64,000 nt of DNA from positions 1 through 64,000 of the forward strand of contig JAFGIA010000408.1 of assembly GCA_016929795.1 (NCBI GenBank). The letters run 5' to 3'. Positions 1 to 64,000 of this stretch are shown here, piece by piece. The notes under the pieces were generated by a model, which saw only the letters and a program-made list of their open reading frames with translations, was not told where the DNA came from and ran no database searches. The number at the start of each line of letters is the position of its first letter. Position 1 is the first letter of the stretch. The DNA is from Anaerolineae bacterium (GTDB lineage Bacteria; Chloroflexota; Anaerolineae; JAAYZQ01). The translations under genes and the position numbers were made by a program.

Positions 1-79
1 CTATGGTGCTGCCCTGGCACACTATGGTGCTGCCCTGGCACACTATGGTGCTGCCCTGGCACACTATGGTGCTGCCCTG
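1..79. repeat. 21-bp tandem repeat at window edge
   Basis: Three perfect copies of a 21-bp unit (starting CTATGGTGCTGCC at 1, 22 and 43) are followed by a 16-bp partial copy from 64. The partial copy contains the stop codon and last codons (Ala-Ala-Pro-stop) of the cheA gene on the minus strand, so the array looks like local duplication of the cheA 3' end. The array runs off the left edge and its true length is unknown. The unit is a multiple of three and each copy carries an in-frame TAG on the minus strand, so extra copies lie outside the CheA reading frame. Confidence 0.9.
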
Positions 80-2466
80 CCCAGCAGGCTTGCCACCGTC
101 GTCGTCAGGTCTTCCTGGTCAAACGTCCCCTTCACAATGTACGCGTCGGCGCCGGCATCCAGGCCGCGCCGCCGGTCTTCCTCCTGGTCGCGCGAAGAGA
201 CGATAATGATCGGGACACGCTGGTAGTGTGCTTCTTCGCGCAGCCGCGCTGTCAGCGACAGACCATCCAGGCGCGGCATCTCGATGTCGACGATCAGCAG
301 ATCGTAGAACAGATCTTCCTTGGACGCCTGCTCGATGACGCGCAGCGCATCGAGACCATCGCGCGCCAGGTCGACCCGGTAGCCCTCCGCTTCCAGGATG
401 GTCCTTTCGATCTCGCGCGTGTTGAGCGAGTCGTCGACAACCAGGATGTGAGGCAACCTGGTCGAGGTCTGTGCCTGTTGCACGATTGGAGTGGGGGGCT
501 CGAAGCGAATGGCACGCACCAGCCCCGGCACGTGCAGGATCGGAATGACTGCCCCGTTGGGCGCAATCGTTGCCCCTGCCAGAATGCCGATACGCTTCAA
601 GTGCTTGGGCAGTGGCTTGATCAGTACGTCCTCCTCGTCCACAACCTCATCCACTACAAACCCCACGCGCTCGCCCGCCACCTGGGCTATCACCAGATAG
701 AGCCACTCCTCCGCTGCCCCCGGCCTGCCGGCGCCGCCCGGTGGCGACGGCAATCCGGGGAGCACGTTGCGCAGGCGCTCGATAGGCACAATCTGATCGC
801 GCAGGCGGATCGCCTGCTGATCAACGACCTGGATCACGTCGTCCGGGCGCACGCGCGTCGTCTCGTCGATATAGTTGACAGGCAGGCCAAAGAGATAGCT
901 GCCGACGCGAACAAAGAGGGTGCGCAATGTGGTCAAGGTCAAAGGCAGCGTCAGAGTAAAGCGCGTCCCCTGGCCCGGTTCGGTGTCGACGGTGATGTCA
1001 CCTTTGAGGTCTTCGATCACGTTGCGCCGCACCACGTCGAGGCCGACGCCCCGGCCCGACACGTCGCTCACCACGCGGCTCGTGCTGAATCCGGAGAGAA
1101 AGATCAGGCTCTGCAGCTCGCGCTGCGACATGCTGCGGACCTTCTCTTCGTCCGCCAACTTCTGGTCGAGCGCCTTACGACGGATGGCCTCCAGGTCAAT
1201 GCCACGCCCGTCGTCCTCCACTTCGATCAGAATGCTCCCGCCTGCCGGAAAAGCACGCAACCAGATTGTGCCACGCCGCGGCTTGCCACGCGCTTCCCTG
1301 TCATCCGGTGGCTCCAGCCCATGGTCCACCGAGTTGCGCAGCATGTGCATCAGCGGATCACTCAGTCGCTCCAGCATCTGCTTGTCGAGCTCTGTGCCTC
1401 CGCCCTTTACCACCAGGTCCACCTCTTTGCCCCGCTCGCGTGCCAGGTCGCGCACAGCCCGTGGGAAGGTGTCAAACACCGTCGACACAGGCAACATGCG
1501 CAGGCCAAGGGTGTCTTGCTGCAGCTCCATCACGATCCGCCCCAGCTCTGCCATATGTTCACGGCTCTGCTTGACCAACCGATCCAGCATCTCGACCAGC
1601 ACCTGTCCACTCTGGAGCACCTGGACAAGGAGGGGATCAACATCTGGAGAAAAGCTGCCCTCCTCGCCTGCTACCACGACAGCATCCCCGGCGTAGAGCC
1701 CCAGCAAGCGGCGGTGTGCACGCGCCATCTGCCACACACTGGCCAGATCCTCCTGGCGCATCTCGGCCCGCTTTTGCGCGGCAATCACCTCCCCTGTCAG
1801 GCGGATCGTCTTGTCGAGCTTGGGCGCGCTCACCCGAATACGCTCCTCTACCATGCGCGGCGCCGCGGCACGGGGCACCTGAGATGGCGCCGCCGGCTTG
1901 GGCACACCCCCTGCCAGCTCGACAGCGGCGGGCAGGGGCAGTTCTGGCGCCGCCGCGGCAACATCCTGTAGCACCTCGGCGGGGGGCTCGACAGGCTGGT
2001 CCGCCGGTGCAAAGCTCACCGGCGGTGCGGGATGGCGCGGCGGCAGATCCACCGTCTCACCCTGGGCGGCCCGCTCCAACAGGCCGACGATCTCGTCGAC
2101 GACCACCTCACCCTCGCGCCCATCCACCACAGCCTGGCGGCTAGCATCGATCACGTCGAGAGAACGAAAGATCAGGTCGCACAGGGCAGGTGTTGGCGCC
2201 AGCCGGCTCTCCTTCACCTCCAGCAACAGGTCCTCGAGCTTGTGGGCAACCTGGTTGATATCCTTGAAGCCCATCATCCGTGCCGAGCCTTTGAGTGTGT
2301 GCGCTGCACGCAGGATCTCGGCCATCAGCTCCTGTCCGGAGGGCGTCGACGGATCGGCGTCTGCCTCAGCGCGTTCCAGGCGCAGCACGCCGTCGTTCAG
2401 CTTTTGTAGATGCTCCTCGGCCTCTGTGCTAAACTTGCCGATAAAGAGCGAGCGATCGAACTTCAT
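64..2466 (-). CDS. cheA: Hybrid chemotaxis histidine kinase CheA with C-terminal receiver
   Basis: Central kinase of the chemotaxis array: it autophosphorylates on a histidine and passes phosphate to response regulators. The 800-residue product has an Hpt domain (HTLKGSARMMG, phospho-His about 56), a Pro/Ala-rich linker (145-205), the dimerisation domain, an HATPase domain (N-box Asn about 378, DDGRG at 418-422, GRGVGLDVV at 471), a CheW-like domain (about 510-655) and a receiver domain (acceptor Asp about 727 in LLIVDIEMPRLDG). It is the last gene of the che run, 52 bp after cheR. A receiver fused to CheA is known from gliding and type IV pili systems (FrzE and PilL/ChpA types), so surface motility is possible. 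No separate cheY is visible here. Confidence 0.95.
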   Translation of the reverse strand: MKFDRSLFIGKFSTEAEEHLQKLNDGVLRLERAEADADPSTPSGQELMAEILRAAHTLKGSARMMGFKDINQVAHKLEDLLLEVKESRLAPTPALCDLIFRSLDVIDASRQAVVDGREGEVVVDEIVGLLERAAQGETVDLPPRHPAPPVSFAPADQPVEPPAEVLQDVAAAAPELPLPAAVELAGGVPKPAAPSQVPRAAAPRMVEERIRVSAPKLDKTIRLTGEVIAAQKRAEMRQEDLASVWQMARAHRRLLGLYAGDAVVVAGEEGSFSPDVDPLLVQVLQSGQVLVEMLDRLVKQSREHMAELGRIVMELQQDTLGLRMLPVSTVFDTFPRAVRDLARERGKEVDLVVKGGGTELDKQMLERLSDPLMHMLRNSVDHGLEPPDDREARGKPRRGTIWLRAFPAGGSILIEVEDDGRGIDLEAIRRKALDQKLADEEKVRSMSQRELQSLIFLSGFSTSRVVSDVSGRGVGLDVVRRNVIEDLKGDITVDTEPGQGTRFTLTLPLTLTTLRTLFVRVGSYLFGLPVNYIDETTRVRPDDVIQVVDQQAIRLRDQIVPIERLRNVLPGLPSPPGGAGRPGAAEEWLYLVIAQVAGERVGFVVDEVVDEEDVLIKPLPKHLKRIGILAGATIAPNGAVIPILHVPGLVRAIRFEPPTPIVQQAQTSTRLPHILVVDDSLNTREIERTILEAEGYRVDLARDGLDALRVIEQASKEDLFYDLLIVDIEMPRLDGLSLTARLREEAHYQRVPIIIVSSRDQEEDRRRGLDAGADAYIVKGTFDQEDLTTTVASLLGRAAP

Positions 2467-2518
2467 ACCACGTCTTCCCTTTCTATCGCCCGGCCGCTTC
2501 TCCGCCTATCGTACTGTG

Positions 2519-4063
2519 TCACCGGCTCTGTTCCTTCCGCTGCCGCGAACGGGCCAGGTGAGTGTGGCATGCGCGGCGCATCAGGTCATCAGATATGCCT
2601 GCCAGGCTCACCCGTGACGAGCGTGCACCTTTCCGATCGAGGATGTTGAGCGTGTTTTCGTACTCGCGCCTGGCCTCGGCGGGCAACCCGAGCATCCGGT
2701 ACGTGTCGCCGAGAAAAAAGTGGGCCTGGGGATCGTCGGGTCGCAAATAGATGGCCTGCTTGAGTGTACTCACCGCTTCCACGTCGCGGCCCTGCTGGCG
2801 ATAGCCCAGTCCGAGCAGCAGGTAGGCGTCGGGATGCCACGGATTCCCATCCAGAACACGACGGCAGATCTGGTTGGCATCGTCCGGCTTCCCTTGCTGC
2901 AGCAGGATGGCAGCGTGCAGGCAGGACGCTTCAGGCTGCGCGGCATCTAGTGGCGACAGTAGATCAAGGTGGTGCAGCCCGGCGTCGTACGCCTGCTCCT
3001 GGAAGGCACGACGCGCCGCCTCGAGTGCAGGATGATCTTGGCGGCGCGGGACACGTGGTGCCGGCGAGGCAGGTGAAATCTTGGGCGCTGCCACGGTCCC
3101 GAGGCGGATTGGCGACGCAGGCAACCGGGTGCGGGCATGGGCAGACGCCACACTCCCCGCACGCGCAGGTCGCAGGGGACGCCGGATACCACGCTCCGGC
3201 ACCTGGCTCTGCTCCTCTGCCACAGCCGGCGTTTTGCGAAAGGCGAATCCGTCACCTAACGACACGAGGGAGAGGCGCCCCCGATCGTGGCCCAGCGTCT
3301 CTGCCGAGGCAACGAACAGGTAGCCGCCCTCGCGCAGCAAACCTGCCAGGCAGGCGTTGAGGCGCTCGCGCATCGGTTCGTCGAAATAGATCGTCACGTT
3401 CCGGCAAAAGATAACGTCAACGCCGCCCAGCACTTCCGGGGCAAGGTCCGACGGCAAGCAGGGCGACGCCAGGTTGTGCATGCGAAAGGTGACAAGGCGC
3501 GCCACCTCTGGCACCACACACCACCTGTCGCCGCGCCTCGTGAGATAGCGCTGCCGCAGTGCATCAGGCACGAGGCGCACGGCGCGCTCGCCATAGCACC
3601 CCAGCCTGGCATATTCAAGTGCGGTCGCGTCAATATCGGTGCCGACAATGGTGGCCTCAAATGGAACACCCGTTGTGTATTGGGAATCGGCCAGGGTCAT
3701 GGCCAGGGAATAGGCTTCTTCCCCCGTCGCGCACCCGGCACTCCAGAGGCGCAGATCAACCCCAGCCCCCTCTCGTCGTCGGTTGGCGAGCAACTCGGGC
3801 AAGACGCGATCACGCAGCACCTCGAACTGCCGTGGCTCGCGAAAAAAGTAGGTCTCTTTGTTCGTCAAAGTTTGAACCAGGCTGTTGAGCTCTGCGCCCC
3901 CCTCGCGCAGCAGAGGCCAGTAGGCAGAAGAGTCCGGGAGCGAGAGTCTCGCGACCCGCCGTCCCACCGCCTGCACCAAAGCCCCGCCGCTGAGCAACGA
4001 CGCGTCCAGGCCGCTGTATGCCTTGATCGCCTCGAACACCCAACCTGGAATCTCCACACCCAT
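2519..4063 (-). CDS. cheR: Chemotaxis protein methyltransferase CheR with TPR repeats
   Basis: SAM-dependent methylation of receptor glutamates, opposing CheB. The N-terminal CheR fold shows NKETYFFREPRQF, the SAM-binding stretch LWSAGCATGEEAYSLAM, and CRNVTIYFDEP. A Ser/Pro/Arg-rich linker follows, then about 100 residues of TPR-like helices (YLLLGLGYRQQGRDVEA and YLRPDDPQAHFFLGDTYR). CheR-TPR fusions are known in Frz-like systems (FrzF). The frame is open to 4135, but the ATG at 4063 (MGVEIPGWVF) begins the conserved domain and has a purine-rich stretch upstream, so it is preferred. It lies between cheB and cheA. Confidence 0.92.
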   Translation of the reverse strand: MGVEIPGWVFEAIKAYSGLDASLLSGGALVQAVGRRVARLSLPDSSAYWPLLREGGAELNSLVQTLTNKETYFFREPRQFEVLRDRVLPELLANRRREGAGVDLRLWSAGCATGEEAYSLAMTLADSQYTTGVPFEATIVGTDIDATALEYARLGCYGERAVRLVPDALRQRYLTRRGDRWCVVPEVARLVTFRMHNLASPCLPSDLAPEVLGGVDVIFCRNVTIYFDEPMRERLNACLAGLLREGGYLFVASAETLGHDRGRLSLVSLGDGFAFRKTPAVAEEQSQVPERGIRRPLRPARAGSVASAHARTRLPASPIRLGTVAAPKISPASPAPRVPRRQDHPALEAARRAFQEQAYDAGLHHLDLLSPLDAAQPEASCLHAAILLQQGKPDDANQICRRVLDGNPWHPDAYLLLGLGYRQQGRDVEAVSTLKQAIYLRPDDPQAHFFLGDTYRMLGLPAEARREYENTLNILDRKGARSSRVSLAGISDDLMRRACHTHLARSRQRKEQSR

Positions 4064-4122
4064 TCCCTCGACGTGCCCCCCTCTCCCCAGGGAACTCACC
4101 CTAGCCGCAATACCTTTCAAAT

Positions 4123-4166
4123 AAGGCCCAAGCACCCGTCCCCGGGGGCGGCCCGAGACGGGCCTT
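4123..4166 (-). terminator. Possible hairpin between cheB and cheR
   Basis: AAGGCCC (4123-4129) pairs with GGGCCTT (4160-4166). A competing inner stem CCCGTC/GACGGG (4135-4140 / 4157-4162) is also possible. On the minus strand the arm is followed by ATTTG, a poor U-tract. It may be a weak terminator or an mRNA-stability structure that partly separates cheB from cheR and cheA. Confidence 0.3.
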
Positions 4167-4191
4167 GGCGCTTATTCAAAAGTTATTGACC

Positions 4192-5292
4192 CTAACCGCG
4201 CACCTGGCGCACGACCGCGGCGGCGATCTGATCAATCGGCAGCACCTCATCCGCGGCATCCATCTCGACGGCTGCACGTGGCATGCCAAACACGACGCAC
4301 GAACCGGCATCCTGGGCAATCGTATGGCCACCGGCGGTACGGATGGCCTTCAGCCCACGCGCACCGTCGCTGCCCATTCCGGTGAGCAGCACGCCGATGG
4401 CGGTGCTGCCATAGTGCCGCTCTACAGAGTCAAAGAGTGCATCCACTGCCGGCCGCTGGCCATCCATCGGCGGCGTGTCGAGTAAGGCCAGCCGGCCGCG
4501 CCGCGCCACACGGGTATGGCTCCCCGTAGGCGCAATGTACACCGTGCCCGCCTCCATCTCCTGGTCCTGCTTCGCCTCCTGCACCCTGAGCGAGCTGACA
4601 CTATTCAGCCAACTCACCAGCCCGGGTACAAAACCATCGGCGATGTGCTGTACCACCACCACGGCCGCCGTCAGGTTCGGCGGCAGGTCGGCGAGGAGGC
4701 GTGCGAGGGCTGCCGGCCCGCCCGTGGACGCTCCGACGGCGACTAGCCGCTCGCCCCCAGCGTGAGCCGCGATGGGCGCCATGACGGGAAGCACGCGCGT
4801 AGTCGGCGCAGCCTGCCGCCCTCGCACGTGGGTAGCGACCTTTACCTGGGCCAGCAGCTTGACACGCCGCGCGAACCGCTCCCACTCGGCGGGCCCGGTG
4901 CCCAGATCTGGCTTTTGCATCACCTCGAGCGCACCACCGGAAATGGCACGGTAGGCAACACTCGCCTCGCCGCTTGACGTGACCACCAGGATCGGCGTAG
5001 GATGGTAGGCCATGATCTCAGAGATCGCTTCCAGGCCATCCATCACCGGCATCATGATGTCCATCGTCACCAGGTCAGGGTGGAGTGCTGCCGTCATCTC
5101 GACGGCGATCTCGCCATTCTCTGCCTGGCCCACGACCTCGATCCCGGGGTCCTCTTCCAAGATCGAAGTGATAATATCACGTGCGAGAGGTGAATCATCG
5201 ACGACGAGAACGCGAACCCTGGCGCTGGTGGAACCGGGCTGAATGTTCCCAGAGAAACCTATGGCGTGGCTGTTGTGATTCACCCGTGACAC
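4192..5292 (-). CDS. cheB: Protein-glutamate methylesterase CheB
   Basis: Receiver-regulated methylesterase/deamidase acting on chemoreceptors. The 366-residue protein has a receiver domain (VLVVDDSPLARD, acceptor Asp about 78 in LVTMDIMMPVMDG), a linker, and the catalytic domain with Ser about 189 (GASTGG), His about 216 (VVQHI) and Asp about 309 (GMGSDGA). All catalytic residues are present and the length is normal. The ATG start is 15 bp downstream of the mcp stop, indicating co-transcription with the receptor upstream. Confidence 0.96.
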   Translation of the reverse strand: MSRVNHNSHAIGFSGNIQPGSTSARVRVLVVDDSPLARDIITSILEEDPGIEVVGQAENGEIAVEMTAALHPDLVTMDIMMPVMDGLEAISEIMAYHPTPILVVTSSGEASVAYRAISGGALEVMQKPDLGTGPAEWERFARRVKLLAQVKVATHVRGRQAAPTTRVLPVMAPIAAHAGGERLVAVGASTGGPAALARLLADLPPNLTAAVVVVQHIADGFVPGLVSWLNSVSSLRVQEAKQDQEMEAGTVYIAPTGSHTRVARRGRLALLDTPPMDGQRPAVDALFDSVERHYGSTAIGVLLTGMGSDGARGLKAIRTAGGHTIAQDAGSCVVFGMPRAAVEMDAADEVLPIDQIAAAVVRQVRG

Positions 5293-5307
5293 CTCCTGCT
5301 CAATGGA

Positions 5308-7686
5308 TCAGCGCTCTCCCAACTCGAACTCGACGACTGCATCGCGCAACTCCTCTGCCAGTAGCACCAGGTCGGCGATCACCTGCGTGGCTTCCTCGCT
5401 GCCACGGGCAACGGCCTGGCTATCGGCCTGGATGCTGCGCGCGGCTTCGACCACCTGCTCGACGGCCGTGCGCTGCTGCTGCGTCGCGAGCGAGATCTGC
5501 TCGGCGGCCATCGTCGTCGACCCTGCACTTTCCAGGATCTCGGTCAGTGTCTGGTTGGCCTCCTGCCCACGGCTCACGCCTTCAGCGATCCGCTTCGACT
5601 CCTGCTCGGATGCAAGGACAAGGGCATTCGTAGCCGCCTGGATCTCGGCAATGCGCTGGCGGATCTCCTCTGTCGACTCGACCACGTTATCGGCCAGCCG
5701 GCGCACCTCCATGGCAACCACGCTAAAGCGCTGCCCGCTCTCGCCCGCGGCTGCCGCCTCGAGGGCGGCATTGAAGGCGATGAGCTTGGTGCGGGCTGTG
5801 ATGTTGTCGATCAGCTCCATCACCTCGCCAATGCGCCGCGACTTGCGGCCCAGCGCCAGGATCTCGTGCAGGTTCGACTCGTTCGCCGCGCTCACCTCGT
5901 CCAGCTTGGCCACCGTGTCGGACACGGCCTGGGCGCCAGCCTGCGCGTCGTGCTGTGTTTCGGATGCATTTTCCACCACCCGCTGTGAGCGGTCGGCAAT
6001 CTGCCCGGCAATGATCGCCATCTCTTCCATGGTCGCCGTCGTCTCGGTCACAGCAGCCGCACTCTGGTTCGCGGCGCCGGCCTGCTCGTGCAGCGTAGCG
6101 CGCACCTGCTCGGCAGCCGAACTGATGTGCAGTGCTGCGGCGCGAATGCGGGTGATGATGGCACGCAGTTGCTCCACCATCTGGGCGTGCGCCTCCTGGA
6201 GCTCCACCATCTCGTCACGGCTCCCACCGTTGCGCCTATCCACCACAGGCAGCTCGACAGGCGACAGGTCGCCCCTGGCAATGCGCTGCGCGACGCCAAC
6301 CATGTTGCCCACAGGCTGGGCGACCATGCGGTAGATCAGGACACTGATCAAAGCCACGGCGGCGATGGTCAGCACGATCAGAATGGTATAGATACGTGCG
6401 TTCAAGTCGGTGGCAAAACGGTCGATCTCGGCGCCAAGGCGGCTGGGCGCCTCGCTGAACGTCTCGCGGTCGATCGAGATGCCGACCCAGCCCAAGCCGG
6501 CCGGCGTGTCGAACGGCGGCGTGTAGTAGGGAACAGTCGCCCACGCCATCGACTTTTTCTCTCCCTTGGAGTTGAGATATTCCGCAATCGATGCCGAGAG
6601 TACCCCCCGACGGTTCTGTTCAGCGATCCCCGGCCATGGGTGGGGTAGCCCCAGGAAACCAATTTCATTGGCGTTTGCCGGCATCAGGCCTGTTTTTTTC
6701 TGCGTCGCTTCGTAATCGGCCTCGTTGATCGAAGGGACATACTGCCCATTTTCGTCGAGACCGACGATGTGATAGTCACGCGCATGCCCCAGCGTCCAAC
6801 CATCATCCCCCACCAGGTAGGAATAGACTTCGGTGCTTGGTGGCTCAACCGCATAGCCCTCTTCGGATCCGACGACGTGGTCGACCAGCTCCATGACATG
6901 CGTCCAGTCGAGGGACAGGACAAGGATGCCGGCCTTGACCCCATCCTGGTAAACGGGCGTGACGAAACGAACGACCCCCTGGTAGCGCTGCCCATCCGGA
7001 TTCTCCACCCCGGCATACGCCACGTCCTTCGGCACATACCATCCCATCAGCCGCCCCACATACACCTGGCCTGCATCGAGCGCCATGCCATCGGCAAAAT
7101 AGGTCTCGCGCAAGTAGGTGGTGTTCTCGGGCCGGCTGACGTCGCGCAGATCGCCAGGTGCCACGGGCGTCCCGTCTACCACGCGCACGATCTCCTGCCC
7201 CGTCGTATCGACAAAGGCAATCTCTTGATACAGCGGCAGATCTAACGTGCCTTCCTTCGTCCAAAAGGGGCCCTTCTTGGCGCGAAAGAAGCCGGTGTAC
7301 GCTTCGGTGGATGGTGGAATGGCCGCGAGGGCTAATGCGTCCTGCTCTCGATCTGACAGGAAGACGGCTATCCGTCTCGCCAGGTCGACAGCACGCAGCT
7401 CGAGCGCGTCGAGCGACGTTTCCGCCACAGAGACATAGCTGCCTTCGGTCGCCATATCCTCGATGCCGTTGATATGGAAGGGGATGTCAAGGATCACCTT
7501 TGGCTCCGCTTCCCCAGCCTCCACCTGCCGGGGGTTGAGCGGAATGCCGTCAAAGTGAATCCCATTGATGCTGATCCAGTTTAGCGCGGCCAGAATAAAA
7601 AGGGGCAAAATGGAGACGAGCAGGATCAACGGCAGCACACGCCGCAACAACCCACTCCTCATCACCTCACGAAAGATCTCTCTCAT
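5308..7686 (-). CDS. Methyl-accepting chemotaxis protein with large periplasmic Cache-type sensor
   Basis: Transmembrane chemoreceptor of 792 residues. TM1 is near 15-37, followed by a large extracytoplasmic region (about 40-425) with double-Cache features (the stretch TPVYQDGVKAGILVLSLD is typical), TM2 near 430-452, a HAMP domain (about 453-505) and a cytoplasmic signalling coiled coil. The hairpin tip is ARTKLIAFNAALEAAAAGE (about residue 635), a variant of the usual QTNLLALNAAIEAARAGE; the Frz/Pil-like CheA would have to recognise this form. The ligand cannot be predicted. It heads the receptor-cheB-cheR-cheA run. Confidence 0.92.
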   Translation of the reverse strand: MREIFREVMRSGLLRRVLPLILLVSILPLFILAALNWISINGIHFDGIPLNPRQVEAGEAEPKVILDIPFHINGIEDMATEGSYVSVAETSLDALELRAVDLARRIAVFLSDREQDALALAAIPPSTEAYTGFFRAKKGPFWTKEGTLDLPLYQEIAFVDTTGQEIVRVVDGTPVAPGDLRDVSRPENTTYLRETYFADGMALDAGQVYVGRLMGWYVPKDVAYAGVENPDGQRYQGVVRFVTPVYQDGVKAGILVLSLDWTHVMELVDHVVGSEEGYAVEPPSTEVYSYLVGDDGWTLGHARDYHIVGLDENGQYVPSINEADYEATQKKTGLMPANANEIGFLGLPHPWPGIAEQNRRGVLSASIAEYLNSKGEKKSMAWATVPYYTPPFDTPAGLGWVGISIDRETFSEAPSRLGAEIDRFATDLNARIYTILIVLTIAAVALISVLIYRMVAQPVGNMVGVAQRIARGDLSPVELPVVDRRNGGSRDEMVELQEAHAQMVEQLRAIITRIRAAALHISSAAEQVRATLHEQAGAANQSAAAVTETTATMEEMAIIAGQIADRSQRVVENASETQHDAQAGAQAVSDTVAKLDEVSAANESNLHEILALGRKSRRIGEVMELIDNITARTKLIAFNAALEAAAAGESGQRFSVVAMEVRRLADNVVESTEEIRQRIAEIQAATNALVLASEQESKRIAEGVSRGQEANQTLTEILESAGSTTMAAEQISLATQQQRTAVEQVVEAARSIQADSQAVARGSEEATQVIADLVLLAEELRDAVVEFELGER

Positions 7687-7723
7687 AGACAGTCCCTTTC
7701 GTTACACACAAAACAATCACTTC

Positions 7724-10700
7724 TCAATCTTCTGTCAGCCTATCGTACAGGCGCATTACCTGATCCGGCTTGACCCGTGTGCGCGCCGCGAGCTTGCTGT
7801 CGGCCTCGCGCAGCCGCTGGCTAAGCACCGTCACCAAGGTCAACGACAGGTCGGGCGAGCGGCGGATGAGGTTCATCAGTGGCTCGCGCCGGATCGCCAG
7901 CAAGTGGCAGCGGCCCACTGCAACAGCCCGGTTCTCGTGCGGGGCGCCGTCAAAGATCGTCTGTTCGCCGAAATATTGGCGTGCAGAGAGCGTTTCGAGA
8001 CGCTGTACGCGCCCCTCTTTTGGCTCGCGCTCGATACCCACCCGCCCGCTCACGATCACGTAGAGTGCCTCGCCTGGATCGCCCTCGGCCAGGATCACGT
8101 CTCCTTCCCGGTAGTGGTGCTCCTCGGCAATACTCGCGAGCGTGCGCAGTTGATCCACCGTCATGCAGCTAAAAAAGGGCACTTGCTTCAGAAAAATCGC
8201 CTGCTCCACGACGGACAGGCCTTCCACAGCGGCCAACTCTAACGTATCAGTCATCTCATTCTCCAGATCCATGCGCTTTGCCAGGTGGCGAATCGCTTCC
8301 CGAGTCACCAAGTCGGCAGCCACGCCGGCATCGGCCTGCCAGAATGGCAACCACACATCTCGAATCGACTCCCGTTCGAGCGCCTGCGCTTCGGCGGCCA
8401 AAAAGATCCCTGTCGCCGCCAGCCAGTGATCGCTATCGCGCAACACCGCCTCCAGCGCGTCGCGCGGCGTCACCGGCTCCAGATCCCACTCCTGGCGCGC
8501 AGTGGCCACGAGCTGTGGCAGCCTGTCGTCGCTCCACGGCGTGAGATGGCTCACCAGCAGAGCCAGGCGAGGCGAGGTGAATGATTCGAGTGCCTCGAGC
8601 GCGTTGGCCCGCGCTGAAGGGCGCGTGTATTCATCCGCCAGCGTGCGGGCCACGACATCTGTCGTGCCCGGCGGCAGCGTGGCAGCCAGAAGCTGAAAGG
8701 TCGCCGCCAGGCGCCGCTCGTTTCGCTGCTTCAGGGCGTCGCATACGAGATCGCGCACGGCGGCATAGTCACTGTCACGTGGGGTGGCCGCCGACCTGCG
8801 CCGCACGCCCGGCGGCAAGAGGGATTCAAGGCCCGTAGACACGGCCGCATCCTCGCTCTCCGATGGCGGAGCGGCAGGCCTGCGCCGCACGCCTGGCGGC
8901 AAGAGGGATTCAAGACCCGTAGACACGACAGCATCCTCGCTCTCTGATGGCGGAGCGGCAGGCCTGCGCCGCACGCCTGCACCGCGTGGTGCGTCTGAGG
9001 GCAAGAGCACATCGAGCCCTTTTGGCACAGCGCGCGATGCAGGGGCTCTATCGGGCGTGGGGGCAGCCACCGGCTCGATCTCGCGCAGGGCTGCGATCAG
9101 GCAAACGTCCTGGTAAATCGTGCGCAGCGTGTCTTCGTACAGATCGTGAACGCGCCGGATATAGCGCGCGCCATCGCCAGGTGCCACCACGCGATCGCGG
9201 GCCATCTGCCCCAGGATCTGTGCCGCTGCCAGCCGCTGTGTCCAGGATACTGGACCCAGCTCCTGCGACGGCGTGTCGTCGAGAAAACGCTCGAGAGCCG
9301 AGGCTGCCGGCTCACCAAGGGCGAGCAAGCCGAGCACTGCCTGCTCCTGGACAAGGTCGCTGGGATCTGATAGTGCCTCAATTAGGCGATCCAGGGCACG
9401 ATCTCCACCTAGCTTGCCCAACGTCCTCAGTGCCCCAAGGCGCACTCCCTCCACTGGATCGGCGAGGGCATGTGCAACCAGGTCACGCCCTTGCCGTGTC
9501 ACCCATTCGGGAGAGGCAGGATCGGCCAACACCTCCAGCGTCTGCGCCACCCGCAAGCGGACCAGATCATCGGGATCGTCGACGTAGCGGGCCAGGTTGC
9601 GCACCAAACGGCCATCGCCAAGCCCTTGCAGGACGCCGATGCCTGCGGCCCGGCACGCGGGGTGCGACTCATCGGCCAACAGCTCCTGTAGCGAGCGCAC
9701 CGCGTCGGCCACGTAGAAAAAGTCGCCGCAGCGCACGAGGAGCAGGATCGCTGCCACGCGCGTGTCCAGATCGGGATCGTCCAGCAGTGGTGCGGCAAGT
9801 GGCCAGAGATCGGGATTGTTGGCCCCCAACACGTGCTCTGCCACCGCCAGTCCTGTACGCCTCAGCACCGGAGCCTCACTCTCCAGTGCCTGACGGCAGA
9901 AAGGCAGGAGCGAGGCGTCGACAATGTCCACATCGAGCAGTGTCTCCAGGATCCCGGCCTGCACACCCGGACTGGCCATGGGGGCAAACTCGAGCAGGGG
10001 GGCAACCGCCTCTCTGTCGCCCACCTCGGCAATGATGCGCACCAAAAAGAGGGTCGAGTCGTCATCTTCGCCACCGTGCAGGCGCGCCAGCAGCCGTTGG
10101 AACGTAGCAGGGTCGGGTGGTCCCAGCTCGGATCCGGCCAGGCGGTAGGCGCTCAAGTCATCCTCTTCGATCATGGTCACGAGCGCCTGCGTGTAGCGCC
10201 GGCGCGCAAAAAGCGCGGCAACCACCTGGATGATGGCGGCTGCGGCACCGACGGCGATCAGCGGCCAAGATAGAATACCGGCCTCCTCCACGGGCAAGAG
10301 GGCGAGGCCAACCCCGATCTCGGCCATAGGCAACAAGAGCCCCCGCACAAATGCACGCGCCCGGCCTTTCACTTGAGGTGGCACAGCGTTGTAGAGCATG
10401 TTGTCGACAGGTGCCTGCACGGCGGCGCGAAAGGCGTCGCGTGTGAACTGGCCGGCGACGGCGGACCCAATCGTGGGTACTACACTCAGGGCGGTATAAC
10501 TCGCCAGACTGGTGAGAGGGTAGACTAGGTTTGCCTGTCCAACACCGATGCGCGACACCAGGCGTGACACCAGGAACATCTGGATCGGGAGGGCCAGGAG
10601 GCTCGTGGCGATCTGGAGCACGCTGTAAAAGATCACGAGGTCTTTTTCGGTGGAGAAGGAGCTTTCAAAGACTGCACTGGCCTGGTAGTCGATGAGCGCA

Positions 10701-11479
10701 AGGACTACTGTCATGGCAAATGCACCGATAGCCAGCAGCTTTAGAAAGGTCGAGGCAGAGACAAACCGAAAACCCTCGGTCAGGTTGTGCCAATAGCCCT
10801 GGGCCGAGGCCCCGGCCTGGGGTGCACCGGCCGGGCGCAACTCCTGCCGGTCGGGGGCAAGCCAGCGCGGGATCATCGTCGTAAACCACACCCCCAAGCC
10901 GAGCACGGCCACCCAAGCGAGGATCAAATCGTCGCCCTGGATGTAAGGAAAGAGGCTGACGGCAATGACCAGCGGGGCGCCGAGGATGCCGGCGACGCGC
11001 GCAGCCGATCCGAGGATGGGGAAGGTGCGCTTGGCGGCGCGAATATCGTAATGGTCGTTCAAAAGGGTCCAGGTGTGGACCGACAGGAGGTTGCTCTGCA
11101 CACGCTCCACAAGGTAGAGCCCGCCATAGATAGCGATGACGTAGGGGATGGCGACACCCTGGCCCTGAAGGAAGAGGAGCAGCCAGGCAGCTACCAAGAC
11201 CATGGCAATACCGCCAAGCATCCACGCCAGCAGCCGGGTGTTGCTGACACGATCAACGAGCGACGAGTAGAGGATGCTGACCGGGAAGGTGAGCAGCGCC
11301 GACAGGATGAACATGAGCGGCAGCCACTCGACGCCGAGCCGCTTTAAAAAGAGAGCCCGGCTGATCGAGGCACCCCACAGCAAGCTGGTGCCGATGAGGA
11401 ACACCAGCAGGTAGAGGATTGCCAGCTTGCGACCCTCTCCCGGCTGGATGCTTAGCAGCCTGCGTAGCAGTGTGCGCAC
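7724..11479 (-). CDS. Membrane transporter-like / HEAT-repeat / cyclic-nucleotide-binding fusion protein
   Basis: A 1251-residue multidomain protein. Residues 1 to about 420 are a polytopic membrane region resembling MFS or ADP/ATP-translocase (NTT)-like proteins (begins LSIQPGEGRKLAILYLLVFL; contains RAAVQAPVDNMLYNAVPP). Residues about 440-800 are HEAT-like repeats (VRLGALRTLGKLGG, LVQEQAVLGLLALGE). A low-complexity linker (about 834-895) is built from tandem 28-residue repeats, followed by more helical repeats. The C-terminus (about 1110-1235) is a cyclic-nucleotide-binding domain (EGDVILAEGDPGEALYVIVSG, FGEQTIFDG). It is 37 bp from the downstream mcp and 10 bp from the upstream aldolase. 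Similar NTT-HEAT-cNMP proteins exist in other bacteria, with no firmly established function that I know of. A regulatory or scaffolding role is inference. Confidence 0.8.
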   Translation of the reverse strand: MRTLLRRLLSIQPGEGRKLAILYLLVFLIGTSLLWGASISRALFLKRLGVEWLPLMFILSALLTFPVSILYSSLVDRVSNTRLLAWMLGGIAMVLVAAWLLLFLQGQGVAIPYVIAIYGGLYLVERVQSNLLSVHTWTLLNDHYDIRAAKRTFPILGSAARVAGILGAPLVIAVSLFPYIQGDDLILAWVAVLGLGVWFTTMIPRWLAPDRQELRPAGAPQAGASAQGYWHNLTEGFRFVSASTFLKLLAIGAFAMTVVLALIDYQASAVFESSFSTEKDLVIFYSVLQIATSLLALPIQMFLVSRLVSRIGVGQANLVYPLTSLASYTALSVVPTIGSAVAGQFTRDAFRAAVQAPVDNMLYNAVPPQVKGRARAFVRGLLLPMAEIGVGLALLPVEEAGILSWPLIAVGAAAAIIQVVAALFARRRYTQALVTMIEEDDLSAYRLAGSELGPPDPATFQRLLARLHGGEDDDSTLFLVRIIAEVGDREAVAPLLEFAPMASPGVQAGILETLLDVDIVDASLLPFCRQALESEAPVLRRTGLAVAEHVLGANNPDLWPLAAPLLDDPDLDTRVAAILLLVRCGDFFYVADAVRSLQELLADESHPACRAAGIGVLQGLGDGRLVRNLARYVDDPDDLVRLRVAQTLEVLADPASPEWVTRQGRDLVAHALADPVEGVRLGALRTLGKLGGDRALDRLIEALSDPSDLVQEQAVLGLLALGEPAASALERFLDDTPSQELGPVSWTQRLAAAQILGQMARDRVVAPGDGARYIRRVHDLYEDTLRTIYQDVCLIAALREIEPVAAPTPDRAPASRAVPKGLDVLLPSDAPRGAGVRRRPAAPPSESEDAVVSTGLESLLPPGVRRRPAAPPSESEDAAVSTGLESLLPPGVRRRSAATPRDSDYAAVRDLVCDALKQRNERRLAATFQLLAATLPPGTTDVVARTLADEYTRPSARANALEALESFTSPRLALLVSHLTPWSDDRLPQLVATARQEWDLEPVTPRDALEAVLRDSDHWLAATGIFLAAEAQALERESIRDVWLPFWQADAGVAADLVTREAIRHLAKRMDLENEMTDTLELAAVEGLSVVEQAIFLKQVPFFSCMTVDQLRTLASIAEEHHYREGDVILAEGDPGEALYVIVSGRVGIEREPKEGRVQRLETLSARQYFGEQTIFDGAPHENRAVAVGRCHLLAIRREPLMNLIRRSPDLSLTLVTVLSQRLREADSKLAARTRVKPDQVMRLYDRLTED
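8795..8977 (-). repeat. 84-bp in-frame tandem repeat inside the HEAT/cNMP fusion gene
   Basis: Two full copies of an 84-bp unit (starts at 8795 and 8879) and a partial third (8963) differ at only a few positions. The unit is 28 codons and keeps the reading frame, encoding a Pro/Ser/Glu-rich segment containing STGLESLLPPGVRRR. It forms a flexible linker between two HEAT-like blocks and may vary in copy number between strains. Confidence 0.9.
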
Positions 11480-11489
11480 AATTCCTCTC

Positions 11490-12761
11490 TCATCCCTGCT
11501 GGCGACTGCCGCGCGCGCTACTCGAACTTGCGCGGCGGGCGATCTCGACGATCTCGGCGTCGGTCAGGATGCGATCCACCTCGCGCGCGCGGTCGAGCGC
11601 CTGGCGTGCGAGATCCTCCGAAAAGGGAATGCCCAGCTTTGCGGCAGCCCATTCCACGTTTGCGAATCCACTGAGTGGGCCCACCTGTACCTCCACATCG
11701 CGGCTGGTGAGCCGTGGATCGACACCCGCATAGATGTTGGCGATCAACTCGGGCTGTGCCAGGCGCGACGCCTTCAAAATGGCAGCACCATGGATGCCCG
11801 CGGCCGTCGAGTATGCGTTCCGCCCGACCACAGGGTGCCTGACAGGCACGGGCTCGTCAAGAACAGAAGTAGCCCACTCGACGATGCGGGGGAGCACCTC
11901 CATCTGATATGCGTATCCCCCCTCGTAGTGGAGGTTAGCCACCATCGGCTCGAGCGCGACGTTGCCACATCGCTCGCCAACGCCCAGCACGGTGGTATGC
12001 ACGCAGTCGGCGCCTGCCGCCAGGGCCGCCATAGCGTTTGCCACGGCCAGGCCGCGATCGTCGTGGCCATGCCAATCGATACCGATCGGGCGTCCCTGGA
12101 TCACTTCTTCGAGCAAGAATTGGACGATCCGAGTAGTGCTCGACACGGTACAGATGCCGACGGTGTCGGGAATGGTAAAGCGCGACGCGCCATGCTCCAG
12201 CGCAGCCGTGTGCAACACCTTGAGCGTCTCAGGCTCGGAGCGGGTGGCGTCCTCGCACGCAAAATTGACCACCAACCCCTCGCGGATGGCGAGATCGATC
12301 GCCTCTGTCGCCCAACGCACCATGTCAGCCACGCTCCACTGCTCGACCATGAGCCGGATGGGGCTGCTGCCGACAAAGACGAGGGCTTCCATCTGCGCAC
12401 CGGCCGCCTGCCCCAGGTCGGCGATGGCCCTCACGTCCTCGCACCTGGAACGTGCCAGGCACACGAGGCGCGCCGCCGGGTTACGACGGGCAATGTGTAC
12501 CACAGTGGCGGAGGTGTGCTCCTTGTGTCGTGGATTTGAAATCGGGAACCCCACGTCGAATGCGTCGATGCCCAGATCGAGGAGCAAGTCCAGAAGCAGG
12601 AGCTTTTGCTCCAGGCTCGGATAGCGCGGCAGCACGCTCTGGATGCCATCACGCAGTGTCGTATCGAGCAGTGTCCCTCGATGCAACCTGTCTGGTCCCC
12701 ACCCCAGGAGTGCTTGGGGCCGCCAATCAAAGAAAGGAAAGAGCCACTCTTTCCGCTCCAT
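11490..12761 (-). CDS. LeuA/homocitrate synthase-like aldolase (HMGL family)
   Basis: TIM-barrel acyltransferase/aldolase of the 2-isopropylmalate synthase and homocitrate synthase superfamily, expected to condense acetyl-CoA with a 2-oxoacid. Visible family motifs are DTTLRDGIQS, the metal-binding IDWHGHDDRGLAVANAMAA, and GVGERCGNVALEP (compare GIGERAGN in IPMS). There is no C-terminal LeuA regulatory domain, so the protein is of the short type. Start choice: the ATG at 12761 has GGCAGGA 8 nt upstream; an in-frame GTG at 12788 is the alternative. The location between an mcp and the HEAT fusion, away from amino-acid biosynthesis genes, is odd. The substrate cannot be assigned; homocitrate, isopropylmalate or a citramalate-like product are all possible. 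Confidence 0.8.
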   Translation of the reverse strand: MERKEWLFPFFDWRPQALLGWGPDRLHRGTLLDTTLRDGIQSVLPRYPSLEQKLLLLDLLLDLGIDAFDVGFPISNPRHKEHTSATVVHIARRNPAARLVCLARSRCEDVRAIADLGQAAGAQMEALVFVGSSPIRLMVEQWSVADMVRWATEAIDLAIREGLVVNFACEDATRSEPETLKVLHTAALEHGASRFTIPDTVGICTVSSTTRIVQFLLEEVIQGRPIGIDWHGHDDRGLAVANAMAALAAGADCVHTTVLGVGERCGNVALEPMVANLHYEGGYAYQMEVLPRIVEWATSVLDEPVPVRHPVVGRNAYSTAAGIHGAAILKASRLAQPELIANIYAGVDPRLTSRDVEVQVGPLSGFANVEWAAAKLGIPFSEDLARQALDRAREVDRILTDAEIVEIARRASSSSARGSRQQG

Positions 12762-12806
12762 GCTCACGATCCTGCCTCTCTTTCCCACCCAATCCCTTTC
12801 TACCCC

Positions 12807-14564
12807 CTATGCCAGAACCGGCACCTCGCGCTGCGCATCATCCTGCTGGGAATTGTCGCCACCAATCATGGGCAAGTCAGCCCCCGGCGGAAGCTGGAAT
12901 GCTCGCACCGCCATCTCGAGCGCCTCAGCGCGCGCCACGAGGTCCTCCATCACCGCGACCGTCTCCTGGCTGCCGGCAGCGATCGCCTGAGACCCGATCG
13001 TGATCGGCTGCAATTCCACCTCAAGCTGCTCCGTCGCCCGGTTGTGCTCGTGGATGCTGCGCGAGATCTGGCGCACGGCCTGCCTGGTCTCCTGCGCACT
13101 CTCGAGGATGCCTTCCAGCACGGCGGTTGCGTTCTGCCCCGCCACCAACCCGGCCTCGATCTCGGTATGCTCGCGCTCCGAAGCGATCATCAGCTCGTTG
13201 CTGGTACGGCCGATCTCTTCCAGACGCGTGCGGATCTCTTCGGTGGCCTTTCCTACCCTGTCTGCCAGGCGGCGCACCTCGCTGGCGACGACACTAAAGC
13301 GCCGGCCCGCCTCGCCTGCCGCCGACGCCTCGATTGAGGCATTGAAGGCGATCAGGCGCGTCTGCGCCGCAATATCGTCGATCAGATCCATCACGTCCTT
13401 AATCTGCTCTGCCGACTGCGACAGGCTGTGCACCCTGTCGACCGAGGCCTCGTTCTCGCGCGCGATGCGCCCCAGGCACGCCGCTGCATCGGCCACGGCC
13501 GACACACCTTCCTGGGCGCCGGTCTGGGTGTGGCTCGCCGCAAAGACCATCTGCTCGGCAGTGGCGGCAATATGCGCCGACGTCGCGGCAAGCTCCCTGA
13601 CGGCGCTGCCAGCGCTCGCAATCGCAGCCGCCTGTTGCTCGGCGCTCTCCGCGTGCTGGCGCTGGGTCGCCACCACCTGCCCGGCGGCCGCGCCGACACT
13701 GAATGTCATCTTGCGCACCTGGCGGATGAGCGAGCAGATACTATCGGTCATCTGTCCAAAGCCGGCCGACAACGACTTTAGCTCTCCCACCTCTCCAGCC
13801 GGCAGTTCCACACACAGATCGCCGCCTGCAATTTGCGACGTCGCATCCAAGAGTTTGTGAATCGGCTCGCTGATCCGCCCGGCGAGGAGTACCGCCGCGA
13901 ACAGGGCCAGAATACCGACGATCGTCATGATCGCCAGCAACTGCATACGCGTCTCGTAGCTGATCTGCTCGAGATCCTCTTCTAGCAATGCCAATGGTGC
14001 ATGGAATTCTTCCACATAGGTCGTGGCTGCCACGCGCAGAGGTGTGCCCGGCACCGGCGCGATGCTCATGTACTTGTATTCCCGCCGCCCATCGGCTTCC
14101 GTCCACCAATAATAGCCTGACTCGGGCGTGCCATCGAGCGCCCTGGACATCAGCGCCCAAAACTCTGGATCTACCGTCGCGCGGTTACTCATGTCCGCGC
14201 CCACTACAGAAGGGTCTTTGTGCAAGTGGGTGATCGCCTGGTCATCGAACACGGCCGTGTACCCCTTCTCACCCATCGTGGGGACGACGGCCAGCTCGGC
14301 CAACTGCGGATCTGACCGAAGCGTTGCGCCGTCTGCAGGGTTCAGCTCGGAGTGGCCCTGCAAATAGAAAGCGACCTCCCGCGCCACGGCCTGAGCCTGC
14401 AACTGGATCACCTGCTCGCCCAGCTCGCTCAGGGCTTGCTGTCCATGCTGGATGCTCGCTTCACCTGCCCTGTCCACCGCCCGCAGACTCCAGAACCCCA
14501 CCAACGCCAGCGGTACCAGTGCTGCCACAAGAAACGTGATGGTAAGCCGCGTCGATATCTTCAT
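12807..14564 (-). CDS. Methyl-accepting chemotaxis protein, single-Cache type
   Basis: Chemoreceptor of 585 residues with TM1 (about 7-27), an extracytoplasmic sensor of about 180 residues showing single-Cache features ([28 protein letters not shown]), TM2 (about 208-230), HAMP (about 231-285) and a signalling coiled coil. Hairpin: [20 protein letters not shown]. Its start codon overlaps the stop of the preceding cheW by 4 bp (ATGA), so the two are translationally coupled. The ribosome-binding site lies at the end of the poly-G tract of that cheW. The pairing with its own CheW suggests a dedicated receptor/adaptor pair. Confidence 0.92.
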
Positions 14565-15097
14565 AGTCTCAGCTCCCCCCCCCCCCTGCTACCCGGCCCA
14601 GCGCCGGGTACAGCGTCCGCACCGCGGGCAGCATCCGCCCCAAGATCTACCAGCAAGATCAGCCCATCCACGTGCTGGTCGTGGCCGAAGCCCCAAAAAG
14701 GTGATCTGCCCAACGCGCGTGCCAGCAACACAGGCATGGCATAGACCGCCTCCAGTGGAAGTGTCAGGATGTTGGACGGCGCGTCTACCAGAAAGGCGCG
14801 CAGTGCATCGCCACAGCCCGCGGGATCGGCGAGGGCATGCGCGATGAGCACGCGCGAAGGCTGCCAGCCCGCATCCTCTTCCAACCCCAGCCAGGCACCC
14901 AGTGCGTACATGGGAATTGCCTGCCCCAGATATTCGCACACGGCAGGCTCTCCGGTAGCCGGCAGCGGCGGCAAATTGATGATCGCCTCCACCTGATCCA
15001 CTGCCACCCCCAAGCGCCAACCCGCGTGCTTGAAGACGAGGATTGGGAATGCCTCACGCAACGCTGTCTTTTGGGGCCCATCATCTAGCAAATCCAC
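14561..15097 (-). CDS. cheW: CheW-like adaptor protein with poly-G tract near its 3' end
   Basis: A 178-residue CheW-domain protein expected to link receptors to CheA. Visible are the start of the fold ([31 protein letters not shown]) and the second half ([30 protein letters not shown], then [11 protein letters not shown]). It is shorter and more divergent than the second CheW of this locus and lacks a clear GxxNxRG motif. The last codons run through a 12-G homopolymer (plus-strand C at 14575-14586), a candidate slippage site that would alter the C-terminal tail and its overlap with the following mcp. It begins 14 bp after the third mcp. Confidence 0.8.
14575..14586. repeat. Homopolymeric C12/G12 tract at the cheW-mcp junction
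   Basis: Twelve consecutive C on the plus strand (G12 in the coding sense) lie 11 bp before the overlapping stop/start of cheW and mcp. The tract encodes the Gly-Gly-Gly of CheW and also supplies the purine-rich sequence ahead of the mcp start codon. Tracts of this length are typical slipped-strand mutation sites. Confidence 0.9.
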
Positions 15098-15111
15098 GCG
15101 CCTGTGTACTC

Positions 15112-16638
15112 CTAGAAATCAGGATTCTCAGCGAATCCACGCCCGCCGTCGGCCTGCCCAGAACGTAGCGAAGGGGCCTGCCCAGTGCGTTGAGAGAGGA
15201 TGCCATCGATCGCGCTCTTGTTTTCATACAAGACCGTCGCCCAGCCGTCCAGCCGGCATGCTGCATCCTGCAGGCGTGTGATCGTCGCCCTCTGCTCGGT
15301 GACAACGCCAGTGATCGCCTGGGCCGAGGCCGAGTTTTCATCAGCAGCCGCAGCAGCGATTTCGGCCGCCTGCACCAGCATCGCGGCGTCGACTTGCTGT
15401 TGCTCGCCTACCCGTAGGGCAAGCTCCGCCAGAGCAGATGCATGGTCGAGCAACTCTCCGATCTCGTCGATGGCGTCGAGCACCTGCTGCGTGCCTTCCC
15501 ACATCTCGGCACTCAGGGCATCGATCCCACGCGCCATGTCGATCGCCTGGTCGGCCACCAGCCGCACCTCGTCGGCAACTATGGCAAAACGCCGACCACG
15601 CTCTCCCGCCTGGATGGCCTCAATATTGGCATTGAACGCGAGCAGGTTCGTCTGGTCGGCAACCTTGCGCACAGTAGCCGACAGCCCACCAACTGTCTGT
15701 GAGCGTGACGACCATTCCTCCACCACCGCGCGCGCGCGGCCTCTGGCCGCGTCGGCCTGTTCAATGGCAGCGGTTGTGGGCCACGCACGGCTCGCCAGCT
15801 CGCGCGCTGTGCCTGCCACCTGGCCGCTGGCTCGCGTGGCCACACCTCCGCGATGACTCGCGGTCATTGCCCGCCCGCCAAGCTCGGCGGCTGCCGCCTC
15901 GATCTGCCGGCAATCATCGCTCAGCTCGGCCGCGGCTGCTTCCAGGTGGCGGGCCAGCCTGGAGGGGTCGATCGCCGACGCCGTCAACTGCCACACTTCG
16001 GCCACCCTATCGAGAGTGGCTCGCAGCTCGTCATTCGTCTGTTGCAGCCCTATCACCTTGGCCTCTACACGACAGCGTGCGGTCCGCTCGTGCCGCATGG
16101 CCCAGGCCGACAGGCCGAGCACCACATAGAGCGCAAGCCAGCGCTCTGCCACCAATTTAAAGATCACCGCCCCCATGCCCGCGACTGTTGCGCCATCCAC
16201 CAAAATCAGGCCAAGCCCGGCATAGACCACGCCTACGGCCGAAGCGTATGCAACACTCGTGGGCAGCGGCAAGGCGAGCCCCAAAACAGCCAGCGACGGA
16301 TAATAAAGGATGAACAGGTGGCTTTCATAGCCCCCTGCAAGCCCTACGCCGGCCGTGATGAGCAGATCCTGTATCGCCGAGATCGCCAGTACCTCTCCAA
16401 GATCTATTGCACGCTCCTGTTCGAGACGATACGAGACCCAGGCAGCCAACACAACGCCCAGGATAAGCAGTAGATTCGCCCCCCCGCGCCCAAGGGTTCC
16501 GACCAGGTTCAGATCAGGAGCGAGGCCACTGTTGTTGAACACGAGGAGGGCTGCCAGGAGCATCCATCGAAAGCGGTTGGCGACCCGCACCCCGTGATCG
16601 TAGGTGCGGGGTTCCCCAGCCCATGCAGTTCCATCCAT
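15112..16638 (-). CDS. Membrane-embedded MCP-like receptor without periplasmic sensor domain
   Basis: The N-terminal about 180 residues form roughly six hydrophobic helices with very short loops (FRWMLLAALLVFNNSG, LLILGVVLAAWVSYRL, HLFILYYPSLAVLGLALPLP). A coiled coil and an MCP signalling region follow, with tip DQTNLLAFNANIEAIQAGE and FAIVADEVRLVADQA. No HAMP or Cache domain is evident. This layout resembles receptors and kinases that sense within the membrane, for example redox, light or membrane state, but that is inference. An in-frame TTG at 16677 overlaps the cheW stop. The ATG at 16638 is preferred because AGAGGG sits 6 nt ahead of it. Confidence 0.85.
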   Translation of the reverse strand: MDGTAWAGEPRTYDHGVRVANRFRWMLLAALLVFNNSGLAPDLNLVGTLGRGGANLLLILGVVLAAWVSYRLEQERAIDLGEVLAISAIQDLLITAGVGLAGGYESHLFILYYPSLAVLGLALPLPTSVAYASAVGVVYAGLGLILVDGATVAGMGAVIFKLVAERWLALYVVLGLSAWAMRHERTARCRVEAKVIGLQQTNDELRATLDRVAEVWQLTASAIDPSRLARHLEAAAAELSDDCRQIEAAAAELGGRAMTASHRGGVATRASGQVAGTARELASRAWPTTAAIEQADAARGRARAVVEEWSSRSQTVGGLSATVRKVADQTNLLAFNANIEAIQAGERGRRFAIVADEVRLVADQAIDMARGIDALSAEMWEGTQQVLDAIDEIGELLDHASALAELALRVGEQQQVDAAMLVQAAEIAAAAADENSASAQAITGVVTEQRATITRLQDAACRLDGWATVLYENKSAIDGILSQRTGQAPSLRSGQADGGRGFAENPDF

Positions 16639-16673
16639 CCCCATCCCTCTTTCGTTCCACTCAACACGAGCTC

Positions 16674-17339
16674 TCAAACTGTGGCTTCTCCCTCGAGCGC
16701 GCGTCGGAACACCTCTCCCAGATCGAGCAGCACCAGCTCCTGGCCGTCATATTCCGCTTCACCGGCTACGTACACTCCCTTGCTCCCCTCGCGCGCCATG
16801 GGGGGGGGCAGGGGGGAAGCGATCTCGAGAATATCGACGACACGGTCGACGAGCAGGCCGGAGCGGAGATCGCCGTCATGGGCAATCAGAAGGCGCGGTG
16901 CGGTGGCCACGTCGCGGCCAAACTCCACTCCGCCAATGGACCTGGAACCCGCCCTCGTGCCGGGGCCTGCGCCGGAGGTGGCATGAATCATGGCCTGGCC
17001 GTGGCCGAGCACAGCGCGCAAGTCAAGTACCGACTCGATCTCGCCGCGCACATTTACAACCCCCGGGATCCAGGGCGGCGCGCCCGGCACGAACGTGATG
17101 TTCACTGCCGGCACGATCGATTCAACGGCAGAAGCAGGCAGCCCGTAATATACGGAAACGCCATCGAAGCACATGACGACGACAAGCATCCTAGTCAGCT
17201 CGACATCGACGACCTGTTTCTCTCGCCGCCGGCTGGCTGCCAATTCGAGGATCTCGTCCTTACCACCTGAAGGATCCTCAGGTACACCGGAAATGTACTC
17301 CTGTGCGCTTTCGAGCTTTGCTTCTGCTTCGCTCACCAT
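16674..17339 (-). CDS. cheW: Chemotaxis adaptor CheW
   Basis: A 221-residue CheW with an N-terminal charged helix (about 1-45) ahead of the SH3-like fold. The conserved WIPGVVNVRGEIESVLDLRAVLG segment (residues about 85-107) and LLVDRVVDILEI are clear. The C-terminus is YDGQELVLLDLGEVFR. It is the first gene of the che run on this strand; the next gene starts at or just after its stop. The ATG is preceded by GGAGGA. A G9 run (16800-16808, plus strand) lies inside the coding region in the Leu-Pro-Pro-Pro-Met stretch, a second homopolymer in a cheW gene of this locus. Confidence 0.93.
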   Translation of the reverse strand: MVSEAEAKLESAQEYISGVPEDPSGGKDEILELAASRRREKQVVDVELTRMLVVVMCFDGVSVYYGLPASAVESIVPAVNITFVPGAPPWIPGVVNVRGEIESVLDLRAVLGHGQAMIHATSGAGPGTRAGSRSIGGVEFGRDVATAPRLLIAHDGDLRSGLLVDRVVDILEIASPLPPPMAREGSKGVYVAGEAEYDGQELVLLDLGEVFRRALEGEATV

Positions 17340-17665
17340 TCCTCCGTTTCAACACTCCCGCCTGATGTTCCAGCCGAAACACCAGGCCACCAGCAGGGAC
17401 ACATCCCCCTGCTTTGAAAAATTGGGGCAGCATCGCGGCCGCCCCTGCTTTTTCACGAACCCGGTGGCGTGGCCCCCCTGCTTTTTATCCAATTCGCCGG
17501 CCTGCAAAAGGCCGACAATAAAGCGGTTCTCCTGATCATTGAGAACCGCTTCTCGAACACACCCATGCCTGGCCTGCACAGCTACCAGCAGCCGTTGCAG
17601 GCACTGACGACGACTCGACCGTCGCCAGCAGATCCATGGCGGAAACGCGGCCAAGCGTGCAGCCA
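17340..17665. other. Intergenic region between the che run and the MinD operon
   Basis: About 325 bp without a convincing gene. It contains a strong hairpin at 17521-17551 and three short CCCCTGCTTT direct repeats (17406, 17443 and 17476, spaced 36 and 33 bp). An open minus-strand frame overlapping the downstream gene lacks any recognisable family feature. No clear promoter for the cheW gene was found, so the che genes may be read from here by an unrecognised promoter or from the MinD operon. Confidence 0.6.
17521..17551 (-). terminator. Hairpin after the winged-helix gene
   Basis: An 11-bp perfect stem (AAGCGGTTCTC at 17521-17531 with GAGAACCGCTT at 17541-17551, 9-nt loop). On the minus strand the stem ends in CTTTATTGT, a weak U-tract. 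It probably terminates or attenuates the MinD/zinc-ribbon/winged-helix operon before cheW. Confidence 0.6.
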
Positions 17666-18004
17666 CTAACCTCCCAGTTTGGCCGATAGATCGTCCCAGA
17701 TGTTGAAGGGCAGATCCTTCCCCTCCTTGCGCGCCAGCAAGATCTTGTAACACTTCTGCCCCTTCTTCTCGAACTCGATCAAATATGTCTTTTCTACAAG
17801 GGCACTAAGCGTGTGCTCCGCTTCTTCTTCTGACTGCGCCAGCTCTGCCGCTGCGTCGGTGAGGGTGATCATCCGCTCCTTGAGAAGACGTCTGAATAGG
17901 ATGCGCTCTGCCCTCGGCAGCTCGAGCAAATCGATCGGACTGAGGCCACGGCGCCCCTCTCTGGCTTCAACTTCGGCCTGGACTCTACCCCACAGTCCAT
18001 CCAC
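17666..18004 (-). CDS. Small winged-helix-like protein
   Basis: A 112-residue protein with the look of a winged-helix DNA- or protein-binding domain: ELPRAERILFRRLLKERMITLTDAA gives a first helix pair, ELAQSEEEAEHTLSALVEKTYLIEFE a recognition-helix-like region, and GQKCYKILLARKEG a wing-like strand. No exact family can be named. The GTG start has AAGGAGGT at good spacing. It is the last gene of the MinD operon, 21 bp after the zinc-ribbon gene. A regulatory role is inference only. Confidence 0.65.
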   Translation of the reverse strand: MDGLWGRVQAEVEAREGRRGLSPIDLLELPRAERILFRRLLKERMITLTDAAAELAQSEEEAEHTLSALVEKTYLIEFEKKGQKCYKILLARKEGKDLPFNIWDDLSAKLGG

Positions 18005-18025
18005 TTGGCTACCTCCTTGTCGCCC

Positions 18026-18238
18026 CTAATAGATCTCGGGCATCTCGATCGGTTCAGGCTGAAGGTGACATTGCCCGCAGAGGAGGGCGTCGGCGACGAC
18101 GATCATCTTGGGTATATTCCCCTCGCCGACATACACGGCAATGGGGTAAACCATCGTCTTGAAATGGTCCTGGCAGATGGCCCGCCCGCAGAATTTACAT
18201 ACACCTTGTGCGGGTGCGCCGCAGATCGAACACTCCAC
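18026..18238 (-). CDS. Small zinc-ribbon (B-box-like) protein
   Basis: A 70-residue protein with CSICGAPAQGVCKFCGRAICQDHF, i.e. paired CxxC motifs plus a CxxH, and a second CGQCH near the C-terminus. These would bind one or two zinc ions in a treble-clef or B-box-like fold. Such domains usually mediate protein contacts. The GTG start is preceded by AGGAGG. It sits between a MinD-like ATPase and a winged-helix protein and is likely their partner. The exact function is unknown. Confidence 0.7.
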   Translation of the reverse strand: MECSICGAPAQGVCKFCGRAICQDHFKTMVYPIAVYVGEGNIPKMIVVADALLCGQCHLQPEPIEMPEIY

Positions 18239-18287
18239 TTTTGCGCCTCCTGCCGCGGCTCCCCGCCGCCAGCTCCCTGCCGCGGGC

Positions 18288-19046
18288 TCAGTCCGCAGGC
18301 CACATCAGCTTGCGCGCAATCTCTCCGATGCGCAACGAGACCTCGTGCTCGGGAAAACGCACAAGGAACACGTCACTGCTTTGGAGCGCCACCACATCTT
18401 CCGACAGGGGCAACACCCCAATCACCTCGCAGTCGTACGTCTCCTGCACCATCTCGCCCATCGTGGCCATATGGCGGCGCAGCACCTTGTTGACAACCAG
18501 GTACAAGTTGGGCACTTCGAGGTTGCGCGCCACGTCGAGGGTCACGGCGGTCCCCTGAAAGTCCTGCTGGTCGGGCCGAAGAATGATCAACAACTGGTTC
18601 GAGATGGCGATCGACAGGATCGTCTCCTCGTTGACGCCCGGGTGCGTGTCAATCACCAGGTAGTCGAGATCAAGCACCTCGATCAGCTCGTGGAAGCCGT
18701 CGTTGAGCAAGCCCACGTCGTACCCTTCCTTCAACAGGGTCGCGATCTCGCCAGGCTTGATGCTAGAAGGGATTAGATAGAGGCGCCCGGGCTTGAGCCC
18801 GGCCCGCTCGCTGACGTCGTAGGCACACTCTTCGATGCTGCACCGCTCTCGCAGGTAATCATTGAGCGCCCTGTCCATCTTGGCGTCGTCCATCCCAAAG
18901 AGGACATGAATTCCGGGAGAGTTAATGTCCGTATCGACGACGCCAACCCGGTATCCCTGTAGAGCGATGGCAGCCGAGATATTGGCAGACAGATTCGACT
19001 TGCCTGTCCCACCACGGAAGGAATGAATAGAGATAATACTCGACAT
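18288..19046 (-). CDS. MinD/ParA-like ATPase
   Basis: A 252-residue SIMIBI-class ATPase. The deviant Walker A motif is HSFRGGTGKSN, with Arg where ParA/MinD proteins usually have the signature Lys (KGGxGK). Other features are VVDTDINSPG (Walker A'), DYLVIDTHPGVNEETI (Walker B) and VVNKV. Family members position cellular machines on membrane or nucleoid gradients or assist pilus and flagellar assembly. The ATG at 19046 follows GGAGGACAGCAA. Its own promoter lies at 19094-19122. It heads a three-gene operon directly upstream of the chemotaxis run, so positioning of chemoreceptor arrays or motility machinery is an attractive inference. Confidence 0.85.
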   Translation of the reverse strand: MSSIISIHSFRGGTGKSNLSANISAAIALQGYRVGVVDTDINSPGIHVLFGMDDAKMDRALNDYLRERCSIEECAYDVSERAGLKPGRLYLIPSSIKPGEIATLLKEGYDVGLLNDGFHELIEVLDLDYLVIDTHPGVNEETILSIAISNQLLIILRPDQQDFQGTAVTLDVARNLEVPNLYLVVNKVLRRHMATMGEMVQETYDCEVIGVLPLSEDVVALQSSDVFLVRFPEHEVSLRIGEIARKLMWPAD

Positions 19047-19093
19047 TTGCTGTCCTCCTCGCCTGCATTCGATGGGCCACATCTATCAGCGTT

Positions 19094-19122
19094 ATTATAC
19101 CACCAAACCAGGCGTTTGGCAA
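19094..19122 (-). promoter_or_regulatory. Sigma70-type promoter of the MinD operon
   Basis: TTGCCA (19117-19122) and TATAAT (19094-19099) on the minus strand are separated by 17 bp. Predicted transcription starts near 19087, about 40 nt upstream of the MinD start codon. Confidence 0.75.
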
Positions 19123-19136
19123 CTCCACTGGGAGTA

Positions 19137-19901
19137 CTACTGGGGTACCTGCATCCTGCGCGTGATCCACAAAAGGAGCCCGATCACGGCGCCAAACACC
19201 ACATCGGCTGCCAGAGTCAGGCCAAAAGCCGATGCCAGAAAGGTAGCCGCGGTGCCAGCCACCTCCACCACCTCCCGCGACACGCTCGGCACGCCGCCCA
19301 ACACCAGGACGATCACCGCAGCAAGGAGCAGGAAGGCGAGCACCGGCCGAACAGCCCACATGTCCGACTCGCTGGGCAGCATGGCATTCGACACGGCAAA
19401 GATGAGGTAGAGCCACACCCACACGTCAGGAACATTCATAATCTGGCGCGCGCCCGCCACGGCCAGGTCGAGCCCGCCCTGTGGCGCGGCGGCCAACAGT
19501 TCATCCACTCCCAACACCTGGTTGCCGATGAGCCAGATGACAGCAGAAGCGACCAGGAGCGGCGCCAGGCCGATGAGGATGCCACGCACGACATCTACCC
19601 TGCCCACCCGCACCGAGCCGAGCGATACCCGGTTTCCGCGCTTGCGCACCGGCCCGAGTGATAACCCCGACACGCGCGCGCCAAGGGCCCTGGCAGTCAG
19701 CCAGTGGCTCAGCTCGTGCAAGACGACGCCGGGCAGCACCAGCACAAAGTAGACCACGAGCGCCACGTCGCGGTCGCCTGTCCAACGCAGACTCAGCTCC
19801 TGCAGGCTGCGCGTCGTCCAGCGCTTTGCCCAGAGGAGTGGCAGCAGGGTGGCAGCCAGTGCCAGGAACGGGGACCAGAGCCCGAACCAGGGCTCAGCCA
19901 T
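19137..19901 (-). CDS. M50 (site-2 protease)-like membrane metalloprotease
   Basis: Polytopic membrane protein of about 254 residues with the zinc motif HELSHWLTARALGA in a transmembrane helix (HExxH) and a second motif NAMLPSESDMWAV with the Asp expected as third ligand (compare N-x-x-P-x-x-x-x-D-G). Family members cut substrates within the membrane, such as anti-sigma factors. The frame is open far upstream, but the ATG at 19901 overlaps the metallophosphoesterase stop by 8 bp and fits the start of the first helix. It is the last gene of a six-gene operon. The substrate is unknown. Confidence 0.78.
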   Translation of the reverse strand: MAEPWFGLWSPFLALAATLLPLLWAKRWTTRSLQELSLRWTGDRDVALVVYFVLVLPGVVLHELSHWLTARALGARVSGLSLGPVRKRGNRVSLGSVRVGRVDVVRGILIGLAPLLVASAVIWLIGNQVLGVDELLAAAPQGGLDLAVAGARQIMNVPDVWVWLYLIFAVSNAMLPSESDMWAVRPVLAFLLLAAVIVLVLGGVPSVSREVVEVAGTAATFLASAFGLTLAADVVFGAVIGLLLWITRRMQVPQ

Positions 19902-21084
19902 GGCCATCCCCGGCAAGGGCCTGAGCTGGGCAGGGCGCAATATCGAACACGACGACCTCGGGCCGGCAAAAGAGCCGCGCGCGCGGCGTGCCAAACCCCT
20001 CCATCCCAAGGCCACGGCTGACGTACAACCGGGTGCCCGCCTCGCAGTAGAGACCGGCTTCGTACCGCTTCCCGTAGCGCGAGCTCGTGACAAGCGCGCC
20101 AAAACCTGGCACACGCCACTGCCCTCCATGCGTGTGCCCTGCCAGGTACAGGTCGACGTCGAGGGGGGCGATGGCGGGCATCAGATCGGGCAGGTGATAG
20201 AGAAGCAACGAAAAAGCGCCTGACGGCGCCGCCGCCTGGAGGGTGCGCACCGTTTGAGCGTCTGCGTCCAGGTCCCACGTCGGAGTCACCCCCATCAGCC
20301 ACAGGTGGGCACAACCCTCACCTGGCGCGTCACCATTTAGCGGCACTACAACCGCCCGATCCTCCAACACCTCGATACCCGCGGCCTCCAACACCGGGCG
20401 TAGGATCTCGGGCTCGTCCACGTGCGCCGTGCCCCACACGGCATAGACGCCGAGAGGGGCGTCCAGCCTCCTCAGCAGCACCGCCAGGTCGGCGGCGGCA
20501 GTGGCGTCGCGATGGTATGAAGTGTTGAGAAAATCGCCTGTCAGGACCAGGAGATCGGGGTGGAGCGCGCGCACCAGGTCCGGCAGTGTGCGCTCGCGCT
20601 CCGTCAGCCGCTCCACGTGCAGATCAGAAAGCTGGACGATGCGCACCCGCCCCGGATTGTCGAGGCGTGAATCGGCGACGTCGACGCGTGTCACTTCCAC
20701 CCGAAAGGGCTCGACCCGCGTGCCCCACGCGGCCACAACCCACACCAGGCCCTGCCAGAGAGCCAGGCCAGAGATCGTGACCACAGGCCAGCGGGCCGCC
20801 AGCGGCACTGCCGCCAGCACAACCAGCCCGCGCATCAGACTCAGGCCAAGAAATGGGGGCTGCCACGGGCCAAAGGAGAGGCGGCTGCGTGGCAGACCGG
20901 CCAGCAAGGCCCTATCAGCAAACGCAAACAGAAGCAGCGCTGCCGCCGCGACCCAGCTCCACACCACGCCCACCCCTGCCGCCAGCGCAAGCGGCAGCAG
21001 CCACACAACCAGAGCCGGCCAACCGGCCGGCTTCTCAGTCAAGAGCAACAGAGCATGAAACGGATGATCTCGCCAGACACTCAC
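19894..21084 (-). CDS. Membrane-anchored metallophosphoesterase
   Basis: About four N-terminal transmembrane helices (residues about 20-125) are followed by a calcineurin-like phosphoesterase domain resembling YkuE-type enzymes: RIVQLSDLHVE (DxH), LVLTGDFLN (GD), and LYLAGHTHGGQWRVP (GHTH). The expected GNHD/E block reads VWGTAHVDEP, so the usual metal-ligand Asn appears lost. Start: the GTG at 21084 follows the EamA stop by a few bases and has GGAGAA 8 nt upstream. Family members act on cell-surface lipids or nucleotides, for example UDP-diacylglucosamine hydrolysis. The substrate here is not assignable and activity is uncertain because of the altered motif. Confidence 0.82.
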   Translation of the reverse strand: MSVWRDHPFHALLLLTEKPAGWPALVVWLLPLALAAGVGVVWSWVAAAALLLFAFADRALLAGLPRSRLSFGPWQPPFLGLSLMRGLVVLAAVPLAARWPVVTISGLALWQGLVWVVAAWGTRVEPFRVEVTRVDVADSRLDNPGRVRIVQLSDLHVERLTERERTLPDLVRALHPDLLVLTGDFLNTSYHRDATAAADLAVLLRRLDAPLGVYAVWGTAHVDEPEILRPVLEAAGIEVLEDRAVVVPLNGDAPGEGCAHLWLMGVTPTWDLDADAQTVRTLQAAAPSGAFSLLLYHLPDLMPAIAPLDVDLYLAGHTHGGQWRVPGFGALVTSSRYGKRYEAGLYCEAGTRLYVSRGLGMEGFGTPRARLFCRPEVVVFDIAPCPAQALAGDGHG

Positions 21085-21089
21085 CGGTC

Positions 21090-22022
21090 CTATTCTCCAT
21101 CCTGCGGAAAGAGGCTCTCCCACCAATCGTCTTCACCAGCAATCTGCATGCCCGTGTCACGCCGGATCAGGAGGACACTGATGGCAAACACCGCCGCGCC
21201 CACCCACTGCTGCAATGTAAAGCGTTCGCCCAGGAACAGAAATGCCAACGCCACAGCCACCAACGGCTCGGCAATGCCGAGCAAGGCGGTCTGCACCCCT
21301 CCGAGCCGGCGCAAGCCAAAAAAGACGAGCAAGCGCGCCAGGGCTGTGGGAAAGAGGGCGAGCAGCAAGATAGCCGTCCAGCCATCTGGCGGGATAGGTT
21401 CGGGCAGAAACCCGTGCGCAGCGAACGGCACACTCACCACCAGGGCCATGGTCGTAAGCACATAAAGCGTCACTGTCCTCGAATCAACGTCAGCCAGCGT
21501 CCACTGCCCGAGCACGAGATGAAAACCATACAACGCCCCGGCACCGATCATCAGTGTCACGCCGAGTGGGTCGACCAACCCCGCACCTTGCCAGGTCAGG
21601 AGCACGACGCTGAGAAGGGCCAGGCCAAGGCGCACGACAGCCAGGCGTGAAATGGCATGCCCTGCCGCCGACAAGAAAATAAACACCCATACAGGATACA
21701 TTGAGTAGAGAAGGTGCGCGAGCGAGGCATCGACGCGCGTCAACCCGTTGTAGTAGAGCAGCGACCCGATCCCATTCGCCAGACCCATCCCGATGCAGCC
21801 GAGCAAGTTCTCGCGGTCGATGGTCAACACCTGCCGGAAGAAGAGGAGGTAGACCAGCCAGAGCAAGCCGGCTGCCACCAGCGTGCGCACTGCAACCAAC
21901 GTCGTCGCACCGACCCCGGCCTGGTAGGCGAGCTTGCCAAAGATCGGAGCGGTGCCAGCCAACAGCGTAGATAGGAGCGCGGCGCCGATCCCGATGATGT
22001 GCCGATCGGTCTCACTGTGCAT
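21090..22022 (-). CDS. EamA/DMT-family transporter
   Basis: About 310 residues with ten hydrophobic helices in two EamA repeats (LLSTLLAGTAPIFGKLAYQAG in the first; LIGAGALYGFHLVLGQWTL-like and IAEPLVAVALAFLFLGE in the second). The E-P-x-x-A and FLGE signatures are typical of drug/metabolite exporters. The ATG at 22022 follows a G-rich ribosome site and overlaps the kinase stop by 11 bp. The substrate is unknown. Part of the SpoIIE-phosphatase operon. Confidence 0.88.
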   Translation of the reverse strand: MHSETDRHIIGIGAALLSTLLAGTAPIFGKLAYQAGVGATTLVAVRTLVAAGLLWLVYLLFFRQVLTIDRENLLGCIGMGLANGIGSLLYYNGLTRVDASLAHLLYSMYPVWVFIFLSAAGHAISRLAVVRLGLALLSVVLLTWQGAGLVDPLGVTLMIGAGALYGFHLVLGQWTLADVDSRTVTLYVLTTMALVVSVPFAAHGFLPEPIPPDGWTAILLLALFPTALARLLVFFGLRRLGGVQTALLGIAEPLVAVALAFLFLGERFTLQQWVGAAVFAISVLLIRRDTGMQIAGEDDWWESLFPQDGE

Positions 22023-22380
22023 CGCCCCCCCCTGACTGTAGCCCACGAAGAAAGGTGTCGGCTCGATCCAACACCTCCTGCTCGCTCAAACCATCCGTCG
22101 GCAGATAGAGGTCGCAGCGTGCCCGGGCATCACGCAGCCGGTGGCGCTGGGCATCGAGATACACCTGATCCCAGCCCATGCCGCGCCGCCCCCGCTCGTG
22201 CACACTCGGCAGCGTAACGTCGAGATAGATCAATACGTCGGGTGGGTTGATGCGCCACCACATGTCGGGCACGTACGAATGATCCTGTGCAGCCGATACG
22301 GCGTCGTAACCGAGGGAGCGCAGGCCTGCAGCCAACACGCTCTTGCCCGAGGCGCACGGGCCCACTATCTTGACGCGCAC
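22012..22380 (-). CDS. Small P-loop nucleotide kinase-like protein
   Basis: A 122-residue P-loop protein with KIVGPCASGKSVLAAGLRSLG (Walker A GPCASGKS) at its extreme N-terminus and DVLIYLDVTLPSVHERG, a lid-like region of small-molecule or nucleoside kinases. It is shorter than most nucleotide kinases (about 180-220 residues), so it may be a minimal or specialised member. The GTG start has GAGGCG upstream. It lies 12 bp after the RCK gene. The substrate is unknown. Confidence 0.72.
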   Translation of the reverse strand: MRVKIVGPCASGKSVLAAGLRSLGYDAVSAAQDHSYVPDMWWRINPPDVLIYLDVTLPSVHERGRRGMGWDQVYLDAQRHRLRDARARCDLYLPTDGLSEQEVLDRADTFLRGLQSGGGDAQ

Positions 22381-22392
22381 AGTCGCCTCACA

Positions 22393-23466
22393 CTAGATCC
22401 CTCCGGTGCGGTTCATGCGCTCGAGGCGATTGAGAACATCGAGGGAGGCAAAAACGCACAGCCGGTCGCCAGGCCGGAGCACCGTGTCGGGTGCCGGATG
22501 GAGGTCGATGGAGCCATCCCTGTCATGCAAGATGATGGAAAAGTCGAGCTCTTTTTCGAGGTCGCATACCCCACGCCCGACGAGGTCCGAGCCAGGCCGC
22601 ACCGTAAACTCGCTCACATTCAACAGCTCTGCGCCCACGTAAAACGCGTGGCTGATGTCCGCGCGCGTCGCCGCGCGCGCAAAAGCCGGCGCCGCAAGCG
22701 CTGACGTGCTGAACGCGGTCTGGATATTAAAGCCGTGCGCCACCTTCTGCGCCATGTCGTGATCGAACATGCGCAACACCACGTGGATGTCCGGCTTGAG
22801 CTCGCGTGCCACCAGGGCGATCTCCAGGTTGGTCAGGTCGTTCTCCGTACACGGAACGATCGACGCGGCACGCTCCACGCCTGCCTGCTTGAGGACGTCG
22901 AGGCGCGACGCGTCGCCAAAAAGGACCGGCACATGCTCGCCGGTCACCCGCTCGACGAACTCGCCGTCTGGGTCGATCTCGATCCCGACAACCTCTTCGC
23001 CAAAATCGAGCAGTTCCTGCACGATGCGATACCCCAACCGCCCAATGCCTGCCACCACGACATGATCTCGGTAGGTCGATGCAATCGCCACTTGCCACTC
23101 ACCCTCTCTGACCGATTTATTGAACAGCATCACGCCAAACTGGATCACGCCTTGTACGATCAACCCAAGGCCGATGATCGGCATGACGAAATAAAAGATC
23201 TGAAGATACCATTCTGATGGAAAGGGCACACTCTCCCCGAAAAAGATCATACTGTAGATGGCGTACACAGCCTCGGCATAGGTCAAGTCGTGGAACTCGG
23301 CATGGGTGTACAGAATGTCAAAAACAAGGCCGCCGAGGAGCACACTGGCAGTGAGCGCCAGCAGCGGGATCGAAAATTGGCGGGTGAGAACGCGCACATC
23401 GCGCCACTGCGCCAGCAAGTAGCGCTTCCACGGATAGCGCCGCGGCCTCATCTGCACCTCGCTCAT
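22393..23466 (-). CDS. Ion-channel-like membrane protein with RCK (TrkA-N/TrkA-C) domains
   Basis: A 357-residue protein shaped like a prokaryotic RCK-gated K+ channel: TM helix (about 30-52), a pore-loop position (about 65-83), a second TM helix (about 88-112), an RCK_N domain with VVVAGIGRLGYRIVQ (Rossmann GxGxxG) and LFGDASRLDVL, and a TrkA_C domain near the C-terminus. The filter position reads SMIFFGESVPFP instead of the T-x-G-Y-G-D signature, so K+ selectivity is doubtful. It overlaps the SpoIIE gene by 4 bp. Possibly a non-selective or differently selective channel, or a ligand-binding membrane regulator. Confidence 0.82.
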   Translation of the reverse strand: MSEVQMRPRRYPWKRYLLAQWRDVRVLTRQFSIPLLALTASVLLGGLVFDILYTHAEFHDLTYAEAVYAIYSMIFFGESVPFPSEWYLQIFYFVMPIIGLGLIVQGVIQFGVMLFNKSVREGEWQVAIASTYRDHVVVAGIGRLGYRIVQELLDFGEEVVGIEIDPDGEFVERVTGEHVPVLFGDASRLDVLKQAGVERAASIVPCTENDLTNLEIALVARELKPDIHVVLRMFDHDMAQKVAHGFNIQTAFSTSALAAPAFARAATRADISHAFYVGAELLNVSEFTVRPGSDLVGRGVCDLEKELDFSIILHDRDGSIDLHPAPDTVLRPGDRLCVFASLDVLNRLERMNRTGGI

Positions 23467-24197
23467 ATTGGAAAGCGCACCGACAGGCGCCGCACCTGGT
23501 CCGTGCGCCGGCGAGGCACCACCGAAAACACCGCCACACTCACGTCGTCGCCGGGCCGCCCCTCATCCAGATCGACGGCGGCAGCCAGCAGCCCGTCGGC
23601 CAGCGAGCGAGCACATGACTCTTCATCACACGTATCCAGTTGCGCGCGCACAAACTCGACCACGTCCATCTGGCGGCCATAGCGCACGCCAGCATTCATC
23701 ACCCCGTCCGTATAGACCACCACGTGCAAGTAGCGCTCGATGGGCAGCTCGGCAATGACCGGGCGGGTGCGGCTGTGAATGCCAATCGCCTCGCTGGGCT
23801 CGTCGAGCGAACGGATCGCCCGATCGGCGCCCGAGACGACGAGCACGGGGCAATGGCTGTTGCGCGACACCACCAGCGTGCGTGTGCCCAGGTCGACAGA
23901 GACAATGTTGAGCGTAGCGGACACCTGGCCGGCGCGCAGGGTGCGCAAATAATCGTGCGCGGCCCGGGCCGCGGCGCCGTCACGCACGCCGTCGGCGAGC
24001 AGCGACACCGCCTTGCGTGCCACAATGTTGCTGATCGCCTTGGCCGAGCGTCCGCTACGCTGGCCGTCGACGATCACCAGCGACAGCCCGCCATGAGGGC
24101 GCTCGATCAGCTCTACCGTGTCGCCACTTTCGCTAACCGCGTACTTGCCCACCTTGGCGACCGCCACCTGCAATTCGAGATCGGGCTGCACGTCCAC
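23463..24197 (-). CDS. SpoIIE/PP2C-type serine phosphatase
   Basis: A stand-alone 244-residue PPM phosphatase domain: LSLVIVDGQRSGRSAKAIS (metal-binding Asp), TLVVSRNSHCPVLVV, VVVYTDGVMNAG (second metal Asp) and GRPGDDVSVAVF (final DD). The family dephosphorylates serine on partner-switching proteins (anti-sigma antagonists) or acts on similar regulators; no STAS or HATPase partner is seen in this window. The GTG start is preceded by GAGGAGGAA at about 12 nt. First gene of a six-gene overlapping operon with a good promoter at 24233-24261. Confidence 0.82.
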   Translation of the reverse strand: MDVQPDLELQVAVAKVGKYAVSESGDTVELIERPHGGLSLVIVDGQRSGRSAKAISNIVARKAVSLLADGVRDGAAARAAHDYLRTLRAGQVSATLNIVSVDLGTRTLVVSRNSHCPVLVVSGADRAIRSLDEPSEAIGIHSRTRPVIAELPIERYLHVVVYTDGVMNAGVRYGRQMDVVEFVRAQLDTCDEESCARSLADGLLAAAVDLDEGRPGDDVSVAVFSVVPRRRTDQVRRLSVRFPI

Positions 24198-24232
24198 GTG
24201 TCTCGGTTCCTCCTCATCCGATGCCTGTTGCC

Positions 24233-24261
24233 ATTATACCGCACCCATCGCCAAGAAGCAA
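24233..24261 (-). promoter_or_regulatory. Promoter of the SpoIIE-phosphatase operon
   Basis: TTGCTT (24256-24261), a 17-bp spacer and TATAAT (24233-24238) on the minus strand, about 36 bp upstream of the GTG start at 24197. Confidence 0.7.
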
Positions 24262-24348
24262 AGCACCGCAGGTGACGATACCCGGTGCGCCACCTCGCCC
24301 TACCTCCTACACCTCATTCCCTATCGCTTGTGCCTTGCCCCCTGTCAT

Positions 24349-24377
24349 TTGTCACTTTCCCCGGGATTTGCTATACT
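24349..24377 (+). promoter_or_regulatory. Promoter of the sigma factor gene
   Basis: TTGTCA (24349-24354), a 17-bp spacer and TATACT (24372-24377). The predicted start is near 24384, leaving a leader of about 65 nt before the GTG at 24449. Divergent from the SpoIIE operon promoter. Confidence 0.75.
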
Positions 24378-24448
24378 AGCGCGCAACCATTCGCGCTGGC
24401 CGGTGTTTCTATTGTGCGAGACGGGCCGGCGCCGGCGAGGTCAGACCG

Positions 24449-25012
24449 GTGCAGGATCCAATGGAAGACGAAGCAACGCTGGTCGAGCAGGCCAAAACCG
24501 ATCCACAGGCGTTTGGCCTTCTCTACGAGCGGTACGTTGACAAAATCTATAACTATGTCTACTATCGCACGGGCAGCCATCACGACGCCGAGGACTTGAC
24601 AGCCAGGGTATTCTTCCAGGCGCTCAATCACATCCCGCGTTACGTCGATCGCGGGGCACCCTTTTCGTCCTGGTTGTACCGCATCGCTCACAACCTGGTT
24701 GCTAACTGGCACCGTGATCGTAGCCGGCGTAACGTCGTTGCGCTCGACCGCCTAGCAGTCGTGCACAGCGAGACGGAGCGCGGGCCGTTCGAGCAGACGG
24801 TGCGCCAAGAGCGATACGAGACACTGCGCGCTGCGCTCCGCCGGCTGCCGGCGGATCGCCAGCAGCTTCTCCTGCTCAAGTTCGTGGAGCGGCTGCCGAA
24901 CGCCGACATTGGCAGGATCATGGGCCGCAGCGAGGGGGCGATCAAGTCGCTCTATCACCGCACCCTCGTCGCCCTGAGGGGGGACTTGCCAGAAGGCAAC
25001 CAGGTGATCTGA
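24449..25012 (+). CDS. ECF-type RNA polymerase sigma factor
   Basis: A 187-residue sigma-70 family protein of the ECF group. Region 2 is visible in FGLLYERYVDKIYNYVYYRTG and FSSWLYRIAHNLVANWHRD; region 4 in LRRLPADRQQLLLLKFVERLPNADIGRIMGRSEGAIKSL split across the helix-turn-helix (IGRIMGRSEGAIKSLYHRT). Regions 1.1 and 3 are absent. GTG start with GAGGTC 8 nt upstream; an ATG at 24461 is the alternative. No adjacent obvious zinc anti-sigma factor; the single-TM protein at 25909 is a weak candidate. First gene of a likely sigma-degV-membrane protein-fabH unit. Confidence 0.9.
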   Translation: MQDPMEDEATLVEQAKTDPQAFGLLYERYVDKIYNYVYYRTGSHHDAEDLTARVFFQALNHIPRYVDRGAPFSSWLYRIAHNLVANWHRDRSRRNVVALDRLAVVHSETERGPFEQTVRQERYETLRAALRRLPADRQQLLLLKFVERLPNADIGRIMGRSEGAIKSLYHRTLVALRGDLPEGNQVI

Positions 25013-25043
25013 AGTGTGACAGGAAAGGGAATGGCCAAAACAG

Positions 25044-25886
25044 ATGATCAAGATCGTGACCGATTCAACCTGTGATCTGCCGCCAGGATATTTTGAAGAA
25101 AATGACATCAGCATCGTGCCGATCAACATCCAGTTCGGCACCGAGACCTATCGAGACGGGATCGACATCGATCGCGAGGCCTTTTATCAAAGAATCGACG
25201 ATCTCGGGATGTTGCCTACTACTTCTCAGCCATCGTCGGGCCAGTTCGAAGAGCACTATCGCCGCCTTGCTGCCGAAGGGGCAGACGACATCATCTCACT
25301 GCACGTAACGGCCAAGCTGAGCGGCACTTACCAGTCGGCCGAGTTGGCGCGCGGGATGGTCGCCGACCAGGTGCGGATCCATCCCTTCGACAGCGCCTGT
25401 GGCTCGGCCGGGTTGGGCTTTATGGTGCTAGAGGCGGCGCGTTTGGCGCGTGCCGGCGTAAGCGTAAATGAGATTCTGGTGCGGTTGGCCCTGATCCGCG
25501 AGCGGATGAACCTGGTGTTGAGCATCAAGGACATGCGTTTTGCGCAGATGAGCGGGCGGGTAGGGCGGCTGCAAGGCAGCCTGGCCGCGCTGCTCAACGT
25601 CAAGCCCATCGTCCTACTCCAGGACGGCGTGATTGACGTCGTAGAAAAGGTGCGCAGCCAGAGCCGCGCCATTAGCCGCCTGATCAAGATGGTCTCCGAG
25701 CAGGTCGGCTCGGAACCGGTGAACCTGGCCGTGATCCACGCCGATGCGCCGGATGAGGGGCAAGCATTGATGGGGCAGACAGCCCACTATTTTACTCTCC
25801 GCGAGTCTTTCCTGGTCAACTTGACCACCTCCCTGGTGGTCCATTTTGGACCGGGCACGTTGGGCCTGGTCGCGTATCGAGTATGA
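25044..25886 (+). CDS. DegV-family fatty-acid-binding protein (FakB-like)
   Basis: A 280-residue DegV protein: IVTDSTCDLPPGYFEENDISIVPINI at the N-terminus (split motif TDSTCDLP), TTSQPSSGQFEEHY, ISLHVTAKLSGTYQSA, and a C-terminal VHFGPGTLGLVAY. The family binds a fatty acid and, in Firmicutes, presents it to the kinase FakA. The DegV-FabH neighbourhood supports a role in fatty-acid handling. No fakA-like kinase is in the window. Length is normal. Confidence 0.92.
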   Translation: MIKIVTDSTCDLPPGYFEENDISIVPINIQFGTETYRDGIDIDREAFYQRIDDLGMLPTTSQPSSGQFEEHYRRLAAEGADDIISLHVTAKLSGTYQSAELARGMVADQVRIHPFDSACGSAGLGFMVLEAARLARAGVSVNEILVRLALIRERMNLVLSIKDMRFAQMSGRVGRLQGSLAALLNVKPIVLLQDGVIDVVEKVRSQSRAISRLIKMVSEQVGSEPVNLAVIHADAPDEGQALMGQTAHYFTLRESFLVNLTTSLVVHFGPGTLGLVAYRV

Positions 25887-25908
25887 TGGTGCCCAAAGGG
25901 GGAGGGGC

Positions 25909-26286
25909 ATGAAGCGCAAAGAAGAAGCCGACTTGTTGACTGTCTATACAGATCACCTGCTGGGGCTCTCTAGCGTCACATCGAGAGGCGGCCCACCCGC
26001 CTCCACCCGGCACGATCAAGTACACAGCCTCTTGACATTGGCCGACCACCTGCACGCCATCCTCGCACCCGTAGAGCCAGATCCGCACTTTCGTCGCCGG
26101 CTCCATGGCGAGCTGATTTTGAAAGCGCAGAACCGGGAAGAGATGCCCGAGATTGGACTCTTTCAGCCACACCGGCGGAGCCTGGTGATCGGCGCGGCGC
26201 TCGGATTGGGCTCGGTGGCCTCGGTACTCGGCGTCATCATCGCCGTCCTGCTGCGCCGGCGTGCCGGGAATGTAGCCGCCGGATAA
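25909..26286 (+). CDS. Single-pass membrane protein, unknown function
   Basis: A 125-residue protein with a cytoplasmic-looking N-terminus (KRKEEADLLTVYTDHLLGL), the segment VEPDPHFRRRLHGELI, and one transmembrane helix near residues 96-117 followed by RRRAGN. The P-x-P-x-F-x-x-x-L pattern before a TM helix resembles small Chloroflexota membrane proteins associated with sigma factors, but I cannot name the family. The ATG at 25909 follows GGGGGAGGGG. It is 22 bp after degV and 71 bp before fabH. A role as anti-sigma factor is only a guess. Confidence 0.65.
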   Translation: MKRKEEADLLTVYTDHLLGLSSVTSRGGPPASTRHDQVHSLLTLADHLHAILAPVEPDPHFRRRLHGELILKAQNREEMPEIGLFQPHRRSLVIGAALGLGSVASVLGVIIAVLLRRRAGNVAAG

Positions 26287-26357
26287 GCGGCGAGCCGCGG
26301 CTTTTTTTTCGACATTTTTAGGGAATTTTGGGAAATCCGGATGGAGAGGAAGGAACG

Positions 26358-27530
26358 ATGACACGCTATGCACGCATGACTGGCTGGGGAAAGTATGTGC
26401 CCAAGCGGGTGTTGACCAACTTTGACCTCGAAAAGATGGTCGACACGAGTGACGAATGGATCCGAACGCGCACCGGCATCCGCGAGCGGCATATCGCCGC
26501 GCCGGGTGAAACGTGCTGCACCATGTCACTGGCTTCGGCGCGCCAGGCGCTTCAGATGGCCCAGTTGCCGGCGTCCGATCTGGACCTGATCATCGTCGCC
26601 ACCTCGACGCCCGACTATCTCGTGCCGGCGGTGGCAAGCATGGTGCAGGATCAGCTCGGTGCCAGCCAAGCTGCCGCTTTTAGCCTGGGGGCCGGCTGCA
26701 CCGGGTGGGTTTATGCCCTCGTCACCGCCTGCCAGTTCCTCCAGACAGGCAGCTACCGAAACGCCCTCGTGATCGGCTCTGAGCATCTGTCGATGGGCAT
26801 CGACTGGACCGACCGCAACACGTGCGTCCTGTTCGGCGATGGGTCCGGGGCCGTTGTCCTGGAGGCGAGCGACCAGCCCACGGGCCTGCTTTCGTTCCAG
26901 CTCGGTTCCGACGGCAGCGACTATGACGCACTCATCTATCCTGGCTGTGGCGGTGTCCACCCCGCCAGCCAGGAAGTGATCGACAAGCGGCTCCACTACC
27001 TCCAGATGGACGGGCAGCGCGTTTTCAAGTTCGCGGCGCGCGTCCTCGCCGACTCGGTGACCTACGTGGTGTCCGAGGCTGGCCTTACGCCCGATGACGT
27101 CGCTTTGATCATTCCCCACCAGGCAAACGACCGGATCATCGAGCTCGCCAGGCGGCGGCTGCGCGTGCCGCCCGAAAAGGTAATGGTCAACATCGATCGC
27201 TACGGAAATACTTCGGCCGCCTCGATCCCCATTGCCCTGGTCGAGGCCATCGATGAGGGCAGGATGCAGCCGGGTGACCGGATCGTGCTCGTCGGCTTTG
27301 GCGCCGGCCTGACGTGGGCCGCGGCTGCCTTTCATTGGGAACCGCAGGAACCGGCAGCCCTCCCCGCCTCCGGCTGGCCTGTGCGCGACCGGCTGGCGCA
27401 GCCCGTCTCCCAGCTACGCACCGCTCTCTGGAGCACGCGCGTGCGATTGGCCAGCGCCGTCGAGCCGCTGCTGTTGCCGCTCTATACCGTTGCCGCGGGG
27501 TATCGCCAACGGAGGCGCAAGAAAAAATAG
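26358..27530 (+). CDS. fabH: 3-oxoacyl-ACP synthase III (FabH-like) with C-terminal extension
   Basis: Initiating ketoacyl synthase that condenses acyl-CoA with malonyl-ACP. The catalytic triad is present: Cys about 114 (LGAGCTGWVYAL), His about 254 (IIPHQANDRI), Asn about 284 (RYGNTSAAS). The ATG at 26358 is preceded by GGAAGGAACG. The protein is 390 residues against about 320 for typical FabH. The extra 60-odd residues after GFGAGLTWAAAAFHW form a Pro-rich segment, an amphipathic helix and a basic C-terminus (RQRRRKKK), which may attach it to membrane or partners. The His-x-x-x-Asn-type triad rules out the HMG-CoA synthase arrangement. Confidence 0.9.
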   Translation: MTRYARMTGWGKYVPKRVLTNFDLEKMVDTSDEWIRTRTGIRERHIAAPGETCCTMSLASARQALQMAQLPASDLDLIIVATSTPDYLVPAVASMVQDQLGASQAAAFSLGAGCTGWVYALVTACQFLQTGSYRNALVIGSEHLSMGIDWTDRNTCVLFGDGSGAVVLEASDQPTGLLSFQLGSDGSDYDALIYPGCGGVHPASQEVIDKRLHYLQMDGQRVFKFAARVLADSVTYVVSEAGLTPDDVALIIPHQANDRIIELARRRLRVPPEKVMVNIDRYGNTSAASIPIALVEAIDEGRMQPGDRIVLVGFGAGLTWAAAAFHWEPQEPAALPASGWPVRDRLAQPVSQLRTALWSTRVRLASAVEPLLLPLYTVAAGYRQRRRKKK

Positions 27531-27608
27531 CACGCTGCACGCGTGCGGCCCCTTCTCACGCCGCACGTCAACATGTTATTTCCGGCCCGGCTCGCCCGCC
27601 ATGCCAAA

Positions 27609-27638
27609 AGGCCCTCCCCGTTCCCCTGGGGAGGGCCT
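27609..27638 (-). terminator. Rho-independent terminator between fabH and the holin-like gene
   Basis: An 11-bp stem (AGGCCCTCCCC at 27609-27619 with GGGGAGGGCCT at 27628-27638) with an 8-nt loop. On the minus strand it is followed by TTTT (complement of 27606-27609), so it terminates the gene at 27657; being symmetric it may also stop fabH transcripts. Confidence 0.7.
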
Positions 27639-27656
27639 ACTTGATCAGAGAAACGA

Positions 27657-28076
27657 TTACCACCGGTCGCGGCGCGTTTCGGTCCGGGTCTTGGGCTTGC
27701 GGCGCTTGTCGTCCGGCTCGCGCAGGACCAGGCTTAGCACCCAACTGACGATGCTGATCAACAGCGCGCCGAGAAACGCCGGCACAAAACCATCGACATA
27801 GAAGCCTAGGTCGAGCGCCCGGGCGATCCATCCCGTCAGCAGCAGCATCAGGGCATTGATGACTAGCGTGAAAAGGCCCAGCGTAAAGATGTTGATCAGG
27901 CACGTCAGGAACTTGACGAGCGGGCGGATAAGCGCGTTCACCAGGCCGAATATCACCGCCAGGACCGCGACCACTGCCCAGCGCGGCTCGCCGACGATCC
28001 AGATGCCCTCGATCAAAAACTCGGCCACCACCAGTGCAATGGCATTGATCAACAGGCTAATGACCAATCGAGTCAA
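27657..28076 (-). CDS. Phage-holin-family (PF04020-like) four-TM membrane protein
   Basis: A 139-residue protein with four hydrophobic helices (LVISLLINAIALVVAEFLI, VLAVIFGLVNALIRPL, IFTLGLFTLVINALMLLL, VPAFLGALLISIVSWVL) and a charged tail (REPDDKRRKPKTRT). The pattern NALIRPLxKxLTCxxNIxTLGLF is typical of the widespread YvlD/PF04020 family, named for phage holins but mostly chromosomal and often linked to envelope-stress genes such as DUF4097/YvlB. Here related SHOCT/DUF4097 genes lie about 5 to 9 kb away. Confidence 0.85.
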   Translation of the reverse strand: MTRLVISLLINAIALVVAEFLIEGIWIVGEPRWAVVAVLAVIFGLVNALIRPLVKFLTCLINIFTLGLFTLVINALMLLLTGWIARALDLGFYVDGFVPAFLGALLISIVSWVLSLVLREPDDKRRKPKTRTETRRDRW

Positions 28077-28091
28077 GGGATCCCTCCTCTC

Positions 28092-28268
28092 TCAGGCACG
28101 CGCGGCGCGCCATGCCTGGACTATATTCATCCCCATGATCAGCAGAAACATACCCACGCCGACCAGGATCGCCGTCGGCGTTCCCCAATCGAACAACCAG
28201 GCGCCCACGGCGCCCACGATCGCGCCTCAAAGCAAGGCGCCCAACACCTGGAGCAGCAGCTTGATCAC
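28092..28268 (-). pseudogene. Small two-TM membrane protein gene with in-frame TGA
   Basis: From a GTG at 28268 (preceded by GGAGGGAGGGG) the frame reads 13 hydrophobic codons (KLLLQVLGALL), then TGA at 28227-28229, then continues GAIVGAVGAWLFDWG and VGVGMFLLIMGMNIVQAW to a TGA at 28092. Both halves together make a coherent 58-codon double-helix membrane protein, so the internal TGA is either a nonsense mutation, a base error, or recoding. It is 15 bp upstream of the holin-like gene and probably in its operon. Confidence 0.6.
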
Positions 28269-28310
28269 CTTTCCCCTCCCTCCGGCGCCAATGAATGAAA
28301 TTCACATGCC

Positions 28311-28344
28311 GGTGCGTTGCACCTGCCGTTGGGTGCAACGCACC
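28311..28344. repeat. Perfect 13-bp inverted repeat
   Basis: GGTGCGTTGCACC (28311-28323) and GGTGCAACGCACC (28332-28344) form a perfect 13-bp stem with an 8-nt loop. No U-tract follows on either strand. It lies between the disrupted toxin gene and the small membrane gene and could be a terminator-like or mRNA-stabilising element, or a REP-like repeat. Confidence 0.75.
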
Positions 28345-28377
28345 TGGTGCCGGTTTCAACTTGGCTTTTGTTGGCGA

Positions 28378-28859
28378 CTACTCTCCAGCGAGTCTCAAAA
28401 TCACCTCTCTCGTCTCGGGTGCAAGCCGAAAACGGAGCGCTTGAAGGCGGTCCAGCAGGGAGCCGACCGCTGGCACAAGCCCCGCGCGCTTGGCATCCAG
28501 CAAGAGTCCGAGTGTGCCGGTGAAAGGCAGATCCAGCTGTCGGCGATGCGCCGGGCCAAAGCGTCATCTAGCACCGCAATGACATTCTTCTGCTCGATCG
28601 TCAGCATCAAAACTTGGGCCTCGCCCGGCCCCAGATCAGTTAGCAGTGGGATAGCCGCCGCGCTGACGGGACACTGAACCGTGATCCACTCGAGATCTGT
28701 CAGATCAGGAAGGGGCACACCGGCGGCGCGCCCAACCTCAATCTCATCCACCACCGCGGGGGGCACGAGAACGCGATCTGCCAATCGGGGCAAGATGTCC
28801 AGCAGATCGAGTTGGTAGAGGTATTGGATCGCGGATGTATCACAGACGACGTCAGGCAA
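28378..28859 (-). pseudogene. PIN/DUF3368-type toxin gene, frameshifted
   Basis: The first part (DVVCDTSAIQYLYQLDLLDILP, LVPPAVVDEIEVGRA, LGPGEAQVLMLTIEQK, AVLDDALARRIAD) is a DUF3368 PIN-domain toxin RNase with acidic active-site residues. After residue about 107 the frame switches: the annotated frame gives an unrelated Cys/Trp-rich tail, while the next frame gives LDLPFTGTLGLLLDAKRAG, SLLDRLQALRFRLAPETRE and ends at a TAG at 28378-28380. One base is missing near 28535-28540. The gene is therefore inactivated or has a sequencing error. It overlaps the antitoxin gene by 8 bp. Confidence 0.8.
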
Positions 28860-29103
28860 GGCGCGTTTCTCGCTGGAACTCTACATCCGTCGAGCGGAAC
28901 GTGTCCACGCCATAGTCGGCGAGTCGCGATAAAAAGACGACACGGGGTACACCGGCCAGTTCCGCAGCAGCACCCGAGGAGAGCCGACCAATTTCGTACA
29001 GCTTGACAGCAGCAGCCATACGCAGCGTCTCGGCAGCTTCTTCTGAATCCATCTTGAGTGCGAGCAAAGACTCACGTAGAACCTGGAACAGGACTTGATT
29101 CAT
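28852..29103 (-). CDS. UPF0175-family antitoxin
   Basis: An 83-residue protein with the UPF0175 pattern: a charged N-terminal helix (LALKMDSEEAAETLRMAAAVKL), YEIGRLSSGAAAELAGVPRVVFLSRLADYGVD as helix-turn-helix-like region, and a C-terminal tail likely to bind the toxin. UPF0175 genes are standard partners of DUF3368 toxins. The ATG at 29103 has AGGAG 9 nt upstream; a GTG lies two codons before. The strong promoter at 29178-29206 drives both genes. Confidence 0.85.
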   Translation of the reverse strand: MNQVLFQVLRESLLALKMDSEEAAETLRMAAAVKLYEIGRLSSGAAAELAGVPRVVFLSRLADYGVDTFRSTDVEFQRETRLA

Positions 29104-29177
29104 CTTCACAAACTCCTAACCGGCCGCACTCCCAACAAATACGTTGCCTTGCCTTCAACACACAACGATCCGAATCA

Positions 29178-29206
29178 AGTATACTCTGAAAGCGTGTAGC
29201 TGTCAA
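29178..29206 (-). promoter_or_regulatory. Consensus promoter of the toxin-antitoxin operon
   Basis: Perfect -35 TTGACA (29201-29206), 17-bp spacer and TATACT (29178-29183) on the minus strand, about 70 nt upstream of the antitoxin start. Confidence 0.85.
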
Positions 29207-29928
29207 TGCAAAACGCAGGCGCCGTCAGGGCAATCGCATCTAATTTGTGGCCATGAAACAGCTTGCAATCGCCTTAAATGCATCATTTGCCAGGTGCCCG
29301 AATCCCCGGTGCTGTGCCCGGTGTACCATCGATCGGCAAGCACGCCTTGCATTCATCAGTTTTCACCGACTTTCAGTGCCGCGAGAGCCACCAAGATCGA
29401 ATTTAGATGCCGCCCACCTCCTAGGACTTTCTGTGCACCAATTTATCTTACTCGAGTAGCGCAATAGAGTCAATCTGGGCAACTGCTGAGCCGTTTATGT
29501 CACTGGATCTTCGACGAGGGCCTCCTCGCCGTATCCGCGGCCTACGCCATCCTCGTATCCCCCCCAACTGCGCCCCGACGCAGAGCCGGCTCACCACCTC
29601 TTGCGTGCGCCTCTCCCGTCACCGCGCCGCGTTCTTGACGTTTTGTGTTATCACACTGGGTAAATCATCAAAGGGTCAAAGGGTAAGCTTTCCCCCGCCA
29701 GGCCCTACCCGTGTCGCCCCGGCCCCCCACGCCCACGGCGAGGCCGGCGCCGTACCCGCCTATCCCCCCTCTCCCCCAGGAAGAGGGGTTGGAGGTGAGA
29801 GAGATCCACTCGCCCACCCGGCATCGCCGGGCACCCCCTCTGCCCACAAAGCTTCAGATCTATGACAAATCGCTAGTGCCCCCTTCCCATTGCACTGCAC
29901 TGCCGGCTTGTCAGACTTGTTTCCCCCC

Positions 29929-29969
29929 AAAAGCAAACTCCTCTCGACGGGAGCGATTGTCAAGAGGAG
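29929..29969 (-). terminator. Rho-independent terminator after pmbA
   Basis: An 11-bp stem with one mismatch (CTCCTCTCGAC at 29938-29948 with GTCAAGAGGAG at 29959-29969). On the minus strand the stem is followed by TTTGCTTTTGG. Confidence 0.75.
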
Positions 29970-29987
29970 GGGAGCAACATCCCCTTC

Positions 29988-31388
29988 CTACCCCTTGGCC
30001 ACCACGCTCACCCCGTCGAACAGCAGCGCCGGCGCATACAGCATCCCATACACCCACTCCGGCCGATTGCCCACCGCCACGAGCTGATCGCGCAGCAGAT
30101 CATACACGTTGCCGGCGATCATGGTGTTCTTGACCCGCCCCACGATCTCGCCGCGCCGCATCAAGTAGCCCAGTCCGATGGTGTTCGAGAACTCGCCCGC
30201 CATAAGATTGCCCTGCCCCAGGCCGAGCACATTGTCGACGATCAGCACTTCGTCCAGGCCCGCCAGCAGCGCTTCCAGGCTCTCCCCGCCGGGTGGAATG
30301 ACCCACGTGGCAGGGGCCGCCTGGGGAGGAATGTGAAAGCCGGCGGTGAACAGGTCGACCCGCTTGAATCCATTCCCCGTCGGCCGCGCGCCAGCCTGGG
30401 CCGCGGTCTTTAAATCGTACAGAAACTGGCGCACCACCCCCTCCTCTATCAGAGGCTTGGTGCGCGTCGGCACCCCTTCGTCGTCAAACGGGGCCGACGA
30501 CGGCGCGAAATCGCGTGGGCCGTCATCCACCAGCGTGAAGCGCGCGTCGAACACCGGCTCGCCCAGCTTGCCCTCCAATGGCGAGGTGCCATGGTAGACG
30601 TGCCGCCCGTTCAGCCCGAGCTGCAGCGGCAGCACCAGCGGTGCCAGGCCCACGGATCGAAACAGGACCTTCATCGGCCCCGACCGGACCGACGCCGTCT
30701 CGGCCGCCCAGCGCATCCGCTGCACCAGGAGCCGCCCCATCGCCTCCGGATCCACATCGGCCCGGCGGCGTGACTGCTGATCCTCGGGGATGATCAGGAT
30801 CTCGTCGCTGCGGGTGCGCGTGGCGCCGGCTCCCATGGCGAGCGTGGTACGCCGGTCGCGTGCGTCGAGGCCGCGGCTGTTCAGCACGGCCGTGTCCTCG
30901 ATCGTCTTGATCACTGTGAGGTTCACCTGGATCTCCGGATCGTAGGCGCGGATGGCCTCGACCAGTGCCTCGCCCATCTCGATCAGATCGAGCGGGTCGA
31001 GCTCGGCGACCGCCTCGTCAAACGACTGCATCGGCGTCGTTGGCTGCTCAGAGGGCAAGTCGAGGGTCACCGAGTCGCCAAACTCGGCCGCCGCCAGTGC
31101 ATTTTCCACGATCGTGTGCCCATCCGTCACGTCAGTCGTCGTCGAAAATCCGAGGCGTCCATCCTTCACCACACGCACCGCGCGACCAACCGTGTGTGAC
31201 GTGCGGGCCGATTCGAGCTTGCCCCCCTTGAACTTGACCGGCTCCTCGGTACGGCGCAGCTCGTACACCTCCGCCTCCGCGTGCCGCGCCAGGCGATCCA
31301 GCAGATCTGACACGCCGACCTCGAACCCGGGCTGGTCTCCGGGCGCGGGCCGGTTCGTTCGCTGATTGTTTGTTGTGCGCTCACTCAC
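29988..31388 (-). CDS. pmbA: TldE/PmbA-type subunit of the TldD/E metalloprotease
   Basis: A 466-residue non-catalytic partner of TldD. TldD/TldE heterodimers degrade peptides and mature some modified peptides. Family features: AEAEVYELRRTEEPVKFKGGKLES (N-terminal strand region), FDDEGVPTRTKPLIEEGVV and the C-terminal GLGYLMRRGEIVGRVKNTMIAGN with NVYDLL. It lacks the HExxxH motif. The GTG at 31388 overlaps the tldD stop (GTGA), and AGGAGG lies 11 nt upstream. No peptide precursor gene was identified nearby. Confidence 0.92.
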   Translation of the reverse strand: MSERTTNNQRTNRPAPGDQPGFEVGVSDLLDRLARHAEAEVYELRRTEEPVKFKGGKLESARTSHTVGRAVRVVKDGRLGFSTTTDVTDGHTIVENALAAAEFGDSVTLDLPSEQPTTPMQSFDEAVAELDPLDLIEMGEALVEAIRAYDPEIQVNLTVIKTIEDTAVLNSRGLDARDRRTTLAMGAGATRTRSDEILIIPEDQQSRRRADVDPEAMGRLLVQRMRWAAETASVRSGPMKVLFRSVGLAPLVLPLQLGLNGRHVYHGTSPLEGKLGEPVFDARFTLVDDGPRDFAPSSAPFDDEGVPTRTKPLIEEGVVRQFLYDLKTAAQAGARPTGNGFKRVDLFTAGFHIPPQAAPATWVIPPGGESLEALLAGLDEVLIVDNVLGLGQGNLMAGEFSNTIGLGYLMRRGEIVGRVKNTMIAGNVYDLLRDQLVAVGNRPEWVYGMLYAPALLFDGVSVVAKG

Positions 31389-32767
31389 GATGCTCTGCCT
31401 CCTATCGCCACGTTGCGGATGCGCACGTGAGGGCCGCCCATGGTGGTCGGCAGCGGGAACTGCCCGCCCTTGCCACACCCACCAGCGCTGCCCTCGATTA
31501 CCAGGTCGTCGCCAACGGCATCCACGTTCTGCAAAATATCAAAGATGTTGCCCGTCAGCACCACATCGCGCAGCATGTCGCCGATCTGCCCATCCACGAT
31601 TTCGTACGCATACCCCGCGCTGAAGGTGAACTGCTCCAGCATCGTGTTGCCGCCAAAGGCGTCCACCGCATAGATGCCCCGCTCGACGCCACGGATCATC
31701 TCCTCAAAGGGAACCGTTCCACGGTCAATATAGGTGTTGCGCATGCGCACGATCGGCTCAAAGCGGTAAGAGACGGCGCGGGCATTGCCCGTCGGCGCCG
31801 CGCCCATCCGCGCCGCCGTCTCGCGACTGTGCAGGAACCCTTCCAGGATACCGTTGCGGATCAGATAGGCGCGCTGGCGCGGCGTCCCCTCGTCGTCGTA
31901 CTTGTAGTTCCCGCGAAGGCCCGGCAGGTAGCCTTCGTCGATCACGGTCAGCTCGTCGACGGCAAAGCGCCGGCCCGGGCACAGCACCTCGCGCAGGCGC
32001 GCGTTTTTGGAGATAAAGTCGGCCTCGCACAGGTGGCCAAACGCCTCGTGGATCAGCACCCCCGCCAGCCGCGGGTTGAGGACGACGGTATACACACCCC
32101 CTGTCACAGGCCTGGCCTCGAGCAGGTCGATTGCCCGCTGCGCTGTGGCTTCTGCCTGCGCCTCTTGCCCCTGCACCGCCTCAAAGCCGGCCATCATCCC
32201 ATCCGACTCGAACGCCGCCTGGATATTGTCCTGCCCTTCGCGCGCCGTGGCCGACAAATAGATCGTCACGTCGGGGCGCTCCTCGACGACGTAGGTGCCC
32301 TCCGAGTTGGCAATGGTCACCTCTTTGAAGGAATCGGTATAGCGCGCATGGGTGGTAGCGATCTGGGTGTGGTAGCCGAGCAAAATGTCGTTGTAGCGCT
32401 GCACCAGCGCCTGCTTTTCCGCGAGTGGCACCGAGCGGGGATCGCGATCGAGAGGCACGCGTACTGCATCGTCGCTGGGCGCGACTGGCGCCAAGGTGAC
32501 TACCTCGGATGTGCGGCTGTCGACGAGGCGGGCGATGTCATATGCCTCGCCTACGCGCTGCTCCAGCTCGTCCAGCGTGTTGAACACGACGAATCCCCAG
32601 CCGTTGTTCACCAGGCAGCGCACGACGCCTCCCGATTCGCCCGACGCCTCCAGGTTCTCCAGGTTCCGGCCACGGTATTGGACCATGGTGCGCCACTCGC
32701 GCTCCAGGCGAATATCTGCGAAATCGGCGCGGCTGTGGGCCAGCGCCTTCATGATCCGGTCACGCAC
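31385..32767 (-). CDS. tldD: TldD zinc metalloprotease
   Basis: Catalytic subunit of the TldD/E protease, about 460 residues. The zinc site HEAFGH (HExxxH) is in VLIHEAFGHLCEADFI; other family features are YKYDDEGTPRQRAYLIRNG and DGQIGDMLRDVVLTGNIFD. The GTG at 32767 is preceded by GAAGGAGGGG. It follows the two SHOCT-like genes and overlaps pmbA. Roles described in the family include microcin and toxin peptide processing and general peptide turnover. Confidence 0.93.
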   Translation of the reverse strand: MRDRIMKALAHSRADFADIRLEREWRTMVQYRGRNLENLEASGESGGVVRCLVNNGWGFVVFNTLDELEQRVGEAYDIARLVDSRTSEVVTLAPVAPSDDAVRVPLDRDPRSVPLAEKQALVQRYNDILLGYHTQIATTHARYTDSFKEVTIANSEGTYVVEERPDVTIYLSATAREGQDNIQAAFESDGMMAGFEAVQGQEAQAEATAQRAIDLLEARPVTGGVYTVVLNPRLAGVLIHEAFGHLCEADFISKNARLREVLCPGRRFAVDELTVIDEGYLPGLRGNYKYDDEGTPRQRAYLIRNGILEGFLHSRETAARMGAAPTGNARAVSYRFEPIVRMRNTYIDRGTVPFEEMIRGVERGIYAVDAFGGNTMLEQFTFSAGYAYEIVDGQIGDMLRDVVLTGNIFDILQNVDAVGDDLVIEGSAGGCGKGGQFPLPTTMGGPHVRIRNVAIGGRAS

Positions 32768-32798
32768 GTGTTCCCCTCCTTCGCGTGGCCCCGTGCCG

Positions 32799-32873
32799 GT
32801 GCGCCCCTGTGGCGCACACGCCGGCAGGCACCACGCACCAAAGGAGGCAGAGCGCCTGACCACCCTGCCTCCT
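32799..32873 (-). terminator. Hairpins between the SHOCT-like gene and tldD
   Basis: AGGAGGCAG (32842-32850) pairs with CTGCCTCCT (32865-32873), followed on the minus strand by TTTGG; a second stem GTGCGCC/GGCGCAC (32799-32805 / 32811-32817) lies between it and tldD. The first may act as partial terminator in this 117-bp gap. Confidence 0.45.
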
Positions 32874-32884
32874 CTCGAGTCTCG

Positions 32885-33268
32885 CTATTCTACATAGATC
32901 TCGACGCGCTCGCCGCCTTCGGCATCCTCCACTTCGATGATCTTGCCCTGGGCACCGCTCTTGATCTGCTCGATGATATCCTCAAAGTCCATCCCCTCGA
33001 GCTCGGGTGCAAAGCGCGCGCCCATGCGTGTGCCCACGTCCACCAGGCTCATCGGCAGGTTGACGTTTACCTTGTTCCTGCCCGTTTCCAGGTCGGTCAC
33101 GCGTACGCGAAACCAACGGGCAGGGCTCGGCGCGCCCGGCGCCGGGCGCAGCTCTTTCCTCTTGCCTTCCGGCTCCAGCGCCGCCAGCAGCTTGGCCCCC
33201 TCCTCGGCGGTGATGTTGCCACTGGCGACCATGTTCAAGATCTGCATTCTTTCTTCTGTTGTTGCCAT
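32885..33268 (-). CDS. SHOCT-like-domain protein
   Basis: A 127-residue protein. The N-terminal 30 residues are a SHOCT-like helical hairpin (EERMQILNMVASGNITAEEG, then AKLLAAL). The middle carries a conserved strand region (RWFRVRVTDLETGRNKVNVNLP) and MSLVDVGTRMGARFAPEL, as found in LiaX/YvlB-associated proteins. The end is GGERVEIYVE, matching the end of the neighbouring protein. The ATG at 33268 has GGAGG 6 nt upstream. Likely part of an envelope-stress module; the exact role is unknown. Confidence 0.8.
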   Translation of the reverse strand: MATTEERMQILNMVASGNITAEEGAKLLAALEPEGKRKELRPAPGAPSPARWFRVRVTDLETGRNKVNVNLPMSLVDVGTRMGARFAPELEGMDFEDIIEQIKSGAQGKIIEVEDAEGGERVEIYVE

Positions 33269-33300
33269 CGTCATCCTCCTTTTCTACTCGAATTGAACAA

Positions 33301-33924
33301 TCACCCAAGGTAGATCTGTACGCGTTCCCCTTCTTCTTTGTCCTGCACGTCGATAAAAAGCGGCTCGTCGCTCACCTTGCTATCACGCAGCGCCAGGATC
33401 AGCTCATCCACGCCCGTGTCGCGCAGCTGAGGCACATAAGGCCGGATCAAACGAAGCACCCAGGCGGACAGGGTGAGAGGCAGCGGCAGGCTGATCGCCA
33501 TCGCCCTTGAACCGCGCTCGCTGATGCGCAGGTGGAGCCACGTCGCCGTTCGGCTCCACCACGCCAACACCATAACCACCAAGCCCACGATCATGGGCAG
33601 CCAGCCGCATAGCCGCCAGCCTGCCGCCGCGCTGGCGACATACACCAAGCCCAGGATCAGCGCTCCGATCAGGAGCACGGCGCCGCCTGCGAGAAACGGC
33701 CAGATCCAGAAGCGGCGCCAGCTTTCCGGCGCCTCGCCGGGGGGCACGGCGGCCTGGGGCTCCCCTGCCGACAGCAAACGTCTCTCCCTGTCGACCTCCG
33801 CGCCACCTTCAAGGCCCGGCTCTTCCACGGTTTGATCCAACGAACGCAGAAGCCGCTCGGCGTCTTCCACACTGATCTGGCCCCGCCCCAGCATCTCCAG
33901 GATCTGTTTCCTCTCCTCTTCCAT
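33301..33924 (-). CDS. SHOCT-like-domain membrane protein
   Basis: A 207-residue protein with an N-terminal SHOCT-like hairpin (EEERKQILEMLGRGQISVED, then AERLLRSL), a Pro-rich linker, two transmembrane helices (about 72-95 and 105-123) and a C-terminal domain ending EGERVQIYLG. The C-terminal half parallels the smaller neighbour, suggesting the pair arose by duplication with gain of membrane helices. It lies 17 bp after the MFS gene and 32 bp before the soluble SHOCT protein. Confidence 0.8.
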   Translation of the reverse strand: MEEERKQILEMLGRGQISVEDAERLLRSLDQTVEEPGLEGGAEVDRERRLLSAGEPQAAVPPGEAPESWRRFWIWPFLAGGAVLLIGALILGLVYVASAAAGWRLCGWLPMIVGLVVMVLAWWSRTATWLHLRISERGSRAMAISLPLPLTLSAWVLRLIRPYVPQLRDTGVDELILALRDSKVSDEPLFIDVQDKEEGERVQIYLG

Positions 33925-33941
33925 CTCGCTCTCCTATCCAC

Positions 33942-35342
33942 TCACTCGCCGGCGCTCCCGTCTGCCGCCCTTGGATGAGGCATCTCGGGTACGTCCGCTT
34001 GTCCACTCTCTCCTACGCCCGCTGGCTCCTCCGATTCTTCCAGCACATAGAGGCCGACCAGGCCGCCTGCTCCGACGAGAACGCCCGACGCGACATAGAT
34101 ACTCCTCAACGCCACCACCTCACCCAAGGCGGCGGCCGCGGCCATCGACAGCATCCCGGCTGCGGTGGTCAGGGCGTTGAGGGCACTGCCCACCCGCCCA
34201 CGCTTCAGATCGGGCACGGCCAACTGCATCATCGTCATCAAGCTTGACTGCGCCGGCACCAGCGCGATGCCGAGCAGCATACTGTAGACCAGCAGCATGA
34301 GCGGCATGTGCAGCAACCGCTGGCCCGCGCTCAACGCATCCCGTGGCGTATCCCCCACCAGGCCTGGCGCCAGGGTGGCAAGCGACCACGAGGGCGACAG
34401 CCCCACGAGCGCGATCATGCCCCCGATAAAGAGGATGCTCCAGCCAGCGAGCGGCCGCCTCTGAAAGCGCCCCACGACCAGCCCAAGCGCCATGCCTCCG
34501 ATCACCATCCCCACGCCCTGCGCAGCATCCACCGCTCCCAGGCCCTCAGGCCCGAGGCCAAAGACGCGACGCATAAAAGGTACCCAGATGACATTGATCG
34601 CGCCCAGCCCGAGCTGCACCACGCCCAGGCACACCAGCACACCCACCATCGTCCGGCTGTGAAAGAGATAGACGACACCCTCTCGCATCTCTTCCCACAC
34701 TGTGCCGAGCGCACCGCCCATGTCCTGTGCGGCGGTGCGCCCGGCCGTGGTGCGCGGCACTGTCATCGTCAGGATGGCAACCGCCGACACCAGGAAGGTA
34801 GCCGAATCGACCAGAAACGCGATCTGCTCGCCCCAGATCCCGATCGAAAAGCCGGCCAGAGCAGGCCCGATGAGCAAGCCGGCAGTCTGCACGATCTGCA
34901 TCAGGCCGTTGGCGGCCAGCAGGTGGTCGCGGTTTGGAACGATCAGCGGCAGCGCGGCGTTTTGAGAGGGATAGAAGAAGCGGCTGACACTCGACATCAG
35001 GAAAGCGACCACATAGTAGATCCACACCTGATCGGGGCGCTCCACGCTCAGGCAAAAGAGCACGAGTGCGGCACGCAGCAGATCGGCCCCGATCATTGTC
35101 CACTTGCGGTCCCAGCGGTCGACAAAGACCCCGGCGACCGGCCCGAGCACGAGCATGGGCAGGGCACTGGCCATCACCGACAGCCCCACTTGCAGGGCCG
35201 AGCCGGTGAGCTTTTCGACCATGATCGGGACGGCGAGCCAGTAGAAATAGTCGCCGACGAACGATACGGTCTGGCCAAGCCAGAGCGCTACAAAGCTGCG
35301 ATTTCGAAAAAGCTCCCGGTATGGGGACGGCCTGTGTGCCAT
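33942..35342 (-). CDS. MFS transporter (EntS/MFS_3-like)
   Basis: A 466-residue protein with about twelve helices. YRELFRNRSFVALWLGQTVSFVGDYFYWLA at the N-terminus (split: SFVALWLGQTVSFVGD) and GPVAGVFVDRWDRK between helices 2 and 3 are typical of the EntS-like macrolide/siderophore exporter group. The ATG at 35342 has AGGAG at good spacing although it lies 55 bp inside the preceding GNAT gene. The substrate is unknown. Confidence 0.9.
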   Translation of the reverse strand: MAHRPSPYRELFRNRSFVALWLGQTVSFVGDYFYWLAVPIMVEKLTGSALQVGLSVMASALPMLVLGPVAGVFVDRWDRKWTMIGADLLRAALVLFCLSVERPDQVWIYYVVAFLMSSVSRFFYPSQNAALPLIVPNRDHLLAANGLMQIVQTAGLLIGPALAGFSIGIWGEQIAFLVDSATFLVSAVAILTMTVPRTTAGRTAAQDMGGALGTVWEEMREGVVYLFHSRTMVGVLVCLGVVQLGLGAINVIWVPFMRRVFGLGPEGLGAVDAAQGVGMVIGGMALGLVVGRFQRRPLAGWSILFIGGMIALVGLSPSWSLATLAPGLVGDTPRDALSAGQRLLHMPLMLLVYSMLLGIALVPAQSSLMTMMQLAVPDLKRGRVGSALNALTTAAGMLSMAAAAALGEVVALRSIYVASGVLVGAGGLVGLYVLEESEEPAGVGESGQADVPEMPHPRAADGSAGE

Positions 35343-36388
35343 TCTTCTCCTCGCGGAAGGCTCTTGACCAGGGTCAACAGCGCGCGCTGTTCGCGAAAGC
35401 CATAGCCGTGCAGCACCTTGAGCGCCGCCTCGTGGCTTGTGTAGGTGGTAGCGTGGATCGGTGTGAGGGGCAAGGCTGCCAGCAGGTATAGCGCTCTGCT
35501 GATTAGCCCGCCCTCAACCTGCCCGGCGTGAGCCGGGTCCACCAGGATCTCCAGCCGGTGCTCCGGCGCACGAAAGGCAACTGTGACGACGGCGAGTGCG
35601 ACCGGCTGCCCCTGGTGCAGAGCGACGAGACGGTAGAAACGCCGCCCTGTGAACAGGTCACCCAGCCAGCGTGCCGCCCGCTGTCCCCAGTCGGGCCAGT
35701 ATACGTCCCGGCGGATAGGGCGCACCCACTGGATCGCGTGCGGTATGGCGCGGCGGGCAAGGTGGTACACCGCTTCTCCATCTTCCGGCTGCCAACGGCG
35801 GATGGTATAGCCGGGCGCGTCGACGACGGCCACAGGGCGGGGGACATCGGCCAGTAGATCGACCTCACCCCCGGCCTCCTGAAACCCGAGGCTGGTGTAG
35901 AGGTGGAGGGCGGGTTGATTGTGCCGGAACACCTGCAAGACCACCTCTTGCCCCCCCAGTCCCTCAGCCTCGGTCACGGCCCGTTCTGTGAGGCGCCGGG
36001 CGATGCCCTGTCGCCTGTGATCTTGGGCGACCACGACGTTGCAGATGATCAAGCGCGCATGGCTTCCCGGCGCGCGGTTGACATTGACATTCCCAACGAT
36101 CGACCACTCTGCGCCGCGCCGTGCTGTCGCGCCCGCCGGGACTTGCCACACAAAGCCGTTCACGGCATCGCTAAAAGTAGGATCCACCTGTGCCAGCCAC
36201 CATACCAGCGGCGAGAGGCGCGACAGCCAGCGGAGCTCACGCAGCGCGGCGCGCCCCCTGGCATCCATGTCATCGGCAAACGCCTCGGTGATCAAGTCGG
36301 CGACACACCCCAGATCACGCGCCGGGTCGAGTCGCCGGATGCGGCCCGCGCTCGTCTCCGTTTCTTCTACTGGCGTCTCTAGCGTCAC
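35288..36388 (-). CDS. Tandem GNAT-family N-acetyltransferase
   Basis: About 366 residues with two GNAT units. The first has the acetyl-CoA loop VVAQDHRRQGIARRLTERAV and LHLYTSLGFQEAG; the second is degenerate (VALAVVTVAFRAPEHRLEILVDPAH and ALKVLHGYGFREQRALLTL). Start: a GTG at 36388 preceded by GAGG is preferred over the longer open frame. It overlaps the MFS gene by 55 bp, so the two are coupled. First gene of the operon running to pmbA. The substrate is unknown. Confidence 0.82.
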   Translation of the reverse strand: MTLETPVEETETSAGRIRRLDPARDLGCVADLITEAFADDMDARGRAALRELRWLSRLSPLVWWLAQVDPTFSDAVNGFVWQVPAGATARRGAEWSIVGNVNVNRAPGSHARLIICNVVVAQDHRRQGIARRLTERAVTEAEGLGGQEVVLQVFRHNQPALHLYTSLGFQEAGGEVDLLADVPRPVAVVDAPGYTIRRWQPEDGEAVYHLARRAIPHAIQWVRPIRRDVYWPDWGQRAARWLGDLFTGRRFYRLVALHQGQPVALAVVTVAFRAPEHRLEILVDPAHAGQVEGGLISRALYLLAALPLTPIHATTYTSHEAALKVLHGYGFREQRALLTLVKSLPRGEEWHTGRPHTGSFFEIAAL

Positions 36389-36464
36389 TACCACCCTCGT
36401 GATCGGGCAGGCTGCCTGCCGGGCCGGTTGCTTTACTCTGCCCGGCGCCAACCCGGTGACGCTG

Positions 36465-36493
36465 ATTATAGCACAGGCACCGAGATTTAACAC
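36465..36493 (-). promoter_or_regulatory. Extended -10 promoter of the GNAT-MFS-SHOCT-tldD operon
   Basis: TATAAT (36465-36470, minus strand) preceded by TGC (extended -10), with GTGTTA (36488-36493) at 17-bp spacing as a weak -35. About 75 nt upstream of the predicted GTG start. Confidence 0.6.
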
Positions 36494-36530
36494 GTTGGCA
36501 ATCTTATGTTGTTAACGTTCTGACGTGCCG

Positions 36531-36703
36531 TCAATCGGCCCCAACCCGCGCCAGCTCGGTCCCGGGCACCTCGACCTGGGTACCCTGGTTCTCCTCGATG
36601 TTCACCAGCGCCGGCACCATCACCCCGGCGACGCCCGCCGCCAGATCCCGAAAAACGGAACCTTCCACCCCTTCTCCCAGTCGACCTGTCTCACCCGAGT
36701 CAC
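36531..36703 (-). pseudogene. Possible small gene with a frameshift at a T5 run
   Basis: A GTG at 36703 preceded by AGGGG begins TRVRQVDWEKGWKVPFF; at the run of five T (about 36647-36651) the coding look switches to the next frame (RDLAAGVAGVMVPALVNIEE then NQGTQVEVPGTELARVGAD) and stops at 36531-36533. With one extra T the product would be a continuous 57-residue protein with bacterial-like composition. No family recognised. It may be a decayed gene, a sequence error or a slippage-dependent gene. Confidence 0.35.
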
Positions 36704-36735
36704 CTCAAACCCCTATCCGCGCTCCTACCTTCTTC

Positions 36736-38214
36736 TCACTCCAACGCGTCGAGCAGCATCTCGGCCTCATTCGGCGAGATCTGCCCCTGCTCGACCATGC
36801 GCAGGATGCTCAGCCGCTCTTCGTTCAGGTCGGCACCCCCGCTGCCTGCACCTTCCTGCCAGCCATCCGGCTGCCCTGCTTCGGCCTCCATCTCGTTGGC
36901 CCACGCGTCTGGCCCGTTGGCCGTCGCCCCATGCGCTTCGTGTCTGGCAGCGCGTGCCTGGGCCCGCGCATCAACCCGTGCTTGCCGCTCGGCGGCCGCC
37001 GCTTGCTGGCGCGCGGCCCGCTCCTGGTAGCGTGCGGCACGCTCGGCCATGCGATCCATGTCCTGCTGTATACGACTCATCGCCCGATTGATCGCCTCCT
37101 CCGTCCGATGGCCCATGCGCTCCCAGTCGACCGCTTCGAGTTTGACGCGCAGGCGCGACATGGCCTCTTCGACCTCGCCGCTCACCTGGCGGCCGATGGC
37201 CTCCAGGTCGATACTGCGCATCGCCTCTTCCACCTGGCGAGCGGCTTCTTCCATCTGGCGCGCAATGTCCTCGCTCATCTCGACGCTAATAGTCCATCCA
37301 CCCCCGTTGTCACCGCCCAGGATGATGTTGCCACGTGCTTCGACAAAGAGCTCGGCCCCGCCGCCGCCAACCTGGCCAGTCCAGCGCCCCCGCGTCTCCT
37401 CGTCCTCTTTCAGGTCACTGGGGGCAACCACACGGCCTCGGGCCTGCAGGGTCACGTCTGCTCCCGAGCCTTCAGGCAGACGGATGACCGCGTTGCCATC
37501 GGCCCGCACGTGATACGACTTGGCTGCCGCGAGAGGGCCACCGATCACCACGTTGCCGCCGATGCGTGGCCCCTGCAACCCACCTGCCATGTTTTTCGCT
37601 ACCAGGTTGCCTGCCACGCGGTCGATCGACACAGGCGCATCGATATCTTTGAGTGTCGCGTTACCGCCCACCTCATCGACGTCGATCCCTGCGCTGATTT
37701 GCTTGGCGATCAGATTCCCGCCGACACGCGTGGCCCGCAGGTGCCCGGCGCCCTTGACCACCAACTCGCCGCGCACATTCTGCACATCGGCCTGCTCTAC
37801 TGACTTGAGCCGGGCGCTGCCGTATACGGTGCCCGGCACGCGCACCGATTCGACCGCGTCAGCCTTCAGATTGCCATACACCTCGGCGACGACCACGCGG
37901 CTTGCCCTGTCCAGTGCCAGGTTGCCGCGTATCTGCTCGGCGTCCATCTCCACAATCCGGTCCACAGCCAAGTTGCCGTGCACATTTCGTGCGTTGACGC
38001 CAAGATCTCCAGGCAGGCGAATCTCTACGTCTGTCCGTGCCGACAGCACCGGTCCACTTTCCCCCTCTTCCAGGGTCAGATCCTCTTCCTGTCCGTCGCG
38101 CATGCGCACCAGCAGCGCCCTCTCATCCCAGCCTTCCAGCGCGACGTTGCCTGCCATCTCGAGCAGCGTCAGGCGCTCCGCACCTTCGATCTCGATCCTT
38201 TTCTCAAACATCAT
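36736..38214 (-). CDS. DUF4097-like beta-solenoid protein with coiled coil and C-terminal SHOCT-like module
   Basis: A 492-residue protein. Residues about 1-305 are DUF4097/LiaX-like repeats with a recurring G-N-L or G-N-x signature (VHGNLAVDRI, IRGNLALDRA, VYGNLKADAV, VGGNLIAKQI, IGGNVVIGGP), predicting a right-handed beta solenoid. Residues about 310-430 are charged coiled coil (RAMSRIQQDMDRMAERAARYQ). The last 28 residues are a SHOCT-like hairpin (EERLSILRMVEQGQISPNEA, then EMLLDALE). GAGGAGG precedes the start. LiaX-type proteins sense envelope-active compounds in Firmicutes; a related stress role is inference. Confidence 0.82.
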   Translation of the reverse strand: MMFEKRIEIEGAERLTLLEMAGNVALEGWDERALLVRMRDGQEEDLTLEEGESGPVLSARTDVEIRLPGDLGVNARNVHGNLAVDRIVEMDAEQIRGNLALDRASRVVVAEVYGNLKADAVESVRVPGTVYGSARLKSVEQADVQNVRGELVVKGAGHLRATRVGGNLIAKQISAGIDVDEVGGNATLKDIDAPVSIDRVAGNLVAKNMAGGLQGPRIGGNVVIGGPLAAAKSYHVRADGNAVIRLPEGSGADVTLQARGRVVAPSDLKEDEETRGRWTGQVGGGGAELFVEARGNIILGGDNGGGWTISVEMSEDIARQMEEAARQVEEAMRSIDLEAIGRQVSGEVEEAMSRLRVKLEAVDWERMGHRTEEAINRAMSRIQQDMDRMAERAARYQERAARQQAAAAERQARVDARAQARAARHEAHGATANGPDAWANEMEAEAGQPDGWQEGAGSGGADLNEERLSILRMVEQGQISPNEAEMLLDALE

Positions 38215-38222
38215 TCGCCTCC

Positions 38223-38594
38223 TCAGCCCTGGAGCAGCTCGACGGCTTTTTCAGACGAGATCGCGCCCGTCGCCAGCCGTTCCAGGATCGTGCGCCGCTT
38301 CTCGCTCGATACCCCCTCAGGCTCTTCACGCACCTCGTAGCCAAGGGCGCGAATCACATCCGTCAGGCGTGCACGGGCCGTGGGATATGAAATGTTCAGC
38401 TCCTCCTGCACGCGCGTCAGCTTGCCCTCACTGCGGATAAAGGTCTCGACGAAAGCAAGTTGCTCCGGGGTGAGCTGATAGAAGCGCCCCAGGCTAAACT
38501 GGCCCTCCAATGCCGAGTCACAGCTCCGGCAGTGGAGGCGGGTGGCCGACAGGGTGTTGCCACACACGGGACATTTGCCGATGACTGGATACAT
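38223..38594 (-). CDS. DUF2089-family regulator (zinc ribbon, HTH, SHOCT-like tail)
   Basis: A 123-residue protein: an N-terminal zinc ribbon (CPVCGNTLSATRLHCRSCDS), a sigma-region-4-like helix-turn-helix (LTPEQLAFVETFIRSEGKL, VQEELNISYPTARARLTDVI) and a C-terminal SHOCT-like hairpin (RRTILERLATGAISSEKAVELL). DUF2089 proteins are predicted transcription regulators of envelope-stress genes. It is 8 bp upstream of the DUF4097 gene and is probably its autoregulated controller. Confidence 0.9.
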   Translation of the reverse strand: MYPVIGKCPVCGNTLSATRLHCRSCDSALEGQFSLGRFYQLTPEQLAFVETFIRSEGKLTRVQEELNISYPTARARLTDVIRALGYEVREEPEGVSSEKRRTILERLATGAISSEKAVELLQG

Positions 38595-38598
38595 GGTA

Positions 38599-38874
38599 TT
38601 ACCTCCTCACTTGAATGGTTTCAAGATAATCTGCTTTGGTTGACCTTCTCCCGGCCAATGCGGTGGGGGAGTGGCTATACGCTTGCAGTCTCTCACCCCA
38701 CATTACCAACTGCCTGGCCATGCCGTACTGCGCGCGGCGCAGCCAGGAGGGAACCTGGCGGCTGCGATACACGTGGGTCGGCAGTGCCTCTGCGTATGGG
38801 TCCGTCAGGCGCCTTTGCTGTTCGGTGCGCCTCAGCGCCGCTGCTTTCGTAAGCATCAGATCAGGGTACAACAT
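38599..38874 (-). CDS. Small basic protein of unknown function
   Basis: A 91-residue protein rich in Arg, with YPDLMLTKAAALRRTEQQRR at the start and RRAQYGMARQLVMWGERLQ in the middle, probably two helices. No family recognised. The ATG follows AGGAGAGTGGGAG. It is the first gene after a near-consensus promoter (38977-39005) and 4 bp upstream of the DUF2089 gene, so it belongs to the same operon. Confidence 0.65.
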   Translation of the reverse strand: MLYPDLMLTKAAALRRTEQQRRLTDPYAEALPTHVYRSRQVPSWLRRAQYGMARQLVMWGERLQAYSHSPTALAGRRSTKADYLETIQVRR

Positions 38875-38970
38875 CTCCCACTCTCCTTTCCTACCTGCCC
38901 TTCTAAACAGATCCCCCCATCCCCGTCTTGCTCCTCACACTGCAATCACTATCAAAAATCTACTCACATG

Positions 38971-39005
38971 TTGAACATTTTAACACACAAGTTGAATTTT
39001 GTCAA
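38971..39005 (-). promoter_or_regulatory. Strong promoter and direct-repeat operator candidate of the DUF2089 operon
   Basis: TTGACA (39000-39005), 17-bp spacer and TAAAAT (38977-38982) with TG before the -10, on the minus strand, in an AT-rich pocket of about 100 bp. GTTGAA occurs twice in direct orientation (38970-38975 and 38991-38996), one copy within the spacer, a possible regulator site. Confidence 0.75.
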
Positions 39006-39120
39006 GAGGCAATTTAAGATTTTTGTGGTAAAACTAAGAAACTTTAATATTTGGTGCACAATATTCACACCATCGGGCGCAAAAAGAGATCTCCACCTGC
39101 CGATTGACGCGCCCGGTTGT

Positions 39121-39149
39121 TTGCATATTCACAATAGTTGTGCTAAAAT
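39121..39149 (+). promoter_or_regulatory. Promoter of the tRNA pair
   Basis: TTGCAT (39121-39126), 17-bp spacer and TAAAAT (39144-39149) with an extended TGC, ending 18 bp before the tRNA-Gln gene. Confidence 0.75.
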
Positions 39150-39167
39150 GGCGGGCAATCGCAACGT

Positions 39168-39238
39168 TCGGGGGTCGTCTAACGGCAGGACAAGGGACTT
39201 TGGATCCCTCTATTGAGGTTCGAATCCTCACCCCCGAG
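39168..39238 (+). tRNA. tRNA-Gln (anticodon TTG)
   Basis: Cloverleaf: acceptor TCGGGGG (39168-39174) with CCCCCGA (39231-39237), D-arm GTC/GAC, anticodon stem AGGGA/TCCCT with loop CTTTGGA (TTG), T-arm TGAGG-TTCGAAT-CCTCA. Discriminator G. The 3' CCA is not encoded. Confidence 0.95.
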
Positions 39239-39244
39239 CTATTC

Positions 39245-39316
39245 GGGCCCTTAGCTCAGTGGCAGAGCGTCCGGCTCATAACCGGCTGGTCGCAGGTTCG
39301 AATCCTGCAGGGCCCA
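39245..39316 (+). tRNA. tRNA-Met (anticodon CAT)
   Basis: Cloverleaf: acceptor GGGCCCT (39245-39251) with AGGGCCC (39309-39315), D-arm GCTC/GAGC, anticodon loop CTCATAA (CAT) with a four-pair stem plus one mismatch, T-arm GCAGG-TTCGAAT-CCTGC, discriminator A. Elongator Met is favoured; an Ile2 tRNA (lysidine-modified) is possible. The CCA is not encoded. Confidence 0.92.
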
Positions 39317-39360
39317 TCCGAGGGAAGGTGGATGGTGGGCTGGCGAGAGAGGGTCCTCCC

Positions 39361-39864
39361 ATGACCCAGGTGCTGGTTCTAAATGCAACCTATGAACCAC
39401 TCAACGTCGTTTCGCTGCGGCGGGCAGTGCTTCTTCTTCTCAAAGAGAAAGCAGAAATCGTAGAGGCTGCCGAAGCGTGGCTCCACTCTGAGCAGATCGC
39501 CCTGCCCATTCCCCTCGTCATCCGCCTCGTCTACTATGTGCGCATCCCACGCCATTTCTCGCTCCCCCTCTCGCGGCGCACTGTGCTGGCACGTGACCAC
39601 TACACGTGCCAGTATTGTGGCGAGCGCCTGCCCAAAGGCAAGCTCACGATTGATCACGTCACGCCACGATCCCGCGGCGGCGAGACACGCTGGGAAAACA
39701 TTGTCACCGCCTGTGGACCTTGTAACCGCCGTAAGGGCGACCGTACTCCTGAGGAGGCGCGCATGCCGATACAGCGGCAGCCACGCCGTCCCCGTTACCT
39801 GGCGCTCACTCTGCTCGAAGGATCCGGAGCGCCCGACGCATGGAACAAGTACATGTACTTCTGA
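39361..39864 (+). CDS. HNH endonuclease
   Basis: A 167-residue member of the widespread stand-alone HNH family: VLVLNATYEPLNVVSLRRAV at the N-terminus, then CQYCGERLPKGKLTIDHVTP (zinc CxxC and catalytic DH), RSRGGETRWENIVTACGPCN (Asn and second CxxC) and RRKGDRTP. The ATG at 39361 follows GAGGGT. It starts 44 bp after tRNA-Met and may be co-transcribed with the tRNAs. The cellular role of this family is not firmly known. Confidence 0.93.
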   Translation: MTQVLVLNATYEPLNVVSLRRAVLLLLKEKAEIVEAAEAWLHSEQIALPIPLVIRLVYYVRIPRHFSLPLSRRTVLARDHYTCQYCGERLPKGKLTIDHVTPRSRGGETRWENIVTACGPCNRRKGDRTPEEARMPIQRQPRRPRYLALTLLEGSGAPDAWNKYMYF

Positions 39865-39912
39865 TCCAGCGCCTGCCCACTCCTCTTGATCTGGTGCCAC
39901 CCTCAAAGGAGT

Positions 39913-39941
39913 TTGCGCCGCTGTCGATTCCGTGGTATCCT
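39913..39941 (+). promoter_or_regulatory. Candidate promoter of the rpiR-type gene
   Basis: TTGCGC (39913-39918), 17-bp spacer and TATCCT (39936-39941), 46 bp upstream of the start codon. Confidence 0.5.
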
Positions 39942-39987
39942 ATGTAGACTGACCGTTCCAATCCAAGCATTCGAGAGGAGTCAGCCA

Positions 39988-40869
39988 ATGTTCCGTGAGC
40001 GCATTTCTCGGCATTATCCCACATTGTCCCCAAGCTTTAAGCGCATCGCCGACTTTATGCTCACTTCACACCAGAAAGCAGCGTTTATGAGTGCATCACG
40101 CCTCGCCAAGCACGTGGGTGTGGATGTGGCTACCGTCACACGTTTCGCACAGGAGATCGGTTACGAGGGATTCATCGAGCTCATTCGTGAGGTGCAAGAA
40201 GCCGTTCTCGCCGAGATGGAAAAGACGCGACGACCGGTGCAAGAGCGTCTAGATCATGACGAAGGCCCGATCAAGCAAACCATGTGGCACGACTGGGCGA
40301 GCCTGGAAAAGACGATCGAGAACCTCCGCCGCGAGGAGGCAGACCGGGCCATAGATGCCTTGTCTTCGGCACGCTGCATCTACCTGACCTCAGAAGGGGT
40401 CGGGCACGGGCTGGCAATCATGGCCGAAAGATACCTCAAGATGGTCAAGCCAGATGTGTTTGTGCTTAACGAGGGGCCGTTCGACATGGCGATGGAGCTG
40501 AAAGCGGTCGGCCCCCAAGACGTCGTCATTGCCATCGGCTTTACGGCCTATGCCTTTGGAGCTACGCAGGCCCTGCGTTTTGCACGGGAAAAGGGCGCGA
40601 TCACCATCGGGTTGATCGGCCAGGCCAGTTGCCCTCTCGGACAATACGCAGACATCCTGTTCGTGGCTGGTGCGACAGAGCATGGCTACTTGCCTTCGCC
40701 AACGAGCCTCGTCGCCATCTTCTTTAGCCTGATCTACAGACTCTATCTGAGCCATGCTGAGGCGTACCACCGCTGCCTTGTTGACTTTCAGAACACCTAC
40801 GCGCAGATTACCGGTGACACTGCGCGCGGCGATGAGAACGTGGTAGACGATCTGATTAACTTTTTCTAG
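39988..40869 (+). CDS. RpiR/MurR-family transcriptional regulator
   Basis: A 293-residue regulator with an N-terminal HTH_6 domain (LSPSFKRIADFMLTSHQKAAF, SASRLAKHVGVDVATVTRFAQEIGY) and a C-terminal SIS sugar-phosphate-binding domain (ARCIYLTSEGVGHGLAIMAER, VVIAIGFTAYAFGATQALRFA). Family members control sugar or amino-sugar use, but no such genes are adjacent, so the regulon is unknown. The ATG at 39988 has AGGAG upstream. Confidence 0.92.
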   Translation: MFRERISRHYPTLSPSFKRIADFMLTSHQKAAFMSASRLAKHVGVDVATVTRFAQEIGYEGFIELIREVQEAVLAEMEKTRRPVQERLDHDEGPIKQTMWHDWASLEKTIENLRREEADRAIDALSSARCIYLTSEGVGHGLAIMAERYLKMVKPDVFVLNEGPFDMAMELKAVGPQDVVIAIGFTAYAFGATQALRFAREKGAITIGLIGQASCPLGQYADILFVAGATEHGYLPSPTSLVAIFFSLIYRLYLSHAEAYHRCLVDFQNTYAQITGDTARGDENVVDDLINFF

Positions 40870-40875
40870 CTGCGG

Positions 40876-42150
40876 TCAGCGCGACCAGGTACAGAACTCG
40901 TCGCTGGCAGGATCTCGGGTCACATTGACCCACTTGCCCGTCTTCAGGCTCACGACAAACACGTCCTTGTTGCCGGGCCGGTCGCTATAGATGACCAAGG
41001 AATATCCATCGGGCGACCAGTCGGCCAGTCCCTCCGTGGTCTTGGGCGAGCGCGAGATGTTCTGCGGCTGGCTGCCATCCGCATTCATGACGTACACTTC
41101 ATAGTCGCCATCGCGGTTGGTGTTAAAAGTCAGCCGTGATCCATCGGGCGACCACATCGGGTATCTGTCGCGTTCTGGCGACTTGGTCAGGTTAACCGCA
41201 TCGTCATCTGCTGCGCCACCAGTTGGCTCTGCCCCGGCTGGCGCCTGGTGCACGTTCATCACCCACACGTCCTCGTTACCGCTTCGGTTCGACGTGTACG
41301 CGATCTTTTTCCCATCGGGTGACCAGGCAGGATACCGGTCGTCGGCCGGGCTCTCGGTCAGGCGCGTGAGGCCAGACCCATCGACATTTACAACCCAGAT
41401 ATCCAAGTTGCCCCCGCGGTCGCTGTGGAAGGCGAGACGCTTTCCATCCGGTGACCACGTCGGCCAACCATCCCCCCCTTCGCCGTCAGTCACCCGTACC
41501 ACCTCGCCCGCCTTGCCGGCTACCGGATCGAAGGCCATGATATAGATCGAGCCTTTTGACAATCCCCACTTGCCTGTGAGCGTGTCGCGAAAGGAGACAA
41601 AGGCGATCCGGCGTCCATCGGGCGACCACACAGGAGCAACGTCGTCGGCCCACGAGGCGGTCAGGTTGGTGAGCCGCGTCCCTGTGGGGGTGATGGCATA
41701 GATTTCGTAATCCCCCAACTCGCCACGCTTGGTCTCGAACGCAAGCCACTGCGGACGCGGTGTCGCTGTGGGTGCCAGGGTGTTGGTGGGCATGGGCGTC
41801 AAAGTGGCAGTCGGGGTTGTGGTAGGGGGTGCTGTCGGCCCTCTAGTTGCTACCGTTTGTGTCGCTGCGGCCTGTGTTGGAACAGGTGTCGATCTACTTG
41901 GCGATAGCTCCGTTGGCCGGGCTGTTGGGGGAGGCGTGGGGGTATGCGTGAGGGTGGCAATCTCCAACTCGAGCGTGAACAACGATTCACTCGTCGCTTC
42001 ACTCGTCGCCGCCCTGCCGGCCGGGTCACCATGCATCAAACGCGCCACGCCGGGCACACTGCGACTGGCCACGACCAACGCCACGCCTGCTGCCAGTGCG
42101 CACCCCATGCTGAGCATGACGATCGCGCCAAGCCGATATTTTCGAGCCAT
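40876..42150 (-). CDS. Exported PD40 (TolB-like) beta-propeller protein
   Basis: A 424-residue protein with an N-terminal membrane anchor (LGAIVMLSMGCALAAGVALVV), a Thr/Pro-rich linker (about 60-125; PTARPTELSPSRSTPVPTQ) and six PD40 repeats, each with a W-S-P-D-G signature (APVWSPDGRRIAFVS, PTWSPDGKRLAFHSD, PAWSPDGKKIAYTSN, PMWSPDGSRLTFNTN, ADWSPDGYSLVIYSD). Probably outside the membrane, binding protein or carbohydrate. The ATG at 42150 lies about 8 nt from the -10 box, so the mRNA may be leaderless. It converges with rpiR, leaving 6 bp. Confidence 0.88.
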   Translation of the reverse strand: MARKYRLGAIVMLSMGCALAAGVALVVASRSVPGVARLMHGDPAGRAATSEATSESLFTLELEIATLTHTPTPPPTARPTELSPSRSTPVPTQAAATQTVATRGPTAPPTTTPTATLTPMPTNTLAPTATPRPQWLAFETKRGELGDYEIYAITPTGTRLTNLTASWADDVAPVWSPDGRRIAFVSFRDTLTGKWGLSKGSIYIMAFDPVAGKAGEVVRVTDGEGGDGWPTWSPDGKRLAFHSDRGGNLDIWVVNVDGSGLTRLTESPADDRYPAWSPDGKKIAYTSNRSGNEDVWVMNVHQAPAGAEPTGGAADDDAVNLTKSPERDRYPMWSPDGSRLTFNTNRDGDYEVYVMNADGSQPQNISRSPKTTEGLADWSPDGYSLVIYSDRPGNKDVFVVSLKTGKWVNVTRDPASDEFCTWSR

Positions 42151-42157
42151 GTGGGCG

Positions 42158-42186
42158 ATTATAGCATCGCAGGAGAAATGGAGCAA
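42158..42186 (-). promoter_or_regulatory. Promoter of the beta-propeller gene, probably leaderless
   Basis: TATAAT (42158-42163) with an extended TGC and TTGCTC (42181-42186) at 17 bp, minus strand. The start codon occupies 42148-42150, exactly where transcription should begin; no Shine-Dalgarno can fit. Confidence 0.7.
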
Positions 42187-42200
42187 ATAGGTTCGCCCAT

Positions 42201-42229
42201 TTGATCTTCGCCCACTTTTCGAGTACAAT
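42201..42229 (+). promoter_or_regulatory. Promoter of holB-ricT
   Basis: TTGATC (42201-42206), 17-bp spacer and TACAAT (42224-42229), 76 bp before the holB start; divergent from the beta-propeller promoter. Confidence 0.7.
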
Positions 42230-42304
42230 ACCGCCGCCGGGTCGTTGGGCAGGGCGATGAGATGTACCAAGGGGGCGCGCCTCGCTTCCGGCAGAGGGAG
42301 GACA

Positions 42305-43306
42305 ATGGGCTGGGAAATGGTCGGCCACGACTGGGCCGTAACGTTGCTGAGCCGGCGACTGGCCGCCGGCCAGGTGGCCCATGCATACCTCTTTGCCGGG
42401 CCGCCGCGGATCGGCAAGACCCGGCTGGCAATACGCCTTGCCCAGGCTATCAACTGCGATGGCCTGCAGCCGCCCTGTGGGGCGTGCCAGGCATGCGTGC
42501 GCATTGCCAATGCGACACATCCGGACGTGCGTGTCGTGCAGGGGGCAGGGATTGCTGGCAGCTTGAAAATCGATCAGATCCGCGAGCTACAGCACGAAGC
42601 CGTGTTGGCACCCTATGCCGGGCACTACCGCGTCTTTATCCTGAGGCACATGGACCTGGCGACTGTGGAGGCGGCCAACAGCCTGCTCAAGACGCTCGAA
42701 GAGCCGCCGCGCCACGTGGTGCTCATCCTCACGGCTGTGTCTGCCGACGCATTGCCTCCCACCGTCGTATCACGCTGCCAGCGCCTCGATCTGCGGCGTG
42801 TTTCGCTACCCGCGATCGAGCAAACACTGCGCGCCTCGGGCATATCTACAGATGCAGCACGGCTGCTGGCCCGTCTGTCGGGTGGGCGAGTGGGCTGGGC
42901 ACTTGACGTGGGGCAAGATGCATCGGCACTGGAGCAACGCCGGGCAGCACTGGACGAGATGACCAGATTGTTGAACGCCGGGCGGGTGGAGCGCCTGGCC
43001 TTTGCCGATCGGCAAAGTCGTGATGGCGAAGCATGCCGTCACACGCTCGAGCTATGGGCCAGTTGGTGGCGCGACCTGCTGCTGGTGTGTGCCGGTGGGA
43101 CCGGCAGCGAGACGGCACAGCACATAGTAAACGTCGACCGCAGCGACGAGCTGGCTTCACTGGCCCGACAGTATGATCTGGACCGGGTGTATCGCGTGCT
43201 CGTGGCACTGTCCAATGCGGTGGATCAGCTCGATGCAAACGTAAACGCACGGCTGGCTGTCGAGGGCCTGCTGCTCAAGCTGCCTGGCCACGATCGCCGC
43301 GCATAG
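42305..43306 (+). CDS. holB: DNA polymerase III subunit delta'
   Basis: Clamp-loader subunit of 333 residues: HAYLFAGPPRIGKTRLAIRLA (Walker A GPPRIGKT), a four-Cys zinc module (CDGLQPPCGACQAC), ANSLLKTLEEPP and the sensor region VVSRCQRLDL (SRC motif, retained). The ATG at 42305 is preceded by GGGAGGACA. Neighbouring ricT follows after 23 bp, the same holB-yaaT order seen in Bacillus subtilis. Confidence 0.93.
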   Translation: MGWEMVGHDWAVTLLSRRLAAGQVAHAYLFAGPPRIGKTRLAIRLAQAINCDGLQPPCGACQACVRIANATHPDVRVVQGAGIAGSLKIDQIRELQHEAVLAPYAGHYRVFILRHMDLATVEAANSLLKTLEEPPRHVVLILTAVSADALPPTVVSRCQRLDLRRVSLPAIEQTLRASGISTDAARLLARLSGGRVGWALDVGQDASALEQRRAALDEMTRLLNAGRVERLAFADRQSRDGEACRHTLELWASWWRDLLLVCAGGTGSETAQHIVNVDRSDELASLARQYDLDRVYRVLVALSNAVDQLDANVNARLAVEGLLLKLPGHDRRA

Positions 43307-43329
43307 TCAGAGAGGATGAAAGACAAAAA

Positions 43330-44172
43330 ATGCCGCTAATCGTCGGGGTGCGCTTTAACCCTGCAGGTAAGGTTTATTATTTTGATCCGAAAGATCATCA
43401 CAACGTGCACGTCAAAGAGCACGTTGTCGTCGAAACCTCGCGTGGCGAGGAAGTGGGTGTGGTCGTGATCCCCCCGCGCGAAGTGCCCGAAGACGAGGTC
43501 ACCCGCCGCCTGAAGCCGATCTTGCGCAAAGCATCGCCTCTCGACCTGACACAAATGGCCTACTACAAATACAAAGAGGAGGACGCCCTACTCCGCTGCC
43601 AGGAAAAGGTCCAGGAACACGACCTGCCTATGAAACTGATCCGAGCCGAATACAATTACGATGGCACTCGCCTCGTCTTTTTCTTTGCCTCTGAAACACG
43701 GGTCGACTTTCGAAAACTGGTCCAAGATCTGGCCAGATCGTTTCGTGCACGGATCGAGCTGCGCCAGGTAGGTGTGCGCGATGAAGCCAAGCTGATGGGG
43801 GGGATCGGCCGCTGTGGCCTGGCGCTGTGCTGCTCGACGTGGCTAACCGATTTCAGCCCCGTATCGATCAAAATGGCCAAGCTGCAGGATCTGCCGCTCA
43901 GCCCTATGGACATTTCAGGTCTGTGCGGCCGGCTCTTGTGCTGCCTGGGGTACGAGAGCGATCAATATGCGCAGGCGAAGGAAAAGCTGCCCAAGGTCGG
44001 TAAAATGATTGACACCCCCCAGGGCCCGGGGAAGGTTGTGGAGGTCAACATTGTCAAAGAGACAGTCCAGGTCGAGCTAGAGACCCAGGTAGTCGTCGAG
44101 ATCACGCACGAGGAACTGACCACGACCAGCCCCCCCCCCGAGCAACATCCCAGACGGCGAAGAAGGCGCTAG
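43330..44172 (+). CDS. ricT: RicT/YaaT-like PSP1-domain protein
   Basis: A 280-residue protein with the PSP1 C-terminal domain: RIELRQVGVRDEAKLMGGIG, CGLALCCSTWLTDFSPVSI and DISGLCGRLLCCLGYE, containing the conserved paired cysteines known to bind an Fe-S cluster in the Ric complex. In Bacillus RicT with RicA and RicF modulates RNase Y cleavage; rny lies about 0.5 kb away here. The C-terminus is basic (RRRRRR). A C10 tract (44130-44139) near the 3' end encodes the Pro-Pro-Pro and could slip. Confidence 0.92.
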   Translation: MPLIVGVRFNPAGKVYYFDPKDHHNVHVKEHVVVETSRGEEVGVVVIPPREVPEDEVTRRLKPILRKASPLDLTQMAYYKYKEEDALLRCQEKVQEHDLPMKLIRAEYNYDGTRLVFFFASETRVDFRKLVQDLARSFRARIELRQVGVRDEAKLMGGIGRCGLALCCSTWLTDFSPVSIKMAKLQDLPLSPMDISGLCGRLLCCLGYESDQYAQAKEKLPKVGKMIDTPQGPGKVVEVNIVKETVQVELETQVVVEITHEELTTTSPPPEQHPRRRRRR

Positions 44173-44188
44173 ACGAGCGCAGACGAGA

Positions 44189-44452
44189 TCATCGAGGCTC
44201 GATCGAGATCCGGATCGCCGTTCTCTCCTGTCCACCGATCTCCACATCGGCAAAAGCGGGTACACACACGACATCGATCCCATCAAGGGCGAGGAATCCG
44301 CGGGCGATGGCGGCTGCTTTAAGCGCCTGGTTGACTGCTCCGGCACCGATGGCCTGGATCTCGGCACGTCCCTGTTCGCGTACCACACCAGCAATGGCAC
44401 CTGCTACCGCTGTAGATCTCGAATTTGCTGCCACTCGGATAATGTCCGCCAT
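44189..44452 (-). CDS. spoVS: Stage V sporulation protein S (SpoVS)
   Basis: An 87-residue Alba-like SpoVS protein (IRVAANSRSTAVAGAIAGVV, QAIGAGAVNQALKAAAIARG, ERTAIRISIEPR), well conserved through non-sporulating Chloroflexota and Thermus relatives. It is thought to bind nucleic acid. Usual length. Own promoter at 44582-44610, with a structured 120-nt leader. No other sporulation genes are in the window. Confidence 0.95.
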   Translation of the reverse strand: MADIIRVAANSRSTAVAGAIAGVVREQGRAEIQAIGAGAVNQALKAAAIARGFLALDGIDVVCVPAFADVEIGGQERTAIRISIEPR

Positions 44453-44494
44453 CTAAATGCCTCCTTGTTCCCTCCCAGAGGGGGCTACTTTGCA

Positions 44495-44563
44495 GCCCTG
44501 GGATGCGTTTTGCACATCCCAGGGCCGGGTGGCAGTTTAAACATCCTGACTCCCGAGGTCAGA
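44495..44563 (-). other. Structured leader upstream of spoVS
   Basis: A perfect 11-bp stem (GCCCTGGGATG at 44495-44505, CATCCCAGGGC at 44515-44525, 9-nt loop) and a smaller stem CTGAC/GTCAG (44547-44551 / 44559-44563). Both sit in the predicted 5' leader of spoVS. There is no U-tract, so a regulatory or protein-binding structure is as likely as an rny terminator. Confidence 0.5.
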
Positions 44564-44581
44564 CCCCGGCTACTTGGGCCT

Positions 44582-44610
44582 ATTGTACACGATCCTCGCA
44601 AAATTGGCAA
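44582..44610 (-). promoter_or_regulatory. Promoter of spoVS
   Basis: TTGCCA (44605-44610), 17-bp spacer and TACAAT (44582-44587) on the minus strand, giving a leader of about 120 nt. Confidence 0.7.
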
Positions 44611-44664
44611 GATCCTTGGCAGCCCATTTGTCCCGAATGCAAGACTTGCCCTAACACGGCTTTA

Positions 44665-46194
44665 TCACTTGGCATAATCGACCGCGCGCGTCTCGCGAAT
44701 CACGGTCACCTTGATCTGGCCCGGGTACTGCAGGTTCTCCTCTACCGTCTTGGCCACGTCTTTCGAGAGCTGGATCGCTGCCAGATCGTCCACCTGCTCC
44801 GGCTTGACGAGGATCCGGATCTCACGCCCTGCCTGAATCGCATACGACTCTTCGACGCCGGCGAACGAATTCGCCACCTCTTCAAGTGCCTTGATACGTT
44901 TCACATAGGTCTCGATCGACTCACGCCGGGCACCGGGTCGCGCACCCGAGATGGCATCGGCCGCCTCCACAATGATCGCCTCCAGCGATTCAGCCTCGGA
45001 CTCGCTGTGGTGAGCGGCAATGGCATTGACAATCTGTGGCGACACGCCATAACGGCGCGCCAGGTCGGCGCCAATGAGCGCGTGCGGCCCCTCTACCTCG
45101 TGATCCACCGCCTTGCCCAGGTCGTGGAGGAGTGCGCCCGCCCTGGCCACCTGCACGTTCGCCCCCAACTCGGACGCCAGGATCGCGGCGATATGTGACG
45201 TCTCGACAACGTGAGAGAGCTGATTCTGGCCATAGCTTGTGCGAAACTTGAGCCGGCCGAGCAGCTTGATGATCTCGGGATGCAGGCCCGGTACGCCGGC
45301 GTCAATCGCAGCCTGCTCACCTGCCTCGCGGATGATCTGGTTGACCTCATCCTTTGACTTGGCTACCACCTTTTCGATCCGTGCCGGGTGGATCCGCCCG
45401 TCAAGGATCAGTTTACTAAGCGCCACGCGTGCCACCTCACGCCGCACCGGGTCAAAGCAGGAGAGGATGACCGCCTCGGGCGTATCATCGACCACCAGGT
45501 CGACGCCTGTCGCATTCTCCAGGGCACGGATGTTTCGTCCCTGCCGCCCGATGATCCGGCCCTTCATATCGTCACTCGGCAGCGGCACCGTGGACACAGC
45601 CACCTCAGACACCTGGTCAGACGCAATGCGCTGGATGGCCAACGTCACAATCTCTCGCGCGCGGCGCTCCCCTTCCTCGCGCGCCTCGCTTTCCACCTGG
45701 CGGATCACGCGCGCCATATCCTGCCGCGCCTCCTTCTCCACCTTTTCCAGGAGTACCTCGCGTGCTTCTTCGACAGTCATGTTGGCCACGCGCTGCAGCT
45801 CGTCTGCCCGTTCCTTCTCCATCTTTTGCAGCTCGCTCTGCCGGCGGTCGAGGTTACTCTGCCGCTGGTTCAAAGACTGCTGCCGTTTCTCCAGTTGCTC
45901 GTACCGATCATCGAGCTGTGTCCGGCGGCGCTGCAGCCGGTCTTCCTCCTGGCGCAGCTCGCGCTCACGCTGCTTGATCTCTTGCTCCGCTTCGTTTCTC
46001 AGTTTCAGCGCTTCATCCCGCGCCTCCACCAACTGCTGCTTTGCCTCGGTCTCGGCGTCGATCACAATCCGCTCGGCCCGGCGATGTGCACTGTCCTCCA
46101 TCATCTCGCTACGCCGGGTAAAGTACCAATAGCCACCCGCGGCACCCGCAGCCAGGCCGATGACGATGCCGACGACTAGTAGGATGATCTCCAT
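44665..46194 (-). CDS. rny: Ribonuclease Y
   Basis: Membrane-anchored endoribonuclease that starts mRNA decay. The 509-residue product has an N-terminal TM helix ([19 protein letters not shown]), a long coiled coil (about 25-200), a KH domain ([17 protein letters not shown]) and an HD domain ([21 protein letters not shown]). The ATG at 46194 follows AAAGGA. The gene lies 83 bp after recX and close to ricT, whose product modulates RNase Y in Bacillus. Confidence 0.96.
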
Positions 46195-46277
46195 CGGTTC
46201 GGAATCCTTTCGTTGGAATAGTCTAGATCTGCAAAATCCCTGGCACGGGTTCAGCCCTATTGACTGTCCATGCGGCC

Positions 46278-46907
46278 CTACCCGGCCGCATGAAACTCGT
46301 TCCATAAGGCATCGGTTACCTCCCGTGCCGTTTCATAGTCAAATCCCCGCCTGGCCAGGTACGCACCAAGCTTGCGATAGAAGATATCGTGATCCACGTT
46401 GCGCAGTTGCTCTGCTTTTTTTCGACCACTGCGATAGGCACCGTCCGATGCGTCTATCGGTTCCAGTACCTGGTCAATCGTCCGATCGTCGATTCCCTTC
46501 TCCCGCAGCTCGTAACGGAGCGCCCGTGGCCCGCGAGGGCGAAAGCGTTCTCGATTTTCTACCCAGAACCGGGCAAACGCCTCGTCGTCGAGTAATCCTG
46601 CCCGCGTCAGCCGCGCGATCACTGCCTCGGCGTGCGCCTCTGCCACCTCGCGCTTTTTCAGATAAGTGCGCACCTCCAACACGCTGCGTGGTCGGTACGC
46701 CAGGTAATCGAGGCAGCGGTTATACGCGCGCTCAACTGCGTCCTCCCCTTGCAGAGCGGCGATCTCGGCCTCCGACAGGAGCTGCCCATGCCTCAGCCTG
46801 GCCGCCACAATGTCAGGCAACCCAAAGGCAAAGCGCCCGTCGAGATAGACGTTCACCCGGTTCGGATTCTTCTTTTGAACTTGCAGGGCTGTAATCGTGC
46901 CCGCCAT
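46278..46907 (-). CDS. recX: RecX regulatory protein
   Basis: A RecA modulator of about 209 residues with three-helix repeats: [61 protein letters not shown] and [16 protein letters not shown]. The ATG at 46907 (MAGTITALQ) has GGGG just upstream. The gene sits 400 bp downstream of recA and has its own candidate promoter. Confidence 0.93.
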
Positions 46908-47307
46908 GCACCCCATCTCGAAATGCCGCTGTCGGCGGCAGCCAGTGGCCATGATCGCGCGGGTGCAACAGATGTTCGCTGTTCCTGGACAGCCGTCGTG
47001 CCGAGTTGACCGGAGGTAGTCGGTACCGGCACCAGGGCCGGTCCTTGCGGCAGAGCATCACATCGAGGCTTCGATTGTCTACAGCAGTTGTTCTATTCTA
47101 CCCTCTGGCAAGTAGTGAACTCAACCAGGGCTGTATCTAAAAGTGCCTGTAGGACTGTCTCCGCGTATGGTCAAGGCCCGTTTCAAGACTAACCTTCGAG
47201 AGCGGGCCGGCTCGATCTACGGCCGTCGCACCCTGTCGACAATCTGGCGCCACAGCATCCACATTTTGGAGGATCAGGACCTCGGTGCTCCCACCAACAG
47301 CGGCCGG
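46908..47307. other. recA-recX intergenic region with long recX leader
   Basis: A 400-bp gap without a gene. It includes a promoter for recX (47095-47124), giving a predicted leader of about 180 nt with several GC-rich inverted segments (for example GACCGG near 47034-47044 with CCGGTC-like partners). No known riboswitch class was recognised. No terminator for recA was identified. Confidence 0.5.
47095..47124 (-). promoter_or_regulatory. Candidate recX promoter
   Basis: TTGAGT (47119-47124), 18-bp spacer and TAGAAT (47095-47100) on the minus strand. Confidence 0.55.
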
Positions 47308-48363
<1,056 letters not shown>

Positions 48364-48436
48364 GCATCTCTCCGTGTCTACATTCATTTGCTTGACGAGC
48401 AGCGCGAACATGTACAGCCCGTCGCCTGATTTTCCC

Positions 48437-48465
48437 ATTATACACCAAAAACAGTCAAACGCCAA
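48437..48465 (-). promoter_or_regulatory. recA promoter
   Basis: TTGGCG (48460-48465), 17-bp spacer and TATAAT (48437-48442) on the minus strand, about 74 bp upstream of the start. The 349-bp recA-phnD gap contains this and the divergent phnD promoter but no further gene. Confidence 0.65.
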
Positions 48466-48555
48466 ACTGTGCCCACTCGCATCGCAAGAACCACTCCCCC
48501 TTTCGTGGCGAGCGCAGCGAAGCACCCCCATCTCCAACGGTGCCGCCGCAGCAAC

Positions 48556-48584
48556 TTGCCATCTGGGCCATCTTGTTGTATGAT
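48556..48584 (+). promoter_or_regulatory. phnD promoter
   Basis: TTGCCA (48556-48561), 17-bp spacer and TATGAT (48579-48584), about 130 bp upstream of phnD. Confidence 0.65.
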
Positions 48585-48712
48585 AGCCAGGCAGCGAGGT
48601 TGCTGCGAGCACGACTCTTTGTCGACAAAGGAGGTGAGGTCTATTTCCGACACGTCCACCGACCTTTAAAAGCAGTACGAAATCCATTGAAGAGTTGGAA
48701 AGGAGAGAAAAG

Positions 48713-49609
48713 ATGAAGCGTAATCTATGGCTGGTGGCTCTGCTCCTGTTGAGTGCGATGGCCCTCGTGCTGGCGGGGTGCGGCGAGCCCGAGTTGGGCA
48801 CTGCAGATAACCCGATTATCATGTCTTTTGTTCCCTCGGGCGACACGCAAGAGATTATTGCCAGCGGCGACACGCTCGCCCAGATGGTCAGCGAGCGGAC
48901 AGGCCTGACCATCAAGGCGAACGTCGGCACCGACTTTGCGGCGGTGCGCGAGGCAATGGGCGCAGGCCAGGCACACATCGGCTGGCTGAACACCTTCAAC
49001 TATGTGCTGGCGGCGGAAAAATACAACGTCGCCGTCGGCCTGGTGACCGAGCGCTATGGCACGACCTACTATGCCGGCCAGATCAACGTGCGTGCCGACA
49101 GCGGCATCACCTCGCTCCAGGATCTGAAGGGCAAGGTCATGTGCTGGGTGGACCCGAACTCGACCTCCGGCTATATCATCCCGCGCATCATGCTCGCGGC
49201 TGAGGGGATCGATCCCGACGCCGATTTTGCACGCACGGTCGAAGCCGGCTCGCACAACAATGTCATCGTCCAGGTCTACAATGGAGAGTGCGACGCAGGA
49301 GCCACCTACGCCGACGCGCGCAGCTCTGTGGCCGAGGATTATCCTGATGTGAACGAGCAGATCGTGGTGCTGGCGACCACGACCGAGATTCCGAACGACA
49401 GCGTGGCGTTCATCGCCGATTTTCCCGAGGAGATGCGCACGCAGATCGTGAATGCCCTGCTCGAGATCGCGGGGACGGACGAGGGAGTAGCAGCTCTTGA
49501 GAGCCTCTATTCGATCTCGGGCCTGCAGGCGGCCGATGACAGCTTCTACGATCAGTTCCGCGCTGACCTGAGCAAGGCCGGCATCGACATCGAAGAGCTG
49601 GTAAAGTAG
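48713..49609 (+). CDS. phnD: Phosphonate/phosphite-type ABC transporter substrate-binding lipoprotein
   Basis: A 298-residue PhnD-family protein with a lipoprotein signal (LVLAGCGE, Cys about 23) and the family stretches [33 protein letters not shown] and [17 protein letters not shown]. Binds phosphonate, phosphite or hypophosphite outside the membrane. The ATG at 48713 follows AAAGGAGAG. It begins the phnD-phnC-phnE-HAD gene set. Ligand unknown; no C-P lyase or phosphonatase genes are nearby. Confidence 0.9.
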
Positions 49610-49622
49610 GGGCGTGCAGTGT

Positions 49623-49660
49623 CGGGGGGAGAGGGGCGCTCGCTTCTCTCCCTCTTTCGT
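49623..49660 (+). terminator. Hairpin after phnD
   Basis: A G-rich left arm (GGGGAGAG near 49624) pairs with CTCTCCCTC near 49646-49654, followed by TTTCG. A plausible partial terminator that lowers transporter-gene expression relative to phnD. Confidence 0.45.
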
Positions 49661-49675
49661 GTCGACTGGTAGATG

Positions 49676-49717
49676 GGTAGATTGGTAGATTGGGGATCCC
49701 CAATCTACCAATCTACC
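49676..49717. repeat. Perfect 42-bp palindrome between phnD and phnC
   Basis: Twenty-one bases (49676-49696, GGTAGATTGGTAGATTGGGG plus A) are followed with no loop by their exact complement (49697-49717). The arm itself contains the repeated octamer GGTAGATT, and further GGTAG/CTACC pairs flank it (49667-49671 and 49721-49725), extending the hairpin. It lies in the 136-bp phnD-phnC gap. Confidence 0.95.
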
Positions 49718-49745
49718 AGCCTACCATTTACCAAGGAGTCTCCGG

Positions 49746-50525
49746 TTGCTGAGAATAGAGAACCTCACCAAAGTATTCCCCGACGGCACAGTCGCGCTGC
49801 GCAATGTGAGTTTTGAAGTACAAGAGGGCGAGTTCCTGACCATCATCGGCCTCTCCGGCTCGGGCAAATCAACCCTGCTGCGCTGCATCAACCGGTTGAT
49901 CGAGCCCACAGAGGGACGTGTGATCTGGGATGGAGTGGATGTCACCGCGGCCGACAGCAAGGAACTGCGGCACATCCGGCGCCAGATCGGGTTTATCTTT
50001 CAGCAATTCAACCTGGTCCGGCGCAGCAGCGTGATGATCAATGTATTGTCGGGCCGGCTGGGCTATGCCCACCCGGTGATGAGTCTCTTGCACCAATTCT
50101 CAAGCCAGGACCGGCAGCGAGCGCGGCATGCACTGGAGCGCGTCGGCATTGCCGAAAAGACCAACAATCGCGCCGATCAGCTCTCGGGCGGGCAACAGCA
50201 GCGGGTGGGCATTGCGCGCGCGTTGATGCAAGAGCCCCGGCTCATGCTCGCCGATGAGCCGGTCGCCAGCCTCGATCCGGTGCTCGCTCATTCGATCCTC
50301 CAGTACCTCGAGCTCCTGAACCGCGAGGATGGGATCACCGTGCTGTGCAGCCTCCACTTTCTCGACCTCGTGCATCGCTACGCCACGCGTGTGGTCGGCC
50401 TCAAGGCAGGCGAACTGGTATTCGACGGCCTGCCCTCCGAGCTGACAGCGCGGCGCTTCAAGGAGGTGTATGGCGAAGAGGCCGAGATGGTGACCGTCGG
50501 CGGCAGCAGCCGCGCCGCCGAGTAG
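49746..50525 (+). CDS. phnC: Phosphonate-type ABC transporter ATP-binding protein
   Basis: A 259-residue ABC ATPase: [17 protein letters not shown] (Walker A), Q-loop [13 protein letters not shown], signature [15 protein letters not shown] and [13 protein letters not shown] (Walker B), matching PhnC. The TTG start at 49746 is supported by AAGGAG 7 nt before. Twelve bases separate it from phnE. Confidence 0.93.
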
Positions 50526-50537
50526 CCAGGGCGCCAT

Positions 50538-53117
50538 ATGAACGAGAACAGCAGCGCACCATCCAGGCGACTCCTTTCCCCCGATACGGCACCGGCCATC
50601 CCGGCCATCCTTTCTCTGGTCATCCCGGGCAGTGGTCAGTTCGCACTCGGCGAACGAGGGCGCGGCCTTGGCATTCTGGTCACCATCGTCGTAGCCGGCC
50701 TGCTCATCTTCTGGCAGGGTACGGTCGCGCTCATCGCCCCGCTCGTTGCCATGTGGCTCTGGGCCGCGTGGGATGCGTACCGGCTGGCACGCGGACGCAT
50801 CGGCGGCATGGGAGCGTTGCTCCTGCTCGCCGCCCTCATCCTGTATGGCGCCGGCGTGCAGGCCACCGAGGTCCGGGCGGAGCGCATCTTGACCGGGTGG
50901 CCCGCGGTCACTCCCTACCTCCAGGCGCTCACCGAGCCCGAGTTGCTCGAGTATCCCACCGAAGACTTGGTTGGCTCCATCCCCTTCCAGGTGCCATGCG
51001 TCGACCCGCTCCCCCCGCCCGACAAGCAGCCGACCGTCGACCCGCGCGTAGAAACCGCCGTACCGTGTGCCGCCATCGGCGACACAATTGTCGTCCGCGG
51101 CAGCGGCTTTTTCCCCAACACCGAGACTCACGCGCTCTGGACCAATCCGATTGGCGACTTGTCGCGCGTCCTGCAAGAGAGAAAGCCGCTCGTCTTTGAG
51201 ACGGACGATCAAGGGCAGTTCGAGATTTCTTTCCAGGTACCGCTGGCGGTGCCGCTCACGCAATTACCTGCGGAGGGCAAGACCCAGACGCACGTGATCC
51301 GGATCGAGCAGCACCGGCCCTATGGCTCGCTGCAGCCTACAGAAACACTGAGCCTGGTGCTCGAAAAGATTGGCGAGACCATCGCCCTCGCCTTCATGGC
51401 GACGGTGTTGGGCGTCATTTTTGCCGTGCCTGTCAGTTTTCTCGCGGCCCGCAACCTGATGTGGGCCAACCCGGTCACGCGCGCCATTTATTACGTGGTC
51501 CGCACCACCCTGAACGTTGTGCGCTCTATTGAGACGCTGATGTGGGCCATCGTTTTTGCCGTGTGGGTAGGCCTTGGCCCCTTTGGCGGCATGCTCGCGC
51601 TCTTGCTACACACCGTCGCCGCCCTGGGCAAGCTCTATTCGGAGGCGATCGAGAGCATTGATCCCGGGCCGATCGAGGCCGTGCGCTCGACGGGCGCGAC
51701 GTTCCCACAGGTCATCGTCTATGCCGTATTGCCCCAGATCGTGCCCACCTTCCTCTCCTTCACCCTCTACCGCTGGGACATCAACGTGCGCATGTCCACA
51801 GTGATCGGCCTCATCAGCAACGTCGGCCTCGGCTTCCTCGTCATCCAGTGGATCCGCCTCGGCAATCTGCGCGCCATGGCGACGTCGATCATTGCTATCG
51901 TCTTGGTCGTCGCCATCCTCGACTATGTGTCGGGCTGGCTGCGCGAGCGGGTCATCCGCGGTACGACAACGCCCATGCGCCCGGCGGTCGCGCTCGCCGT
52001 GCGCGGCATCGCCATCCTCGGGTTTGCCGCCCTGTTCATCTGGTCGTGGGACGTGTCGAACGTCAGCTTTACCGAGTTCATTCGCGGCGCGCCCGATGGG
52101 TTGGGTATGCTGCGCGATTTTGCCGTGCCCGCCATGTTCGAGCGCCCGACTGAGGAGCACGCGGTCAGCGAACCGCTGCCGGTGCCGTGCACAGCCGGAG
52201 AACCGGCAGCCGGGCAGACGGACGTCGCCGAGCTCGATCTGTCGGTGCCGTGTGGTGCAGTCGGCGAGCCACTTGTCATCCAGGGACACGATTTGCCTGC
52301 GAACCAGCGCATCTCGGTACGCTGGGCGCTTCCCGACGGCGGGTACCTGCGCATCGACCCCGACTGCTGTGTGACAGATGGGGGTGGAAACTTTGCACTC
52401 GAGACGCGGATCAGCCCGCTTATGGAGGTTGAAGAAGGTGGCGAGGTTGCCAGCGTCTCGGTCGTGTGGCAGGAAGTAATCGGGCCGCCCCAGATCAGCG
52501 ACGCGTTCAAAAGCGTAGTCGACCTGTCCATCGTCACCCTGCTGATGGCACTGCTCGCCACGACGCTCGGCTCCGTCTTTGCCATCCCACTCAGCTTTTT
52601 TGCAGCACGCAACATCATGGGCAGCAACCCCATCGGGCGGGGCGTTTATTACGTCACCCGTGGCATCTTTAATCTATGGCGTTCCATCGAGCCGATGATC
52701 CTGGCGCTGATCGCCGCAGCGTGGGTGGGCGTCGGCCCCTTTGCCGGCGTGCTGGCCCTCGCCATCAACAATATCCCCAACCTGGGCAAGCTCTTTTCAG
52801 AGAGCATCGAAGAGATCGACACCGGGCCAGTGGAGGCGATCACGGCTACCGGCGCCAATCGACTCCAAACCCTGGTGTATGCTATTGCGCCCCAGCTCGT
52901 GCCCAAGTTCCTGGCCTTTATCCTCTACCAGTGGGACATCAACATCCGCATGTCGACCGTCATCGGCTATGTCGGCGGTGGTGGCATCGGCCAGTACTTT
53001 CGCATCAACGTCCAGCTCAATCAATATGCGGAAGCCGGCATGGCCGTATGGGCCATCGTCATCATGGTGTGGAGCATGGACTATCTCAGCGCCAAGGCAC
53101 GCGAAGCCCTGACGTGA
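50538..53117 (+). CDS. phnE: Double PhnE permease fusion with two extracytoplasmic beta-domain insertions
   Basis: An 859-residue protein that fuses two PhnE permeases normally of about 270 residues. An N-terminal membrane region (about 20-108; LVIPGSGQFALGERGRG) is followed by a soluble insert (about 150-258), permease 1 (about 270-470, coupling loop IEAVRSTGATFPQVIVYAVL), linker helix, a second insert (about 545-648) and permease 2 (about 655-855, coupling loop VEAITATGANRLQTLVYAIA). Both inserts begin with a Val-Pro-Cys segment and share the pattern VPCxAxGxxxVIxGxxLPxN (copy 1: VVRGSGFFPNTE; copy 2: VIQGHDLPANQR), suggesting an Ig/IPT-like fold and duplication of a whole insert-permease unit. 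One polypeptide would supply both halves of the transporter pore. Confidence 0.9.
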   Translation: MNENSSAPSRRLLSPDTAPAIPAILSLVIPGSGQFALGERGRGLGILVTIVVAGLLIFWQGTVALIAPLVAMWLWAAWDAYRLARGRIGGMGALLLLAALILYGAGVQATEVRAERILTGWPAVTPYLQALTEPELLEYPTEDLVGSIPFQVPCVDPLPPPDKQPTVDPRVETAVPCAAIGDTIVVRGSGFFPNTETHALWTNPIGDLSRVLQERKPLVFETDDQGQFEISFQVPLAVPLTQLPAEGKTQTHVIRIEQHRPYGSLQPTETLSLVLEKIGETIALAFMATVLGVIFAVPVSFLAARNLMWANPVTRAIYYVVRTTLNVVRSIETLMWAIVFAVWVGLGPFGGMLALLLHTVAALGKLYSEAIESIDPGPIEAVRSTGATFPQVIVYAVLPQIVPTFLSFTLYRWDINVRMSTVIGLISNVGLGFLVIQWIRLGNLRAMATSIIAIVLVVAILDYVSGWLRERVIRGTTTPMRPAVALAVRGIAILGFAALFIWSWDVSNVSFTEFIRGAPDGLGMLRDFAVPAMFERPTEEHAVSEPLPVPCTAGEPAAGQTDVAELDLSVPCGAVGEPLVIQGHDLPANQRISVRWALPDGGYLRIDPDCCVTDGGGNFALETRISPLMEVEEGGEVASVSVVWQEVIGPPQISDAFKSVVDLSIVTLLMALLATTLGSVFAIPLSFFAARNIMGSNPIGRGVYYVTRGIFNLWRSIEPMILALIAAAWVGVGPFAGVLALAINNIPNLGKLFSESIEEIDTGPVEAITATGANRLQTLVYAIAPQLVPKFLAFILYQWDINIRMSTVIGYVGGGGIGQYFRINVQLNQYAEAGMAVWAIVIMVWSMDYLSAKAREALT

Positions 53118-53992
53118 TTCGAGTCATCATCGACTTTGACGGGACCCTGACCGCCGAAGAGGCGCAGGCCCGGCCGTTGGCAGAGCGGTCGCTGGATACG
53201 CTGGCCAAGGAGATCATCGGAGCGCCGCGGGCGCAGCTCGCGGCCGATTACGATACTACTCGGGCTCGCCTGCTCGCCAAGCCGCACCGCTACTGGTGGG
53301 AGGTGAACGGCCTGATCGCCTCCTACTGCGACGAGGGGGCATTCATCCTCAACACGACGACGCTGCAGGTCATGCTTGCCAGCAACCCGGCCTATGCCCG
53401 CGCCGTCACCGATTTCTTTCCCCGGTCCGAGTACGACCCCGTCGTCGACTGCACCAATTATCTCTTTCACCGCCACACCGCCGAGCTGCCACCGGCCTTT
53501 CGCCCCGGCGCACGCGAGGCGCTCGATGCCCTCGTCGCCGACCCCGACTGCGAGCCCGTGGTGCTGACCAACTCCCTGGGCAATAAGGTGGCGCGCCTGC
53601 TGGCAGGCCTCGGCTTTGTTGGCGACGTCGCCATCCTGGGTGACACCCGCCAATACGACATGGACCCGGCGTGGGATCATACCTTCGAGCACCCAGAACT
53701 TGGCTCGATCCAGGTGTGGCCCGTCGACGAGCAGCACGCCGTCGACCTGCGCCGGCCCGTCTACTACCGCGCACTCATTGACGCGCTTCGGGGTGACATC
53801 CAACTTGCCGTCGTCGCCGACACCTTCTCACTGCCCGGTGCCCTCCCCCTCCTGATGGGCATCCCCTTCCTCCTCTTGACCACACCCTATACACCCACCT
53901 GGTGCCGTCGTATCGTCGACGACCACCCCCTGGGCTACCTCCTCGACGACATTGCCGCCCTGCCGGCTGCGCTTGAGCAAACTGCCCGATGA
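53114..53992 (+). CDS. HAD-superfamily phosphatase
   Basis: A 292-residue HAD hydrolase: IIDFDGTLTAEEA (motif I, nucleophile Asp in DFDGT), EPVVLTNSLGN (motif II Thr) and LAVVADTFSLPGALPLL (motif IV region). The GTG start overlaps the phnE stop (GTGA), so it is coupled to the transporter. A role in hydrolysing a phosphate ester made from the imported compound is likely but the substrate is unknown; it lacks the hallmarks of phosphonoacetaldehyde hydrolase that I can recognise. Confidence 0.8.
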   Translation: MIRVIIDFDGTLTAEEAQARPLAERSLDTLAKEIIGAPRAQLAADYDTTRARLLAKPHRYWWEVNGLIASYCDEGAFILNTTTLQVMLASNPAYARAVTDFFPRSEYDPVVDCTNYLFHRHTAELPPAFRPGAREALDALVADPDCEPVVLTNSLGNKVARLLAGLGFVGDVAILGDTRQYDMDPAWDHTFEHPELGSIQVWPVDEQHAVDLRRPVYYRALIDALRGDIQLAVVADTFSLPGALPLLMGIPFLLLTTPYTPTWCRRIVDDHPLGYLLDDIAALPAALEQTAR

Positions 53993-54054
53993 TCGATAAG
54001 TGCTGCCAATTTTCTGTCCTGTGCTCCCTGTCGTGACGCTTGTGGCCCAGATGT

Positions 54055-54084
54055 CTGGCACATTTATGATCCTTGTGTTATAAT
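54055..54084 (+). promoter_or_regulatory. Promoter of the CNNM/CorC gene pair
   Basis: TATAAT (54079-54084) with CTGGCA (54055-54060) at 18-bp spacing, about 50 bp upstream of the first start codon. Confidence 0.55.
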
Positions 54085-54134
54085 GAGCCCATCATGGGTA
54101 CGAAAGTGGTACGAATAGCTGGCAATCGCAGCGA

Positions 54135-55493
54135 ATGCAGGAGGCAATCCTGCCTGTGCTGACCTTCCTGACCATCCTCTTTGTCGTCTCGCTCCTGATC
54201 TTTATCAACGGCCTCTACGTCGCCGGCGAGTTCTCGGCAGTCAGCGCGCGCAAGACGCGCATCATCCAGGCTGCAGAAGAGGGCAGCCGCCTGGCGCGCA
54301 CCCTGCTGCCCGTGCTCCAGGACCGGCACAAGCTCGACAGCTATATCGCCGCCAGCCAGGTGGGCATCACCCTGTCGAGCATCGTCCTCGGCATCTATGG
54401 CGAGCAGCAGATCGCCCCCCTCATTGCGCCCTGGATCGCCAGGCTGCCCCTCGGCGGCTCTGCGGAAGCCGGCACCCATGTCGCCGCCGCCGGCATTGCC
54501 TCCACCACCGTCCTCATCGTACTCACGACGCTCCAGGTAGTGATGGGCGAGCTGGTGCCCAAGTCAATCGCGCTCCAGTACCCGGAAAGAACGGCGCTGA
54601 CCACGGCCCTGCCGATGAAATGGTCGGCGGATTATTTCCTAAAGCCCTTGATCATGCTCCTGAACGGCAGTGGCCGCCTCCTCCTGAAGCTGCTCGGTAC
54701 CCCGGAGGGTGGGGGGCACACCCACCTCCACTCGCCTGAAGAGATCCTGATCCTGGCTGAGGAAAGCCAGCGTGGTGGCTTGATCCCCGCCGACGAGCAC
54801 CGGTTCCTGCAAAACGTGTTCCGCTCTGGAGATCTGCGCGCCGTCGACGTGGCCGTGCCGCGCACCCGCATCGTCGCCGCCGAAGCCAGCAGGCCAGTGC
54901 ACGACGTGATCGCCCTCGCTGCTGACTCGGCCTACACGCGCATTCCAATCTATGAAGGCGACATTGACCAGATCGTCGGGATTGTGCACCTGCGCGACCT
55001 CTTTGCCCTGTACCGCACCGATCCCGATGCCGGCATCGACGCCATTGTGCGCCCGGTGCCCTTTGTCCCGGAGACTTTGACCACCACCGACGTGTGGCAG
55101 CGCCTGGACGAGGCGCAGAGCTATGTGGCCATCGTCTTTGACGAATATGGCGGCACCAGTGGGCTGATCACGCGCGAGGATCTGGTCGAAGAGCTATTTG
55201 GCGAGTTGCAGGACGAGTTCGACCAGGAGCAGGCGCTCGTGACCCAGGTGGGCGCCGGGCGCCTGAGCGTGCGCGGCGACCTGCTCATCTCTGTTCTGAA
55301 CGACCGCCTCGACATCGACCTGCCGCACGAACAGTCGCGCACCATCGGCGGCCTGGTGATGGATACCCTGGGCCGCATCCCCGAGGTAGGCGACGAGATC
55401 GAGATCGATGGTGTCCAACTGCGGGTGGAAGCTGTGGATCAGCGCTCCGCCAGCCGGGTGTGTGTGACGATCGAGCCGGAGAAGACGGCGTGA
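54135..55493 (+). CDS. CNNM/CorC (HlyC/CorC) family transporter protein, first copy
   Basis: A 452-residue protein: CNNM transmembrane domain (FINGLYVAGEFSAVSARKTRI, LVPKSIALQYPERTA), two CBS domains (about 205-330; RTRIVAAEASRPVHDVIALA, YVAIVFDEYGGTSGLIT) and a C-terminal CorC_HlyC domain (LPHEQSRTIGGLVMDTLGRI, QLRVEAVDQ). The family is implicated in Mg2+/Co2+ efflux or regulation. The ATG at 54135 is used; a GTG at 54156 with AGGAGG upstream is an alternative. Followed at once by a paralogue. Confidence 0.9.
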   Translation: MQEAILPVLTFLTILFVVSLLIFINGLYVAGEFSAVSARKTRIIQAAEEGSRLARTLLPVLQDRHKLDSYIAASQVGITLSSIVLGIYGEQQIAPLIAPWIARLPLGGSAEAGTHVAAAGIASTTVLIVLTTLQVVMGELVPKSIALQYPERTALTTALPMKWSADYFLKPLIMLLNGSGRLLLKLLGTPEGGGHTHLHSPEEILILAEESQRGGLIPADEHRFLQNVFRSGDLRAVDVAVPRTRIVAAEASRPVHDVIALAADSAYTRIPIYEGDIDQIVGIVHLRDLFALYRTDPDAGIDAIVRPVPFVPETLTTTDVWQRLDEAQSYVAIVFDEYGGTSGLITREDLVEELFGELQDEFDQEQALVTQVGAGRLSVRGDLLISVLNDRLDIDLPHEQSRTIGGLVMDTLGRIPEVGDEIEIDGVQLRVEAVDQRSASRVCVTIEPEKTA

Positions 55494-56803
55494 TGGCCAC
55501 GCTCTTTTCGTTCTCTGTCATCGCCGTACTGATCCTGATCAATGGCCTGTTCGTGGCGGCCGAGTTTGCGATCATTGGCGTGCGTCCCACACGCATCGAG
55601 CAACTGGCAGACGGAGGAAACCGCGCCGCAGGCTGGGTGCACGGGGTCCTGCACGACAGGCGCAGGGTCGACCGCTACATCGCCACCGCCCAATTGGGGA
55701 TCACCCTCGCCAGCCTGGGGCTGGGCATGTACGCCGAACCGGCCATCGCCCACCTGATCGAACCCCCGCTGCATGACTGGTTCGGGCTCGAAGGGACAGT
55801 CGTGCACACCATCTCGTTCGTGATCGCTCTCGCGCTTATCACCTACCTGCATGTCGTCGTGGGAGAGATGGTGCCCAAGTCACTGGCGCTGCAACGCACC
55901 GAGACAATGGCCCTGGCCCTGGCCACGCCCATGCGCCTGGCCGGCAAACTCTTTTCGATCCCGGTCACCCTGTTGAACCGCATCGGGCTGTGGACACTCA
56001 AACTGTTGAGCATCCCGCCGCCTGGCGAGGGGAGCCGCATCTATTCGCCGGACGAGCTGGAAATGATCGTCTCCGAGAGTTATGCCGGGGGCCTGATCGA
56101 GGCCTACGAGCAGGCGCTGGTGACCAACCTCTTTGACTTTGCCGAGGAACGGGTGGAGCAGGTGATGGTCCCCCGTCCCATGATGACCGCGGTGCCCGAC
56201 ACGGTCGACGAGAAGGAATTGCTATCTGTCTTTGACTCTGTATCTTATAACCGGCTGCCAGTGTATCACAACCACGTGGACGACATTGTCGGCGTCGTGC
56301 ATCTCAAGGACCTGGTGCGGCAGCAGATTGCGGATCGGCCGTTCGATGTGCACGCTCTGCTGCGCCCTGTCTCTTTCGTGCCCGAGTCGCTGCCGGTCAA
56401 AGCGCTGCTCGCCCAGTTCCAGCGCCAGCGCCAACAGATCGCCATCGTCATCGACGAGCATGGGGGAACGCTCGGCCTGGTCACAGTGGAGGACATCCTC
56501 GAGGAGGTAGTCGGCGAGGTGCGCGATGAATTCGACAAAGAGGCAGAGCCTCTCTCCCTTGTCGCGCCGGGCCATCTCGTCGCCCAGGGTACCGTGCAGA
56601 TCGAAGATATCGAGCGCTATGCGTCGCTGGGCGCTCACGGCTATGACGTGCAGACCGTCGGCGGCCTGGTCTGGGCCAGGCTCGATCGTCGCCCCGAGGT
56701 AGGTGACCAGGTCCAAGTCGGCGACGTCACCCTGCGCGTGGATGACATGAGCGGGCTGAGTGTTACCCAGGTGTCGGTGCTCTTTTCCCCGGCCAAGATC
56801 TGA
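55493..56803 (+). CDS. CNNM/CorC (HlyC/CorC) family transporter protein, second copy
   Basis: A 436-residue paralogue of the upstream gene with the same domain order: CNNM (LINGLFVAAEFAIIGVRPTRI, MVPKSLALQRTETMA), CBS pair (VPRPMMTAVPDTVDEKELLS, IAIVIDEHGGTLGLVTVEDI) and CorC_HlyC (VQTVGGLVWARLDRRPEVGD). The start overlaps the stop of copy one (TGATG). The two are probably translated together and may form a heterodimer. Confidence 0.9.
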   Translation: MATLFSFSVIAVLILINGLFVAAEFAIIGVRPTRIEQLADGGNRAAGWVHGVLHDRRRVDRYIATAQLGITLASLGLGMYAEPAIAHLIEPPLHDWFGLEGTVVHTISFVIALALITYLHVVVGEMVPKSLALQRTETMALALATPMRLAGKLFSIPVTLLNRIGLWTLKLLSIPPPGEGSRIYSPDELEMIVSESYAGGLIEAYEQALVTNLFDFAEERVEQVMVPRPMMTAVPDTVDEKELLSVFDSVSYNRLPVYHNHVDDIVGVVHLKDLVRQQIADRPFDVHALLRPVSFVPESLPVKALLAQFQRQRQQIAIVIDEHGGTLGLVTVEDILEEVVGEVRDEFDKEAEPLSLVAPGHLVAQGTVQIEDIERYASLGAHGYDVQTVGGLVWARLDRRPEVGDQVQVGDVTLRVDDMSGLSVTQVSVLFSPAKI

Positions 56804-56832
56804 GCCAGGCCCTATATTGCGCGTTGCCTGGT

Positions 56833-56861
56833 TTGCACTCTGGGTCGATTTGCAGTATCAT
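56833..56861 (+). promoter_or_regulatory. Promoter of the inhibitor-protease gene
   Basis: TTGCAC (56833-56838), 17-bp spacer and TATCAT (56856-56861), giving a leader of about 185 nt. Confidence 0.55.
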
Positions 56862-57052
56862 ATAGGCTGTCTCCTGCCGGTACTGCAAGTTCATCACGAA
56901 CCCAACCTCGCCAGCCAGGAGGCTAGTGCGTAGCAGGGGCAGCGGGGGCCATCACTCTTCAGTTCTCACCCCGTCAAGGGGAATACGTCGCCCCCCTCAT
57001 CCCCAGGCGGCCAACGGCGACGATGGATCACTGAAAATTGGAGGATTGAACT

Positions 57053-59107
57053 ATGAACCATTTCCACTCATTTGTTGCCAGGCACGTCCGTTTGGCCCTG
57101 GCAGTCATCATCCTGTTCACGCTCTTGCCCTGGCTCGCACAGCCCACCGCCGGCTCGGCTCCAACCCCAGAAGAGATCGCGCTGACGGCGGCAGACGACG
57201 GAGGGAGTGTCGAGCTGCGCGACGGACAGATCCTCACGCTCCAGCTTCCGGCCAACCCATCCACCGGCTACCTGTGGGAATTGGACGAGCCCGCCGAGGC
57301 AGCGCTGCGCCAGGTTGGAGCGCGCCAATTCAAGCCCGAGTCGAACCTGCTCGGCGCCCCCGGCATCGTCACGCTCCGGTTCGCGCCCGTGCAGAGCGGC
57401 ACCACGCGCCTGGCGCTCGCCTACCGGCGCCCGTGGGAGGAGGCATCCCCGCTGGACACCTTTGCCGTTGACGTCCGCGCCGTCGGTACGATTGACCCCG
57501 CCACCCTCGCCGCATATGAAGCCGCCCAGCCTGCTCCTGCCGAGCCGCCCCGGTCGGTGCCGGCTATGCCTCCCCTCGAGGAACAACCCCAGACCAGGGC
57601 CGCGCTGCCAAGCAGCTTTGACTGGTGCGACCAGGGTGGATGCACCGAGGTCAAAAACCAGGGAGCTTGCGGAAGCTGTTGGGCGTTCGGCACCGTTGGC
57701 CCACTCGAATCGCTCATCAAGCTCAACGGCGGCGGCGACAAGGACCTGTCGGAGCAGTACCTGGTGTCGTGCAACAGCGACGACTGGGGCTGCGACGGGG
57801 GCTGGTGGGCGCACGACTATCACGAGTGGAAGTATATCGCTGACGAGCGGGAAGCCGGTGCACGCTACGAGGCCGACAAGCCCTACCAGGCCGCCGACGT
57901 ACCGTGCAATCCGCCCCACCCGCCCCACGAGCTGATCAGCGGCTGGGCCGAGATCAACCCCTACAGCTCGGTGCCCACCGTCGCCGAAATCAAGCAGGCG
58001 ATCTATGATTACGGCCCGGTTTCCGCCGCCGTCTGCGTCGGCGACGCGTGGGACTATTACTCCGGCGGCCTATTCTCGACCAACGAAACCTGCTCCGGAA
58101 ACGTGAACCATGGCGTCGTCCTCGTCGGCTGGGACGACAGCCTGGGCGCCTGGCGCCTGCGCAACTCGTGGGGACCCGGCTGGGGTGAAAGCGGCTACAT
58201 GTGGATCGCCTGGGGCACTTCGCTCATCGGCTATGGCGCGGCCTACATCAACTATGGCACCGTGCCCCACGGCCCGACGGCCCCCACCAGCCTGACCGCG
58301 ACCGCCGTGTCAGCGCACCAGATCAACCTCACCTGGGTCGATAACAGCACGAACGAAAGCGGCTTCAAGATCGAGCGTTCCCTGTCGGGCACCGGCGGCT
58401 GGCAGCAGATCGCCACCACCAGCGCCAACGCCACGTCGTACGCGAACACGGGCATCGCCGACAGCACCCGCCACTATTATCGCGTCGCCGCTTATAACAG
58501 CAGCAGCGCTTCGTCTTACACCAATGTGGCCTCGGCGGTGACCCCAGGGGCTGGATTCGACACCACGGTTTACCTGCCATTCGGCGTGCGCGGCTATGGC
58601 GAGGCCCCCCCGCCGTCGGGCCTGCCGCTGCACGAGAGCTTTTCGAGCGGCACCGTCCCGCCGCCTGGCTGGACGCTGGTCCAGACGAACCCACGCAACA
58701 CGTGGGAGATCCTGTACAGCTCCAGCAATCCCGAGGGCCTGTATGCTGCGCAGTGCCAGTACGATGAAACGCTCGCTGCCCAAAACGAGGTGTTGCTCAG
58801 CCCATCTTTCACCGCCAGCCGGGCGGTACTCCAGTTCTACTCGGGCGGCAGCATCCACTGGTGCCGCGATACGTACGACAACTGCGACCTGAACGTGTGG
58901 CTGGTCGTGGGGACGTGGGGTGGTGGTGACGACATCTTTGTGCGCACAGCCGACGACGACTGGAGCGCTGAGTGGGCCTGGTCCTACAGCGCCGTCGACC
59001 TGGCACCCTACCTGCCTTCGGGCACGCCCGTGCGCGTCGCTTTCCAATACATAGGCGCAGACGGCGCCCAGATCTTTATCGACGCGATAGACATCGCTGC
59101 ATACTAG
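57053..59107 (+). CDS. Secreted papain-family (C1A) protease fused to chagasin-like inhibitor, Fn3 and C-terminal beta domain
   Basis: A 684-residue exported protein. Signal/anchor helix at about 12-33. Residues about 45-145 match an I42 chagasin-like inhibitor (ANPSTGYLWELDEP, RLALAYRRPWEE). Residues about 185-402 are a C1A cysteine protease with oxyanion Gln about 203 and Cys about 209 (KNQGACGSCWAFGTVG), His about 353 (VNHGVVLVGWDD) and Asn about 371 (NSWGPGWGESGYMWI), all intact. A fibronectin-III domain (about 408-497) and a choice-of-anchor-like beta domain (about 525-684; LHESFSSGTVPPPGW, FIDAIDIAAY) follow. The propeptide typical of papain is replaced by the inhibitor domain, suggesting cis-regulation. 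Confidence 0.9.
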   Translation: MNHFHSFVARHVRLALAVIILFTLLPWLAQPTAGSAPTPEEIALTAADDGGSVELRDGQILTLQLPANPSTGYLWELDEPAEAALRQVGARQFKPESNLLGAPGIVTLRFAPVQSGTTRLALAYRRPWEEASPLDTFAVDVRAVGTIDPATLAAYEAAQPAPAEPPRSVPAMPPLEEQPQTRAALPSSFDWCDQGGCTEVKNQGACGSCWAFGTVGPLESLIKLNGGGDKDLSEQYLVSCNSDDWGCDGGWWAHDYHEWKYIADEREAGARYEADKPYQAADVPCNPPHPPHELISGWAEINPYSSVPTVAEIKQAIYDYGPVSAAVCVGDAWDYYSGGLFSTNETCSGNVNHGVVLVGWDDSLGAWRLRNSWGPGWGESGYMWIAWGTSLIGYGAAYINYGTVPHGPTAPTSLTATAVSAHQINLTWVDNSTNESGFKIERSLSGTGGWQQIATTSANATSYANTGIADSTRHYYRVAAYNSSSASSYTNVASAVTPGAGFDTTVYLPFGVRGYGEAPPPSGLPLHESFSSGTVPPPGWTLVQTNPRNTWEILYSSSNPEGLYAAQCQYDETLAAQNEVLLSPSFTASRAVLQFYSGGSIHWCRDTYDNCDLNVWLVVGTWGGGDDIFVRTADDDWSAEWAWSYSAVDLAPYLPSGTPVRVAFQYIGADGAQIFIDAIDIAAY

Positions 59108-59197
59108 ACGCCAGCCGGGTACAGAGTGGGCGCTCGCGCCGCACGGCGCCAGAGCGCCCACTTCTCGTCCGGCCCCTTCCGCACCAGGAGGCACCAG

Positions 59198-59746
59198 ATG
59201 CTCGTCGGAAAGAATGTCATCGTCCGCACCGTGCGCCATGCCGACCTCGACCGGCTTTATGACCTGATGGCCGACGTGCGCGCCATGGGCGACTATTGGC
59301 CGCCGAATATAGAATCAGAGATCCAGCGCAGCCAGGAGCTGGCAGAGCATGGCGCGTGGGAGCAAGATCGGGCCCTGTTGCTGATCACCGATCGCGAGCA
59401 GCGCATCGTCGGCCAGATCGCCTTCTTCAAATCCGCGTCCTATCACAACGCCTACGAGATCGCCTATCGCCTCTACCATCGGGCAGACTGGGGCAAGGGG
59501 TACATGACCGAAGCCGTGCACCTGCTCGTCGCCTTTCTGTTCGACACGCGCCCCGTCGACCGCATCCAGGCCACCACCCTGCCCGGAAATGCCGCCTCGC
59601 AGCAGGTGTTGAAGAACAGCGGCTTTCAGTTCGAGGGCGTCATGCGCCGCGCCCTCTTTCACCGCGGCCGCGCGGACGACCTACACCTCTTTTCCATCGT
59701 CCGCGGGGAACACCGGCCCCTGGCCGAGCTGCTCGACGGAGCGTGA
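59198..59746 (+). CDS. GNAT acetyltransferase (RimJ/RimL-like)
   Basis: A 182-residue RimJ-type GNAT: VIVRTVRHADLDRLYDLM, IVGQIAFFKSASYHNAYEIAY, RADWGKGYMTEAVHLLVAFL (acetyl-CoA loop) and NAASQQVLKNSGFQFEGVMR. The substrate may be a ribosomal protein N-terminus or an amino compound. The ATG at 59198 follows CAGGAGG. Four bp before the methyltransferase gene. Confidence 0.88.
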   Translation: MLVGKNVIVRTVRHADLDRLYDLMADVRAMGDYWPPNIESEIQRSQELAEHGAWEQDRALLLITDREQRIVGQIAFFKSASYHNAYEIAYRLYHRADWGKGYMTEAVHLLVAFLFDTRPVDRIQATTLPGNAASQQVLKNSGFQFEGVMRRALFHRGRADDLHLFSIVRGEHRPLAELLDGA

Positions 59747-59749
59747 GCG

Positions 59750-60547
59750 ATGGAACCTCAACAGGGTGAAATCGACGTTCGCGCTCACAACCGGGCCGCC
59801 TGGAACCGGCAGGTGGAGATGGGCAACGTGTGGACTGTGCCGGTCACGCCGGAACAGACGGCGGCAGCCCGGCACGGCGAGTGGGCCATCTACCTCACGC
59901 CTACCAAGCCCGTGCCACGCGACTGGTTCCCCCCTCTCGCCGGGGCAGAGGTCCTCTGCCTGGCCTCGGGTGGCGGCCAGCAGGGACCGATCCTGGCCGC
60001 CGCCGGCGCACACATCACCGTGTTCGACAACTCGCCACGCCAGCTCGCCCAGGACCGGATGGTCGCCGAGCGCGACGGGATCGAGATCGCCACCATCGAG
60101 GGCGACATGCGCAACCTGTCGGTCCTGGCCGATGAACGCTTTGATCTGATCTTTCACCCCGTGTCGAACAACTTTGTGCCCGCCGTGCGCCCCGTGTGGC
60201 GCGAGGCGCACCGCGTGCTACGCCCGGGTGGTGCCCTCCTCGCCGGGTTTGGCAACCCGGTCGTCTACCTCTTTGACTGGCCCGCGTGGGAAGAGAAACG
60301 CTCTCTCGTGGTCACCCACCCTCTGCCCTACTCTGATCTGGAACGGCTCACGCCGGAGGAAAAGGCGCGCTACCACGAGCAGGGAGATCCATTCGAGTTC
60401 AGCCACACGCTGGAGGAGCAGATCGGCGGGCAACTCGATGTTGGGTTTTTACTCGCCGGCTTTTACGAAGACTATACCCAAAACGACGACGACATCCTGG
60501 CAGGCTATATGCCGACCTTTATCGCGACTCGCGCGATCAAGCCCTAG
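59750..60547 (+). CDS. Class I SAM-dependent methyltransferase
   Basis: A 265-residue methyltransferase: [21 protein letters not shown] (motif I, S-G-G-G-Q), [19 protein letters not shown] (acidic motif II) and [30 protein letters not shown]. The LASGGGQQ variant is common in a ubiquinone-type methyltransferase relative group. The substrate is unknown. Likely co-transcribed with the GNAT gene upstream. Confidence 0.88.
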
Positions 60548-60562
60548 CGTCGATCGCCAGGC

Positions 60563-61273
60563 CTACCACACCCCTGGGATCAACCGATAGCGCACGCGAC
60601 TGGCATACTCGGCATACCCCGGCAGCTTTTCCCTGAGCGTCCGGTCCTCAAGCGCCGTACGGACGATAAAGAGAAGCATGCACAGCCCACCCGGCACCAG
60701 CGCCCAATACGATCCCAACACGAGTGGCACACTCAAGAAGGACACGATGACTCCGATATACATCGGGTGGCGCACGTAGCGATAGGGGCCATCGCCGACG
60801 ACCCGGTGGCCCCGCTCTTCCTGGATCCGCACCACCTCAGAGAGATAAGGGTTGGAGGCCATCGACCACCAGACGATCACCAGCGCAGCCACCAGGCCCA
60901 TCCACCCAACAAGCTGCACCGCCAGTGGCAGGCTGGACCAACCCAACCGCTCGTCGAGGCCCGCGACGATGGGCAGGCCGAGCAACAGCACACTGTAGAT
61001 GCCCATGATTACCCGGTCCCAACGCTCGGCATTGGGTCCACTCCGCTGCCGCTCGGCCACCAATGCCGGATCGTGGCGCCGCATCCAGGTGTAGAGAATT
61101 AGTATGAAGCCAAAGAAAAAGAGCAGGAACAGCCACGCATTGAGCCAGTCGAGCTTGCCGGCAGGGAGGAACATGAGGGCGCAGATGGCGATCAGGCTCA
61201 CAACGACGCGCACGACGAGGCGAAGGCGCGACATGCCCGCACGCTCCGCATTTCCACCCTCTCTATCCGACAT
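60563..61273 (-). CDS. Isoprenylcysteine carboxyl methyltransferase-like (ICMT/PEMT) membrane protein
   Basis: A 236-residue membrane methyltransferase with about five TM helices. The conserved C-terminal block is GPYRYVRHPMYIGVIVSFLS and ALEDRTLREKLPGYAEYASRVRYRLIPG, with the RHPxY and E-E/D-L-like motifs. Family members methylate isoprenylcysteine, phospholipids or isoprenoid quinols. The ATG at 61273 follows AGGAGGAGGAAAGG. Substrate unknown. Confidence 0.88.
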   Translation of the reverse strand: MSDREGGNAERAGMSRLRLVVRVVVSLIAICALMFLPAGKLDWLNAWLFLLFFFGFILILYTWMRRHDPALVAERQRSGPNAERWDRVIMGIYSVLLLGLPIVAGLDERLGWSSLPLAVQLVGWMGLVAALVIVWWSMASNPYLSEVVRIQEERGHRVVGDGPYRYVRHPMYIGVIVSFLSVPLVLGSYWALVPGGLCMLLFIVRTALEDRTLREKLPGYAEYASRVRYRLIPGVW

Positions 61274-61292
61274 CCTTTCCTCCTCCTGCACT

Positions 61293-61320
61293 ATTATACC
61301 CCGGTTGTGACACAATGCAA
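61293..61320 (-). promoter_or_regulatory. Promoter of the ICMT-like gene
   Basis: TTGCAT (61315-61320), 16-bp spacer and TATAAT (61293-61298) on the minus strand, giving a leader of about 13 nt that still contains the ribosome-binding site. Confidence 0.65.
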
Positions 61321-61321
61321 C

Positions 61322-61350
61322 TTGCCAAAGGGGACCCTTTCTGCTAGAAT
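61322..61350 (+). promoter_or_regulatory. Promoter of the HhH-GPD glycosylase gene
   Basis: TTGCCA (61322-61327), 17-bp spacer and TAGAAT (61345-61350), 39 bp before the ATG; back to back with the divergent ICMT promoter. Confidence 0.7.
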
Positions 61351-61388
61351 CCCCTCCCAAAGACAGGCAGAGGAGAAAGGAACAGACC

Positions 61389-62264
61389 ATGAAATGGAAG
61401 CTGCCCGCCCGACAACCCTTTTCGCTGCCGGCCGTCGTCCGCTCGCACGGCTGGATCCGCCTCGCCCCCTTCTCTGGCGAGGAAGAGGGCACAGCTTTTC
61501 GCTACGTCATCCGCATCGAGACAGGTGAGATTGTTGCCTTGCACGTTACAGAAGCTTCAGGCGGCGTGCAAGTTGCGGTCGATGGGGATCTTGGCACAGC
61601 GCAGCAGGACGAGATCTCGCGCCAGGTGAGGTGGATGCTCGGACTCGACCAGGACCTGTCCGAGTTCTACGCACAGGTGCGGAGCGAGCCCAAGCTCGCT
61701 CACGTGATCGAGCGCGCTCAGGGACGCCTCCTCCGTTCACCCACCCTATTCGAGGACACGATCAAGACCATCCTGACCACGAACACGGCCTGGGGCGGGA
61801 CGATCCGCATGACCGAGCGCCTCGTATCCACTTTTGGCGATCCACTGCTGTCCACGCCCTCACACCATGCCTTTCCCACACCGGAACGCCTGGCTGCCAC
61901 GGACGAGGAAACGCTGCGCACAAGGGCCGGCCTGGGCTACCGGGCGCCCTACGTCCTGGCCCTGGCCCGTGCCGTGACGACAGGCGATCTCGACCTCGAA
62001 TCGTACAAAACCTCGCCGCTTTCCACGCCCGAGCTGCGCAAGGCGCTGCTCGCCATCAAGGGTGTCGGCGACTATGCCGCCGCCCATCTGCTCATGCTGC
62101 TGGAGCGCTACGACTGGGTGCCCGTCGACTCGTGGGCGATGAAAATGGTCGCGCAGGAATGGCACGGCGGACAGCCTGTGGGCCGCGCCGAGGTGGAGGC
62201 CGCCTTTGAGCGATGGGGGCGGTGGAAGGGCCTGGCCTACTGGTTCTGGAACTGGACGAGCTAG
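61389..62264 (+). CDS. HhH-GPD DNA glycosylase (3-methyladenine/OGG-like)
   Basis: A 291-residue base-excision enzyme: TLFEDTIKTILTTNTAWGG (first helix pair), the helix-hairpin-helix LLAIKGVGDYAAAHLLMLL and the catalytic Asp in YDWVPVDSWAMKMVAQEW. The N-terminal domain (about 1-90) is the TBP-like region of AlkA/OGG enzymes. No C-terminal Fe-S cluster cysteines. Exact base specificity is not determined. Confidence 0.85.
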   Translation: MKWKLPARQPFSLPAVVRSHGWIRLAPFSGEEEGTAFRYVIRIETGEIVALHVTEASGGVQVAVDGDLGTAQQDEISRQVRWMLGLDQDLSEFYAQVRSEPKLAHVIERAQGRLLRSPTLFEDTIKTILTTNTAWGGTIRMTERLVSTFGDPLLSTPSHHAFPTPERLAATDEETLRTRAGLGYRAPYVLALARAVTTGDLDLESYKTSPLSTPELRKALLAIKGVGDYAAAHLLMLLERYDWVPVDSWAMKMVAQEWHGGQPVGRAEVEAAFERWGRWKGLAYWFWNWTS

Positions 62265-62277
62265 ATCAGGCGCTGAA

Positions 62278-63210
62278 TCAGCGGCGCAGCCAGTTGCGCG
62301 CCACGAAAAAAATGTTCGCCGGACGCTCTGCCAGGCGCCGCATAAAGTAGGGCCACCAATGCTCGCCGTATGGCACGTATGCCCGCATGCGGTAGCCCTC
62401 GGCCGTCAGTTGGCGCTGCAGGTCGGTACGGATGCCATACAGCATCTGGAACTCGAATTCGTCGCGGGGAATGGCATGCGCCCGCGTGTGCTCCTTTACC
62501 CAGTCGATCAGGACCTGGTCATGCGTGGCGATTGCGGGGTAGACGCGGTTCGCGCGCGCTTGGTCGCCCAACATCATCTCCATCAGACGGACAAAGTTGG
62601 CATCCGTATTCTCTTTTTGGGGATAGGCCACTTCGGGCGGCTCGTCATACGCTCCCTTGACCAGGCGCACCGAAGCGCCCGCTTCGATCAGGCGCGCCAC
62701 ATCCGCCTCGCTCCGGTAGAGGTAGCTCTGGATGACCACGCCGACGTTCTTGTGCCGCTGCCACAGCTCGTAAAAGATGCCTAGCGTCGCCGGCACGTAT
62801 TCATGGCTCTCCATGTCGATGCGCACGAACCGGCCGGCCTGCGCCGCGCGGGCGACGATGCGCTGCAGGTTGTCCATCGCCAGGCCAGGCGACAGATCGA
62901 GGCCAAGTTGGGTCAGCTTGACCGAGACGCCCGATGGCAGGTCGTGCGCCTCAATTGCAGCCAGCAGGTCCAAGACCCCCAATGCCGCATCGCGCGCCTC
63001 CGCCTCGCTCGCCACATTCTCGCCGAGGTGATCGAGCGTGGCGAGGATTCCCTGCCTCGCGAGCGCCTGCACCGCTGCGACCGCATCCTCCAGCGTCTCG
63101 CCTGCCACAAAGCGACGCGACATGGCCCGCGCCAGCGGAAAGCCAACGGCCAACCGCCGCAGCATCTCACTGCGCGAGAGAGCCAGGAAGAAATTTCGCG
63201 TCAACGGCAT
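62278..63210 (-). CDS. Proline dehydrogenase (PRODH/FAD)
   Basis: A 310-residue monofunctional proline dehydrogenase, a TIM barrel that oxidises proline to pyrroline-5-carboxylate using FAD: GILATLDHLGENV, VSVKLTQLGLDLS, VRIDMESHEYVPATL, GVVIQSYLYRSEADV, VRLVKGAYDEPPEVAYP, AIATHDQVLI, EFQMLYGIRTDLQ and YVPYGEHWWPYFMRRL. The ATG start follows GGGGAGG. No P5C dehydrogenase is present in the window; it converges with the glycosylase gene, leaving 13 bp. Confidence 0.94.
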   Translation of the reverse strand: MPLTRNFFLALSRSEMLRRLAVGFPLARAMSRRFVAGETLEDAVAAVQALARQGILATLDHLGENVASEAEARDAALGVLDLLAAIEAHDLPSGVSVKLTQLGLDLSPGLAMDNLQRIVARAAQAGRFVRIDMESHEYVPATLGIFYELWQRHKNVGVVIQSYLYRSEADVARLIEAGASVRLVKGAYDEPPEVAYPQKENTDANFVRLMEMMLGDQARANRVYPAIATHDQVLIDWVKEHTRAHAIPRDEFEFQMLYGIRTDLQRQLTAEGYRMRAYVPYGEHWWPYFMRRLAERPANIFFVARNWLRR

Positions 63211-63260
63211 GTCAACCTCCCCACTGGAGTGGGATATAAAATGCTGATTGCATCAACGCG

Positions 63261-63303
63261 CCCCAACGGTGTCAGGCATGCCCCGCGCCTGGCGCCGTTG
63301 GGG
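63261..63303 (-). terminator. Hairpin after upp
   Basis: CCCCAACGG (63261-63269) pairs with CCGTTGGGG (63295-63303), with an inner CAGGC/GCCTG stem (63273-63277 / 63287-63291). There is no good U-tract on either side. It lies in the 114-bp upp-proline dehydrogenase gap and may stop upp transcription or stabilise the mRNA. Confidence 0.5.
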
Positions 63304-63324
63304 CCAATCTCTGCCGGACAGGTG

Positions 63325-63978
63325 CTATCCCGTCCCGAACTGCCGGTCTCCCGCGTCACCCAACCCGGGCACGATGTACCCCTTTGGCGGGTCGCCGGGC
63401 TCTTGGGGCTGCGGCGTCAGGTGGTCGTCCACGGCCGCCAGATAGATGTCCACGTCGGGATGCGCCTCCAGCATCGCGTTTACCCCTTCAGGGGCAGCGA
63501 CAATGCCCACGTACTTGATGCGGCGCGCCCCCCATTTTTTCAGAATGTCGACCGTCGCCACAGCCGAGCCCCCTGTCGCGAGCATCGGGTCGAGCACCAG
63601 ACACACCTGGACGGTGGGGTCTACAGGCAGCTTGTTGTAGTACTGGACCGGCTCGAGTGTCGCGTGATCGCGGTACAGCCCGATGTGCCACACCTCTGCG
63701 CCAGGCATCATCTCATGAATGCCCGCGACCATGCCCAGCCCAGCGCGCAGGATCGGCACCAACCCGATATTCTCCGACAGTTGCTCTCCCTCAGCCTCGC
63801 CCAGCGGCGTCCGCACTGTGATCGGCTCGGTTGCAAGGTCGGCCGTCGCCTCGTACGCGAGCAAGATCGCCAGCTCTCCGACGAGCTCACGAAACTGCTT
63901 CGACTTGGTCTGTACATCGCGCAGCAAATGCAGCTTGTGCTTGACGAGAGGGTGCTTTGACTCGTGCACTGTTCCCAT
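63325..63978 (-). CDS. upp: Uracil phosphoribosyltransferase
   Basis: A 217-residue pyrimidine-salvage enzyme making UMP from uracil and [17 protein letters not shown] at the start, [21 protein letters not shown] ([16 protein letters not shown]), [19 protein letters not shown] (PRPP loop) and the uracil-binding end [20 protein letters not shown]. The ATG at 63978 follows AGGTGAAAG. Its 5' region lies at the right window edge. Confidence 0.96.
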
Positions 63979-64000
63979 TCTTTCACCTCGATTGTGTTAA

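Follow-up and report, generated by a model that had tools for sequence, protein, structure and literature searches.

A single-chain PhnE permease, found largely in Chloroflexota, with a predicted immunoglobulin-like insert in each half

The window (the whole stretch of DNA analysed here, 64,000 nucleotides in length) contains a phnD-phnC-phnE operon whose third gene, an open reading frame (ORF) of 859 aa on the forward strand (50538-53117), lies between the PhnC gene and an overlapping HAD gene. The genes of the operon and the adjoining HAD gene are as follows:

48695..49609, + strand: PhnD-type substrate-binding lipoprotein (PF12974, 214.5 bits; TIGR01098, 221.8 bits, cut-off 112.05)
49746..50525, + strand: PhnC ATPase (TIGR02315, 337.5 bits, cut-off 266.1)
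50538..53117, + strand: fused PhnE1-PhnE2 permease of 859 aa with two inserts predicted to be extracytoplasmic (TIGR01097 and full-chain AF2 model)
53114..53992, + strand: HAD hydrolase, overlapping the phnE stop at GTGA (PF00702, 27.5 bits, cut-off 26.4)

The permease thus shares an operon with PhnC and with a PhnD that is assigned by subfamily and not by the PhnD equivalog. The PhnD-type protein, whose gene also has an ATG at 48713 and in whose sequence a lipobox-like LAGC is recognized by eye, passes the cut-off of TIGR01098, the phosphate/phosphite/phosphonate binding-protein subfamily, but reaches only 162.8 bits against the PhnD equivalog TIGR03431 (cut-off 261.1), so that phosphonate is here the name of a family and not an established substrate.

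The fused PhnE as a whole scores 471.8 bits against TIGR01097 (cut-off 216.7) in two stretches, and its halves are 36% identical over 378 aligned columns, inserts included, which bears out the original prediction of two PhnE permeases in one chain. The likeness to canonical PhnE consists in this score, in the EAA motifs and in the phnD-phnC operon; canonical PhnE is, however, a single unit of about 270-335 aa (the range in the 155 loci compared below) with a short TM1-TM2 loop, whereas two units, two inserts and an N-terminal module are present here. The parts of the chain, delimited mainly on the full-chain AF2 model (mean pLDDT 84.7, pTM 0.73; core helices of unit 1 at 269-474), are:

50595..50789, + strand: N-terminal helical membrane module, residues 20-84 (modelled helices 20-28, 32-36, 40-60 and 63-84)
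50811..50864, + strand: TM1 of permease unit 1, residues 92-109 (from the model; aligns with TM1 of canonical PhnE)
50940..51335, + strand: insert 1, residues 135-266, predicted immunoglobulin (Ig)-like beta-sandwich (predicted fold)
51336..51965, + strand: transmembrane core of unit 1, residues 267-476 (TIGR01097 positions 52-251 on residues 269-472)
51639..51698, + strand: EAA/coupling loop 1, residues 368-387 (from the model; coupling helix 376-383)
51966..52130, + strand: linker and TM1 of unit 2, residues 477-531 (modelled helices 482-507, taken as TM1, and 511-529)
52131..52493, + strand: insert 2, residues 532-652 (from the model and from homology to insert 1)
52494..53108, + strand: transmembrane core of unit 2, residues 653-857 (modelled core helices 655-858)
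52797..52856, + strand: EAA/coupling loop 2, residues 754-773 (from the model; coupling helix 762-770)

There is one coupling loop per unit, as had been claimed, and the positions first given for the two loops (379-402 and 765-788) are some 10-15 residues too late. With a pair of permease domains and a pair of EAA loops in a single ORF, the protein has the architecture of FbpB, a solved chain of which (9j4r) is the best structural match of the full-chain model, and the two PhnE units are predicted to pack as a pseudo-dimer in the FbpB manner. The N-terminal module of the window protein gave no match to PF18935 in Pfam; in relatives, the module is DUF5683/DUF6677-like, with PF18935 over the cut-off in locus L036 and just below it in L122. 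An RDD membrane domain (PF06271) is found at the N-terminus of PhnE in L146 and L097 (over the cut-off) and in L057 (under it). By sequence, the DUF5683-like and RDD N-termini of PhnE proteins are exchangeable membrane modules.

Each insert is made up of about 120-130 residues and is located between TM1 and TM2 of its PhnE unit. In comparison with nine canonical PhnE, the inserts fall between the helix that follows TM1 and the start of TM2, where eight of the nine have only a short loop and the ninth (L096) a loop some 20-25 residues longer; on the ground of this comparison, the inserts were rejected as ordinary PhnE segments. The match to TIGR01097 positions 52-251 begins right after insert 1, in agreement with an insert lying inside the unit. 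The inserts had been thought to precede each permease unit; because they lie between TM1 and TM2, "interrupted by" is a better description than "preceded by".

The predicted beta regions span residues 141-261 of insert 1 and 538-647 of insert 2, with the main strands in the same order in the AF2 model, and insert 1 is predicted with high confidence to be an Ig-like beta-sandwich. The two inserts match each other by blastp (26%, E 9e-11) and in profile-profile comparison (probability 98.3, E 2.5e-14), and the shared motif expected of them, VPCxAxG...VIxG, is indeed present in the form VPC.A.G....V..G at 175-188 in insert 1 (VPCAAIGDTIVVRG) and at 570-583 in insert 2 (VPCGAVGEPLVIQG), with a further VPC in each (152-154 and 549-551). 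That the inserts are extracytoplasmic beta domains is likewise upheld, as a prediction from fold and topology.

A Pfam search of the window inserts, at E up to 10, returned no match. For a wider comparison, 156 inserts were reduced to 120 non-redundant ones, 71 of which were aligned together with the window's (72 rows). Weak matches to PF00960, the neocarzinostatin family, occur in six of these 72 and not in the window insert; this fold, shared by neocarzinostatin, macromomycin and C-1027, is that of secreted chromophore carriers. The insert was also considered as a substrate-binding domain and rejected as such, none of the 19 families matched by the 72 inserts being a substrate-binding protein family. 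GlnPQ and OpuA resemble the present protein in having an extra extracytoplasmic domain in the permease chain, but in those systems it is the substrate-binding protein itself, whereas here it is a small, predicted beta-sandwich and PhnD is encoded by a separate gene. Among structural matches of the insert, CD276 and SPOP MATH were set aside as common beta-sandwich matches, and the 50 best matches listed, in either list, include no MalF chain, which is no proof of difference.

The cysteines of the inserts are well conserved among the aligned fused proteins:

50997..50999, + strand: Cys154 of insert 1 (53 of 53 proteins)
51066..51068, + strand: Cys177 of insert 1 (53 of 53 proteins)
52188..52190, + strand: Cys551 of insert 2 (51 of 53 proteins)
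52251..52253, + strand: Cys572 of insert 2 (53 of 53 proteins)
52365..52370, + strand: vicinal Cys610-Cys611 of insert 2 (each in 52 of 53 proteins)

The count of two Cys per insert given in the original prediction fails for insert 2, which has four (551, 572, 610 and 611). Two or four Cys are found in 119 of the 120 non-redundant inserts and none in L110; four are present in every listed insert 2 of fused loci except that of L120, and two in the split and single-gene inserts (again with none in L110). Across the sequences compared, the vicinal pair 610-611 is confined to insert 2 of fused proteins, among which L120 lacks it. As for the core pair, both Cys are present in 71 of the 72 aligned inserts and neither in the remaining one. 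Cysteines jointly present or jointly absent in an exported domain form the pattern that a disulfide would give, and the core pair, judged on the single loss in L110, behaves like a putative disulfide, in line with the earlier suggestion; it may instead bind a metal. The insert of L110 (2113-2508, - strand), the sole Cys-free one found, still has the general sequence pattern of the domain.

The two halves differ in their cores too. GGGGIG is replaced in half 1 by S/C-D/N-x-G-L/I-G in all 34 fused loci and kept in half 2 in 33 of them (one is without a pattern match), so that the asymmetric single chain originally proposed is supported at this motif. Split phnE1 keeps GGGGIG in 15 of 17 cases (two without a pattern match), and half 1 of the other fused types departs from it as well, with VAGGGIG, VSGGGIG or SAAG forms. 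The motif sites of the window PhnE are residues 424-434 (half 1) and 810-820 (half 2); in the model, the motif of half 1 falls in the gap from 426 to 431 that separates two core helices, and the topology would place it at the outer, gate side of the permease.

The best explanation of these features as a whole, to which we give an even chance, is a fused pair of insert-bearing ("armed") PhnE units whose Ig arms dock PhnD. The chain would be the complete permease of an ABC importer of type I (PhnDCE-type) and would derive from two paralogous PhnE genes, each already provided with an Ig-like domain in its outward TM1-TM2 loop, that were subsequently fused. It would bind two PhnC, while the Ig arms, stiffened by their disulfides, would stand over the channel mouth and keep the lipoprotein PhnD correctly aligned, each arm taking one of its lobes, as MalF-P2 does with MalE. 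The fusion would fix one of each half per transporter, and half 1, being so fixed, could diverge (GGGGIG to SDAGLG) and specialise as the gate half.

MalF-P2 is likewise a beta domain inserted in an extracytoplasmic permease loop (here, a predicted one), but it is one domain in one of two subunits, whereas in the present protein both halves are armed; it presumably sits in another loop than the present inserts, and we know of no conserved Cys pair in it. According to the available text of the two papers, MalF-P2 (residues 91-271) of the maltose importer contacts the binding protein MalE (PMC3150292) and moves as a rigid body (PMC3150292; PMC8134467). By analogy, docking of the lipoprotein PhnD would be the likeliest role of the inserts, with about one chance in two of being correct. 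An elaborated version, in which the arms form an asymmetric, disulfide-locked clamp that takes one PhnD lobe each and holds the lipoprotein between rounds, half 1 (SDAGLG) and half 2 (GGGGIG) divide gate and docking between them, and the whole is a MalF-P2-like device that evolved independently in both halves and was fixed by fusion, is unlikely to hold in all its parts.

Two other roles of the inserts have to be weighed. They may be structural and act as rigid lids or spacers, bracing the TM1-TM2 loop and shielding or gating the entrance with no specific contact to PhnD, a reading that we consider somewhat unlikely. It would suit the first and last long strands (141-152 and 250-261), which flank the domain beside helices 121-132 and 269-302, the Cys pairs, which suit rigidity, and the identity of the inserts, which is little higher than that of the TM1 segments; however, residues such as G190, W201, P204 and G206 do not vary in 40 of 40 fused proteins, a conservation beyond what a simple spacer would require. 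Binding of some other extracellular thing (ligand, lipid, cell-wall or S-layer material, or a second partner) is a quite improbable role, to which the predicted Ig-like fold would lend itself, Ig-like folds being common binding scaffolds; against it, no obligatory partner gene is seen, as no neighbour cluster besides phnD and phnC recurs in more than 10 of the 34 fused loci, a weak argument since many loci are short.

The docking model includes the fusion of two paralogues, and their history was followed in 155 loci, chosen from search matches and not a random sample. In addition to the canonical units and the fused form with both inserts, these include PhnE that carries a single insert and is unaccompanied by a second unit in the stretch compared (about 385-575 aa), split phnE1 (435-521 aa) and phnE2 (380-404 aa), each with an insert, in 23 loci from 21 genomes, and fused types with a single insert, before core 1 (763-813 aa), or without insert (652-732 aa). 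The split genes mostly overlap or are at most 37 bases apart, with gaps of 267-1331 bases in L128, L130, L131 and L134; in L118 and L119 they share a frame and are separated by 3 bases, so that a lost stop would fuse them. In L130, an RRXRR protein (3403-4524; PF14239, 114.3 bits), which we take to be IscB/IsrB-like, lies between phnE1 and phnE2, and an Rfam search of this locus gave no match; in L128, phnE2 and phnE1 are separated by 997 bases (2254-3250), and a Pfam scan of one ORF in this gap gave no match.

In a tree of 127 rows, the fused halves group with split phnE1 and phnE2, respectively (support 84-89, with open forks), and in a tree of 72 rows fused half 2 and split phnE2 are joined with a support of 99.9. 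Topologies were tested on 72 and 85 of these rows; those left out include L120, a protein of 901 aa on very long branches. One clade of both fused halves was rejected (p-AU 0.0088 with 72 rows and 0.0149 with 85), as was a clade of fused half 1 and split phnE1 (p-AU 0.001, 72-row tree), the latter because single-gene PhnE rows fall among them; one clade of armed and armless fused types was not rejected (p-AU 0.50 for half 1 and 0.26 for half 2). Descent of the fused halves from separate phnE1-like and phnE2 genes is shown by sequence and trees, and the best reading of the order of events is insert first, duplication second and one or more fusions last. Duplication of an insert-permease unit inside one gene, by which the chain had first been explained, would account for the 36% identity of the halves and for their homologous inserts, but it is very improbable, given the rejection of the fused halves as one clade in both tests and the existence of the same pair as two genes in 21 genomes.

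The fused form is not confined to the window. A protein search gave 3552 matches among 8000 scored candidates, and at least 119 other proteins are 62-86% identical over 84-100% of the query. When genome contigs were scanned with an alignment built from 40 of the 120 listed proteins (the window's own and 119 others), 78 loci were obtained; the survey for long PhnE that had been proposed thus returned full-length fused ORFs of 848-908 aa in 33 of the 78, with the layout N-terminal module, insert 1, core 1, insert 2, core 2, and a fused ORF of 844 aa lies on a contig of 3.99 Mb (L121). Since the same open frame recurs in many independent Chloroflexota assemblies, an assembly join was rejected, and the probability of an assembly or frame artefact joining two genes is practically nil in view of the 33 loci, the 3.99-Mb contig and the at least 119 other homologues among the matches listed, with nothing found in its favour.

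Nearly all fused loci are, by title, Chloroflexota MAGs (Anaerolineae, Caldilineae, Ardenticatenia, Promineifilum, Thermoflexus and the like). Full-length fused PhnE is also seen in L028 and L030, two MAGs titled Deltaproteobacteria whose isolate names are alike; of 148 genomes from the phylum to which L028's genome belongs, that genome alone has the full-length fused form, which probably reflects sporadic transfer or misbinning. Of 298 genomes sampled from the class, 174 match the alignment at E<=1e-30, and 25 have a single open frame of full length (1396 bits or more in 24, 706 bits in G136), whereas G404, G385 and G419, which seemed full length, turned out to be split gene pairs. Of 301 genomes sampled from the phylum, 65 give a PhnE match over the cut-off. 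The fused form is the only PhnE in 23 of 25 relatives' genomes. A second, shorter two-unit PhnE (583-585 aa) is found beside the armed fused one in G345:C169 and G559:C22.

As regards the substrate, 25 fused-type genomes were considered, namely the 24 high-scoring ones of the class sample and G002, with G136 left out. PhnJ was found in none of the 25 (the E. coli control being positive) and phosphonatase over the cut-off also in none, nor in any of 14 controls, this search being therefore without a positive control; PstC was found in 24 at E<=1e-30 and in 21 over the cut-off. These counts lend no genomic backing to a role in phosphonate transport.

Single-chain permeases have already been described. 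FbpB and FutB, and presumably ThiP, have two permease domains in one polypeptide, which is the likeness to the present protein. In the available text of PMC3654945, one 12-TMS member is tabulated in the phosphonate (PhnT) family, and a 6-to-12 TMS duplication is presented with a ferric porter as example. Ig-like inserts are unreported, as far as found, in FbpB/FutB and in the 12-TMS member, whereas here two insert-bearing paralogues are fused. The claim that no such transporter is known holds, within the literature covered, for the Ig-like inserts in both halves, which appear new, and not for the fused two-domain permease as such. In the accessible text of the PubMed Central literature under CC0, CC BY and CC BY-SA licences, including PMC10574752, no description of a fused or Ig-bearing PhnE of this layout was found. 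The new element appears to be that the TM1-TM2 loop of each half contains an Ig-like domain in which a Cys pair is conserved; the fused Ig-bearing PhnE is apparently a real and undescribed variant of a familiar transporter, and no new kind of machine.

Canonical, one-armed single, armed pair, fused armed and fused armless PhnE form a natural series, largely within one phylum, in which the acquisition of a loop domain can be tested apart from the joining of the transporter halves. If the arms dock PhnD, they would be a second, independent answer to the problem solved by MalF-P2, with both halves armed. Current annotation does not show the insert: among the matches listed, PF00528 is the only family assigned to close relatives, and their source names, where given, are phosphonate permease or PhnE.

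Downstream of the permease, the HAD hydrolase is no conserved part of the phnDCE system, since it adjoins phnE in only one of the 34 fused-type loci, that of the near relative L001. In the 34 loci (L001-L033 and L121), a histidine-phosphatase-like gene (by eye; cluster 4) is found near phnDCE in nine and a sensor-kinase-like gene (by eye; cluster 5) in seven. Further along the window (57053-59107, + strand), a chagasin-type inhibitor domain (PF09394, 72.3 bits) is followed by a papain-family protease (PF00112, 156.1 bits) in one chain.
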